NCBI GenBank assembly: GCA_013377005.1
Contig: JACABE010000009.1
Coordinates: 1-47,152, forward strand
DNA length: 47,152 nt
Reading direction: 5' to 3'
Origin: Bacteroidota bacterium
GTDB lineage: Bacteria > Bacteroidota > Bacteroidia > Bacteroidales > JACABE01
A program made the translations under genes and the position numbers. The notes below the pieces were generated by a model, which searched no databases, was not told the DNA's origin, and worked only from the letters and a program-made list of their open reading frames with translations. Of this stretch, positions 1-47,152 are shown in pieces (the first letter of the stretch is position 1; the number at the start of each line of letters is the position of its first letter).

Positions 1-7
1 TATTAAA

Positions 8-15
8 CAAATATA
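8..15 (-). promoter_or_regulatory. -7 promoter element pointing out of the window
   Basis: Read on the minus strand this is TATATTTG, a perfect match to the Bacteroidota -7 consensus TAnnTTTG. It would drive a gene lying to the left of the window. No clear -33 TTTG at the usual 17-23 base spacing is visible, so the call rests on the -7 box alone. Confidence 0.35.
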
Positions 16-327
16 CGAATTTTTATAATTCAATGAACAACTTTTTTTACTTTTTCCCTAAATGCACAACGGGTGACATTATATACTGTTTACTACTTAT
101 ACATAATAGAAATAAACTGAACGATATTTTGGCAATCAATACAAATTTAGATAAGGAGCAAAAAATAAAAATTTAGTCAAAGAATATCAGTAATCGAAAA
201 CAACAGGATTTTCATTCAACCATGGGAAAATATCAGAACATTATTGTTACCAGAAAACGCATTAATAACTACAGAAATTACTACTAATAATTAAGTTATA
301 TTTTTCTAAAGAGAGCATTTAAAGGAG

Positions 328-363
328 AAAGAGCCTGATTCAGATTAAATCAGACTCTTTTTT
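328..363 (+). terminator. Intrinsic terminator candidate
   Basis: The arms AAAGAG-C-CTGATT and AATCAG-A-CTCTTT pair with one mismatch around a 7-base loop, and the right arm runs into a T tract. It would end a transcript entering from the left on the plus strand. The gene it serves is not in the window. Confidence 0.5.
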
Positions 364-465
364 AATTTAACGAATAAAAGAGCCGTTAACAATAAAGCAA
401 AACCGGTCCTGCATTATTTTTGATAATTATTATGATACTTTTTCAAATACTTCCATTAATTTTAA

Positions 466-473
466 TAGCTTTG
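466..473 (+). promoter_or_regulatory. -7 promoter element of the S8 peptidase gene
   Basis: TAGCTTTG matches TAnnTTTG and lies 38 bases upstream of the peptidase ATG, giving a short AT-rich leader. A clear -33 box is not seen. Confidence 0.4.
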
Positions 474-511
474 TAACATTCAAAAAAATAAATATTAAAA
501 TATTAATACTT

Positions 512-3121
512 ATGAAAAAATATTACTTCTTATTGCTTCTATGTTGCTTAGTGTTTAGCCAAAATAATTTTGCGCAACAAAATACACTTTCTATCCCTTT
601 AGAAAAAGCACTCAACCAAAAAGGCAACAATAATACATATTATAAAATCAATATCATCCTGCGAAATCAGGCAGATGTTGATTCATTAAATTATATGCTC
701 AACAAAAACAAAGTTGCTGTAAAATCACGTCCCGAAATTGTTTGTACGTTTTTAAATCAAAAAGCAAAGCAAACACAACACGATATCATTCGTTTTATCA
801 ACGAATCTGACAAAGATGCCTATACTACATTACGTTCATTATGGATTGTCAATATGATAGTAGTAGAAGCCAAGCCCGAGTTAATACAACAACTTGCCCA
901 ACGAAGCGATATTGAGTTTATCGACCTCGACAATAGTATACTCATCAATCCTGTGGAACCACCCATCAAATCCACCTCATCATCAAAAGCCCTTAATGGA
1001 AAAGAACAAGGCTTGGTTGCCATCAATGCACCTGCTATGTGGGCAATGGGTTATACCGGAAGAGGAAGAATAGCCGGAAGTATTGATACCGGTGTATGGC
1101 CCAATCACCCTGCCATTAGAAATAACTTCTTAGGCAATTACCTCCCATTATCACAAACTTGGTATGGCTATCATTCCGATATTCCTGTAGATAAAGACGG
1201 CAGTCACGGAACACATACCGTTGGCACCGAAATGGGCTTGGATAGAAATACACAAGACACCATAGGCGTTGCATTCAATGCTTTCTTTATAGCAACAGAT
1301 CCTGTTGCCACGAGTATTGCCACTGTAAAACCGCTATCTGCTTTTTTAGCTGGGTTTCAATGGTTATTAAATCCTGATGGCGACACAGCTACTACCGACG
1401 ATATTCCTGATGTATTAAACAATTCATGGGGATATACCGTTCCCACTGATACTTTGCTATGCAACAGTTTTATCACTCAAATGTTTGCTGCTATTGAAGC
1501 TGCAGGTGTAGCTTTAGTGTTTTCAGCAGGTAACGAAGGGCCAGCTGCTCAAACAATACCATATCCGCAACATGTTGTTTCAAACGAAGTAAGTCCTTTT
1601 ACTGTAGGGAGCATCAATGGAAATACAGCAGCTTATCCTATCAGCAGTTTCTCCAGTAGAGGACCCACCATTTGCGATGTACAGGGAAGTTTGAAAATAA
1701 AACCCGAAGTAGTAGCTCCTGGCGAAAATGTAAGATCCTGCGTCGGACAAAATACATATGATACATATTCGGGTACTTCAATGGCTGGTCCGCATGCAAC
1801 CGGTGCCGTGCTATTACTAAAAGAAGCTTTCCCAAATGTAACAGGGCATGATATACTTTATGCATTGTATATGACGGCTCACGACTTAGGCGTTGCGGGC
1901 GAAGACAATACTTATGGAAGAGGGATTATTGATGTATTTGCAGCTTTTAATTATCTTTCACAAAGCCATACCCCAACACCTCCTTTATCGCAAACTTATG
2001 ATATTGCCATCAAAGAAATAATCAATCCAAACCTTAGTTATTATTGTACTAAAACATTTTCGCCTAAAATAGTTATCGCTAATTTAGGTGATAGTAGTTT
2101 GCACAGTGCAAAAATATTTTACAGATTGAACAATGAAGCCGAACAACAAATTCATTGGATTGGTAATTTATCAAAAAACCAAATTGATACAATCACACTT
2201 CCCCAAATAACAGCATTGTCGGCAGGAGACTATGAACTAAATGTAAATATTAAGAATGATTCCAATACCATTGAATACAATAAGTTCAACAATAACAGAG
2301 TTTATAGATTCAACATTCGTCCAGAAAAAAGCCTTCCCTTTTTTGAAGGTTTTGAATCTATAACACTTAAACAAGCCGGATGGATAATAGACAATCCTGA
2401 TATAAAAATAACTTGGGATACTATAAGTACCGGTGGAATTCAGGGAAGCAATCAATCCATGTATATTGATTTACTCAATTATTCAGGAGCTCCTTATCAA
2501 AAAGATGGGGCAATAAGTCCATTATTTGTAATTCCTGATTCAGTATCTATTACATTAAAGTTTAAGTTGGCTTATTTTAATGTGAATGCTCGCGATTCAC
2601 TTTCAATACTGGCATCCGATAATTGTGGCAGCACATTTGCCTATCAGCTCTATAAAAAAGGTGGAAATGATTTAGCCTCCACATCATTTCCTTCCGGACT
2701 AAAACCAACTGTTTCATCAGATTGGCGACTGGAAACAGTAAATATTAGCCAAATTAAAAACAAGACCGTACTGCTTAAAATAGAATCTACCAATGATAAT
2801 GGCAATGATATATATATTGATAACTTATATATTTATGCCGGAACAAATGTTTACGTCCCTTCTGTTGAAGCTGATACAAAAATAAAGGTTTATCCCAATC
2901 CTTTTAACAGTATTGTGAATATTGAGTTTAAAGATATTAACGCCAGTGATATTTTAATAAGTGTTTGCGATATACTGGGCAAAGAAGTAAAACATCTTTC
3001 TATCGCTAATCAGAAAGAAGGAAGTATCAGTATTGATTTACAAAATTTTCAATCAGGTGTTTATTTTGTGAGATTTAATAACCAATCTTCCAATAAATTC
3101 TTTAAGATTATAAAAAAGTAA
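512..3121 (+). CDS. Secreted S8 (subtilisin-like) serine peptidase with T9SS sorting domain
   Basis: An 869-residue preproenzyme. Residues 1-21 form a signal peptide (hydrophobic core, then NNFAQQ). Residues about 45-145 look like an inhibitor-I9-type propeptide. The catalytic domain follows, with Asp192 (SIDTGV), His232 (SHGTHT), oxyanion Asn341 (SAGNEG) and Ser423 (GTSMAGPHA), so the active site is complete. A beta-rich region of about 300 residues separates it from the C-terminal type A sorting domain (from about residue 790: VYPNPFNS, GVYFVRF, final KIIKK). Proteins with this tail cross the outer membrane by the type IX system and become surface-bound or released. A small envelope-protein gene starts 9 bases downstream and is probably co-transcribed. 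The family call is very secure; the substrate is unknown. Confidence 0.95.
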   Translation: MKKYYFLLLLCCLVFSQNNFAQQNTLSIPLEKALNQKGNNNTYYKINIILRNQADVDSLNYMLNKNKVAVKSRPEIVCTFLNQKAKQTQHDIIRFINESDKDAYTTLRSLWIVNMIVVEAKPELIQQLAQRSDIEFIDLDNSILINPVEPPIKSTSSSKALNGKEQGLVAINAPAMWAMGYTGRGRIAGSIDTGVWPNHPAIRNNFLGNYLPLSQTWYGYHSDIPVDKDGSHGTHTVGTEMGLDRNTQDTIGVAFNAFFIATDPVATSIATVKPLSAFLAGFQWLLNPDGDTATTDDIPDVLNNSWGYTVPTDTLLCNSFITQMFAAIEAAGVALVFSAGNEGPAAQTIPYPQHVVSNEVSPFTVGSINGNTAAYPISSFSSRGPTICDVQGSLKIKPEVVAPGENVRSCVGQNTYDTYSGTSMAGPHATGAVLLLKEAFPNVTGHDILYALYMTAHDLGVAGEDNTYGRGIIDVFAAFNYLSQSHTPTPPLSQTYDIAIKEIINPNLSYYCTKTFSPKIVIANLGDSSLHSAKIFYRLNNEAEQQIHWIGNLSKNQIDTITLPQITALSAGDYELNVNIKNDSNTIEYNKFNNNRVYRFNIRPEKSLPFFEGFESITLKQAGWIIDNPDIKITWDTISTGGIQGSNQSMYIDLLNYSGAPYQKDGAISPLFVIPDSVSITLKFKLAYFNVNARDSLSILASDNCGSTFAYQLYKKGGNDLASTSFPSGLKPTVSSDWRLETVNISQIKNKTVLLKIESTNDNGNDIYIDNLYIYAGTNVYVPSVEADTKIKVYPNPFNSIVNIEFKDINASDILISVCDILGKEVKHLSIANQKEGSISIDLQNFQSGVYFVRFNNQSSNKFFKIIKK

Positions 3122-3130
3122 AATAACTTT

Positions 3131-3664
3131 ATGAATAAAACATTAATAGCTTTTTTCATATTTATATTACTTATTCAAAGTTGCTTTGCTATTAGTTCAT
3201 GTATTTTACCCGAAGATTCTATAAAAACAGAGGTTAGAAAATCGAAATTAGCTACTGTATTTGGTATAGGACTTGCTGGTGGAGTTCGATTGGGTGGCAT
3301 ATATTATTTTAATAATAACTTTTCTGTAGAATTGTCTTATAGTAGATTTGGATGGGATGATCTATATGATCGCCAAAGAATTCAATATACAGCTATTATT
3401 AATTATACACCAAATGATTCAAAGCACTTTTTTACAAGTTTATGCTTGAATTTTAGAAAAAAGGTAAGCACTTTCCCTTATGAATTACTTATTGTACCAT
3501 GTGTTGGGTTTAGTAGTAAATTAAATAGGAAAGGATTTGGTACGTACATTAGATTTGGTTACGGAATTGCATTATCTCAAATTAATTTTAATTATTTGTC
3601 TTCTGATTATGTGCAACTTTCTGGTATGCCTAATTTAGATATTGGTTTTATTTATAATTTTTAA
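3131..3664 (+). CDS. Small outer-membrane beta-barrel candidate
   Basis: A 177-residue protein with no family I can name. It begins with a clear signal peptide (residues 1 to about 20, ending SCFA). The rest alternates polar and aromatic/hydrophobic residues in short strands, such as the segments around GVRLGGIYYF and FGTYIRFGYGIAL. It ends in a terminal Phe (GFIYNF), the usual last residue of outer-membrane barrels. It starts 9 bases after the peptidase stop, so it is likely translated from the same mRNA. A small porin-like or OmpW-like fold is possible, but this is inferred from composition only. Confidence 0.6.
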   Translation: MNKTLIAFFIFILLIQSCFAISSCILPEDSIKTEVRKSKLATVFGIGLAGGVRLGGIYYFNNNFSVELSYSRFGWDDLYDRQRIQYTAIINYTPNDSKHFFTSLCLNFRKKVSTFPYELLIVPCVGFSSKLNRKGFGTYIRFGYGIALSQINFNYLSSDYVQLSGMPNLDIGFIYNF

Positions 3665-3765
3665 AAATATTTACAGCTTAATTTTTCTATAACTAATCTT
3701 AAAATCTGGTATAAAAATTGATATTCATTTTACACTATCCATTTTTACATTTAATCTTTACAAAT

Positions 3766-6700
3766 ATGAAAATAAAACTTTTTTTTATTGTTCTAATCAT
3801 TGTATTACTAGCAATATCAATTCAAAATTCTTTTGGTCAAACTAAAAAAACAGAAAAAATAGTTTTAACCGGAAAAGAAGAATATAAAGCAGAATGGGAA
3901 ACCATAGATGCTTTTATAAAAAAAAGTTTGCCGAAATCGGCACTTGAGGTTGTAAATAATGTGTACAAAAAAACCAAAGAAAGTAATAATGCGCCACAAT
4001 TTGTAAAAGCATTGTTGTATAAAATAAAATTACAGTCCGATTTTGAAGAAAATGCCATTACAAAAAGTATCAACGAAATTGAAATCGAACTACAAACGGC
4101 TAAATTTCCAATTAAGCCTATTTTACATTCTGCATTGGCTGAACTATATTGGAAATATTATCAATCGAATCGATATTCTATATTAGAGCGCACTCAAACA
4201 GTTAACTTTAAACAAACTGATATCGAAACTTGGGACCTAAGAAAAATAACAGCAGCTGTTATTGCAAATTATCGGATATCTTTACTAAATGCTCAGGAAT
4301 TGAAGAATATTGAAGTAAAACAATTTGATGCCATCCTCGAAAAGGGAAACGAAAAAGGAAAATACCGCCCCACATTGTATGATTTTCTGGCACACCGAGC
4401 CATTGATTTTTACATAAACGAAGAATCGGAGTTAACCTTAGCAAATGATGCATTTGAGTTAACAAATAAAATGTTTTTTTCTGATAGTAAATCCTTCGTA
4501 AACATTAAAATTTCATCTACTGACAGTTTATCATTCAAATACTATGCCTTAAAGTTAATTCAGGATCTCACTTATTTCCACTTAAATGATAAAACACCCG
4601 ATGCATTGATAGATGTGGAGCTAAAAAGACTTGAATTTGTTCATAACAAATCAATTATATCATACAAAGACAGTTTGTATTTGCAAGCATTATTGCAACT
4701 CGAAAAAAAGTATATTTCTAACCCGCTTTCCACTGAAATAAGTCATTTAATTGCCATCGAATACAAAACTCAAGGCGGAAAATACAATCCGATTTTTGCA
4801 CAAGAACACAAATGGAAAATTAAAACCGCCTTATCCTATTGCGATAATGCTATTGAACGATTCCCCAATAGCGATGGTGCTATAAAATGCAGATTCTTGA
4901 AAGAAGATATAATGACTCCTACTTTATCCTTAACTTCCGAAAGGGTTAACCTGCCCGAAAAACCTATGCTGGGTCTTATTGAATATAAAAACATAAAAGA
5001 CGTTTATTTCAAGATAATTAAATTTGATCCTGAAAAGGAAAAAAATATTAAAAATAGTATGAATTCCTCTCAATTGGTTGCCGAATATAATAAAGCTGCT
5101 GTATTGCAATCGTGGAATCTTTCCCTAACCAACGATGGTGATTTTCAGTCACACAGTATGGAATGCAAAATACCATCATTAGCCAATGGTTTTTATATTA
5201 TAATGGCATCCACCAATAAAAATTTCAGTTGCAAAGAAGAAATCGTGGCATTCAGAAGCTTTTGGGTTTCCAATATAAGCTATATCAGCAGAAACAAAGA
5301 CAATGGAGCTATTGAATATTATGTAATGAACAGAGAAACAGGATTGCCATTAAAAGGAATTAATATCAAATCTTTTATTCAGGACTATGATTACAAAACA
5401 AGAACTTATATCAGTAAGCCTTGGGCTTCATACAATACAAATGAAGAAGGTAATTTTGAGATTCCTGCTTTGCCTGAGAAATCCGACTATAAATATTTTT
5501 ATCTGGAGTTTAACATCAAGGGTGATCAATACATTACCGATAATTATTTTTCGCAGTATGCCCGTTATACTCCCAATCAGCAAAAAATAATCAGAACTTA
5601 TTTCTTTACAGATCGGGCTATTTACCGACCAGGACAAGCTGTATTCTTTAAAGGAATCTTACTGGAAACAGAAAATGGAAAAACGAATATAAAACCCAAT
5701 CAAGCTACCAATGTTACATTTTACGATGTAAACGGACAAAAGGTGAGCGACTTAAAATTAACATCCAATGACTTTGGGTCAGTGAGTGGTTCTTTTATTG
5801 CACCTTCTACCGGTTTAACAGGAAACATGCGAATTCAAAATGAATGGGGAAGTACTTATTTTTCAGTGGAAGAATACAAAAGACCAAAATTTGAAGTAAA
5901 AATAAACCCTGTGAAAGGCAGTTTCAAATTAGCTGAAAACATTACCGTTGCAGGAAATGCAAAAGCTTATGCCGGTAACAATATTGACAATGCCAATGTT
6001 AAATATAGGGTTGTCCGTTCAGCTTCCTTTCCTTTCTATGGCTGGTGGTGGCGATATTATCCAAGCTCACCTGAAATGGAAATTACAAATGGCATAACAA
6101 AAACCAATGAAAAAGGAGAATTTACTATTGAATTTACTGCCATTCCCGATTTAAGTGTTGATACATCAACATTACCGGTGTTTAATTACACCGTTTATGC
6201 TGATGTAAGCGATATTAACAACGAAACGCATAGCACAGAACTAAGTATTTCTGTAGGTTATAATGCTTTATTAATAAATATAGATTTACCTTCAAAAGTA
6301 AATAAATTAGAGAAAAATCAATTTAAAATTACAACAACTAATTTGAATGGAAATCCGGAGTCGGCAGAAGGGCAAATCATTATTTACAAATTAAAGCAAG
6401 CCGAAAGAAGTTTCAGGAAAAGAATGTGGTCAAAACCTGATATTTTCATCATCACCAAAACAGCGTTTGAAAAAGACTTCCCTCTGGATGCTTATAATGA
6501 TGAAAACGAAATAAACACATGGGTAAAAGAGAAAACACTATTGAGCTATAATTTTAAAACTCCCTTAGATTCTATGTTGTTAATTAATAATTTAAGCACA
6601 TGGGAACAAGGGACCTATTTCTTAGAAATGAAATCGAAAGATAAATTCGGAACGAATGTTAGTAATCAAAAATATTTTACGATTTATTCTCCAAAAGAAA

Positions 6701-9700
6701 CCCAAATGCCAGATAATAGCATCGCATGGTTATGTATGCTAAAAAGTAAAGCAGAGCCAGGTGAAAAAGCATCGTTTCTAATCGGATCTAAAGAAAAAGG
6801 CGTAAACGCATTCTATGAAATTGAAGTAAATAATCAAATTGTCAGCAAACAATGGCTGCAACTTTCCAACGAACAAAAATTAATTGAAATCCCGATTGAA
6901 GAATCGCACAGAGGCAATATTTCAATACATCTTACTTTCATTAAAAACAATCGTTCTTATAGTTTTAACGAAACAATTATAGTTCCTTACACCAATAAGA
7001 AACTGGATATTTCTTTTGAAACTTTCAGAAACAAACTATTACCCGGGCAAAAAGAAGAATGGAAAATCAATATCAAAGGCAGTAAAGGCGAAAAGCTGGC
7101 TTCAGAAATGCTTGCCTCGATGTACGATGCTTCATTGGATGCTTTTAAGCCTCATAACTGGAGTTTTAATATCTTTAATAATTTTTACAGTCGTTTAAGC
7201 TGGGAAGATGATGCATCCTTTACCACAAATAATACCAATTTTTGCAGAGATTTCAACAGTAAATTAATCTATCCGCAAGAAAAAACTTATGATCAACTCA
7301 ATTGGTTTGGGCTTAACTATTATTATGGAGGGAGAAACAGGTATAAAAATACTCGAGCCTTTGTTGGAGATGGAAATGCATGGGCAGATGAAGCCTATGC
7401 TCCAATGGATAAAGCATTAGGTGGTGCAAAACTTGAAGAGAAAACTAAAGCAGGTGATATTACTACTGTTTCTGCCAAAGAGAATGCTGAAAAGCCAAAT
7501 GCTGTTGAGAAACAAAGTACAGATTTCTCTGATGTAAAACTCCGTTCCAATTTCAACGAAACAGCTTTCTTTTATCCGCAATTGCAAACCAATGATAGTG
7601 GCGAAGTGGTTATTTCTTTTGTAGTACCCGAATCGCTTACCAAATGGAAAATGCAAGGTCTGGCTTATACCAAAGATTTAAAAATAGGAGAAATAAAAAA
7701 AGAATTAGTTACACAAAAAGATTTGATGCTCGTACCCAACGCTCCTCGTTTTTTCCGCGAAGGCGACAATATGAGTTTTAATGTAAAAATATCCAATATT
7801 TCCGAAAATGATGTAAACGGAAGCGTTCGTTTGCAGTTCTTTAATGCTATCAGTATGCAGCCTATTGATGGAATATTAAAAGAAAATATGGATAAATCGT
7901 TTATAATCAAAGCAGGGCAAAGCCAATCGGTGAGCTGGAATATATTTATACCCGAAGGCTTAGGTGCAGTAACTTATAAGGTAGTAGCCAAAGCTGGAAA
8001 TTTCAGTGATGGCGAAGAAATGGCTATTCCTGTTTTAAGCAATCGTATGTTGGTTACCGAAACCATGCCTTTGCCTATCAATGGAAAGCAGACAAAAAAC
8101 TTTACATTTACTAAACTATTAAACTCAAAAACCTCATCTACGTTGAAAAACCACAAACTCACCCTTGAGTTTACCTCTAATCCTGCCTGGTATGCAGTGC
8201 AAGCATTGCCTTATATTATGGAATATCCTTACGAATGTTCCGAGCAGATTTTTAGCAGATTTTATGCCAATAGTTTGGCAAGTTTTATAGCCAATTCAAG
8301 TCCGAAAATAAAAAACGTTTTCGAAAGCTGGAAAAACATTTCAAAAGATGCTTTGCTTTCTAATCTTGAGAAAAATCAGGAATTGAAATCTTTACTGATA
8401 GAAGAAACACCCTGGTTGCTGAATGCCAAAAATGAAAGCGAACGCAAAAAACGCATTGGTTTATTGTTCGACATGAATAAAATGAGTGCTGAATTGGAAA
8501 TTGCCAAACAAAAGCTTCAGAAGAATCAGTTACCCAATGGTGCATGGGCATGGTTTGCCGGAGGTATTGACGACAGGTATATTACACAATACATTATCAC
8601 TGGTTTCGGGCATTTGCAGCATATTGGCGTAAATACTTACAAAAACGACTTTCAAATAAAAGCTATGCTGCAAAAAGCCATTGCTTACCTCGATAATCGT
8701 ATAAAAGAAGATTATGAAGACATTAAAAAATGGTATCCGAAAGAAATCAATAAAAATCATTTGAGTAGTTTGCAAATTCAATACTTATATGCAAGAAGTT
8801 ATTATACCGATGTTTTCGAAATGGCTTCCAAAAACAAAGAAGCCTACAATTATTTTATCGGACAATCGCAAAAATACTGGACTTCACAAAGTAAATATCT
8901 GCAAGGCATGACGGCGTTGACTTTAACCAGAAATAAAGACCTTAAAACTCCGGCTGCTATTATAAAATCATTAAAAGAAAATGCTTTGTATTCCGAAGAA
9001 ATGGGCATGTACTGGAGAGATTTAACCGAAGGTTATTACTGGTATCAGGCTCCTATCGAAACCATGTCTTTATTAATAGAATGTTTTGATGAGGTTGCCA
9101 ATGATAAGGAATCGGTAGAGAAAATGAAAATCTGGTTGCTCAAACAAAAGCAAACCCAGGATTGGAAAACCACCAAAGCCACCACAGAAGCCATTTATGC
9201 TTTATTACTGAAAGGTACTGATTTGCTGGCAAGCGATAATTTGGTAGAAGTTAAAGTGGGCGGTGCAGTTGTTAATGCCAAAGAAAGCGAAAAAGGAATT
9301 GAAGCAGGAACAGGCTATTTTACTACCAACTGGAACGGAACAGAAATTACACCCGAAATGGCAAATGTTACGGTTACCAAGACTGATGATGGTGTGGCTT
9401 GGGGAGCTATGTACTGGCAGTATTTTGAACAATTAGACAAAATTACCCCAGCTGTAACACCATTAAAATTGGAGAAAAAACTGTTTGTAGAACGCAATAC
9501 AGCCAATGGCGTGGTAATAGAGCCAATTTCAAACAATGCTCAACTAAAAGTTGGCGATAAAATAAAAGTTCGTATAGAATTGCGTGTTGATCGTGATATG
9601 GAATACATCCATTTAAAAGATATGAGAGCCGCAGCTTTTGAGCCGGTAAATGTATTGTCTTCCTACAAATATCAGGCAGGTTTGGGTTATTACGAAAGTA

Positions 9701-9882
9701 CCCGCGATGCTTCTACCAATTTTTTTATTTCTTACCTGCGCAAAGGAACTTATGTTTTTGAATACCCACTCATCGCAACGCAGGAAGGCGATTTCTCCAA
9801 CGGAATTACCTCTGTGCAATGTATGTATGCGCCTGAATTTAGCTCACATTCCGAAGGAATCAGGGTGAAGGTTGGGAAATAA
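3766..9882 (+). CDS. Bacterial alpha-2-macroglobulin with thioester motif
   Basis: The chosen start is the ATG at 3766, not the in-frame one at 3718, because it puts the signal peptide (MKIKLFFIVL... ending SFGQ) at the N terminus. The product has 2038 residues, large for this family. An N-terminal helical region of about 400 residues is followed by an MG2 signature near 616 (RAIYRPGQAVFFKG). A low-complexity Ala/Lys/Glu stretch at about 1205-1255 sits where the bait region is expected, and the MG7-like segment follows near 1265. The thioester motif is intact at Cys1491-Ser-Glu-Gln1494, with the helical thioester domain around it and a receptor-binding-like domain near 1936. Family members trap proteases by covalent thioester attack after bait cleavage. 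There is no lipobox, so it is probably periplasmic rather than lipid-anchored like E. coli YfhM. No pbpC gene follows it. The family call is secure. Confidence 0.93.
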   Translation: MKIKLFFIVLIIVLLAISIQNSFGQTKKTEKIVLTGKEEYKAEWETIDAFIKKSLPKSALEVVNNVYKKTKESNNAPQFVKALLYKIKLQSDFEENAITKSINEIEIELQTAKFPIKPILHSALAELYWKYYQSNRYSILERTQTVNFKQTDIETWDLRKITAAVIANYRISLLNAQELKNIEVKQFDAILEKGNEKGKYRPTLYDFLAHRAIDFYINEESELTLANDAFELTNKMFFSDSKSFVNIKISSTDSLSFKYYALKLIQDLTYFHLNDKTPDALIDVELKRLEFVHNKSIISYKDSLYLQALLQLEKKYISNPLSTEISHLIAIEYKTQGGKYNPIFAQEHKWKIKTALSYCDNAIERFPNSDGAIKCRFLKEDIMTPTLSLTSERVNLPEKPMLGLIEYKNIKDVYFKIIKFDPEKEKNIKNSMNSSQLVAEYNKAAVLQSWNLSLTNDGDFQSHSMECKIPSLANGFYIIMASTNKNFSCKEEIVAFRSFWVSNISYISRNKDNGAIEYYVMNRETGLPLKGINIKSFIQDYDYKTRTYISKPWASYNTNEEGNFEIPALPEKSDYKYFYLEFNIKGDQYITDNYFSQYARYTPNQQKIIRTYFFTDRAIYRPGQAVFFKGILLETENGKTNIKPNQATNVTFYDVNGQKVSDLKLTSNDFGSVSGSFIAPSTGLTGNMRIQNEWGSTYFSVEEYKRPKFEVKINPVKGSFKLAENITVAGNAKAYAGNNIDNANVKYRVVRSASFPFYGWWWRYYPSSPEMEITNGITKTNEKGEFTIEFTAIPDLSVDTSTLPVFNYTVYADVSDINNETHSTELSISVGYNALLINIDLPSKVNKLEKNQFKITTTNLNGNPESAEGQIIIYKLKQAERSFRKRMWSKPDIFIITKTAFEKDFPLDAYNDENEINTWVKEKTLLSYNFKTPLDSMLLINNLSTWEQGTYFLEMKSKDKFGTNVSNQKYFTIYSPKETQMPDNSIAWLCMLKSKAEPGEKASFLIGSKEKGVNAFYEIEVNNQIVSKQWLQLSNEQKLIEIPIEESHRGNISIHLTFIKNNRSYSFNETIIVPYTNKKLDISFETFRNKLLPGQKEEWKINIKGSKGEKLASEMLASMYDASLDAFKPHNWSFNIFNNFYSRLSWEDDASFTTNNTNFCRDFNSKLIYPQEKTYDQLNWFGLNYYYGGRNRYKNTRAFVGDGNAWADEAYAPMDKALGGAKLEEKTKAGDITTVSAKENAEKPNAVEKQSTDFSDVKLRSNFNETAFFYPQLQTNDSGEVVISFVVPESLTKWKMQGLAYTKDLKIGEIKKELVTQKDLMLVPNAPRFFREGDNMSFNVKISNISENDVNGSVRLQFFNAISMQPIDGILKENMDKSFIIKAGQSQSVSWNIFIPEGLGAVTYKVVAKAGNFSDGEEMAIPVLSNRMLVTETMPLPINGKQTKNFTFTKLLNSKTSSTLKNHKLTLEFTSNPAWYAVQALPYIMEYPYECSEQIFSRFYANSLASFIANSSPKIKNVFESWKNISKDALLSNLEKNQELKSLLIEETPWLLNAKNESERKKRIGLLFDMNKMSAELEIAKQKLQKNQLPNGAWAWFAGGIDDRYITQYIITGFGHLQHIGVNTYKNDFQIKAMLQKAIAYLDNRIKEDYEDIKKWYPKEINKNHLSSLQIQYLYARSYYTDVFEMASKNKEAYNYFIGQSQKYWTSQSKYLQGMTALTLTRNKDLKTPAAIIKSLKENALYSEEMGMYWRDLTEGYYWYQAPIETMSLLIECFDEVANDKESVEKMKIWLLKQKQTQDWKTTKATTEAIYALLLKGTDLLASDNLVEVKVGGAVVNAKESEKGIEAGTGYFTTNWNGTEITPEMANVTVTKTDDGVAWGAMYWQYFEQLDKITPAVTPLKLEKKLFVERNTANGVVIEPISNNAQLKVGDKIKVRIELRVDRDMEYIHLKDMRAAAFEPVNVLSSYKYQAGLGYYESTRDASTNFFISYLRKGTYVFEYPLIATQEGDFSNGITSVQCMYAPEFSSHSEGIRVKVGK

Positions 9883-9933
9883 GTATGAGTTATAAGTTAT
9901 GAGTTATGAATATAATTAGAGAAAATACTTAAA

Positions 9934-10365
9934 ATGATAACTCATAAAAAGCAGATTTTCTATTTATTAATAGATATTTTAGTTATATTATTTATTATCT
10001 CCGTAATTTTTTTTGATAATATTTTTAATCGAAAAAATAGCAATGAATATACAATTGAGATAATAATGTGGAATCCAAAAGATTCATTAGATTTAACTTC
10101 GATATCAGGTCCTTATCATGAGTTTTGCATAACAGGTAATAAAGAAAAAGACAACACTAATATTAACAAGATAAAAGATTATTTATTTAATTTTAATCTA
10201 AAAAAGGATACTATTGGTTTTGGGTTGAATATTGTTTTTGAAGATAATTCAAATTATGGAAACTATATTGAAATTTTAAATTATTTAGTAAAAGAGAAAA
10301 TAAAATGTTTTGTCCCTTATCAAAACAATTTATGGATTTATTCTAAAAGAAACCTTACAAGATAG
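9934..10365 (+). CDS. Small single-pass membrane protein, function unknown
   Basis: A 143-residue protein with a short Lys-containing N terminus, one strong transmembrane helix (about residues 8-28) and a charged domain of about 110 residues, predicted to be outside the inner membrane. The topology, and the stretch NYGNYIEILNYLVKEKIKCF, loosely recall ExbD/TolR proteins. However, the helix carries only one Asp (DILVILFI) and no ExbB/TolQ gene is nearby, so I do not assign that function. Short TATGAGTTA-like direct repeats lie just upstream (9887-9918). Confidence 0.55.
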   Translation: MITHKKQIFYLLIDILVILFIISVIFFDNIFNRKNSNEYTIEIIMWNPKDSLDLTSISGPYHEFCITGNKEKDNTNINKIKDYLFNFNLKKDTIGFGLNIVFEDNSNYGNYIEILNYLVKEKIKCFVPYQNNLWIYSKRNLTR

Positions 10366-10567
10366 AATGGCTGAAAATCACTACAAATATAAATATTTTT
10401 AGTATTCCACTTTATTCTTTAATAAAAGAAATACGGTTTCTTTATTTTGAAATCAGATTTTTGTATTTCCGCCTTTGCCCGATAGGCAAAAGATTAAGAA
10501 TAATGATTTTTTGATTGAAGAAAATGGGGTAAAGAGGGGAGTAGTGGATATCTTGAGAAATGACTGC
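10366..10567. other. Convergent intergenic gap
   Basis: This AT-rich spacer lies between the plus-strand membrane protein and the minus-strand frame that ends at 10568. I see no gene, no RNA and no clear terminator. Confidence 0.5.
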
Positions 10568-11044
10568 CTATTTTGTTATTATTCTATTTCTAAAGTAAAA
10601 GAAAGAACTCCAAAGAATCAAAGATACAATTAAAAATATAATCATCTGATTTCTCGCATAATCAATCATATCTTGAAATTTAAATATTTCAAAACCATTC
10701 TTATCAATGCAATAAATATCATTTTTTTGCCCCATTCCTAAATAGGTCAATATCGTACTTCGACTATAAATTGTAACAGAATCATTAATAAAAATTTTTG
10801 ATTTTATTGAATCGTAATTGTCTTTAAAGCTATCGATAAGTCTAAAATTATCAACTCCAAGATTAATTATAAGTGGATAATATTTACTATTTCTACCACT
10901 CAGTTCTATTTTAGTCTCAATATTTTGTATAACCCCTGTATTTTTAATTAAATCATTCTTAGTTAAAGTTATAGTATATAAATTTGCTAAAAACCCATAA
11001 GTAAAAAATATTGCCAGTAAATGACTTAAAAATAATATAATTAC
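10568..11044 (-). pseudogene. Two-TM membrane protein frame with no normal start codon
   Basis: From 11044 down to the stop at 10568 the minus strand is open for 158 codons and encodes a coherent protein. It has an N-terminal hydrophobic helix (VIILFLSHLLAIFFTYGF), a polar domain of about 105 residues, and a C-terminal helix (QMIIFLIVSLILW) followed by a basic tail. No ATG or GTG occurs before the second helix. The first TTG (10750) would leave only 60 residues with the last helix. An in-frame TAA at 11045-11047 closes the frame upstream, just after the pyrF stop. Either the start was lost or frameshifted, or a rare ATT (11041) or CTG (11017) codon is used. The family is not recognised. I label it a pseudogene because the start is missing, but the intact body leaves expression possible. 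Confidence 0.5.
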
Positions 11045-11085
11045 TTATATAAATCTGCCTTCCTTTGCTTTTTCGTAAAAAAGAA

Positions 11086-11916
11086 TTAGAAATGTTTCTT
11101 CATCAAAACTTCCATTTCACTTTGCATTGCAAACGCTTCTTCAGCTGCTTTTAGGGCAAAATCTTCCTTATTGGAAGCATACAAAATACTTCGGGAAGCA
11201 TTAATCAGGAGGCCACCGTCTTTATTCATACCATAATGGCAAACTTCGGCTAAACTACCACCCTGTGCTCCTACGCCGGGAACCAGCAAAAAATGTCCGG
11301 GAACTATGTTGCGTATATTTTCCAGTATTCTTGCCTGAGTGGCACCTACCACATACATCATGTTTTCACTAGTCCCCCACTCCTGCGTTTTTATCAGCAC
11401 TTCTTCATAGAGTTTCCGTTTGTTTTCGGTTTCGAGTAACTGAAAATCAAAAGCGCCTTTATTGGAAGTTAAAGCCAGAACAACAACCCATTTTTCGGGA
11501 TAGCTTAAGAAAGGTTTTACTGAGTCTTCGCCCATATATGGAGCCACCGTAATGGCATCAAAATTATAACCTTCTTTGCTCAAAAAAGCCCTGGCATATT
11601 GTTGAGAAGTATTGCCAATATCACCCCGTTTGGCATCGGCTATCAGAAATACTTCGTTATGGTATGCTTCAAGATAATTAACAGTTCTTTCGAGCGAAAG
11701 CAGTCCATTAATACCCATGGCTTCATAAAAAGCAAGATTGGGCTTATAAGCCACTGCAACATCCAGGGTAGCATCTATAATCTCACGGTTGAATTCAAAG
11801 ATGGGATCTTCGGCATCGAGCAAATGTCTGGGTATTTTAGTCATATCGGTATCCAGTCCTACACAAAGAAAAGATTTCTTTTGTTTAATGATATCAATTA
11901 ATTCTTGCTTTTTCAT
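11086..11916 (-). CDS. pyrF: Orotidine 5'-phosphate decarboxylase (type 2)
   Basis: A 276-residue enzyme that decarboxylates OMP to UMP, the last step of de novo pyrimidine synthesis, in the cytoplasm. The active-site signature of the long (type 2) family is present: Asp94-Ala-Lys96-Arg-Gly-Asp99 ([10 protein letters not shown]), together with the early LCVGLDTD segment and the phosphate-binding VPGVGAQGG and [11 protein letters not shown] loops. Length fits the family. The gene lies 74 bases downstream of prfA on the same strand, a pairing common in Bacteroidota, and is probably co-transcribed with it. Confidence 0.96.
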
Positions 11917-11990
11917 AAAAATGTAAATTTAATAAATTAATGATCTGAGAATAGTCTTTGTCAACTTAAAACCTAAAACTTAAAACGTCA

Positions 11991-13061
11991 CTATCCTATA
12001 GCTTCTTTCAATCGTTCAGCATTTTCGGCCAATTGCAATGCATCTATCAACTCCTGAATATCACCATCCATATAAGTCGGCAAATTATACATAGTAAAGT
12101 TAATTCTATGATCAGTCACACGACTTTGTGGATAATTATATGTTCTTACTTTAGCAGATCGATCACCGGTAGAAACCATGGTTTTACGGGTTTTCGACAT
12201 TTCTTCCAAATGCTTTTTGTATTCAAGTTCGTATATTCTCGACCGCAACACAACCAAAGCTTTATCGTAGTTTTTCATCTGAGATTTCTGATCCTGACAA
12301 GTAACTACAATTCCTGTTGGTATATGCGTTAATCTGATGGCCGAATACGTTGTATTAACCGATTGACCACCGGGGCCTGAAGCACAATAAGTATCCTTAC
12401 GGATATCAGAAGTTTTTAATTCTACATCAAATTCTTCGGCTTCGGGCAATACCACCACTGAAGCTGCCGAAGTGTGCACACGACCCTGTGTTTCGGTTTG
12501 AGGAACACGTTGAACCCTGTGTACACCCGATTCGTATTTCATTTGACTGTAAACATTTTCTCCGCTCACATTGATAATAACTTCCTTATAACCGCCAACC
12601 GTTCCTTCTGTAACATCTACCAATTCAACTTTCCATTTACGAGCTTCGCAATATTTAACGTACATACGGTATAAATCGCCTGCAAAAATACTGGCTTCAT
12701 CACCACCGGTGCCGGCTCTAATTTCGATAATTGCATTTTTACCATCATTCGGATCAGCAGGAATTAACATAAAGCGGATATCATCTTCCATTTTATCCTT
12801 TTCTTCAATCAGCGCATTGAGTTCTTCTTTGGCCATTGCCCTGAAATCTTCGTCTTTCTCGTTATTCAAAACTTCTTTGGCATGAGATATATTGGCAATA
12901 ATATTGGCGTACTTTTTATACGCTTCTATAACAGGCTGCAAATCTTTTAAGTCCTTGCTTAGCTTTATATAACGCTTCATATCCGACATAATTTCCGGAT
13001 CATTCATCTGCTCGCTGATTTCGAGATATCGTTGATTGATGGTTTCTAATTTTTCTAACAT
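11991..13061 (-). CDS. prfA: Peptide chain release factor 1
   Basis: A 356-residue class-I release factor that reads UAA and UAG stop codons on the ribosome. The catalytic GGQ loop is at Gly231-Gly232-Gln233 ([12 protein letters not shown]), whose Gln is normally methylated by PrmC. The codon-recognition tripeptide is the PxT type, Pro187-Gln188-Thr189 in [10 protein letters not shown], which identifies RF1 rather than RF2 (SPF). The coiled N-terminal domain and length are typical. A -7 box lies just upstream at 13082-13089. Confidence 0.97.
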
Positions 13062-13081
13062 TGTATTAATTTTTCAGTTTG

Positions 13082-13089
13082 CAAAAGTA
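13082..13089 (-). promoter_or_regulatory. -7 promoter element of prfA-pyrF
   Basis: On the minus strand this reads TACTTTTG, followed by C, matching TAnnTTTG. It is 20 bases upstream of the prfA ATG, so the leader is very short. A GTTG lies about 16 bases further upstream as a weak -33 match. Confidence 0.5.
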
Positions 13090-13517
13090 CAATAAAAATA
13101 CGAAACAACCTATCAACCTATGTTCTAATAGATGTACTTAGCTTAAACTAAAAAATAGAGAATTCATCTTTTTATAATCGCTATTCATTGATTTTTAATT
13201 ATTATGTAGTATATTTGTAGAATAGAAAAAGGGAAAGCCTTCTATATTCATCAAAGCCGGAATGCTTTATACAGGTTTTTCTTATATACAAACGAGCTAT
13301 TCACAAAGAAAACAGCATATTTCAGATTTAAATTAAAAAACAAAACGACATAAAAACTTGTTAATGAGAATATATAAGTAATATCTTATTCAGATTTTAT
13401 AATAAACTTAGTGGGATGAACAAACTATTAATATTTACCTGACCCAGCAAAAAAGATGAACAATAAAACCTATTGCATCTGCATTTTATTGAATAAAGTA
13501 AACTAAATTGAAAGCTT
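13090..13517. other. Long leader between prfA and the sigma-54 activator gene
   Basis: This noncoding stretch holds the housekeeping-type promoter at 13188-13217 and then about 295 bases before the regulator ATG. I see no gene longer than about 25 codons and no clear riboswitch or hairpin. The TTACGA palindromes found downstream of the regulator do not occur here. Confidence 0.5.
13188..13217 (+). promoter_or_regulatory. Housekeeping promoter (-33/-7) of the response regulator gene
   Basis: TTG at 13188-13190, 19 bases, then TATATTTG at 13210-13217, which matches TAnnTTTG at the usual Bacteroidota spacing. It implies a leader of about 290 bases before the ATG at 13518. Confidence 0.5.
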
Positions 13518-14906
13518 ATGTCAAACAATGATACGATTAATGTTTTAATTCTTGATGATCAGGAAACCTACCGAAATGGCTTAGGAATTTTCATCAATAA
13601 AATTCCGGGTTTACAAACACAGCTTGCATCAAAGCCATCCGAAGCCTATGAAATTACAAAAAATCAGCACATCGATATTGCCATTTTAGATATTGATTTA
13701 CCTCAGGAATCGGGCATTGAAGTAATGAAAAAGATTAAACAGGTAAACAGTGAAACAGAGGTTATCATTATTTCGGGTCATAGCGATATCGAAACTGTAG
13801 TTGAATGCTTGCGGCAAGGAGCTTTCGATTATTTCAAGAAACCTTTTGATATGTTTGCCATTAAAAATGCCATCGAAAAAACAAAAAAGTTTATTGAAAT
13901 AAAAGATAAATTAAGTTCGGCCAAAGAAAGAATAAGAAATCTTGAAAACATTGTTCAGAATCAGCAAAACAACCTCCTTTACGGAAGCAGTAAAGAAATT
14001 AATAGGGTAAGAGACCTTATCATTAATGTTTCACATTCCAATGATACAGCTGTATTTATTTCAGGCGAAACCGGAACTGGTAAAGAATTGGTAGCCAAAC
14101 AAATTCATGCTCTCAGTAATCGTAATATGCAAGTATTAAGTGTTTATAACTGTTCTGCTATCCCAGAGCATTTGTTTGAAAGTGAATTTTTCGGATACAG
14201 CAAAGGTGCATTTACTGATGCTAAAATTGATAAAAAAGGATGGTTTGAAATTGCGGACAAAGGAACACTCTTTCTGGACGAAATTGGGGATATGCCCATG
14301 TTTCTGCAATCGAAACTATTGCGAATACTTGAAGAAAAAAAGGTTACTCGTTTAGGTGCTGTAAAAGCTATTGATATAGATGTAAGGGTTATTTCAGCAA
14401 CCAATAAAAACATATCAGATTTAATCAGAGAAGGTAAATTCAGAGAAGATCTTTATTACAGACTCAATACTTTTGAAATAGAATTACCACCTTTAAAAAA
14501 TAGAAAAGAAGATATTGCAGAATTGAGCTATTTATTTTTAAAAGAATTTGCTGCAAAGCTCAACAAAAAGATAAACCATATTGATGAAGTAGCTATTTCT
14601 CAGCTATTATCATTCAAATATCCAGGAAATGTAAGACAGCTAAAAAACTTTATCGAAAGAGCTGTAATCTTATGCAAAGGTGATACAATTAATAAGGAGC
14701 ATCTTATCAATAATATTTTTGATTTTTCAACCAATCAAAATACCACAACGACACCAACTGATAATAATCTCGATTTAGCTAAAAACGAATTACAACTTAT
14801 TGAAAGGGCATTAAAACTAGCTGATAACAACAAGACCAATGCTGCGAAATTATTAAATATTACTGTTCAGTCATTAATACGACGAATGCAGAAATATAAG
14901 TTGTAA
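13518..14906 (+). CDS. Sigma-54-dependent response regulator (NtrC family)
   Basis: A 462-residue three-domain enhancer-binding protein. The receiver domain (1 to about 125) has acidic pocket Asp13/Asp14, phospho-acceptor Asp58, Ser86 and Lys108. The AAA+ domain (about 155-390) has Walker A GETGTGKE (183-190), the sigma-54 contact loop GAFTDA (230-235, a variant of GAFTGA) and Walker B LFLDEIGD. The Fis-type helix-turn-helix is at the C terminus (NKTNAAKLLNITVQSLIRRM). Such proteins oligomerise on upstream sites and use ATP to open sigma-54 promoters. Three matching palindromes and a -24/-12 promoter lie directly downstream, before the LruC-domain gene, so that gene is the likely target. No histidine kinase is in the window. 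Confidence 0.96.
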   Translation: MSNNDTINVLILDDQETYRNGLGIFINKIPGLQTQLASKPSEAYEITKNQHIDIAILDIDLPQESGIEVMKKIKQVNSETEVIIISGHSDIETVVECLRQGAFDYFKKPFDMFAIKNAIEKTKKFIEIKDKLSSAKERIRNLENIVQNQQNNLLYGSSKEINRVRDLIINVSHSNDTAVFISGETGTGKELVAKQIHALSNRNMQVLSVYNCSAIPEHLFESEFFGYSKGAFTDAKIDKKGWFEIADKGTLFLDEIGDMPMFLQSKLLRILEEKKVTRLGAVKAIDIDVRVISATNKNISDLIREGKFREDLYYRLNTFEIELPPLKNRKEDIAELSYLFLKEFAAKLNKKINHIDEVAISQLLSFKYPGNVRQLKNFIERAVILCKGDTINKEHLINNIFDFSTNQNTTTTPTDNNLDLAKNELQLIERALKLADNNKTNAAKLLNITVQSLIRRMQKYKL

Positions 14907-14932
14907 ATTTTAAAAAATCCCATAAATTATAA

Positions 14933-14946
14933 TTACGATTTCGTAA
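14933..14946. promoter_or_regulatory. Enhancer palindrome 1 (TTACGA-N2-TCGTAA)
   Basis: A perfect inverted repeat, TTACGA TT TCGTAA. Its centre lies about 180 bases upstream of the sigma-54 promoter centre. It is the likely upstream activating site of the NtrC-family regulator encoded just before it. Confidence 0.7.
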
Positions 14947-14952
14947 CAAGAC

Positions 14953-14966
14953 TTACTATTTCGTAA
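14953..14966. promoter_or_regulatory. Enhancer palindrome 2 (TTACTA-N2-TCGTAA)
   Basis: The same motif with one changed base in the left arm. It is centred exactly 20 bases from palindrome 1, so the two sites lie on nearly the same face of the helix, as expected for paired activator dimers. Confidence 0.65.
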
Positions 14967-15036
14967 TCGCTATATTATGTATATTTTTCGTTTTTTATTA
15001 TGAAAACAGCAGTAAATTCACTATATTTGTAATGTA

Positions 15037-15050
15037 TTACGAAATCGTAA
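15037..15050. promoter_or_regulatory. Enhancer palindrome 3 (TTACGA-N2-TCGTAA)
   Basis: A perfect third copy, TTACGA AA TCGTAA, centred 84 bases (about eight helical turns) downstream of palindrome 2 and about 88 bases upstream of the predicted transcription start. Confidence 0.7.
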
Positions 15051-15105
15051 GTCAAAAAAGAAGCGAATTGTTTTTATAGTTTTGATTTTGTGCATATTAA
15101 ACAAT

Positions 15106-15121
15106 TGGCACGATAATTGAA
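15106..15121 (+). promoter_or_regulatory. Sigma-54 (-24/-12) promoter of the LruC-domain gene
   Basis: TGGCACGATAATTGAA matches the consensus TGGCACG-N4-TTGCW at every fixed position except A for C in the -12 GC. Spacing between the GG and the -12 G is correct. The predicted start is near 15131, about 50 bases before the ATG at 15182. The promoter lies between the activator gene with its palindromes and the lipoprotein gene. Confidence 0.8.
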
Positions 15122-15181
15122 TATTGAAGTAGCATAATAATAAAAATTTAAACTAACATTATTCATTTAAAATATAAACTC

Positions 15182-17215
15182 ATGAAAAAAATAATCATTT
15201 TACTGTTTTCTATTTCAATTTTAATTTCATGTAGAAAAGAATCAGATAGTACACCCCCAACACCTGAAGTTACTACTATGGAAAATATGGTAGTAAGTCA
15301 AAATTTCAACTATAAAACATCTCAGGATGTAAGTATTGAGTTAAAAGCACAGGATAATTCAGGAATTCCATTAAAACAAATTCGTTTTAATGTTTTAACT
15401 GATCTAAAAGCGAGTAAAGGTAGTAATATTGTTTCAGGTGCTACTGACGATAATGGTGAACTTAAATTGAATATTCCTTTACCAAGTTATTATGATTCAG
15501 TTGTAGTTACAACGGATTATATTGGTCTGATTAACGAAATTAAACTTCCAATTATTGGAGGTAAGGCAACCTATACTTTTGGAGGAATAAACAACAAAAA
15601 ATCATCTTATGAAGTAATAACTCCAAAAGCAACATCTTTTATCAAATATTTAGGAAGCTATAATGCTCAGGGACTACCTCTTTATTTACAAATTAAAGAC
15701 CCTATTGATCAAAGTTTATTAAAAGATATTAATTCCTGGTTACCAGAATATAAGTCCGTTCCAACTAATAATCCTCAATATTTAGCTTCATCCAATGAAA
15801 CAAATGTTATTATTAATCAACTCGCTGATGTTTACGTTACTTTTGTTCATGAAGGTGCAGGATATATGAATGTATTAGGATTTTATACCTATAATAAAAA
15901 CAATCCTCCTACCAGTGCAAGTCAGATAGATTCTATTACTATAATATTACCAAATGCATCACTAGCCGGAAGCGGAGGTGCATTATCTTCAGGAGATAAA
16001 GTTAAAATAGGAACTTTTCCTGCCAATACAGGCATAGGTTGGGTGTTGTTTGCAAATGGATGGACAGGCAGCAGCGTTAATGCTAATGCAACAAAATATT
16101 ATTCTGATCCTAGTTTTAATCCTGAAACTAGTGCAACTTATAAACAACATACAGTTCTGCTTCATGATGCTACAAGAGGATTGTTCCTATGTGGTTTTGA
16201 AGATATGAACCGTAATCCAAATGTGGGCTCGGACAATGATTTTAATGATATTGTTTTTTATGTGAAATCAAATCCTGTTCAGGCAATTTCTCAGAACAAT
16301 GTTTACCAGGCAAATCAAATTTCAGATGATTCGGATGGTGATGGTACCTCTAACTCTCAGGATGACTATCCTTCAGATGCTACAAAATCATTTAACAATT
16401 ACTATCCTTCGAAAACTCAGTTTGGAACGCTCGCATTCGAAGATTTATGGCCATCTAAAGGAGATTACGATTTTAATGATGTTGTAGTTGATTATCAATA
16501 TAATTATGTAACAAATGCATCCAATTATGTTTTAAGTATTCAGGCTACTTTTATTGTAAAAGCAACCGGAGCCGGATTTTTAGATGGATTTGGTTTTCAG
16601 ATTCCGGGACTTCTATCTTCTGCGGTAAAAAGTGTTACAGGAACTCATCTAACAGAGACAGGGTTTATTTCAACTATGTCTAATGGGTTGGAAGCAAATC
16701 AGTCTAAAGCAACAATAATCGTTTTTGATAATGCATGGAAAAACTTTACCAATATTACAGGAGTTAATCCAGATGGATATTCAGGTATCAATACAGTTAT
16801 TAACGGACGAAAAGGAACACCTGATACTTTAAATATAAATATATTATTGAATCAGCCAATAAAAACCAGTTTATTGGGCGCTCCACCTTATAATCCCTTT
16901 ATAATTGCTAATAAACAAAGAGGAAAAGAGATTCATCTTGCAGATCAAGCACCAACAGACCTTGCAGATCGTTCACTATTCGGTACTTCAAACGATAATA
17001 GTATTCCGTTGACAGGAAGATATTATAAAACCGTTAATAATTTACCTTGGGGGCTTAATATTGTTGAAAAGTTTAATTATCCTACAGAAAAATCAAAAAT
17101 TATTCAAGGCTATTTAAAATTTGCATATTGGGCACAAAGTTCTGGTTCACAATATAAAGATTGGTATAAATCATCAAATGGATATCGAAATGCTAGTTAT
17201 ATTTATCCATATTAA
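15182..17215 (+). CDS. LruC-domain (DUF4114/DUF4842) lipoprotein
   Basis: A 677-residue predicted lipoprotein. The signal peptide ends in the lipobox ILISC with Cys17, followed by RKESD, an acidic start compatible with outer-membrane or surface sorting. A DUF4114-like segment lies near 335-365 (GFEDMNRN...DNDFNDIVFYV). A calcium-binding-type Asp loop is at 382-394 (DDSDGDGTSNSQDD). The LruC/DUF4842 core starts near 415 (FEDLWPSKGDYDFNDVVVDY) and runs to the C terminus. Such proteins are surface or matrix-like; the exact role is unknown. It lies 275 bases after the sigma-54 activator gene, behind a -24/-12 promoter, and ends at a strong hairpin, so it is probably a single-gene transcript. Confidence 0.9.
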   Translation: MKKIIILLFSISILISCRKESDSTPPTPEVTTMENMVVSQNFNYKTSQDVSIELKAQDNSGIPLKQIRFNVLTDLKASKGSNIVSGATDDNGELKLNIPLPSYYDSVVVTTDYIGLINEIKLPIIGGKATYTFGGINNKKSSYEVITPKATSFIKYLGSYNAQGLPLYLQIKDPIDQSLLKDINSWLPEYKSVPTNNPQYLASSNETNVIINQLADVYVTFVHEGAGYMNVLGFYTYNKNNPPTSASQIDSITIILPNASLAGSGGALSSGDKVKIGTFPANTGIGWVLFANGWTGSSVNANATKYYSDPSFNPETSATYKQHTVLLHDATRGLFLCGFEDMNRNPNVGSDNDFNDIVFYVKSNPVQAISQNNVYQANQISDDSDGDGTSNSQDDYPSDATKSFNNYYPSKTQFGTLAFEDLWPSKGDYDFNDVVVDYQYNYVTNASNYVLSIQATFIVKATGAGFLDGFGFQIPGLLSSAVKSVTGTHLTETGFISTMSNGLEANQSKATIIVFDNAWKNFTNITGVNPDGYSGINTVINGRKGTPDTLNINILLNQPIKTSLLGAPPYNPFIIANKQRGKEIHLADQAPTDLADRSLFGTSNDNSIPLTGRYYKTVNNLPWGLNIVEKFNYPTEKSKIIQGYLKFAYWAQSSGSQYKDWYKSSNGYRNASYIYPY

Positions 17216-17237
17216 TAAATCATCAAGTAATTAATAT

Positions 17238-17276
17238 TGCAAAAAGGTTTATTGAAATTCAATAAACCTTTTTGCA
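17238..17276. terminator. Terminator after the LruC-domain gene
   Basis: A long perfect stem (arms TGCAAAAAGGTTTATTG and its complement) with a very small loop, followed by TTTTATTATA. A-rich sequence on the left and T-rich sequence on the right could let it work in both directions, although galE on the other strand ends some 135 bases away. Confidence 0.75.
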
Positions 17277-17409
17277 TTTTATTATACCGCTCAAATAATA
17301 AGAAACCCAACAGAAAAGAAAAAAACCTTATTCTGATTCAGCACTCATTGTCGATATGAAAGTTTTTTATTTATAAAGTAAATGTTTCTCAAGAGAAATT
17401 TTTACATAT

Positions 17410-18423
17410 CTATTTTCCAATTGCTTTTTCCCATTCCCAGGCTGATCGCATCATTTCTTCTAACGAACGTTCGGCTTTCCAATTGAGTGCTGAGTTGGCA
17501 AGACGAGTATCAGCATATACAGCTTCCACATCACCCGGGCGACGGGGAACCAATTCGTATTTAATTGCAATACCTGTAGCTTTTTCAAAAGCTTTAATCA
17601 TATCAAGCACCGAAATCCCAATTCCCACACCTAAGTTAAACACTTCAAAGCTTTTCTCGCTTTTTTTCTCCTTCAAACGCTCAATAGCTGCAATATGAGC
17701 AATAGCAACATCAACCACATGAATATAATCGCGTAAGCAAGTTCCATCAGGAGTATTATAATCACTGCCGAATACTCTTAGCTTTTCGCGTTTACCAAAA
17801 GCAGTTTCAGTAATATAAGGCACTAGATGATGTGGTGGTCCATCCTGAAACTCACCAATCAATGCAGTTTCATGTGCACCAATGGGATTAAAATAACGCA
17901 AAGCTATACATCGGATATCAGTTACTTTGCATGTATCAACTAAAATATCTTCACAAATTTTCTTAGTATTTCCGTAAGGAGACATTGCTGGCTTAACTGT
18001 TGCAAATTCATCAACTGGCAAAGTATCGGGTTCACCATACACTGTACAGGAGGAAGAAAATACAATATTATTTACTTCAAATTCTGCCATACACTGTAAT
18101 AAATTAACCGTTGCCGTTAAATTATTATGATAATATATTAAAGGTTCCTCAACCGATTCTTCTACCAGCAACAGAGCTGCAAAGTGAATGACTGCATCAA
18201 TATTGGGATATTTTCTGAAAAGACCCTGTAACTCATTAAAATTACACATTTCTACCTTTTCAAAAATAGGGCGTTTACCTGTAATTTTCTCAATACGATT
18301 GACCACTTCAATATCTGAGTTTACTAGATTGTCAATAATAATGGGATTGTGCCCACGATTTATCAGTTCAACTACTGTGTGTGAACCAATATAACCTATT
18401 CCGCCTGTAACTAAAATATTCAT
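17410..18423 (-). CDS. galE: UDP-glucose 4-epimerase
   Basis: A 337-residue extended SDR enzyme interconverting UDP-glucose and UDP-galactose, or their N-acetyl forms. The NAD-binding loop is TGGIGYIGSHT (6-16). The catalytic Ser cluster is at 123-125 (FSSSCTVYG) and the YxxxK motif is Tyr150-Lys154 (YGNTK). Length matches GalE. It is the last gene of a minus-strand sugar-nucleotide cluster, 113 bases after the WlbA-type dehydrogenase. It may supply a galacto-configured sugar for the same glycan, but general galactose metabolism is equally possible. Confidence 0.95.
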   Translation of the reverse strand: MNILVTGGIGYIGSHTVVELINRGHNPIIIDNLVNSDIEVVNRIEKITGKRPIFEKVEMCNFNELQGLFRKYPNIDAVIHFAALLLVEESVEEPLIYYHNNLTATVNLLQCMAEFEVNNIVFSSSCTVYGEPDTLPVDEFATVKPAMSPYGNTKKICEDILVDTCKVTDIRCIALRYFNPIGAHETALIGEFQDGPPHHLVPYITETAFGKREKLRVFGSDYNTPDGTCLRDYIHVVDVAIAHIAAIERLKEKKSEKSFEVFNLGVGIGISVLDMIKAFEKATGIAIKYELVPRRPGDVEAVYADTRLANSALNWKAERSLEEMMRSAWEWEKAIGK

Positions 18424-18536
18424 AAGCTCTGATTTTAGATGTTTATATTATTTATTAATATTTGTAATTCAATATTTGCTAATCGAAAATAAACAATGAT
18501 ATGTGAATAACAATTAACAATATAGGATTTTTAAAT

Positions 18537-19487
18537 TTATTTCTTTAAAAAAGGATGATAATCACCCACTAAACCAACAACCTCTTTATGTCTGATATCA
18601 TGCACTATCTGAATAGAGTTACATGCTTCAGACAATCCAAAACCATTACCATTCAAAATATGCTGATAAGACTGTGTATGCAAATCAGTAAATCCACCAC
18701 TAAATTTAATTTCCTGATTTTCAACTGAAATTGAACGATAAGTACGCTGACCGGTAACTTTAATTTCTTCAGGAATGTCATTATAATCGATACTTAGAAA
18801 CCATCTTACCCTGGCTTTTTCAAGCTCCAGATAACCACCGGCCTTTTCTGTTTCATATTTATGAATAATATTTTCCTTAATACCTCCAAAAATCCAGATA
18901 AGCATATCAAAAAAATGAACTCCAATATTAGTTGCAATACCACCTGATTTGGCATTATCACCCTTCCATGAATATTGATACCAGCTTCCTCTGCTTGTAA
19001 TATAGGCTAAATTTACATCATATATTTTGCCTGAAGTATCTTCATCAATTCGTTTTTTCAAATCAATTATCGACGGATGTAAACGCAATTGTAATATATT
19101 ATATATCTTTTTGCCAGTTTGCTTTTCAAGTATTTCTAGTGCATCAATATTCCAGGGATTCAACACTAATGGTTTTTCACAAATAGCATGGGCATCATTA
19201 CGAAGTGCCAGACGAATATGAGAATCATGCAAATAATTTGGAGAACAAATACTAACATACTCAATTTTATTCTCACCTTGTCGTCTAAGTTTATCAAGAT
19301 GACGATCAAAACGCTCAGCTTCTAAGAAGAAAGCTGCATTAGGAAAATAACTGTCAATAATTCCTACACTGTCAAATTTATCTAAAGCAGCAACCAACTC
19401 ATTGTCAGTTTCTTTAATAGCTTTCATGTGACGGGGAGCAATATAACCTGCTGCTCCGATTAAACCAAATTTAATAGGTTTTTGCAT
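18537..19487 (-). CDS. wlbA: Gfo/Idh/MocA oxidoreductase, WlbA/WbpB type
   Basis: A 316-residue NAD-dependent dehydrogenase. The N-terminal Rossmann motif is GLIGAAGYIAPRHM (8-21), and the family motif EKP is at Glu104-Lys105-Pro106. The length and the segments NILQLRLHP and GGIATNIGVHFFDM match WlbA/WbpB, which oxidises C3 of UDP-GlcNAc-uronic acid to the 3-keto sugar. The next two steps of that pathway are encoded immediately upstream on the same strand (acetyltransferase 10 bases away, then aminotransferase), which supports the assignment over other family members. Confidence 0.88.
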   Translation of the reverse strand: MQKPIKFGLIGAAGYIAPRHMKAIKETDNELVAALDKFDSVGIIDSYFPNAAFFLEAERFDRHLDKLRRQGENKIEYVSICSPNYLHDSHIRLALRNDAHAICEKPLVLNPWNIDALEILEKQTGKKIYNILQLRLHPSIIDLKKRIDEDTSGKIYDVNLAYITSRGSWYQYSWKGDNAKSGGIATNIGVHFFDMLIWIFGGIKENIIHKYETEKAGGYLELEKARVRWFLSIDYNDIPEEIKVTGQRTYRSISVENQEIKFSGGFTDLHTQSYQHILNGNGFGLSEACNSIQIVHDIRHKEVVGLVGDYHPFLKK

Positions 19488-19497
19488 TTTTTACTGA

Positions 19498-20076
19498 TTA
19501 ATCTATTTTTAATACTTTCCCATTTTCCAGTTTATACATTTCGTTACTTTCCGAACAAACAGCAAATCCTTCGTTATCAAAAAAAAGACGTTGTCCGAAT
19601 TCGCTCATCCAACCAATCTGATGGGCAGGATTTCCGACAATAAGAGCATAAGGAGGAACATTTTTTGCAACAACTGCACCTGCACCTATAAAAGCAAATT
19701 CACCAATTTCATGTCCACAAACAATAGTTGCATTAGCACCAATTGTAGCACCATGCTTAACCAAGGTTCTTGAATATTCGCTTTTTCGGTTAACAGCACT
19801 TCTAGGGTTGGTAACATTAGTAAAAACCATTGAAGGACCCAGAAAAACGTCATCTTCACAAATAACGCCAGTATAAATAGAAACGTTATTTTGAACTTTT
19901 ACATTTTTCCCTAAGATTACTTCAGGAGAAACCACAACGTTTTGTCCAAAATTACAGTTCTCGCCTATTGTACAATTTGACATAATATGGGTAAAATGCC
20001 ATATTTTTGTGCCTTTACCTATTTTGCAACCTTCGTCAATAATAGCTGTTTCGTGAGCAAAATATTCCTTCTGCAT
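19498..20076 (-). CDS. wlbB: Hexapeptide-repeat N-acetyltransferase, WlbB/WbpD type
   Basis: A 192-residue left-handed beta-helix enzyme with repeated hexapeptides from about residue 15 to 150 ([48 protein letters not shown]). The early HFTHI and later FTNVTNPRS segments are typical of WbpD/WlbB, which acetylates the C3 amine of UDP-GlcNAc(3NH2)A using acetyl-CoA. Its ATG shares a base with the stop codon of the upstream aminotransferase gene (TAATG), so the two are probably translationally coupled. Confidence 0.9.
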
Positions 20077-21209
20077 TATGATTTATTTACAAATTCTAAT
20101 AAACTATCTGTAATGTATTTCAATTGTTCATCATCCAGCTCTGAATGCATTGGCAATGAAATAACAGAAGAACACAATGCTTCAGTTACTGGAAAATCAC
20201 CTTCTTTGTAACGTTTATCAACATAAGCTTTTTGCATATGCAATGCTACAGGATAATATATCATTGCAGGAATATCTTTAGCTGACATATGATTTTGTAG
20301 TCCGGCTCTATCTACATTATTTAATACCAAAGTATATTGATGAAAAGCATGAGTAGAATTTTTCGCTGTAACAGGAGTCTTAATTTTTGAATGATTTGCA
20401 AATGCATTGTTATAAAAATTTGCTGCATAATTTCGAGCTTTAGCATATTCATCCAAATGCTGAAGTTTAACTCTCAAGATAGCTGCCTGAATACTATCGA
20501 GTCTTGAATTAACACCAATATAATCATGATAATAGCGAACAACCATGCCATGATTTACAACTATTCTCATCTGTTTATCCAATTCATCATCATTAGTAAA
20601 AATAGCACCACCATCTCCATAGCAACCCAGATTTTTTGATGGGAAGAATGATGTACATCCTATATGACCTATAGTTCCTGCTTTTTTACGACTTCCATCT
20701 TTAAAAATATAATCAGCTCCAATTGCCTGACAGGTATCCTCTATTACAAATAAATTATGCTCTTTTGCAACTTCCATAATTGCCTCCATATCTGCACACT
20801 GTCCAAACAAATGAACAGGAACAATCGCTTTTGTCTTTGGTGTAATTGCCTTCTTTAAAGAAGCTATTGAAATATTGAAAGTATCTGGATCAACATCTAC
20901 TAAAACAGGTATCAAACCTAATAATGCTATAACTTCAGCAGTTGCTATAAATGTAAAAGATACTGTTATCACCTCATCACCTGGATTTAAACCTAAAGCC
21001 ATCATAGCTACTTGTAATGCATCTGTTCCATTAGCACAAGGAATAACATGTTTTACACCCAAATACTTTTCCATTTCTGACTGAAATCCATGTACAGCAG
21101 GTCCATTAATAAAAGCACATGTATCAATAACTTCCTGAATACTATTATCAATTTCCGGTTTAATTTTTTCGTATTGACTTTTTAAGTCAACCATTTGAAT
21201 TTTTTTCAT
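20076..21209 (-). CDS. wlbC: DegT/DnrJ/EryC1 aminotransferase, WlbC/WbpE type
   Basis: A 377-residue PLP-dependent sugar aminotransferase. The PLP lysine is Lys192 in [15 protein letters not shown], and Asp158 ([11 protein letters not shown]) would hold the pyridine nitrogen. With the flanking dehydrogenase and acetyltransferase it should transfer an amine to C3 of the 3-keto uronic acid, giving UDP-GlcNAc(3NH2)A. It is the first gene of the cluster, with a -7 box about 50 bases upstream. The UDP-GlcNAc 6-dehydrogenase (WbpA) and the epimerase (WbpI) are not in the window. Confidence 0.92.
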
Positions 21210-21257
21210 TTCAATATATATTTTAATAAAAACTGAGATATTTAAACATTATTAATG

Positions 21258-21265
21258 CAAAAATA
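21258..21265 (-). promoter_or_regulatory. -7 promoter element of the wlbCBA cluster
   Basis: On the minus strand this reads TATTTTTG, followed by C, matching TAnnTTTG, about 50 bases upstream of the aminotransferase ATG. No clear -33 partner is seen. Confidence 0.4.
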
Positions 21266-21338
21266 AATAATATTTTGAACGATTAAGTTATATTTTGAAA
21301 TATAATTAATAATATGAAGATCGTTATAATGATTTTCT

Positions 21339-21346
21339 TAATTTTG
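21339..21346 (+). promoter_or_regulatory. -7 promoter element of the envelope protein-waaA pair
   Basis: TAATTTTG, followed by C, matches TAnnTTTG and lies 27 bases before the ATG at 21373. No clear -33 partner is seen. Confidence 0.45.
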
Positions 21347-21372
21347 CGTTATCATTCTTTAATAATGATTTT

Positions 21373-22137
21373 ATGAAGAAATTTTGCCTACTTTTTATTA
21401 CAATATTATTGTTGAACAATACTTCTACGCTTAAAGCCCAAATTAGCTTAAAAGATTCAGCTGCATTTGCAGGTTTAATTTCTTTATCCTATTCTTTTCA
21501 GTTTTCTGGTGGCGATATGGCTGACACCTATGGAAATAATTCTACCATAGGACCTTCATTTTTAGTAAAAACAAAAAGTAATTGGGTGTTAGGTGCAGAT
21601 TTAAATTTTATTTTCGGGAACAATGTTAAAATCTATGATCAGATTGTATATAGTATTGCTCCTTTAGATGGAAATGTAATTTCCAAACAAGGTCTTATTT
21701 CGGATGTAAAAATGTTTGAAAGAGGATTCTCTACATCATTTAAGTTTGGGAAAATAATTCCAATATTCAAATCTAACCCAAATTCAGGTTTGTTAATTAT
21801 GGGAAGTGTGGGATATCTGCAACATAATATTCGTATTGAAGTTGACAACAATAATACACCACAATTAATGGGTGATTATGCCAAAGGTTATGATCGCTTA
21901 TCAAATGGTTTTGCAATTAGTGAGTTTATTGGATATATTTATTTAAGTGATAGAAGATTAACTAATTTTTTTGCTGGTATTGAATTTAGCCAAGGATGGA
22001 CAAAATCAATGAGAGATTATAATTTTGATACTATGAAGAAAGATAACAGCCAAAAATTTGATGATTTTTTTGGATTTAAAATAGGTTGGATTTTCCCCTT
22101 ATATAAACGATCTCCAGAAAAATTTTACTATAATTAA
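21373..22137 (+). CDS. Predicted outer-membrane protein upstream of waaA
   Basis: A 254-residue protein with a signal peptide (1 to about 22, ending LKAQ) and alternating-pattern strands rich in aromatic and Gly residues through the rest, including two stretches that read like barrel strands (GLISLSYSFQFSG and FFGFKIGWIFPLY). I do not recognise a named family. It starts 3 bases before waaA, so the two share an mRNA, suggesting a link to lipopolysaccharide or outer-membrane assembly. The beta-barrel prediction comes from pattern only. Confidence 0.65.
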   Translation: MKKFCLLFITILLLNNTSTLKAQISLKDSAAFAGLISLSYSFQFSGGDMADTYGNNSTIGPSFLVKTKSNWVLGADLNFIFGNNVKIYDQIVYSIAPLDGNVISKQGLISDVKMFERGFSTSFKFGKIIPIFKSNPNSGLLIMGSVGYLQHNIRIEVDNNNTPQLMGDYAKGYDRLSNGFAISEFIGYIYLSDRRLTNFFAGIEFSQGWTKSMRDYNFDTMKKDNSQKFDDFFGFKIGWIFPLYKRSPEKFYYN

Positions 22138-22140
22138 TTT

Positions 22141-23391
22141 ATGAGAATTCTCTATAACCTTGGTATTTATCTTTACTATTTTGGAATTTTTTTCTATTCC
22201 TTTTTTAACTTAAAAGCAAAAAAATGGTGGGTTGGTCGCAAAAATATATTGCAGAAATGTGAGAATTTATTCAATAAAAATGAAAATATTGCATGGTTTC
22301 ATTCTGCGTCATTGGGTGAATTTGAGCAAGGACGGCCTGTAATTGAAAAATTTAAATTACAGCACCCTGATTTTAAAATTGTTTTGACTTTTTTTTCACC
22401 TTCAGGCTATGAAGTTCGTAAAAACTATGAAACAGCAGATTATATATTATACTTACCTATTGACACACCTTATAATGTAAGAAAATTTATAGAAATAGTT
22501 AATCCACAGATTGTATTCTTTATTAAATATGAATTTTGGTTTAATTATTTAAAAGCATTATATGATAAAAAAATCCCGGTTTATTTAATTTCTGGAATTT
22601 TCAGACCACAACAGCATTTTTTTAAATTTTATGGAGGTTGGTTTCGTAAGCAACTAAAACACTTTTCTTATTTTTTTGTACAATCTGAAGCAAGTAAGGA
22701 ATTACTTCATTCTATTAAAATAAAAAATGTAACTATCAGTGGCGATACAAGATTTGACAGAGTAATAGCAATAGCAGCAACAAGAATAGCTTTCCCTCTT
22801 ATTGAAAAATTTAAAGCATCTAATTCTATTCTTTTATCAGGAAGTAGCTGGGAAGCTGATGAGGCAATTTTAATTGATTTTATGAAGTTGAAAAAAACCA
22901 ATTTACGTTATATTATTGCCCCTCATGAGATTCATAAAGAACGTATTCAGCAATTACAAGAAAAATTACCCTTGACCTCTCTTCTTTTTTCTCAAGCCAA
23001 TGAAATAAACATAAACGAAGCAAAAGTGCTTATAATAGATAATATTGGAATCCTTTCAAATTTATACCAATATGCTACAATTGCTTTAATTGGGGGTGGT
23101 TTTGGAAAAGGGATACATAATATTTTAGAAGCAGCAACATTTGGTACTCCAATATTATTTGGACCTAATTATCATAAATTCTCTGAAGCAATCCAGTTAA
23201 TTGCATTAGGAGGAGCATTTGAGTGTATAGATAATCATGATTTTATCACAAAAGCTAATCTGCTTTTTGATAATATGTCTTTATATGAACACGCAAAAGA
23301 GCAATGCATAAATTATGTAAATATGAACAAAGGAGCAACTGAAATAATTTTACAACATATTCTTTTGCAACATACAACAGAGTTGTTTTGA
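22141..23391 (+). CDS. waaA: 3-deoxy-D-manno-octulosonic acid (Kdo) transferase
   Basis: A 416-residue GT-B glycosyltransferase that adds Kdo from CMP-Kdo to the lipid A precursor at the inner face of the inner membrane. The N-terminal hydrophobic anchor (about 5-22) is followed by the catalytic-base motif SLGEFEQGRP with Glu60. The C-terminal donor domain has ISGDTRFDRV, ALIGGGFGKGIHNILE and the FGPNYHKF segment, all WaaA hallmarks. Length fits the family. The organism therefore makes Kdo-containing lipopolysaccharide. The gene ends about 75 bases before tRNA-Phe. Confidence 0.96.
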   Translation: MRILYNLGIYLYYFGIFFYSFFNLKAKKWWVGRKNILQKCENLFNKNENIAWFHSASLGEFEQGRPVIEKFKLQHPDFKIVLTFFSPSGYEVRKNYETADYILYLPIDTPYNVRKFIEIVNPQIVFFIKYEFWFNYLKALYDKKIPVYLISGIFRPQQHFFKFYGGWFRKQLKHFSYFFVQSEASKELLHSIKIKNVTISGDTRFDRVIAIAATRIAFPLIEKFKASNSILLSGSSWEADEAILIDFMKLKKTNLRYIIAPHEIHKERIQQLQEKLPLTSLLFSQANEININEAKVLIIDNIGILSNLYQYATIALIGGGFGKGIHNILEAATFGTPILFGPNYHKFSEAIQLIALGGAFECIDNHDFITKANLLFDNMSLYEHAKEQCINYVNMNKGATEIILQHILLQHTTELF

Positions 23392-23418
23392 AGAATTTCT
23401 ATAAAAAAGAAAATATTT

Positions 23419-23449
23419 TTTGGGAAATTCAAAAAAAGTCGTAATTTTG
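23419..23449 (+). promoter_or_regulatory. Promoter of tRNA-Phe
   Basis: TTTG at 23419-23422, 19 bases, then TAATTTTG at 23442-23449. Both boxes match the Bacteroidota -33/-7 consensus, and the tRNA begins 18 bases later. Confidence 0.7.
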
Positions 23450-23466
23450 CACTCTACTATAAAGGA

Positions 23467-23539
<73 letters not shown>

Positions 23540-23542
23540 CAC

Positions 23543-23574
23543 AAAAAAGGTTGGAAATATTTCCAACCTTTTTT
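23543..23574 (+). terminator. Terminator of tRNA-Phe
   Basis: A 15-base-pair perfect stem (AAAAAAGGTTGGAAA and its complement) with a two-base centre, ending in T residues. It starts four bases after the tRNA. Confidence 0.85.
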
Positions 23575-23601
23575 GTTTATTACCATAATAAAAATATTAT
23601 T

Positions 23602-24495
23602 TTATTCTAATTTATCATTTAAAGATTTAAACCCTTGACCTAAAATCTCATTAGCATTAATCACTGTTAAAAAAGCATTTGGATCTATTTTATTAAGATA
23701 TTCCTCAATCATAGCAAGTTCTCTCCTATTAACAACAGTAAAAATAATTTGCTTTTCAGCTCCGTTATACATTCCTGTTCCTTTTATTATTGTTCCGCCT
23801 CGATGAATATCATTTAAAATTTTTTCTCTGATTTCTTCATATTTGTCGGAAATAATAAACAAAGTTTTATCATAACTAATGCCCTGTAATACAATATCTA
23901 CAACTTTAGAAATTATAAAAATTGTAATCCATGAATATAAAGGAATTCGCCAGTCACCAAAAGCAATTAAGCTTGACAATACAATGCAAGAATCTACAAT
24001 CATAATCGACTGACCTAATGGCAATTTAGTAAACTTTGACAAAATCATAGAAATAACATCGGAACCTCCACTGGTGGCTTTAGCTTTTAAAATTAAGCCT
24101 ACTCCAAATCCAATTATCAAGCCTCCAAATACACATGAAAGCAGAATGTCACGAGAGAGTTGCAATGGATCTCTGCCAAAGAAATAAGTTAACGAGTCAA
24201 CAAAAATGGCAGTTAAAATGAATGTAATAACAGTTTTTATACCAAAACGAGGCCCCAAGACCTTTATGCCTATTATAGTTAATGGAATATTAAAACACAA
24301 TGCCATTAATCCAACGGGAAGACCAAAAAGATAGTGCAAAACAATAGAAATACCATAAATTCCCCCTGGTACTATTCTATATGGAGTAATAAAAAAGACA
24401 TAGCCCATTGCAACTGCAAAAGAGCCAATAGTAATAAAACTATAATCTTTAAACCATTTTTTTGAAAACCTTTTTTCGTTTTGAAGAAATGACAT
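23602..24495 (-). CDS. YitT-family membrane protein (copy 2)
   Basis: A 297-residue inner-membrane protein with five or six hydrophobic segments in the first 200 residues (DUF161/YitT domain: PYRIVPGGIYGISIVLHYLFG, KATSGGSDVISMIL). A cytosolic DUF2179 domain follows (about 215-290: IFTVVNRRELAMIEEYLNKIDPNAFLTV). The family is widespread and its function is not firmly known; DUF2179 domains are thought to bind small ligands. It lies 11 bases after a close paralogue, so the two form a tandem duplication in one operon. Confidence 0.92.
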   Translation of the reverse strand: MSFLQNEKRFSKKWFKDYSFITIGSFAVAMGYVFFITPYRIVPGGIYGISIVLHYLFGLPVGLMALCFNIPLTIIGIKVLGPRFGIKTVITFILTAIFVDSLTYFFGRDPLQLSRDILLSCVFGGLIIGFGVGLILKAKATSGGSDVISMILSKFTKLPLGQSIMIVDSCIVLSSLIAFGDWRIPLYSWITIFIISKVVDIVLQGISYDKTLFIISDKYEEIREKILNDIHRGGTIIKGTGMYNGAEKQIIFTVVNRRELAMIEEYLNKIDPNAFLTVINANEILGQGFKSLNDKLE

Positions 24496-24506
24496 CTTTT
24501 AAATTA

Positions 24507-25430
24507 TTAAGTAGTTACTTTTTCTTCTAAAGACTTAAACCCTTTTCCAAGAATTTCATTGGCATCAATAACTGTTAGAAATGCATTCGGATCAATTTGG
24601 TGTATAAATTCTTGGAGAATTGCTAATTCTCTGCGATTAACAACAGTAAAGATAATTTTTTTCTCAGAATTATTAAACATGCCATTACCATTAATAAAAG
24701 TACCACCTCTGTTAAGGTCTGTTAAAATTTTATCTCTAATTTCTTCATATTTATCTGAAATAATAAATAATGTTTTGTCATAACTAACTCCTTCCAACAC
24801 AACATCTATAACTTTCCCTGTAATAAAAATTACTATCCATGAATACAAAGGAATTTTCCAATCGCGAAATACAATTAAACCAAGCAAAACAATCATGGAA
24901 TCAACATAAATCATCAATTGTCCCAATGGTAAGCGAGTGTATTTAGCAATAATCATAGCAACAATATCCGAACCGCCAGAAGTAGCTTTAGCTTTAAAAA
25001 TCAAGCCCAATCCAAAGCCAATTAAAACACCACCAAATACACAAGCCAACAATACATCATTTGATAGATCAATAGATCCGTTAAGCATAGTTTTAGGGCT
25101 TTCATCACCAATTAAGAAGGTAAGCATATCCATAAATACTGAAGCCAAAATCATACCTATCACAGTTTTTATTCCAAAACGAGGTCCCAAAATTCGTATA
25201 CCTAAAACAGTTAATGGAATATTCATTGCTAAACCAAATAAACCGATTGGGATTTTTGGCACTAAATGATGTATAACAATACCGATACCATATACACCTC
25301 CAGGTACAATATTATATGGATTAATAAAAAATACAAAACCCGCCGCTAATATAAATGAACCTAATACAATTAAACTATAAGCAATAAACCATTGCTTTGA
25401 AAATAGTTTTTCGTTTGTAACAAAAGCCAT
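24507..25430 (-). CDS. YitT-family membrane protein (copy 1)
   Basis: The start is set at the ATG at 25430 (MAFVTNEKLFSKQWF), because this aligns with the paralogue start (MSFLQNEKRFSKKWF). The upstream in-frame ATG at 25490 would add 20 residues with no counterpart. The product has 307 residues: a multi-pass YitT/DUF161 domain with NPYNIVPGGVYGIG and KATSGGSDIVAMII, then a DUF2179 domain ending in VIDANEILGKGFKSLE. It shares most of its sequence with the next gene. An extra insertion near residues 110-125 (ESPKTMLNGSIDLS) distinguishes it. Function is unknown; the family is thought to act in transport or sensing. Confidence 0.92.
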   Translation of the reverse strand: MAFVTNEKLFSKQWFIAYSLIVLGSFILAAGFVFFINPYNIVPGGVYGIGIVIHHLVPKIPIGLFGLAMNIPLTVLGIRILGPRFGIKTVIGMILASVFMDMLTFLIGDESPKTMLNGSIDLSNDVLLACVFGGVLIGFGLGLIFKAKATSGGSDIVAMIIAKYTRLPLGQLMIYVDSMIVLLGLIVFRDWKIPLYSWIVIFITGKVIDVVLEGVSYDKTLFIISDKYEEIRDKILTDLNRGGTFINGNGMFNNSEKKIIFTVVNRRELAILQEFIHQIDPNAFLTVIDANEILGKGFKSLEEKVTT

Positions 25431-25510
25431 AATACTTAAATAATATTTAGTTATAAAATTCTGAATTTCAGCAAAAAGAATATTTTGCACTTATCTTATT
25501 AAAAAGTGTG

Positions 25511-25518
25511 CAAAATTA
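25511..25518 (-). promoter_or_regulatory. -7 promoter element of the yitT pair
   Basis: On the minus strand this reads TAATTTTG, followed by C, about 80 bases upstream of the chosen ATG (25430). It matches TAnnTTTG; the -33 box is not clear. Confidence 0.4.
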
Positions 25519-25578
25519 ATGATTTTTATCACATAAAATATTTATGCTTGCTTTTTTTGAAAAATAAAACAGGAAAGC

Positions 25579-25614
25579 TTACTTATTATTTATTTCATGA
25601 TAAAAAATAAGTAA
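25579..25614 (-). terminator. Weak terminator candidate after atpG
   Basis: Arms TTACTTATT and AATAAGTAA pair over 9 bases around an 18-base interior. The stem is all but GC-free, so termination strength is doubtful. It lies between the end of the atp operon and the yitT promoter. Confidence 0.3.
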
Positions 25615-25639
25615 TTTTAAAAAAGTAAAAACAGATACC

Positions 25640-26521
25640 CTAACCCTTTAATGCTTCAGCACCACCTACTATTTCTAAAATTTCATTTGTAATAGCAGCT
25701 TGACGTGCTTTGTTATAGGATAAGCGTAATTGTTTTAACATTTCAGTTGCATTGTCAGTAGCTTTGTGCATAGCTGTCATACGAGCACCTTGTTCTGAAG
25801 CCCAAGAGTCAAGTACTACTTTGTATAGTTGAATTTTTAGGGTCTTTGGAACCAGCTCATCTAAAATTTGTTTTTTATCAGGTTCAAAAATATAATCAGC
25901 TGTTGTTGATTTTATTGAAAGAATCGAAGGTGATAAAACTGGCAGGAATTGCTCAACAACCAATTGTTGTGTTGCTGCATTTTTGAAACGATTATAAACG
26001 ATTTCAATTTTATCGTACTTTTTATTTTTAAAATCGTTCATTAATTGTTCTGCAACCGGTACAATATTGTCAAATGAAAGTTTATCAAAAATATGATCTA
26101 ATCGTTCGATAATTTTGAAATTACGTCGAGTAAAAAAATCTCCGGCTTTTTTACCAATACACAAAATCTCAACATCACCTTTATTGTTTTGGATTTTGTA
26201 TTTATCCTGAATAAGGAGGTTAACGGCTTTAATAATATTTGTATTAAAAGCACCACACATTCCTCTGTTTGAAGAAACTGCAATAATCAGTACTTTCTCA
26301 ACTTTACGTTTTTCATAATAAGCAGCAGCATTGGTATTCTCAATGTTGCTGCTTAAATTTTGCAATATTTCAGTAAGCTTGGCGGAATAAGGTCTAAGCT
26401 TGATAATAGCATTTTGAGCTCTTCTCAATTTAGATGCAGATACCATTTTCATAGCACTGGTAATTTGCCTTGTAGAGTTTACCGAGGTAATTCTTGTTCT
26501 AACTTCTTTTAAATTGGGCAT
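25640..26521 (-). CDS. atpG: ATP synthase F1 subunit gamma
   Basis: A 293-residue central-stalk subunit. The N-terminal helix begins PNLKEVRTRITSVNSTRQITSAMKMV, and the conserved C-terminal coiled-coil helix ends in YNKARQAAITNEILEIVGGAEAL; both rotate inside the alpha/beta hexamer. Length is normal. It is the last gene of the atp operon, 16 bases after atpA. The beta and epsilon genes that usually sit near it are not in the window. Confidence 0.97.
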   Translation of the reverse strand: MPNLKEVRTRITSVNSTRQITSAMKMVSASKLRRAQNAIIKLRPYSAKLTEILQNLSSNIENTNAAAYYEKRKVEKVLIIAVSSNRGMCGAFNTNIIKAVNLLIQDKYKIQNNKGDVEILCIGKKAGDFFTRRNFKIIERLDHIFDKLSFDNIVPVAEQLMNDFKNKKYDKIEIVYNRFKNAATQQLVVEQFLPVLSPSILSIKSTTADYIFEPDKKQILDELVPKTLKIQLYKVVLDSWASEQGARMTAMHKATDNATEMLKQLRLSYNKARQAAITNEILEIVGGAEALKG

Positions 26522-26537
26522 AATTGCTCCCTTTTAA

Positions 26538-28121
26538 TTAGTTTTCGTATTTTTTAGAAACTTCTTTGGCTGTTTGTTCCAAAACTTTAACATCATTATC
26601 GGTAAGCATACCGTTTTTGATGGAATCTAATACATCATTATGATCTATTTTTAATGTATGTAAAAATTCCAATTCAAAATCTTTTACTTTTTTAACTGCG
26701 ACTTTTTGCAACAACCCTCTTGTTCCACAGAATAAAATAGCAATTTGTTCTTCCACTTTCATAGGAGAATATTGAGGTTGCTTTAAAATTTCTACATTTC
26801 GAGAACCTTTATCTAAAACAGCTTTTGTTGTTGCATCTAAATCAGAACCAAATTTTGAAAAAGCTTCTAATTCTCTGAATTGAGCTTGATCAATTTTAAG
26901 CGTACCTGCAACTTTTTTCATTGATTTAATTTGTGCATTTCCACCCACACGTGATACAGAAATACCAACGTTAATAGCTGGACGAATACCGGAATTAAAT
27001 AAATTAGTTTCAAGAAATATCTGCCCATCAGTAATAGAAATTACATTAGTAGGAATATAAGCAGAAACATCACCAGCTTGAGTTTCAATAATCGGTAAAG
27101 CAGTTAAAGAACCACCTCCTTTTACTAAATGTTTTATTGATTCTGGCAAATTATTCATTTGCGCTGCAATATTGTCAGATTTGATAATCTTTGCGGCTCT
27201 TTCTAATAATCTTGAATGTAAATAGAATACATCACCAGGATATGCCTCACGACCAGGTGGACGGCGAAGTAGCAGTGAAACTTCACGATAAGCTACAGCT
27301 TGTTTTGATAAATCATCATAAACAACTAAAGCAGGACGTCCGGTATCTCTAAAAAATTCGCCAATTGCAGCACCAGTAAACGGGGCATAAAATTGCAATG
27401 CGGCAGGATCTGATGCTGTAGCTGCAACAATTACAGTATAAGCTAATGCGCCTTTTTCCTCTAATGTCTTTACAACATTGGCAATTGTAGAACCTTTTTG
27501 TCCTGAAGCCACATAAATACAATAAACAGGTTCACCTTTATCATAAAATTCACGTTGATTAATGATAGTGTCAATAGCAATGGCTGATTTTCCTGTCTGT
27601 CGGTCACCAATGATTAGTTCACGTTGTCCTCTACCAATTGGAATCATTGCATCTATAGGCTTAATACCTGTTTGTAATGGTTCATTTACGGGTTGACGAT
27701 AGATAACACCTGGAGCTTTACGTTCCAAAGGCATTTCAAAAGTATCTCCTTTAATCGGACCTTTACCATCAATAGGTTCTCCAAGAGTGTTGATTACTCT
27801 ACCTAACATCCCTTCACCAACTTTTATTGATGCTATTTGATTAGTACGTTTTACAACATCTCCTTCTTTTATTTGATGAGAATCTCCTAAAAGAACCACG
27901 CCAACATTGTCTTCTTCTAAATTGAGGACAATAGCTTTAACACCAGTTTTAGTAAATTCTACCAACTCACCTGATTGAGCATTATTGAGACCATAAATAC
28001 GAGCAATTCCATCTCCAACTTGCAAAACAGAACCAACTTCTTCTAAGTCAGATTCCATTGTAAAGCCTGCCAATTGTTGTCTTAAAATTGCTGATATTTC
28101 AGCGGGTTTAATTTCAGCCAT
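26538..28121 (-). CDS. atpA: ATP synthase F1 subunit alpha
   Basis: A 527-residue nucleotide-binding regulatory subunit of F1. The P-loop GDRQTGKS is at 172-179, the catalytic Arg-finger region near residue 380 ([19 protein letters not shown]), and the family signature [13 protein letters not shown] is intact. N-terminal beta-barrel and C-terminal helical domains are complete. It follows atpH by 26 bases in the same operon. Confidence 0.98.
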
Positions 28122-28147
28122 ATTCTAATTTATTTATATTCTGTTTG

Positions 28148-28705
28148 TTAAAATCCTTTTTCGTAAATATTTTTATCAAATTCTTTTCTTAATCGTTGAA
28201 TTTTGGTAGAAATACTATTATCAGTCTGTTTATCATCAATGGTGATAATAAAACCACCTATAATTTGGGGGTTAATTTCTTCCTTCAATTCAATACTCTT
28301 GTTTGATTGACGAGTCAGAAGCGATTTAAAATCTGCTTTTGTTTCGCTGTCCAATTCAATAGCCGTTTTCAAGTGAGCTGTTTTAATCCCTTTGAACTCG
28401 TTATACATTTCAATAAATTCAAGAGAAATATTTCGTAAATTAGCTTCACGTCTTTTCTTTAAAACAAGAAGTAAAAATGAAAGAGAAATATGGTTCAAAC
28501 GACTACTCATAATTTCTTTTACAACAGCCTGTTTTTTATCTGTTTTAATAATGGGACTCGAAAGCATACTTTCAAATTCTTTACTTGATTGGCAAATTTC
28601 ATTTACCAATTGCATATCTTGAAATGCTATATCTAAAACATTTTGTTCTATTGCTAAATCGAACAAAGCTTTTGCATACCGACCATTAATTCTGCTATCC
28701 TTCAT
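28148..28705 (-). CDS. atpH: ATP synthase F1 subunit delta
   Basis: A 185-residue peripheral-stalk subunit linking b to the top of F1. It opens with the conserved RINGRYAKALFDLAIEQ and ends with the conserved IGGFIITIDDKQTDNSI and RLRKEF segment. Length is typical. It sits between atpF (19-base gap) and atpA. Confidence 0.95.
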   Translation of the reverse strand: MKDSRINGRYAKALFDLAIEQNVLDIAFQDMQLVNEICQSSKEFESMLSSPIIKTDKKQAVVKEIMSSRLNHISLSFLLLVLKKRREANLRNISLEFIEMYNEFKGIKTAHLKTAIELDSETKADFKSLLTRQSNKSIELKEEINPQIIGGFIITIDDKQTDNSISTKIQRLRKEFDKNIYEKGF

Positions 28706-28724
28706 ATATTCTTTTTTGCAGAAA

Positions 28725-29219
28725 TTAGTTAAAATTAATATTATCTATCATTTTATCAATATGCTTTTTTTGATTTTCTTTATCAGACAATTCTTCTTTC
28801 AGGATTTTTTCGGCAATATCAATAGATAATGTAGCTATTTGATTCTTTAACTCCGTAATAGCAGCCATTTTTTCAAAATGAATGCTTTCTTTAGCAGCTT
28901 CCAAAATTCGATTATACTCTTGATTAGCTTTAGTTTTCGACTCTTCAATCATATTATCTCGAATAGCACGTGCATCTTTTAAAATAGCACTTCTTTCTTC
29001 TTTAGCCTGACGAAGTAATTCTTCGTTGTCAGATTTCAAAGCTTTCATTTCATCACGAGCTTTATCCGCTTGATGTAAAGCATCTTCTATTGATTTTTCT
29101 CTTTCGTGCAAAGTTGCCAAAATAGGCTTCCATGCATATTTCGCAAGAATAAAAACCAAAATCCCAAATGACAAAGTCATCCAAAATATAAGTCCTATAT
29201 CTGGTGTTACTATTCCCAT
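28725..29219 (-). CDS. atpF: ATP synthase F0 subunit b
   Basis: A 164-residue subunit: one N-terminal membrane helix (about 6-26, GLIFWMTLSFGILVFILAKY), then a long charged coiled coil to the C terminus. It dimerises as the outer stalk. It is preceded by an unusual hairpin plus T tract that separates it from atpE, so its transcript level may be lower than that of the c subunit. Confidence 0.96.
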   Translation of the reverse strand: MGIVTPDIGLIFWMTLSFGILVFILAKYAWKPILATLHEREKSIEDALHQADKARDEMKALKSDNEELLRQAKEERSAILKDARAIRDNMIEESKTKANQEYNRILEAAKESIHFEKMAAITELKNQIATLSIDIAEKILKEELSDKENQKKHIDKMIDNINFN

Positions 29220-29260
29220 AATTTGTGCTTTTTACAAATTTTTACTAGTAATTTCTATTT

Positions 29261-29316
29261 GATTCAAAAAAAATAAAATTTATATCATTGCAACCAACCG
29301 TTGCAATGATATAAAT
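29261..29316 (-). terminator. Terminator-like hairpin inside the atp operon (atpE/atpF)
   Basis: A perfect 17-base-pair stem (29278-29294 with 29300-29316, core CATTGCAAC/GTTGCAATG) with loop CAACC. On the transcribed strand it is followed by TTTATTTTTTTT. This is the structure of an intrinsic terminator, placed 10 bases after the atpE stop and about 40 bases before atpF. Partial termination or 3'-end protection would raise atpE mRNA over downstream genes. Confidence 0.8.
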
Positions 29317-29325
29317 AATCGTTTA

Positions 29326-29589
<264 letters not shown>

Positions 29590-29610
29590 TTAATGTATTA
29601 TATGTTAGTA

Positions 29611-29655
29611 ATTATTATTTATTATTTATTATTTATTATTTATTATTAATTATTA
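29611..29655. repeat. Heptanucleotide repeat between atpB and atpE
   Basis: About four perfect ATTATTT units (29614-29641) followed by degenerate ATTATTA units. It lies in the 5' leader of atpE on the transcribed (minus) strand. It could change length by slippage. Confidence 0.8.
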
Positions 29656-29658
29656 ATT

Positions 29659-30783
29659 TTAATGATTTTCCTCTTTATGGTGTTCTTCAATAGCCATACC
29701 AAAATATAATGCCGATAGCAAGGTAAATACGTATGCCTGAATAAATGCTACCAACAATTCTAATAATCCCATAAAAACATAGAAAATTACAGAAACTACT
29801 GATACACCATAACCTAAAGCTGGTTTCATTTCGCCAAAAATAAAAATTAAGCTTACAAAACCCAAAGCAATTATATGTCCTGCTGTAATATTAGCAAAGA
29901 GACGCACCATCAATACAAAAGGCTTAGTGAATACTCCAACTAATTCAACAATTGGCATTAATGGAATTGGAATTTTTAACCACCAAGGCACACCGGGTGC
30001 ATTTACAATATGTACCCAATATGCACGATTTCCACTAAAAGTTGTAATTAAGAATGTAAACACTGCCAATGTTAATGTAATGGCAATGTTTCCAGTAAGA
30101 TTCACTCCACCAGGGAAAAATGGAATTAAACCCATTAAGTTGTTTAAAAAGATGAAAAAGAATATTGTTAATAAAAAAGGTAAGTATTTTTGATATTTTT
30201 TTTCACCAATAGATGATTTTGCAATATCATCTCTTACAAATATAATAATAGGTTCTAATAATGATTGCAAACCTTTAGGTGCGGCAACACCACGTTTGCG
30301 ATAGGAATGAGAAATAGATAAAAATATTAGCCCCAATAAAAAAACACCTATAAACAAAGAAAGTACCATTTTAGTAATAGAAAAATCCAAAGGAAGTTTT
30401 TCATCTTCTACTTCTTGTCCGTTGGCATTAGCTAAAATATGAACTATTTTCCCTTTGTGTTTACCTTCTTCGGCGATTTTAAACCCATTATAACTCTCTG
30501 TCCCATGATGAAATCTAGAAGAACAAAACATCGAAAGCTTACCATCAAATATTAATATAACAGGTAAGGGAATAGAAATATGAGTTTCTCCAATAGTCAT
30601 GATGTGCCATTCATGAGCATCAGCAATATGCTCAATAATCATTTCACCTGCATTAAATTTTTTGGATTTGCTTTTTTCTTCATTAGCTTTTACAGATTGT
30701 GAAACTGAAAATGTTATCAATATCAACACTATTATTGTAAATATATTCTTGTTATATGTTCTAAATCTGCTTTTTTGATGCAT
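29659..30783 (-). CDS. atpB: ATP synthase F0 subunit a
   Basis: A 374-residue integral membrane subunit forming the proton half-channels. The essential Arg is Arg294 in FVLMVRLFANITAGH, followed by the conserved C-terminal helix LLVAFIQAYVFTLLSALYFGMA. It is longer than the usual 240-270 residues because of an N-terminal signal-like helix (about 14-32, ending VKANEE) and an extracytoplasmic segment of about 100 residues, a form common in Bacteroidota. It is the first gene of the operon B-E-F-H-A-G. No atpI-like gene is visible upstream. Confidence 0.96.
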   Translation of the reverse strand: MHQKSRFRTYNKNIFTIIVLILITFSVSQSVKANEEKSKSKKFNAGEMIIEHIADAHEWHIMTIGETHISIPLPVILIFDGKLSMFCSSRFHHGTESYNGFKIAEEGKHKGKIVHILANANGQEVEDEKLPLDFSITKMVLSLFIGVFLLGLIFLSISHSYRKRGVAAPKGLQSLLEPIIIFVRDDIAKSSIGEKKYQKYLPFLLTIFFFIFLNNLMGLIPFFPGGVNLTGNIAITLTLAVFTFLITTFSGNRAYWVHIVNAPGVPWWLKIPIPLMPIVELVGVFTKPFVLMVRLFANITAGHIIALGFVSLIFIFGEMKPALGYGVSVVSVIFYVFMGLLELLVAFIQAYVFTLLSALYFGMAIEEHHKEENH

Positions 30784-30859
30784 ATAAATATTCTTTAAGT
30801 ACTCAAGTCTTAGGATTTTTTAAACAATTTATGATGAGTTTTTGATAAAAAATCAGCCA

Positions 30860-30867
30860 CAAAATTA
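30860..30867 (-). promoter_or_regulatory. -7 promoter element of the atp operon
   Basis: On the minus strand this reads TAATTTTG, matching TAnnTTTG, about 75 bases upstream of the atpB ATG. No clear -33 box is present, so support is moderate. Confidence 0.4.
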
Positions 30868-30994
30868 AAGATTTTCACTATCATTCCATAATAAAATTGA
30901 AAAAAATTAAAGATTATTATAAATTGGATATTTGAAAGAATAATTTTATAATAAACCAATGAAATGCCTATTTGGTTTTGTAATTACACAAAAT

Positions 30995-31558
30995 TTATTT
31001 TCTATACATTGGGCTTAGATTGTAATTTTCTGGATGACAGGCCGTTTTATCTCTATAAAATTCTTCAATTAATGCAAAATCTTTTTCAAAATTACCAGAT
31101 GATGGATATAAAACTGGTCCAATTCCACCTTCTTTTTTTGCATAATCAATAAATCCGCATATTACGGGTACATTGGCTTTTTCTGCTATATGATAAAACC
31201 CTTTTTTCCAATGAGCATTATATTTACGAGTACCTTCAGGTGTAATCACAACAGCTAATTCTTCTGATTTCTCAAATAAATCCGCAACATAATCAACCAT
31301 ATTGTTTTTTTTACCTCTATTTACAGGGATCCCTCCCATTGTCTTTAAAATCCCTCCCATCGGAAATTTAAATAATTCTTGTTTTATCAAAAACTTAGTT
31401 TTTATACCTAACTTATAAAATGCCAATCTTCCTATTATAAAATCTAAATTACTTGTATGAGGAGCCTCAATCATTATAAATTTATGCATTCCCTTGGGTA
31501 ATGATCCTATTACTTTCCAGCCAATAAGTTTAAGAATAAAAATACTTAATATTCGCAT
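30995..31558 (-). CDS. PlsC-like glycerophosphate acyltransferase
   Basis: The start is set at the ATG at 31558 (MRILSIFIL); a TTG at 31579 would add seven residues. The product has 187 residues. It has the acyltransferase HX4D motif His34-Thr-Ser-Asn-Leu-Asp39, the glycerol-phosphate motif PEGTR (107-111) and a GGIPVNRG block between them. Short members of this family acylate lysophosphatidate or related lysolipids at the inner membrane; the exact acceptor here is unknown. It is divergently arranged with the SpoU methyltransferase gene. Confidence 0.85.
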   Translation of the reverse strand: MRILSIFILKLIGWKVIGSLPKGMHKFIMIEAPHTSNLDFIIGRLAFYKLGIKTKFLIKQELFKFPMGGILKTMGGIPVNRGKKNNMVDYVADLFEKSEELAVVITPEGTRKYNAHWKKGFYHIAEKANVPVICGFIDYAKKEGGIGPVLYPSSGNFEKDFALIEEFYRDKTACHPENYNLSPMYRK

Positions 31559-31641
31559 TATCGTATGTTTTGATTGCAAAAATAGTTAAAAACCACTAAT
31601 CAATAACTGAATATTTTCTTTATAGTAAATTTTAAAAAGTG

Positions 31642-31649
31642 TAATTTTG
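31642..31649 (+). promoter_or_regulatory. -7 promoter element of the SpoU methyltransferase gene
   Basis: TAATTTTG, followed by C, matches TAnnTTTG and ends 16 bases before the ATG at 31666. No clear -33 box is seen. Confidence 0.45.
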
Positions 31650-31665
31650 CATTTAAAGAATAATT

Positions 31666-32199
31666 ATGCGAAAACTTGAAAATAAAGAACTTAATCGTTT
31701 GAGTATAGATGCTTTTAAAATAGCAGATAAATTTCCGGTTATTATTGTTTTAGATAATATTCGTAGCCAACACAATATTGGTTCTGTTTTCAGAACATCT
31801 GATGCTTTCAGAATCGAAAGTATTCATTTATGTGGAATTACAGCAATTCCGCCTAATCGTGAAATTCACAAAACTGCATTAGGAGCCACAGAAACAGTAG
31901 AATGGCATTATTTTGAAACTACTTTGCAATCTATAAATTATTTAAAAAGTAATAATTATTTAATATGTGCCGTTGAACAAGCTGACAATAGTATTAGTTT
32001 AGATACATTCAGAATAAATAATGAACAAAAGGTTGCTCTTATTTTTGGTAACGAAGTGGATGGTATCAGTGAGGAGGTAATGCAAAATATTGACACATGT
32101 ATCGAAATCCCTCAATTTGGAACAAAACATTCTTTAAATATTTCAGTTAGTGCAGGTATTGTTATTTGGGAGATTGCTAAAAAGTATTTTTTTAATTGA
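31666..32199 (+). CDS. SpoU/TrmH-family RNA 2'-O-methyltransferase
   Basis: A 177-residue SPOUT enzyme. All three SpoU motifs are seen: motif 1 LDNIRSQHNIGSVFRTSDAF with the catalytic-type Asn and Arg (about 25-45), motif 2 ALIFGNEVDGIS, and motif 3 IEIPQFGTKHSLNISVSAGIV, which forms the SAM-binding trefoil knot. It lacks an extra RNA-binding domain, like TrmL/TrmH-type minimal forms. The target is probably tRNA ribose, but which position cannot be told. Confidence 0.9.
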   Translation: MRKLENKELNRLSIDAFKIADKFPVIIVLDNIRSQHNIGSVFRTSDAFRIESIHLCGITAIPPNREIHKTALGATETVEWHYFETTLQSINYLKSNNYLICAVEQADNSISLDTFRINNEQKVALIFGNEVDGISEEVMQNIDTCIEIPQFGTKHSLNISVSAGIVIWEIAKKYFFN

Positions 32200-32226
32200 A
32201 ATTTTGTTTAATGTAAAAGAAATAAA

Positions 32227-32254
32227 AAAGGTACAACATTTCTGCTATACCTTT
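32227..32254. terminator. Convergent terminator candidate
   Basis: Arms AAAGGTA and TACCTTT pair over 7 bases around a 14-base loop, between the converging SpoU methyltransferase and ECF sigma genes. A tract on the left and T-rich sequence on the right allow use in both directions, but the stem is short. Confidence 0.4.
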
Positions 32255-32288
32255 CTCAAATTAATCAACTCAATTTAACACAAAAGTA

Positions 32289-32795
32289 TTAATTCTTAAA
32301 TTCTTTTAGATTATCCATCAATTTTTTACGAGTGAAAAAAATTCTGCTTTTTACTGTTCCTATCGATAAATCCAAATTTTCTGCAATCTCTTTATACTTG
32401 TATCCAGCATTGTGCATTTCAAAAGGAACACGATGATCTTCTTCCAATCTATTGATACTTTGTTGTATCTCTTTTGTAAATATTTCAGATTCAGGAGACC
32501 CCATATTAGACTTGCGAGATATATTCATGTAATATAGATCATCTGTGTTATCAATAATAGTATTGGCTTTAATATTGCGACGATAGCTATTAATGAAAGT
32601 ATTTTTCATAATAGTATATGTCCAGGCTTTTAAGTTAGTATTTGTTTCAAATTTATCTTTATATGTAATAGCTTTAACATAAGTATCTTGTACAAGATCT
32701 TTAGCGTCTTCGCGATTCATCGTTAAAGAATATGCGAAATATTCAAGACTGTCTTTTAAGCCGAGTAAACTGTGATTAAATTCTATTGCTGTCAT
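32289..32795 (-). CDS. ECF-type RNA polymerase sigma factor
   Basis: A 168-residue two-domain sigma factor. Region 2 is at about 8-80 (DAKDLVQDTYVKAITYKDKF, NLKAWTYTIMKNTFINSYRR). Region 4 is at about 110-160 (YKEIAENLDLSIGTVKSRIFFTRKKL), with a typical helix-turn-helix. No anti-sigma gene is adjacent. Instead a MerR regulator with a B12-binding-like domain lies directly upstream on the same strand (217-base gap). That arrangement recalls light-responsive LitR/LitS-type and carotenoid regulons, although no carotenoid gene is in the window. Confidence 0.93.
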   Translation of the reverse strand: MTAIEFNHSLLGLKDSLEYFAYSLTMNREDAKDLVQDTYVKAITYKDKFETNTNLKAWTYTIMKNTFINSYRRNIKANTIIDNTDDLYYMNISRKSNMGSPESEIFTKEIQQSINRLEEDHRVPFEMHNAGYKYKEIAENLDLSIGTVKSRIFFTRKKLMDNLKEFKN

Positions 32796-32829
32796 ATTAA
32801 TAATGTTTTTTTGTTTTCAAATTGTTTAA

Positions 32830-32837
32830 CAAAAGTA
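32830..32837 (-). promoter_or_regulatory. -7 promoter element of the ECF sigma gene
   Basis: On the minus strand this reads TACTTTTG, matching TAnnTTTG, about 35 bases upstream of the ATG at 32795. It suggests that the housekeeping sigma factor transcribes the gene on its own, apart from the MerR gene. Confidence 0.4.
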
Positions 32838-33012
32838 GTATAAAGATTAAACAGAAAAAAATTTATTTTTACTTTTTTTTGTTAAAAAAATTAAAAAAAC
32901 ACAAAATATACGCGATTATAGCTGATAATAAAGGGAAATAGGATTTAATTAAAAATAAATAATTGTTTATTAAATATAGATTTTTGATAAACAAAACTAT
33001 AAAAAAAAATTA

Positions 33013-33900
33013 TTATTTACTGCTGTTTTCTAAAAAAGATTTTATATCAGAAGCAGAAATTATTTTCTTAACATTATCAGGAAGTACTTCATTACAAGCA
33101 TTTATTTGCTTTCCTGCAACAAATATAGTTTGGTGTGGAAATAAATTAGCTAATTTTGACAAATATAGCTTTAGTTCAGTATCGGATTGAGGTGAATTTA
33201 CACAAGTAAAAAGATAATCAGGATTTTTAATGTTGATTATTTCTTTTAAATCAAAAAAAGGTATAGATTGTCCTAAGTATACTATTTTATGTCCGGCTTT
33301 GCGAATAATATATCTAAAGAAAAGCAATTCAATCTCATGATATTCATCCTTTGGCAAAAACATTACAAAAAGCTTCGAGTTTTTATTGGGTTGGTAATAT
33401 AGCCCATCAATAGCAACTATCAATTTTTGTCGAAGTATATTCATTACAAAACGTTCGTGAGCAGTATTAATATTTCCTGTTTGCCACAATAAACCCAAAC
33501 GTTCCATAAAAGGGAAAATAACTTCAATTATAGTATTTTCAAATCCTTTGTCTAAAGTTGCATTAGAAAGAATAATATTAAATTTTTTATCATCCAAATC
33601 AGACATAGCAACAATAAGTTGGTCAATTTGTGAGTTAGAAACATTTGGTCTATGATACATTTCAACAATTTTCTCATTCAACTCTTCATAAGAAAGACCT
33701 GATAAAGAAGAAATTTTTAATCCAAATCTTACTAAAGATGCAACATTCATTAATTTTTTCAAATCCATATCAGTATAAAAGCGGATATTGGTAGAAGTTC
33801 TATGAGGATTAACTATATCATATCTCTTCTCCCAAATTCTAATGGTATGTGCTTTAATACCAGTAAGCTTTTCGAGATCTTTTATTGAATATTGAATCAT
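33013..33900 (-). CDS. MerR-family regulator with B12-binding-like domain (LitR/CarH type)
   Basis: A 295-residue regulator. The N-terminal MerR winged helix (1-70) has YSIKDLEKLTGIKAHTIRIWEKRY. A four-helix B12-binding-2-like domain (about 85-165) and a Rossmann-type B12-binding domain (about 175-290) follow. In CarH, adenosylcobalamin binding uses Wx9EH and E/DxHxxG. Here the first is Trp139...Glu149-Arg150 (His replaced by Arg) and the second is Glu186-Tyr-His188-Glu-Ile-Glu191 (Gly replaced by Glu). The lower ligand His is kept, but other positions are lost, so cobalamin binding is uncertain. An ECF sigma gene follows, and radC diverges from it. Confidence 0.9.
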   Translation of the reverse strand: MIQYSIKDLEKLTGIKAHTIRIWEKRYDIVNPHRTSTNIRFYTDMDLKKLMNVASLVRFGLKISSLSGLSYEELNEKIVEMYHRPNVSNSQIDQLIVAMSDLDDKKFNIILSNATLDKGFENTIIEVIFPFMERLGLLWQTGNINTAHERFVMNILRQKLIVAIDGLYYQPNKNSKLFVMFLPKDEYHEIELLFFRYIIRKAGHKIVYLGQSIPFFDLKEIINIKNPDYLFTCVNSPQSDTELKLYLSKLANLFPHQTIFVAGKQINACNEVLPDNVKKIISASDIKSFLENSSK

Positions 33901-33998
33901 TTTAAGCTGTTTTGCCCTTTAAATTGTAACTAAAAGAACAATAAATATAAAAAAAAGTTTTACACCGAATAAAAAATCGTGTATTCAGATAATTATTC

Positions 33999-34012
33999 TT
34001 TATCTAGATAAA
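33999..34012. promoter_or_regulatory. Palindrome upstream of the MerR regulator gene
   Basis: TTTATCTAGATAAA is a perfect 14-base palindrome in the 197-base gap between the divergent merR-type and radC genes. It could be an operator for the regulator. AT-rich composition makes chance palindromes fairly likely. Confidence 0.3.
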
Positions 34013-34097
34013 AAGAAAGCTATTTAAATAAAAAGTTTTTGTATTAAAAATAAGGATGTAAAATGAAAAATTATTACTTTCGCTTCAAACAAAAAAA

Positions 34098-34799
34098 ATG
34101 GAAAACTACGATCAAAATTTTTCTATTAAAAATTGGGCTGAAGATGATCGTCCTCGTGAAAAGCTCATGTTGAAAGGAAAAGCGGCTTTAAGTGATGCTG
34201 AACTAATAGCAATTTTAATAGGTTCTGGAAATAAAGGCGAATCTGCTGTAGAATTATCAAAAAGAATTTTAAAATCAGCGAACGATAGTTTAATTGATCT
34301 TTCAAAATTAAGTATCAGTAATTTAGTAAAAAGTTTTAAAGGTATAGGTGAAGCCAAAGCTATCAGCATTATAGCTGCTTTGGAATTAGGAAAACGTCGC
34401 CGAAGTGCAGAAGTAATAGAACGCAAGATAATAAGTTCAAGCAAAGATGCGTTTGAATTAATGCACAGTATGATTTCCGATTGTTTGTACGAAGAATTTT
34501 GGATAATTATGCTTAATAAAGCTAATAAAGTAATTAAATATGAAAGTATTAGCGAAGGTGGAATTTCAGAAACTGTTGCTGACCCTAAAAAAATATTCAA
34601 AATGGCCTTAGAAAACAATGCAACTTCTATGATTTTATGTCATAATCACCCATCGGGAAATTTAAAACCTAGTGATGCTGACATCAAACTAACTAAGAAA
34701 TTAAAAGAAGCTGGTTTATTTCTTGAAATATTAGTTGTTGACCACATAATAATTGGTGACGAAAAATATTACAGTTTTGCTGATGAAGGAATTCTATAA
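34098..34799 (+). CDS. radC: RadC-family JAB/MPN-domain protein
   Basis: A 233-residue protein with an N-terminal helix-hairpin-helix region (about 50-85: LVKSFKGIGEAKAISIIAALELGKRR) and a C-terminal JAMM metal-binding motif, His182-x-His184-x7-Ser192-x2-Asp195 (HNHPSGNLKPSDAD). The full motif suggests a zinc-dependent hydrolase fold. Despite the historical name, a DNA-repair role for RadC is not established. The next gene starts 44 bases downstream. Confidence 0.95.
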   Translation: MENYDQNFSIKNWAEDDRPREKLMLKGKAALSDAELIAILIGSGNKGESAVELSKRILKSANDSLIDLSKLSISNLVKSFKGIGEAKAISIIAALELGKRRRSAEVIERKIISSSKDAFELMHSMISDCLYEEFWIIMLNKANKVIKYESISEGGISETVADPKKIFKMALENNATSMILCHNHPSGNLKPSDADIKLTKKLKEAGLFLEILVVDHIIIGDEKYYSFADEGIL

Positions 34800-34843
34800 T
34801 TTATTAAAAAAGAAATTATTGCAAAAATATAACATAATAATCA

Positions 34844-36157
34844 ATGAATAACATACTTATTTTTACTCCTAAAATATGCAATCGTATTAAATATACATTT
34901 AAACTTTATTTTCAGGAGTTGTTAGGTGTTGATATTACTTTTACAACAAATTCTGATGAATTTATAGATTATCAATATATTAAAATAAATTATTCAGAGC
35001 TAGATTTTGGAGATGAGCTCTTTTTTGGTGCATCAAATTTATTATTTGAAACGAATATTCGCGAACAGGATTTAAAATTCATTGATTTCGAAAAACACAC
35101 AGCTTTTTTTATTATTTCAAATAAAAAATCATGTTTACCTTTTGACCCATTTGCAGCTGGATTTTATCTTGTAAGTCGGTATGAAGAGTATTTGCCTTAT
35201 ATAAAAGATCAATATGGAAGATTTAGTGCTGAGCAAAGTATAGCCTATAAACATTACTTCTTAAAAAAACCTTTGATTAATATTTGGGCATTGAAAATTG
35301 CAGCTATCATCAAAAATAAATATCCCGATTTTAAGATATGCAATAATAAATTTCAATTTATTCCCACTTTAGATATCGATTGTGCTTATGCTTATAAATT
35401 AAAAGGAATTATACGTACAATTGGCGGATATTTAAAATCTGTTAGAAATCTTGATTTTAAAGATATTATTGAAAGAACCAAAGTTATAAGTGGTTTGGGT
35501 AAAGACCATTTTGACACTTATGACTTTCAATATGAAATGCAGAAAAAGTACAAACTACATCCTATTTATTTTGTACTTTTTGCTGAATATGGCGATTTCG
35601 ACAAAAATATTCCTTTAAATAATCGTAAATTTCACTCCTTAATAAAAATGTTGGGAGATGAGGCAGAAGTTGGCATTCATCCGTCTTATGCTTCGAACGA
35701 TGATATTAGAGTTTTAAAACAAGAAATTGAAAAACTTTCAAAAGTATTAAATCGTCAAATTTCAAAGAGCCGACAGCACTTTCTGAAATTAAATTTACCC
35801 CATACTTATCGTAACTTAATAGATTTAGATATTACTGATGACTACACAATGGGATATGCTTCCGAAATAGGATTTCGGGCAAGCATTTGCAACGCTTTCT
35901 ATTTCTATGATTTAGAATTAGATATAGAAACTAATCTTAAAATTCATCCTTTTGCTTTTATGGAAGGTACATTAAGAGATTATCTAAATATACATTCAGA
36001 TAAAGCATTGAACTATATAAAACCATTGATTGATGAAGTAAAAACTGTAAACGGAACATTTATCTGCCTTTGGCACAACGAATCACTAAGCAATCAACGT
36101 CGTTGGGTTGGTTGGAAGGAAGTGTATGAGGAAACAATTAAATATGCTGTTAAATAA
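34844..36157 (+). CDS. Polysaccharide deacetylase-like protein
   Basis: A 437-residue protein with no signal peptide. It resembles the Bacteroidota family with an N-terminal DUF7033-like domain (1 to about 165) and a NodB-type fold after it. Motif-like positions are TLDIDCAYAYK (about 174-184), where the Asp pair could match the NodB metal site, and GIHPSYASND with His near 279. The usual second His of HxxxH is replaced within HPSYA, so catalysis is not certain. It abuts a FemAB/GNAT-like gene (TAA directly followed by ATG), so the two likely act together in cell-envelope glycan or lipid modification. Confidence 0.75.
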   Translation: MNNILIFTPKICNRIKYTFKLYFQELLGVDITFTTNSDEFIDYQYIKINYSELDFGDELFFGASNLLFETNIREQDLKFIDFEKHTAFFIISNKKSCLPFDPFAAGFYLVSRYEEYLPYIKDQYGRFSAEQSIAYKHYFLKKPLINIWALKIAAIIKNKYPDFKICNNKFQFIPTLDIDCAYAYKLKGIIRTIGGYLKSVRNLDFKDIIERTKVISGLGKDHFDTYDFQYEMQKKYKLHPIYFVLFAEYGDFDKNIPLNNRKFHSLIKMLGDEAEVGIHPSYASNDDIRVLKQEIEKLSKVLNRQISKSRQHFLKLNLPHTYRNLIDLDITDDYTMGYASEIGFRASICNAFYFYDLELDIETNLKIHPFAFMEGTLRDYLNIHSDKALNYIKPLIDEVKTVNGTFICLWHNESLSNQRRWVGWKEVYEETIKYAVK

Positions 36158-37078
36158 ATGATACATTACCTACAACATAATCATATTAACAAAGAAAAAT
36201 GGGATAAGTGTATTGATACATCTATCAATAGAGTTGCTTATGTTTATAGTTGGTATTTAGATGCTGTTTGTAAAAACTGGTGTGCATTAGTCTTAGATGA
36301 TTACGAAGCAGTTTTTCCTATGGCCTTAAATTCTAGGTTTACAATGTATTATCTTTATCAACCTTTTTTTACAAGATATTTTGGCATTTTTTCAAAGACT
36401 AAAATAACAGAAACTCTTGTCAATGTTTTTTTTGATGCCATTAGTAATGAGATTAAATTTATTGAAATTAATATTCACGAAACCAATAAATTTGAACGGA
36501 AAGATTTTCAGAAGAAAGAACGATATTTTCAATTTTTAAATATTGACAAACCTTATGATAAAATATATCAGGACTATAAAGGCGATGCAAAACGAAACCT
36601 AAAAAAAGCAGAAAAAAATAAACTAAAAATTATTGAAAATCTTGCACCTCAAAAAGTAGTGGAATTATTTAAACACAATAAAGGCAATCAATTAAAAGAC
36701 CTCCATTCTAAAGATTATTTTTCATTACAAAGTATTATGAATGCTGCCAATACAAATAATTATGGAATATCTTTAGGTGTTACCAATACAAATAACGATT
36801 TAATTGCAGCAGGTTTTTTTATACTGATTAAAAACACTATTTTATTTTTGAAAGGCAGTGCAAATGATGAAGGTAAGTCACAAGGAGCAATGTATTTAAT
36901 GATAGATTCGCTACTTAAAAACTATGCTCAGAAAATACATTATTTTGATTTTGGAGGTTCTTCAATTGAAAGTATAGCAAGTTTTAATAATAACTTTGGT
37001 GCAGAAAATTGTGTATATTTGCAAGTGAAAAAAAATAATTTACCTAATATTATAAAGCAAATAAGTGGAAAAAAATAA
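36158..37078 (+). CDS. FemAB/GNAT-like acyl- or aminoacyltransferase
   Basis: A 306-residue protein with a FemAB/GNAT-like C-terminal half: KGDAKRNLKKAEKNKLKI (about 141-158) corresponds to the R-N-x-K-K substrate-binding segment, and ISLGVTNTNNDLIAAGFFI and IHYFDFGGSSIESIASFNNNFGA match the final strands and the conserved FGG region. Family members transfer amino acids or acyl groups to cell-wall or surface molecules. The start codon directly follows the stop of the deacetylase-like gene, so coupling is likely. The substrate is unknown. Confidence 0.75.
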   Translation: MIHYLQHNHINKEKWDKCIDTSINRVAYVYSWYLDAVCKNWCALVLDDYEAVFPMALNSRFTMYYLYQPFFTRYFGIFSKTKITETLVNVFFDAISNEIKFIEINIHETNKFERKDFQKKERYFQFLNIDKPYDKIYQDYKGDAKRNLKKAEKNKLKIIENLAPQKVVELFKHNKGNQLKDLHSKDYFSLQSIMNAANTNNYGISLGVTNTNNDLIAAGFFILIKNTILFLKGSANDEGKSQGAMYLMIDSLLKNYAQKIHYFDFGGSSIESIASFNNNFGAENCVYLQVKKNNLPNIIKQISGKK

Positions 37079-37089
37079 AACTCAAAACT

Positions 37090-37746
37090 ATGGCAAACAT
37101 ACTAGGAAATCATAATTCTCTTTTCAATCAGTTTATTGCAGAAGTTAGAGACGAAAAAATTCAAAAAGACAGTCTGCGCTTTCGTAAAAACATGGAAAGG
37201 TTAGGAGAAATTTTTGCATATGAATTAAGCAAAAAGATGCAATATGAACCTAAAGAAGTGATTACTTCATTAGGAATTGCTGAAATCCAGCTATTAGTCC
37301 AACAACCTGTTATTGCTTCAATATTAAGAGCCGGTTTGCCATTTCATTTTGGTTTGCTTAATTATTTTGATAAAGCTGAAAATGCTTTTATTTCTGCTTA
37401 TCGCAAACATGATAAAAATGGCAAATTTGACATCCAGATTGAGTATTTGTCATGCCCTGATCTAACAGATAAAGTACTGATTTTAGCTGATCCTATGCTT
37501 GCTACTGGTGCATCGATGGTTAAAACTTACAAAGAGCTAATTACGCACGGAAAACCCAGCCACACTTATTTTGTTTCCGTATTGGCAAGTGCAGAAGGTA
37601 TTGATTATGTTCACAAACACCTTTCAAATAGCGATGTATCCATCTGGGTTGGAGCTGTTGACGATGAATTAACAGCTCAGGCATATATTGTCCCTGGCTT
37701 AGGCGATGCAGGTGATTTAGCTTTTGGAAATAAATTGCAATATTAA
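37090..37746 (+). CDS. upp: Uracil phosphoribosyltransferase
   Basis: A 218-residue pyrimidine-salvage enzyme that makes UMP from uracil and PRPP. The PRPP-binding loop is VLILADPMLATGASM (about 129-143). The uracil-binding C-terminal region contains YIVPGLGDAGDLAFG (about 199-213), the enzyme's hallmark. Length is normal. It lies 11 bases after the FemAB-like gene and is probably in the same transcript. Confidence 0.96.
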   Translation: MANILGNHNSLFNQFIAEVRDEKIQKDSLRFRKNMERLGEIFAYELSKKMQYEPKEVITSLGIAEIQLLVQQPVIASILRAGLPFHFGLLNYFDKAENAFISAYRKHDKNGKFDIQIEYLSCPDLTDKVLILADPMLATGASMVKTYKELITHGKPSHTYFVSVLASAEGIDYVHKHLSNSDVSIWVGAVDDELTAQAYIVPGLGDAGDLAFGNKLQY

Positions 37747-37776
37747 TATTATTCAGCCTCTAAAAAGCTATTTATT

Positions 37777-39015
37777 ATGAAAATGTTAATAGTGGAAAAT
37801 ATTAAAATCTCCCTTGAATCTATCAAAAGTCATTTAACAAGAACAATTCTTACTGTACTTATTATAGCATTTGGAATTATGGCATTGGTAGGCATTTTAA
37901 CAGCTATTGATTCACTTAAATCAAGTATCACTAAAAGTTTTTCGCAAATGGGAGCTAATACTTTCACTATTCGTAATCGTTCCATGCAATTTCAAATGGG
38001 AGATGGCAGAAGAATGAAACGTTATAAAGAAATTACTTTTGATGAAGCACAACGCTTTAAAGATAGCTATAAATTTCCGGCTTTTTCTTCTGTATCCACT
38101 TTCGCAACCCATACTGCAACTGTAAAGTTTTCCAGCGAAAAAACCAATCCTAATATTGGTGTTATTGGAGCTGATGAAAGTTATTTGATAACTTCCGGAA
38201 ATGAAATTGGAAAAGGAAGAAATTTTACTCCATCCGAATCTAATTATGGTTCAAGCGTTGCCATTATTGGCGATGAATTGTCGAAATCTATTTTTAAAAA
38301 GGGAGAAAACCCTATTAACCAGATTATTTCTATTGGTCCTGGCAAATATATGGTCATAGGTGTTTTAAAATCAAAGGGAAGTAGTATGGGATTTAGCGGT
38401 GACAAAAACTGTATTTTACCAATTAATAATGTTCGTCAATATTTCCCGCAACCTAATATGTCTTTTAGCATTAGTATTTTGGTTAAAGACCCTGAAAAAA
38501 TGGATGCAGCAATTGATGAAGCTACTGGACTCTTTAGGATTATTCGTGACGTTAATATTGGAGATGAAAATAATTTTGATGCTTCTAAAAGTGATAATAT
38601 GGCACAGTCATTTATAGAAAATATGAAATATGTTACAATGGCTGCTTCTATCATTGGAATAATCACACTGTTGGGTGCTGCCATTGGATTAATGAATATT
38701 ATGTTAGTTTCAGTGAGTGAGCGAACACGCGAAATCGGTATTAGAAAATCAATGGGTGCTACAAAGAGTTTGATTAAGAATCAGTTTATAGTTGAAGCTG
38801 TGGTAATAGGACAAATAGGCGGTTTGCTGGGTGTAATATTGGGTATTTTAGTCGGAAATGCTGTATCTTTTGCTATTGGAAGTAGCTTTATTATTCCATG
38901 GCTTTGGATAATCGGTGGTATTATTTTATGTTTTTTTGTTGGATTAGTTTCAGGAATTTACCCTGCAATAAAAGCTGCTAACCTTGATCCCATCGAATCA
39001 CTTAGATATGAATAA
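37777..39015 (+). CDS. MacB/FtsX-type ABC transporter permease
   Basis: A 412-residue membrane protein with type VII ABC architecture: one N-terminal transmembrane helix (about 20-42), a periplasmic MacB_PCD domain of about 220 residues, and three C-terminal helices (about 285-400). The typical coupling segment [22 protein letters not shown] lies between the first two of these, and the C terminus is [19 protein letters not shown]. Such proteins couple ATP hydrolysis to mechanical work in export or lipoprotein handling. No ATPase gene is adjacent, so its partner is encoded elsewhere. Confidence 0.93.
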
Positions 39016-39067
39016 AAGTTTTTTTAATAATTTTAGAAACAAAAACCACGCATAACAAAAAAAGTAT

Positions 39068-39075
39068 TATCTTTG
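39068..39075 (+). promoter_or_regulatory. -7 promoter element of tRNA-Leu
   Basis: TATCTTTG, followed by C, matches TAnnTTTG and ends 12 bases before the tRNA start. Confidence 0.5.
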
Positions 39076-39086
39076 CACTCCAATTT

Positions 39087-39168
39087 GCGGATGTGGCGTA
39101 ATTGGTAGCCGCGCCAGACTTAGGATCTGGTGTCTTGCGACGTGGGGGTTCGAGTCCCTTCATCCGCA
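39087..39168 (+). tRNA. tRNA-Leu (anticodon TAG)
   Basis: An 82-base tRNA with the long variable arm of tRNA-Leu (TGTCTTGCGACG). Acceptor arms GCGGATG and CATCCGC pair with discriminator A. The anticodon stem CCAGA/TCTGG closes the loop CTTAGGA, giving anticodon TAG. The T arm is GGGGGTTCGAGTCCCTT. The 3' CCA is not encoded. Confidence 0.97.
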
Positions 39169-39172
39169 CACT

Positions 39173-39196
39173 AAGCCCGAGAAATCGGGCTTTTTT
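39173..39196 (+). terminator. Terminator of tRNA-Leu
   Basis: Stem AAGCCCGA/TCGGGCTT with loop GAAA, followed by a T tract, four bases after the tRNA. Confidence 0.9.
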
Positions 39197-39231
39197 ATTT
39201 TCAGAACTTTGTTATTACAGTTTCCCTTGAT

Positions 39232-39885
39232 TTATTGGTTAAAAACAAATTGCAATATATTTGCACCCATACGTAAAGCTTTTGTACGGATTGCTTCTGA
39301 ATCTTTATGCACATCCTGATCTTCCCATCCATCGCCTAAATCGCATTCGTAGCTGTAGAAACAAACCAATCTTCCATTATAAAACAAACCAAATCCTTGA
39401 GGTCGTTTGCCATCATGCTCATGAATTTTGGGTAAGCCATTGGGATAATCAAATTTCTGATGAAAGATAGGATGACTAAAAGGTAATTCTACAAAATCTA
39501 ATTCAGGAAATACTTTCTTCATTTGCGGTCTGATGAACTTGTCTAAACCATAATTATCATCAATATGCAAAAATCCACCGCCTTTTAAATAATTTCTTAA
39601 ATTATCAACATCTCTATCGGAGAAAACAACATTTCCATGCCCGGTCATGTGAACAAAAGGATAATTAAAAAGCTCAGCACTTCCAACATCTACTGTTGCA
39701 TATTCTGGGTTAATATTGGTACCAATGTTTTGATTGGCAAACTGAATAAGGTTAGTAAGTGAAGTAGGATTGGCATACCAATCGCCTCCTCCATTATATT
39801 TAAGCAAAGCAATCTGATAGGTTGGTGGTGTAAAAGAGCTGAATGCTCCTATTAGTATCAAATATAAAAAAAATCTTTTTATCAT
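39232..39885 (-). CDS. DUF4159 domain protein, exported
   Basis: A 217-residue protein with a signal peptide (1 to about 18) and a single DUF4159 domain. Recognisable segments are LLKYNGGGDWYANPTSL, FVHMTGHGNVVFS, LKGGGFLHIDDNYGLDKF and DLGDGWEDQDVHKD. The domain resembles a glutamine-amidotransferase fold, but its activity is not known. The start overlaps the rsmE stop by four bases (ATGA), so it is probably translationally coupled to rsmE. Confidence 0.9.
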   Translation of the reverse strand: MIKRFFLYLILIGAFSSFTPPTYQIALLKYNGGGDWYANPTSLTNLIQFANQNIGTNINPEYATVDVGSAELFNYPFVHMTGHGNVVFSDRDVDNLRNYLKGGGFLHIDDNYGLDKFIRPQMKKVFPELDFVELPFSHPIFHQKFDYPNGLPKIHEHDGKRPQGFGLFYNGRLVCFYSYECDLGDGWEDQDVHKDSEAIRTKALRMGANILQFVFNQ

Positions 39886-40586
39886 AATTCATTCAATAAA
39901 TTAATGGTGTGGCAGGCAACAATTCCTGCGGTTTCGGTGCGTAAACGCGAATTGCCCAAACTTACAGGCAAGTAGTTGTTTTCAATAGCTTTTTTTATTT
40001 CAGCAATACTAAAGTCACCTTCAGGACCTATTAATATCAGTGCATTTTCACCTTTTTTATAAGCAGATTGTAATGTTATTTTTTCATCATCTTCACAATG
40101 GGCAATATATTTTTTGCAGTCAAAACTTAAGTTGAGAAATTGATTAAACTTAATGGCTTCGTTTAAAATAGGATGATAGGCCTTTAAAGATTGCTTAATG
40201 GCAGAAGTAATTATTTTTTGCAAACGCTCAGGTTTAATAATGTTGCGTTCAGAATGTTCGCTGAAAACGGGAGTGATTTCGTCGATGCCAATCTCAGTAG
40301 CTTTTTCTAAGAACCATTCAAAACGGTCGATATTTTTAGTAGGAGCAATGGCAATGTGCAAATAAAAATTCTTTTTGCCGAAATCAGGAATTGTTTCAAT
40401 AATTTCCGCAATACACTCCTTTGGATCAGCACTCAACAATTGAGCTTTGTATAAATTTCCCTTGCCATCGGTCAGATGAATTTGACTGCCTTCTTTCAAT
40501 CGCAATACTCTTACACAATGGGTGGATTCTTCTTTATCAAGTTTATAAGTATCAGAATTAATGTCTGGTGTATAGAATAATTGCAT
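39882..40586 (-). CDS. rsmE: 16S rRNA (uracil-1498-N3)-methyltransferase
   Basis: A 234-residue SPOUT enzyme with an N-terminal PUA-like domain (HCVRVLRLKEGSQIHLTDGKG) and a C-terminal SAM-binding trefoil knot (ALILIGPEGDFSIAEI, LGNSRLRTETAGIVA). It methylates N3 of U1498 in 16S rRNA. Length is typical. It lies 55 bases downstream of the large NRPS gene on the same strand. A -7 box candidate (CAAATCTA at 40591-40598) is too close to the ATG to be trusted, so transcription from the NRPS side is possible. Confidence 0.95.
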   Translation of the reverse strand: MQLFYTPDINSDTYKLDKEESTHCVRVLRLKEGSQIHLTDGKGNLYKAQLLSADPKECIAEIIETIPDFGKKNFYLHIAIAPTKNIDRFEWFLEKATEIGIDEITPVFSEHSERNIIKPERLQKIITSAIKQSLKAYHPILNEAIKFNQFLNLSFDCKKYIAHCEDDEKITLQSAYKKGENALILIGPEGDFSIAEIKKAIENNYLPVSLGNSRLRTETAGIVACHTINLLNEL

Positions 40587-40641
40587 ACTACAAATCTACA
40601 CAAAGTTTTTAAAATAATGGTGATATTGATGAAATTTTTAT

Positions 40642-43600
40642 TTAAACAGGATTGGCAGGTGCGCCCATAAATGTAGTATTGGCTGTAAGTGTTTCTCCCT
40701 TCATTAAAACAGAAAGGTTATCAAGCTTAGATCCATCTTCCATTTTAGAATCATACAATACCACTGACATCCCTCCTACGCTGCATTCATTTCCTATATC
40801 AACAAACGACATTTTCATCACCCTGTCTTCAAACAAATGTGTTTGTATGGTGCAGTTATCGTTCAATGCTGAATAGTCACCTATTTTTACAAGGTCAAAC
40901 TCGGTAATCTGTGTAGTATAAATACAACATCTTTTGCCAATTTTACTTCCCAACAACCAAAGTGGAAATTTAATAAAAGGTGTGCCTGTAAGGACATTCA
41001 TAAAGAAAAGGACACCAAAATTTTCATACAAGCCTGTTACAAGTTCACTTCTCCATACGAAACCACTCCATAGTGGTTTATTTGTAGGCCGGTAACGACC
41101 GATTACAATCCATTTAAATAATGCAAGGATAATAAATCCAACAATACTTGCTCCGATATATAGGAGTGGGAATATAAACATCAATGCTAAAAGGTCAAAA
41201 TCAACTTGTAAATAACTTGTAATATTTGTAATCATAGATGCCATTACTATAAATAGAGTTGCAGGAAGAGTTACCCTGAAAAACTCTATAAAATACCTTA
41301 AGGCGAAAAGTGTTCTGCTTGGCTTATACGTTCGCGAAATTGAAAAATCCTGATTAATATCACGTCTGGGTAAGAATACAGCCGGTGAACCAAACCATGA
41401 AGTTCCGTCTACTGCCGGAAGGTCTTCAGTTTTCATATTTGAAAGTACCCCAACCAATACATCATTGCCCAACACTGTCCCCGGACTGATTACAGCACTA
41501 TTTCCAACAAATGTTCTGTTCCCGATATATGTTTTTGCTATTGTAATATAACCGTTTCTTACATGCGAAGCTCCAACAGAAACCGAATCGGCCAGAAAAC
41601 ATTCATCGCCTGCAACCAGTAAATCAGGTGATATAAATTCTACCGTTGATATTTCGGATCGCTTGCCGATTTTTACCCCTAATAGTTTAAACCAGAATTG
41701 AAGATAAAGAGTTGTGTAAAGTGTTCCAATTACTTGTAAACTCAACTTCATAAGTTGGTCAAAAAACCATTTTCTGTAATAAAATAGACTGCTTATCGGA
41801 TACTTTCCTTCCTTTATATTACCCAACATTAACCATTTTAACAATGCAATAATCAATGATAGCATCAGCACAAAAGAAACAGCAACTACTATTGTTAAAG
41901 CCAGAAACTGATAGTCATCGCGTGAATAATCAACATGTGTAATAAGCATCATCCCAGGGAAATAGGCAAGCATTGTAATCAAAGGAAAAACAAAAACACC
42001 TAACAGATAAAGTGTAAAGTGAGATTCTCTCCACAGTTTTATTGTATCAAGTTTAGGATTAATGCCGATTTTTTCTGCTGGTGAACCTTGCCAGTTTTCA
42101 TTTGCAGGAATAGATTTTCCGGAAACCAATAAGGAGAGATCCTCAAGTGAAGAATTTTTCTCCATCTTTGTATTTTCTGAAATACAACAACGCGTTCCCA
42201 CAAAACATTCATCTTCAATTTCAATAGAGCCTATATGTAAGTAACCATCTTTGATAACATATCCTTTAATGTGGGTATCTGTACAAATGCTCACATTACT
42301 TCCGATAGTAAGTAAATCAAACGCAGATGCAGTATGCGTATTGATATAGGTGTTTTTCCCGATCTTTGCACCAAGCAACCTATAAAAGTTTGTAATAATA
42401 GGTGTTCCTGTAAAATAACTTGCGGGAGTGATTCCAATAACTTTATCTACAATCCAAAACCTAAAATAATAAAGACTCCATAGTTTATATTTGCCTGCTT
42501 TTATTTTACCAATTACCAACCATTTAAAAATAATCCCAAACAATGTAAGTGCTGGTAATAGTAAGAAATAAGTTAATAACATTATTAATAACGAATCTAC
42601 TACACCATAATCAGCATGATAATAATATGAATAAACAAAAAATGGCCCTAACCATTCTATACCAAATAAGAATGACAGAAATATCATTGACACTCCCTGA
42701 CTAAACCAACAACTGTAATAGCTTAAACTGGAAGGTTTGTAAAAGTCATGAGGTTCCTCTTCTTTTTTGCTTTGAAGTTTCAATTTAGCTTCTAAATCAT
42801 CAGTGAGGTCTTGTAAGATAGGATGTTTGTAAATATCAATAACAGACATACTCTCAAACAATTTATTTTTTCGTAAATCAGATACGACAGTTGCCGCCAA
42901 CAATGAATGCCCACCAAGATCATTAAAAAAGTTATCATTCATCGAAATATCATCCCGCTTGAAATACTTTTTAAGTACTTCAAAGAATTCTTTTTCAAGA
43001 GCTGTGACAGGTAAAACACATTCTTTTTCAATGTCAGATAGCATTGGTGTTATAGGTTGAGGAAGCTTACTTCTGTCAATTTTTGAACTCGATGTCATAG
43101 GAAGAGCGTCCAGTTCATCCAATGTTGAAGGCAACATATAATAAGGAAGTTTTGATCTTAACAAAGCTGAAATTTCTTCGCGATTCAATGTTTCACCTTC
43201 TTTGACAACCACATAAGAAGCCAATTGCTGAGTTGTTTTATCAAGATTTACAGCCGTTGCTTTTACTCCTTTGCACTGCAAAATCAATCCTTCAATTTCT
43301 GAAAGTTCAACTCTGAAACCTCTTACTTTCACTTGAGCATCTGATCTGCCAAGATATATAATTTCACCGGTATTATTATATTTGGCAACATCTCCGGTTT
43401 TATAAAATCGCAAAGGGTAATCAGTAAACTTGTCTGTTTCAATAAACTTTTCTGCTGTCAAATCGGGTCTGTTAAGATATCCTCGTGCAACACATTCTCC
43501 CCCGATGTAGATTTCACCTTCTTCCCCGACTTCAACGGCATCTAATTGCTCATTCAGTAGCATTACCAGATACTGTGGCATCGGATGTCCTATTGTAACA

Positions 43601-44598
43601 ATCTGCCCAGATTCCAGTACTTTATAAGTAGCAATAACAGCTGCCTCAGTAGGACCATAAGTATTATAAACTTTCCTTCCTTCACAGCACCATCGATGAG
43701 CTAAATCTGAAGGACAGACTTCTCCTCCGAAAATAAGGATTTTAAGACTTGGAATATCATCCTCTACCATTGACAGCAATGTAGGTGCACATGAAAGAAA
43801 ACTAATATTCAAATCATTTAAAATACTCGAAAATTGACTGCCCGAACGCATAATATCGAATGTTCCCACAACTATAGTTGCTCCTACAGAAAATGGCACC
43901 CAAATTTCTTCTACTGATGCATCAAATGAAACAGAAAATCCCTGAAGAGCTCTGTCAGTCGATTTTATTGGATAAATTTCAAGTGCAGAATGAATATAAG
44001 TAATTACATTGCGATGTTCAAGCAATACACCCTTCGGTTTGCCGGATGTGCCGGAAGTATAAATGATATAACAAAGATTTTCAGACTTTAATTGCGTTAT
44101 CTCAACACGTGTTTTGGGCAAATTTCCGAGAATTGATTCTCTTTTATCAATATTAAAAATCTTTTTGTCGATAAGTTCATCTGCAATTCTATTCAGTATT
44201 TCATCAGAAGAAATCAGTAACAATGCCTCTGAATCTTCCAACACAAAATTAACCCTGTCTCCCGGTATCTCAGGATCAAGGGGAATATAGGCACCTCCTG
44301 CTTTTAAAACACCCAGCATTGCAATATAAACATAAGCTGTCCGAGGTAACATAATGGCAACTTTCTGCTCAGGCCCTACTCCCATTTTTATAAGATAATG
44401 AGCCAACTGATTCGCTTCTTGTTCTATTTCGCGATAAGTGTATTTTTTCTTATTATCTTCAATGGCAAGATTTTCAGGAAAGGAATCTGCTGATTGTTCA
44501 AAAAGCTCATGAAGCAGTTTTGATGTTTTAATGTTACTATAGGTACTTAAGCCTGTCCACTTATTAAAATTCGATTGAATATCTGATTTTTGCAGCAT
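40642..44598 (-). CDS. Pls/PosA-family membrane non-ribosomal peptide synthetase
   Basis: A 1318-residue protein with the layout of epsilon-poly-lysine synthetase (Pls) and relatives. The adenylation domain (about 25-515) has TSGTSGKPKG (181-190), FDAS with Asp226 (225-228), YGPTE (314-318), TGD (401-403) and catalytic Lys506. The carrier domain has phosphopantetheine Ser565 in LGGHSL. Six transmembrane segments follow in three pairs (about 635-698, 862-925, 1108-1172). Each pair is followed by a tandem C-terminal module with hexapeptide-like beta-helix repeats (about 708-836, 937-1075, 1178-1316). There is no thioesterase or standard condensation domain. Family members make homopolymers or single-amino-acid peptides at the membrane. 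The amino acid cannot be read reliably here. A radical SAM gene diverges upstream. Confidence 0.9.
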   Translation of the reverse strand: MLQKSDIQSNFNKWTGLSTYSNIKTSKLLHELFEQSADSFPENLAIEDNKKKYTYREIEQEANQLAHYLIKMGVGPEQKVAIMLPRTAYVYIAMLGVLKAGGAYIPLDPEIPGDRVNFVLEDSEALLLISSDEILNRIADELIDKKIFNIDKRESILGNLPKTRVEITQLKSENLCYIIYTSGTSGKPKGVLLEHRNVITYIHSALEIYPIKSTDRALQGFSVSFDASVEEIWVPFSVGATIVVGTFDIMRSGSQFSSILNDLNISFLSCAPTLLSMVEDDIPSLKILIFGGEVCPSDLAHRWCCEGRKVYNTYGPTEAAVIATYKVLESGQIVTIGHPMPQYLVMLLNEQLDAVEVGEEGEIYIGGECVARGYLNRPDLTAEKFIETDKFTDYPLRFYKTGDVAKYNNTGEIIYLGRSDAQVKVRGFRVELSEIEGLILQCKGVKATAVNLDKTTQQLASYVVVKEGETLNREEISALLRSKLPYYMLPSTLDELDALPMTSSSKIDRSKLPQPITPMLSDIEKECVLPVTALEKEFFEVLKKYFKRDDISMNDNFFNDLGGHSLLAATVVSDLRKNKLFESMSVIDIYKHPILQDLTDDLEAKLKLQSKKEEEPHDFYKPSSLSYYSCWFSQGVSMIFLSFLFGIEWLGPFFVYSYYYHADYGVVDSLLIMLLTYFLLLPALTLFGIIFKWLVIGKIKAGKYKLWSLYYFRFWIVDKVIGITPASYFTGTPIITNFYRLLGAKIGKNTYINTHTASAFDLLTIGSNVSICTDTHIKGYVIKDGYLHIGSIEIEDECFVGTRCCISENTKMEKNSSLEDLSLLVSGKSIPANENWQGSPAEKIGINPKLDTIKLWRESHFTLYLLGVFVFPLITMLAYFPGMMLITHVDYSRDDYQFLALTIVVAVSFVLMLSLIIALLKWLMLGNIKEGKYPISSLFYYRKWFFDQLMKLSLQVIGTLYTTLYLQFWFKLLGVKIGKRSEISTVEFISPDLLVAGDECFLADSVSVGASHVRNGYITIAKTYIGNRTFVGNSAVISPGTVLGNDVLVGVLSNMKTEDLPAVDGTSWFGSPAVFLPRRDINQDFSISRTYKPSRTLFALRYFIEFFRVTLPATLFIVMASMITNITSYLQVDFDLLALMFIFPLLYIGASIVGFIILALFKWIVIGRYRPTNKPLWSGFVWRSELVTGLYENFGVLFFMNVLTGTPFIKFPLWLLGSKIGKRCCIYTTQITEFDLVKIGDYSALNDNCTIQTHLFEDRVMKMSFVDIGNECSVGGMSVVLYDSKMEDGSKLDNLSVLMKGETLTANTTFMGAPANPV

Positions 44599-44655
44599 CT
44601 TTAGTTTACTAAATTAAGATTATGTGTTTTTTGAAAAGTAATTGATATTACTTTA

Positions 44656-44678
44656 CAATATTAAATTATGTAATATTG
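44656..44678. promoter_or_regulatory. Inverted repeat, possible operator
   Basis: CAATATTA and TAATATTG are exact reverse complements separated by 7 bases (15-base centre spacing). The site lies 58 bases upstream of the NRPS start. It could bind a regulator, but it is made of A/T almost throughout. Confidence 0.3.
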
Positions 44679-44859
44679 AATATGGAGATTTCTATATGAT
44701 AAAAAGTTTTAATTCATTTAAAACAAAGGTAATAAAAACTATAATAAAAGTTGAATCTATTATCCATTTTTAATATTTTTTATGTAATTAAAATTTACTT
44801 ATTTGAAATATTTATCGCTTATAAATAACAAAGTTTATACCATTTAATAAATTTTATCC

Positions 44860-44867
44860 TACTTTTG
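44860..44867 (+). promoter_or_regulatory. -7 promoter element of the radical SAM gene
   Basis: TACTTTTG matches TAnnTTTG and ends 23 bases before the GTG start at 44891, which supports that start and a leader of about 15 bases. Confidence 0.45.
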
Positions 44868-44890
44868 TCAAAAACAATTATTCAAAAACT

Positions 44891-46747
44891 GTGCTGCAAG
44901 CTGATTTATTACTTATTACTCCTCCTTTTATTCAGTTAAATACCCCTTATCCTGCTACTGCATGTCTCAAAGGCTTTTTGCAAGAAAAAGGATTTAAAGT
45001 AGCTCAACTCGATTTGAGTTTAGCCTGCATATTGGAAATGCTTTCTGCTGATGGATTACGAAAACTGTTTGATTTTGCAAAGAATATAAACTGTTCTGCC
45101 AATGCAAAAAAAATAATACAGTTTAAAGATGAATACATTCGGCATATTGATGCAGTGATTACTTTTTTGCAAAGCAAAGACACTACTTATGCTTATGCTA
45201 TCAACAATGGAGCTTTGCCCGAAGCTAAAAGGTTCAACATCCAGCAGGATTTAGAATGGCATTTTGGTGCTGATGGCATTCAGGATAAAGCCAGATTCTT
45301 AGCCACCTTGTTTATTGAAGATATCGGCGATTTTATTACAGAATGTGTTGACAATCGCTTTGGATTTAGTCGCTATGCGGAACAAATCGGTTTAAATGCC
45401 ATCAGTTATCAAACTATATTAGATGAACTTAAAGCGGATACGCCTATTACAAAAATTATGTGCGATTTGTTGGATAATTCTATCAAACAACATCAACCGA
45501 AAGTAATTGGTTTTACAATTCCATTTCCGGGGAATCTTTTAATGGCATTGAAATCAGCTGAATTTATCAAGAAAAATTATCCGCACATTCCAATTGTTAT
45601 GGGGGGTGGTTTTGTTAATACAGAATTGCGTCAGCTCAACGAGCCAAAATTGTTTGAATTGATCGATTACGTTTGTTTGGACGACGGAGAACTTCCTTTA
45701 TTAAAACTATTAAATCATTTAATTAAAGGAGAAGAAGTGTTAGCAAGAACTTTTAAATTGGAACAAGACAGCGTGGTTTATAACAACAATGCTGAAGAAA
45801 ATGATTTTGCGCATAAAGATTGCGGAACGCCCGATTATGATGGCTTGCCTTTGGCAGATTATATTTCGGTAAACGAAACCACCAATCCCATGCATAATTT
45901 ATGGAGCAATGGACGTTGGAACAAAATGGCATTGGCACATGGTTGTTACTGGCATCGTTGTTCGTTTTGCGATGTTTCTTTAGATTATATAAAACGTTAC
46001 AGCAGTTCATCTGCTACAGTTTTATGCGATAGGATAGAGGCCATTATCAAACAAACCGGACAGCGTGGTTTTCACTTTGTGGACGAAGCCGCATCGCCGG
46101 CATTGCTAAGGAAATTAGCAGAAGAAATTATTCATCGCAAACTTAGCTTAACATGGTGGACCAATATTCGTTTTGAATCTGCATTTACAACTGAGCTATG
46201 CGAATTGTTAGCAGCATCGGGTTGTGTGGCAGTTTCGGGTGGCTTGGAAGTTGCCTCTGATCGCTTATTGCAGAAAATGGAGAAAGGTGTAAGTATAGAA
46301 CAGGTAACAATGGTTACATCTGCTTTTCAACAATCAGGTATTATGATTCATGCTTATCTGATGTATGGTTTTCCTACACAAACAGCTCAGGAAACCATAG
46401 ATTCATTGGAAATTGTGCGTCAGTTGTTCGAACACAAATTAATACAAAGTGCTTTTTGGCATCGCTTTGCCATGACGGTTCACAGTCCTGTTGGTATCAA
46501 TCCCGAAAAATATGGTGTAGAACGCATACCTCATCCCGAAAATGCTTTTGCAGAAAACGGATGCCAACATATTGATAAAACAGGCTGCAATCATGAGAAA
46601 TATGGTTTGGGCTTAACCAAGGCTTTGTATAATTTTATGCATGATAATGGATTTGATTATCATTTGCAAGATTGGTTCGATTTCAAAATTCCGCCAACTA
46701 CAATGGCACCCAATTATATTAAAAGATTTTTAAAGAAAAAGAAATAA
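44891..46747 (+). CDS. B12-binding-domain radical SAM protein
   Basis: A 618-residue protein starting at GTG, chosen because a -7 box lies just upstream. The N-terminal segment LLLITPPFIQLNTPYPATACLKGFLQ is typical of B12-binding radical SAM enzymes. A Rossmann-like region (about 195-290: PKVIGFTIPFP, PIVMGGGF, CLDDGELPL) follows. The Fe-S cluster motif is Cys352-x4-Cys357-x2-Cys360 (GCYWHRCSFC), one residue longer than the usual CX3CX2C. The TIM-barrel body contains GFHFVDEAAS and VSGGLEVASDRLLQKMEKG. The reaction is unknown. It is transcribed divergently from the Pls/PosA-type NRPS; a functional link is inference only. Confidence 0.9.
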   Translation: MLQADLLLITPPFIQLNTPYPATACLKGFLQEKGFKVAQLDLSLACILEMLSADGLRKLFDFAKNINCSANAKKIIQFKDEYIRHIDAVITFLQSKDTTYAYAINNGALPEAKRFNIQQDLEWHFGADGIQDKARFLATLFIEDIGDFITECVDNRFGFSRYAEQIGLNAISYQTILDELKADTPITKIMCDLLDNSIKQHQPKVIGFTIPFPGNLLMALKSAEFIKKNYPHIPIVMGGGFVNTELRQLNEPKLFELIDYVCLDDGELPLLKLLNHLIKGEEVLARTFKLEQDSVVYNNNAEENDFAHKDCGTPDYDGLPLADYISVNETTNPMHNLWSNGRWNKMALAHGCYWHRCSFCDVSLDYIKRYSSSSATVLCDRIEAIIKQTGQRGFHFVDEAASPALLRKLAEEIIHRKLSLTWWTNIRFESAFTTELCELLAASGCVAVSGGLEVASDRLLQKMEKGVSIEQVTMVTSAFQQSGIMIHAYLMYGFPTQTAQETIDSLEIVRQLFEHKLIQSAFWHRFAMTVHSPVGINPEKYGVERIPHPENAFAENGCQHIDKTGCNHEKYGLGLTKALYNFMHDNGFDYHLQDWFDFKIPPTTMAPNYIKRFLKKKK

Positions 46748-46751
46748 AGAA

Positions 46752-47152
46752 AGATGAAACATCCATGACAAATAAATTTTGACACACAAGAGTTATTATG
46801 TGGAAATAATAGCTAGAAGATCGAAGTTGAGGTTATTGAGCAAAATCGAAATGAAAAATAGAACGCTGATGACGCAGATTCCTAAAGGAAAACACAGATA
46901 AAACGGATTTAAAATCTGTGTTAATCCGCGTTTACGGAACGTATCCGGCATATCCGCGTTCCAAGTTTTAACTTCCTTAATGTTTTGCAACATTTTTTTA
47001 AAACCTGAATATATAAAAATAATATAAACAGATGAAGCATCCATGACAAATAATTTTTGACACACAAGAGAATGATTATAATGTAGCAATAATAGCCAGA
47101 AGATCGAAGTTGAGGTTATTGAGCAAAATCGAAATGAAAAATAGAACGCTGA
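46752..47152 (+). repeat. Noncoding direct repeat, second copy cut by the window edge
   Basis: Copy 1 starts at 46752 (AGATGAAACATCCATGACAA) and copy 2 at 47030 (AGATGAAGCATCCATGACAA), 278 bases apart. Both continue through the block GACACACAAGAG and the block AGATCGAAGTTGAGG, and reach GAACGCTGA at 46861 and 47144. Only copy 1 is seen past that point; it holds hairpin arms AACACAGAT/ATCTGTGTT and terminal GAACGC...GCGTTC. Similar 'aatccgcgtt' intergenic repeats are known in Bacteroidota. No reliable gene is seen in it. Confidence 0.8.

Follow-up and report, generated by a model that had tools for sequence, protein, structure and literature searches.

Does a membrane-embedded non-ribosomal peptide synthetase from a Bacteroidota genome make a cationic homopolymer on its own, or does it work with the B12-binding radical SAM gene that diverges from it? 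We addressed this question in a window that takes up the first 47,152 bases of a contig of 106,204 bases, which belongs to a draft genome of 3.69 Mb. As the original prediction had stated, the synthetase gene (40642-44598, minus strand, 1318 aa) and the radical SAM gene (44891-46747, plus strand, 618 aa) diverge across a gap of 292 bases (44599-44890), and both the open reading frames and the Pfam matches of the latter (B12-binding, PF02310, 35.6 versus 32.1 bits; Radical_SAM, PF04055, 40.2 versus 29.5 bits) agree with this arrangement. Downstream of the synthetase and on its strand lie rsmE (39882-40586, minus strand; NF008702, 346.1 bits versus 269) and a DUF4159 gene (39232-39885, minus strand, identified by Pfam). 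We consider it probable that the synthetase is a stand-alone, single-gene enzyme of the Pls/PosA type, which makes epsilon-poly-L-lysine at the inner membrane, and that the radical SAM gene is a bystander.

Judged by its sequence, the enzyme is a further member of the already known Pls/PosA family, and both the family assignment and the domain layout that had been predicted (adenylation domain, carrier, six helices and three modules) were recovered by the reading frame, Pfam, a hydropathy scan and a structure model. The family model TIGR02353 matches residues 634-1315 over model positions 3-695 of 695, with a score of 614.5 bits that lies far above chance and above the cut-off of 423.1. The adenylation domain (residues 1-515; 43054-44598, minus strand; PF00501, PF13193; TIGR01733, 400.1 bits versus 317.4) contains the AMP-binding match at 33-375 and the AMP-binding C-terminal match at 434-506. 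It is followed by the carrier region (residues 516-620; 42739-43053, minus strand), with a PP-binding match (PF00550) at 547-600, and by the membrane-embedded polymerising region (residues 621-1318; 40645-42738, minus strand), to which the TIGR02353 match belongs. At an E-value of 0.001, Pfam reported adenylation, adenylation C-terminal, carrier and hexapeptide/beta-helix models on the synthetase, and neither a condensation nor a thioesterase domain. The core residues are intact, namely K506, the conserved carrier serine S565 within LGGHSLL, and the NTYGPTE and TGD stretches. Elsewhere, the genome encodes one protein of 224 aa with a phosphopantetheinyl-transferase domain (PF01648), so that the carrier could be activated.

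To read the substrate pocket, ten positions were picked by eye via GrsA numbering and then checked against alignments with PosA (8G97) and Pls (7WEW). The stretch FDASVEE (residues 225-231; 43906-43926, minus strand) provides the pocket residues D226, A227 and E230, and the complete code is DAESIGTVI plus K506. The best two groups of solved chains for the pocket segment were PosA (8G95/8G97), the delta-poly-L-ornithine synthetase of Acinetobacter baumannii (8G95-8G98), and the epsilon-polylysine synthetase Pls of Streptomyces albulus (7WEW), both of which have the family and the domain layout in common with the window's enzyme. The code of 7WEW taken from the alignment is DAESIGTVV; the synthetase agrees with it at eight of the nine readable positions and differs by one conservative change, and thus has the lysine-type code of Pls. 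In contrast, the published PosA code DMEHNGTVSK (PMC10522769) deviates at positions 2, 4, 5 and 9, where PosA has Met, His, Asn and Ser and the synthetase Ala, Ser, Ile and Ile. According to the available text of the PosA paper, the alpha-amine is bound by an Asp and that of the side chain by a Glu; the second pocket position, which is proposed to determine chain length, is occupied by Ala in enzymes for lysine, by Met in PosA and by Phe in enzymes for diaminopropionate (PMC10522769). PosA and the synthetase have this Asp and Glu in common, and E230 aligns with the Glu that holds the side-chain amine, which upholds the earlier reading of the FDASVEE glutamate as compatible with a basic substrate. 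The combination of Asp226, Ala227 and Glu230 indicates L-lysine, which is the likely monomer.

An enzyme of the same type with a different diamino acid as its substrate (ornithine, beta-lysine, diaminobutyrate or one not yet known) is unlikely. PosA also binds lysine, according to the available text of PMC10522769, and the pocket segment of the synthetase is slightly nearer to ornithine-polymerising PosA (41.2% identity) than to Pls (38.6%), but its code is unlike those of PosA and of the beta-lysine enzyme (DGESISVVNK; PMC10522769), and matches 7WEW almost throughout. It is also unlike the DFE rows, the pocket type of diaminobutyrate and diaminopropionate polymer synthetases, which have the family and layout in common with the window's enzyme but form a separate group in the tree. 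Moreover, the diaminobutyrate transaminase and aspartate kinase genes that stand beside the synthetase of a Streptomyces plasmid locus (L125, product inferred) are absent beside that of the window. Given these identities and the position of 7WEW, a 153-residue piece on a long branch of the tree with no supported placement, it is the pocket code and the family model that tie the L-lysine-type enzyme proposed here to characterised Pls.

The host, probably a member of the Bacteroidota to judge by the named relatives of the synthetase, sets the enzyme apart from Pls. As far as the available text of two papers goes (PMC8117764, PMC10522769), the confirmed sources of lysine-polymer enzymes are actinobacteria and fungi, and the ornithine enzyme is from Acinetobacter. 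In a partly loose search of the open-access literature, none of the titles listed concerned polylysine production by Bacteroidota, and five lysine-polymer terms do not occur in the accessible part of a paper on Pedobacter natural products (PMC12181424). If true, the occurrence of such an enzyme, of the lysine type and acting alone, in Bacteroidota would extend the sources of the polymer and offer a simple one-gene expression system. For the enzyme of Corynebacterium variabile, Streptomyces coelicolor M145 proved a working host (PMC8117764).

The original prediction had also raised a possible link between the synthetase and the radical SAM gene, and had named conserved synteny in relatives as a check, which the link does not survive. 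Among the 25 closest named synthetase loci, 8 kb of upstream sequence was available in 12 and at least 1.8 kb in 21, with too little to judge in L037, L038, L059 and L079; none of the 21 has the radical SAM gene upstream of the synthetase. Adjacency was found only in the window's genome and in one congener (G001). At a more distant locus, L062 (genome G068), whose synthetase is 41% identical to that of the window, a radical SAM homologue with 51% identity lies about 4 kb off with other genes between. The window's radical SAM protein is most like RiPP and P-methyltransferase radical SAM families among the NCBIfam models, but scores 106.5 bits with TIGR03975, the RiPP-maturation radical SAM C-methyltransferases, and thus does not reach the cut-off of 281.85 bits.

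Within the window's own family, the search covered five genomes (G000-G004), and the synthetase passes the cut-off in G000, G001 and G004, whereas the radical SAM gene is present in G000, G001, G002 (twice) and G003 and absent from G004; G003 and G004 thus each carry only one of the two genes. G001 has the gene arrangement of the window and matches it on both flanks of its own synthetase, with identities of 79.7% for the synthetase, 77.2% for the radical SAM protein, 81.5% for RsmE and 87.1% for the DUF4159 protein. Both copies of the locus in G002, a congener, have the DUF4159, rsmE and radical SAM genes in this order without a synthetase between the latter two. Their blastn homology to the window stops at 40616 and restarts at 44849, and 4232 synthetase-bearing bases of the window stand against 77 bases in each G002 copy. 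This accessory segment (40617-44848, delimited by the points where the blastn matches to L114 and L115 break off) is flanked by rsmE. The two G002 copies may represent two strains within one draft genome. In the radical SAM tree, the window groups with one of these empty copies (support 99/99) and then with the other (82/92), with G001 and G003 outside. This pattern would be explained if the last ancestor shared by G000 and G001 already had the synthetase and losses occurred repeatedly, or if species exchanged DNA at the site.

In a wider sample of the order, 40 of 198 genomes have the radical SAM gene, and 36 of these 40 are missing a full-length synthetase. The gene occurs in four of the six synthetase genomes and in 36 of the 192 others (Fisher p 0.016, kinship ignored), and in three of five synthetase genomes once the window's genome is left out (p 0.054). 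G097 and G187 carry the two genes on different contigs, and the synthetase-free genomes G198, G084 and G172, from the genera of G097, G187 and G068, also have the radical SAM gene. The raw co-occurrence leans towards a link, but would be better accounted for by a radical SAM gene that is passed down within families. That both genes form one pathway, with the B12 radical SAM protein methylating or otherwise modifying the monomer or polymer, would suit the divergent pairs of the window and G001, the looser pair of L062, the likeness to RiPP and P-methyltransferase families and the raw co-occurrence. We nevertheless rejected this partnership as very improbable in view of the missing synteny, the empty sites of G002, the singly held genes of G003 and G004, and the separate contigs and synthetase-free congeners. 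Most likely, the two genes stand side by side by local chance. Around the radical SAM gene, the only families that recur among 18 loci are Imm33-type (4 loci), RsmE (4 loci, a count that omits the window's own rsmE because L112 was trimmed) and one further family (3 loci).

Where else does the synthetase occur? Its closest named relatives are from Bacteroidales and other Bacteroidota. Pocket codes were tabulated for 84 sequences, comprising the window, 78 loci from the scan of named genomes and five from further genomes, while the partial L059 and L079 were left out and the frameshifted L037 was dropped afterwards. The first four positions are D-A-E-S in 70 of the 84 sequences and of the DFE type in 12; the region is absent from one and frameshifted in another. 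A FastTree phylogeny of 85 rows, built like all trees without L061 and L075 (internal stops), L128 (broken frame) and L094, L095 and L038 (partial), places the synthetase inside a Bacteroidales-type clade of 25 rows (support 100), where G001, L017 and G097 are its closest neighbours, and unites the 15 DFE rows in one group. G004 belongs to the window's own family, and its synthetase lies outside this clade beside a Sericytochromatia sequence, and a set of ten rows elsewhere in the tree consists of nine Bacteroidota (Pedobacter, Hymenobacter, Taibaiella and others) and one Fibrobacterota. These scattered positions, some of them on weak deep branches, suggest that Bacteroidota acquired the synthetase separately. 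A full-length relative with at least 40% identity was found in six of the 198 genomes of the order sample and a fragment in a seventh, and six of 395 genomes in the phylum sample, the window's included, passed the family cut-off. Similar genes were present in 42 of 72,556 plasmid records, all with less than 60% identity. The synthetase gene is accessory, occupies a fixed site and has a patchy distribution in the samples of the order and the phylum.

In the proposed reaction, the carrier would be phosphopantetheinylated, plausibly by the Sfp-length transferase encoded elsewhere in the genome. The adenylation domain would activate L-lysine with ATP, the activated lysine would be loaded onto S565 after pantetheinylation, and the membrane-embedded, pseudo-threefold beta-helix region would join lysines by isopeptide bonds to epsilon-poly-L-lysine at the inner membrane. 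The polymer would then be released and may have an antimicrobial role. For partner genes, 287 ORFs of at least 90 aa were clustered around 30 loci (L103 and L118 overlap in the same genome). The flanks vary between loci, and no family recurred in at least three of the 30 except the synthetase itself and an ABC transporter family (4 loci). In Streptomyces and Corynebacterium, a pldII-type peptidase forms an operon with pls, according to the available text of PMC8117764; such a peptidase was not seen among the annotated genes neighbouring the window's synthetase.

Apart from this transporter family, no exporter or degrading peptidase recurs in the loci examined, as might be expected if the lysine chains were attached to lipid, a cell-envelope polymer or protein and no free polymer were released, and an acyltransferase-like fold could accept other acceptors. 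Such attachment is improbable, as the family products reported in the available parts of three papers are free isopeptide homopolymers (PMC10522769, PMC8117764, PMC4668381) and the patchy presence of the gene speaks against a core role in the envelope.

How a free epsilon-poly-L-lysine chain might be formed is a question for the C-terminal half. The hydropathy scan gave six peaks in this half, arranged in three pairs (starting at 636, 672, 868, 899, 1106 and 1142); two weaker peaks within the adenylation domain (at 80 and 232) were taken for core strands of that domain. A structure model of the last 698 residues, based on 42 aligned sequences (mean pLDDT 90.8, pTM 0.90), has the same layout, with three repeats in which two long helices are combined with shorter ones and a left-handed beta helix, and with the beta helices in a pseudo-threefold arrangement. 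Single modules resemble hexapeptide acyltransferases, such as the maltose O-acetyltransferase 3IGJ, in Foldseek and VIA-align, although the best match (VIA Z 8.2, rmsd 2.7 over 142 residues, mostly of module 1) may mean a common arrangement only. The likeness agrees with the PosA models in the available text of PMC10522769. Unlike these acyltransferases, the synthetase has three copies in one chain together with six membrane helices, and the donor would be an aminoacyl carrier.

A sequence search of solved structures with the C-terminal region found hexapeptide proteins alone up to an E-value of 0.1, and the Foldseek and VIA-align matches listed were only hexapeptide or gamma-carbonic-anhydrase-like chains. 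The PosA paper, in its available text, describes this region of PosA as being without structural information (PMC10522769), and we found no cryo-EM paper on the synthetase in the open-access collection searched.

The three modules are conserved very unequally. Among 88 sequences (counted without L061, L075 and L128), 17 charged residues are at least 97% conserved; module 1 has one of them, module 2 three and module 3 the remaining 13. Many of these 13 cluster around QTHLFEDRVMK (residues 1252-1262; 40813-40845, minus strand), a candidate active-site stretch, and we propose one polymerisation site around it. A study by Kito in 2013 reportedly concerned the three tandem domains. All three modules are essential, according to the available part of PMC4668381, which fits a single site built inside a pseudo-trimer. 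We tentatively extend this proposal, as a possibility short of an even chance, to a family-wide single live site in the third module (Q1252, H1254, E1257, D1258, R1259 and K1262) with modules 1 and 2 as scaffold, combined with at least three separate uptakes in Bacteroidota and gain and loss at a fixed chromosomal site. The lopsided conservation makes the question of how a membrane beta-helix protein forms isopeptide bonds addressable by mutation. In the ten sequences shown, QTHLFEDRVMK is found at the homologous stretch of module 3 alone; L131 and L132 show slight changes in it, and L129 stronger ones.

The radical SAM protein encoded divergently from the synthetase (window 44891-46747) scored under all NCBIfam cut-offs listed. 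Radical SAM enzymes usually space the cysteines of their cluster motif as CX3CX2C, and its family departs from this spacing with a CX4CX2C motif (HGCYWxxCxFCD), which a motif scan recovered in 31 of 32 loci (L112-L116 and L133-L159, with eight genomes counted twice); the sole exception, without a motif match, was L147. In one congener draft genome (G002), the DUF4159-rsmE-radical SAM locus is present in two copies (L114 and L115), whose radical SAM proteins are 95% and 85% identical to that of the window, reflecting either a duplication or the presence of two strains within one draft genome.

Downstream of the radical SAM gene, two frames close to each other (window 46796-47089 and L112:3077-3406, in the window's own locus) are identical over long stretches (KRGLTQIL, SVLFFISILLNNLNFDLLAII), hinting at a roughly 300-base repeat there; the second copy of this putative repeat contains a run of N. 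Just past the window on contig C89, L112:3381-3716 encodes a small Imm33-domain protein (94.0 bits versus a cut-off of 25.4), and such a protein is likewise found 3' of the radical SAM gene in three congener loci (L113, L115 and L116).

Among the related synthetases, the 1515-residue enzyme of the order genome G068 (L146:312-5552) is extended at its N-terminus by about 200 residues that match no Pfam model, and its gene is directly followed on the 3' side by a phosphopantetheinyl-transferase gene. On a Streptomyces plasmid (L125), a synthetase with the DFE-type pocket stands in a row with a diaminobutyrate transaminase and an aspartate kinase, with a two-component system upstream.

Elsewhere in the window (34844-37078), a DUF7033 gene weakly resembling the deacetylase VimE (151.9 bits, under the cut-off of 440) is directly followed by a gene weakly resembling FemAB (38.1 bits, under the cut-off of 260.35); the two are possibly an envelope-sugar pair.
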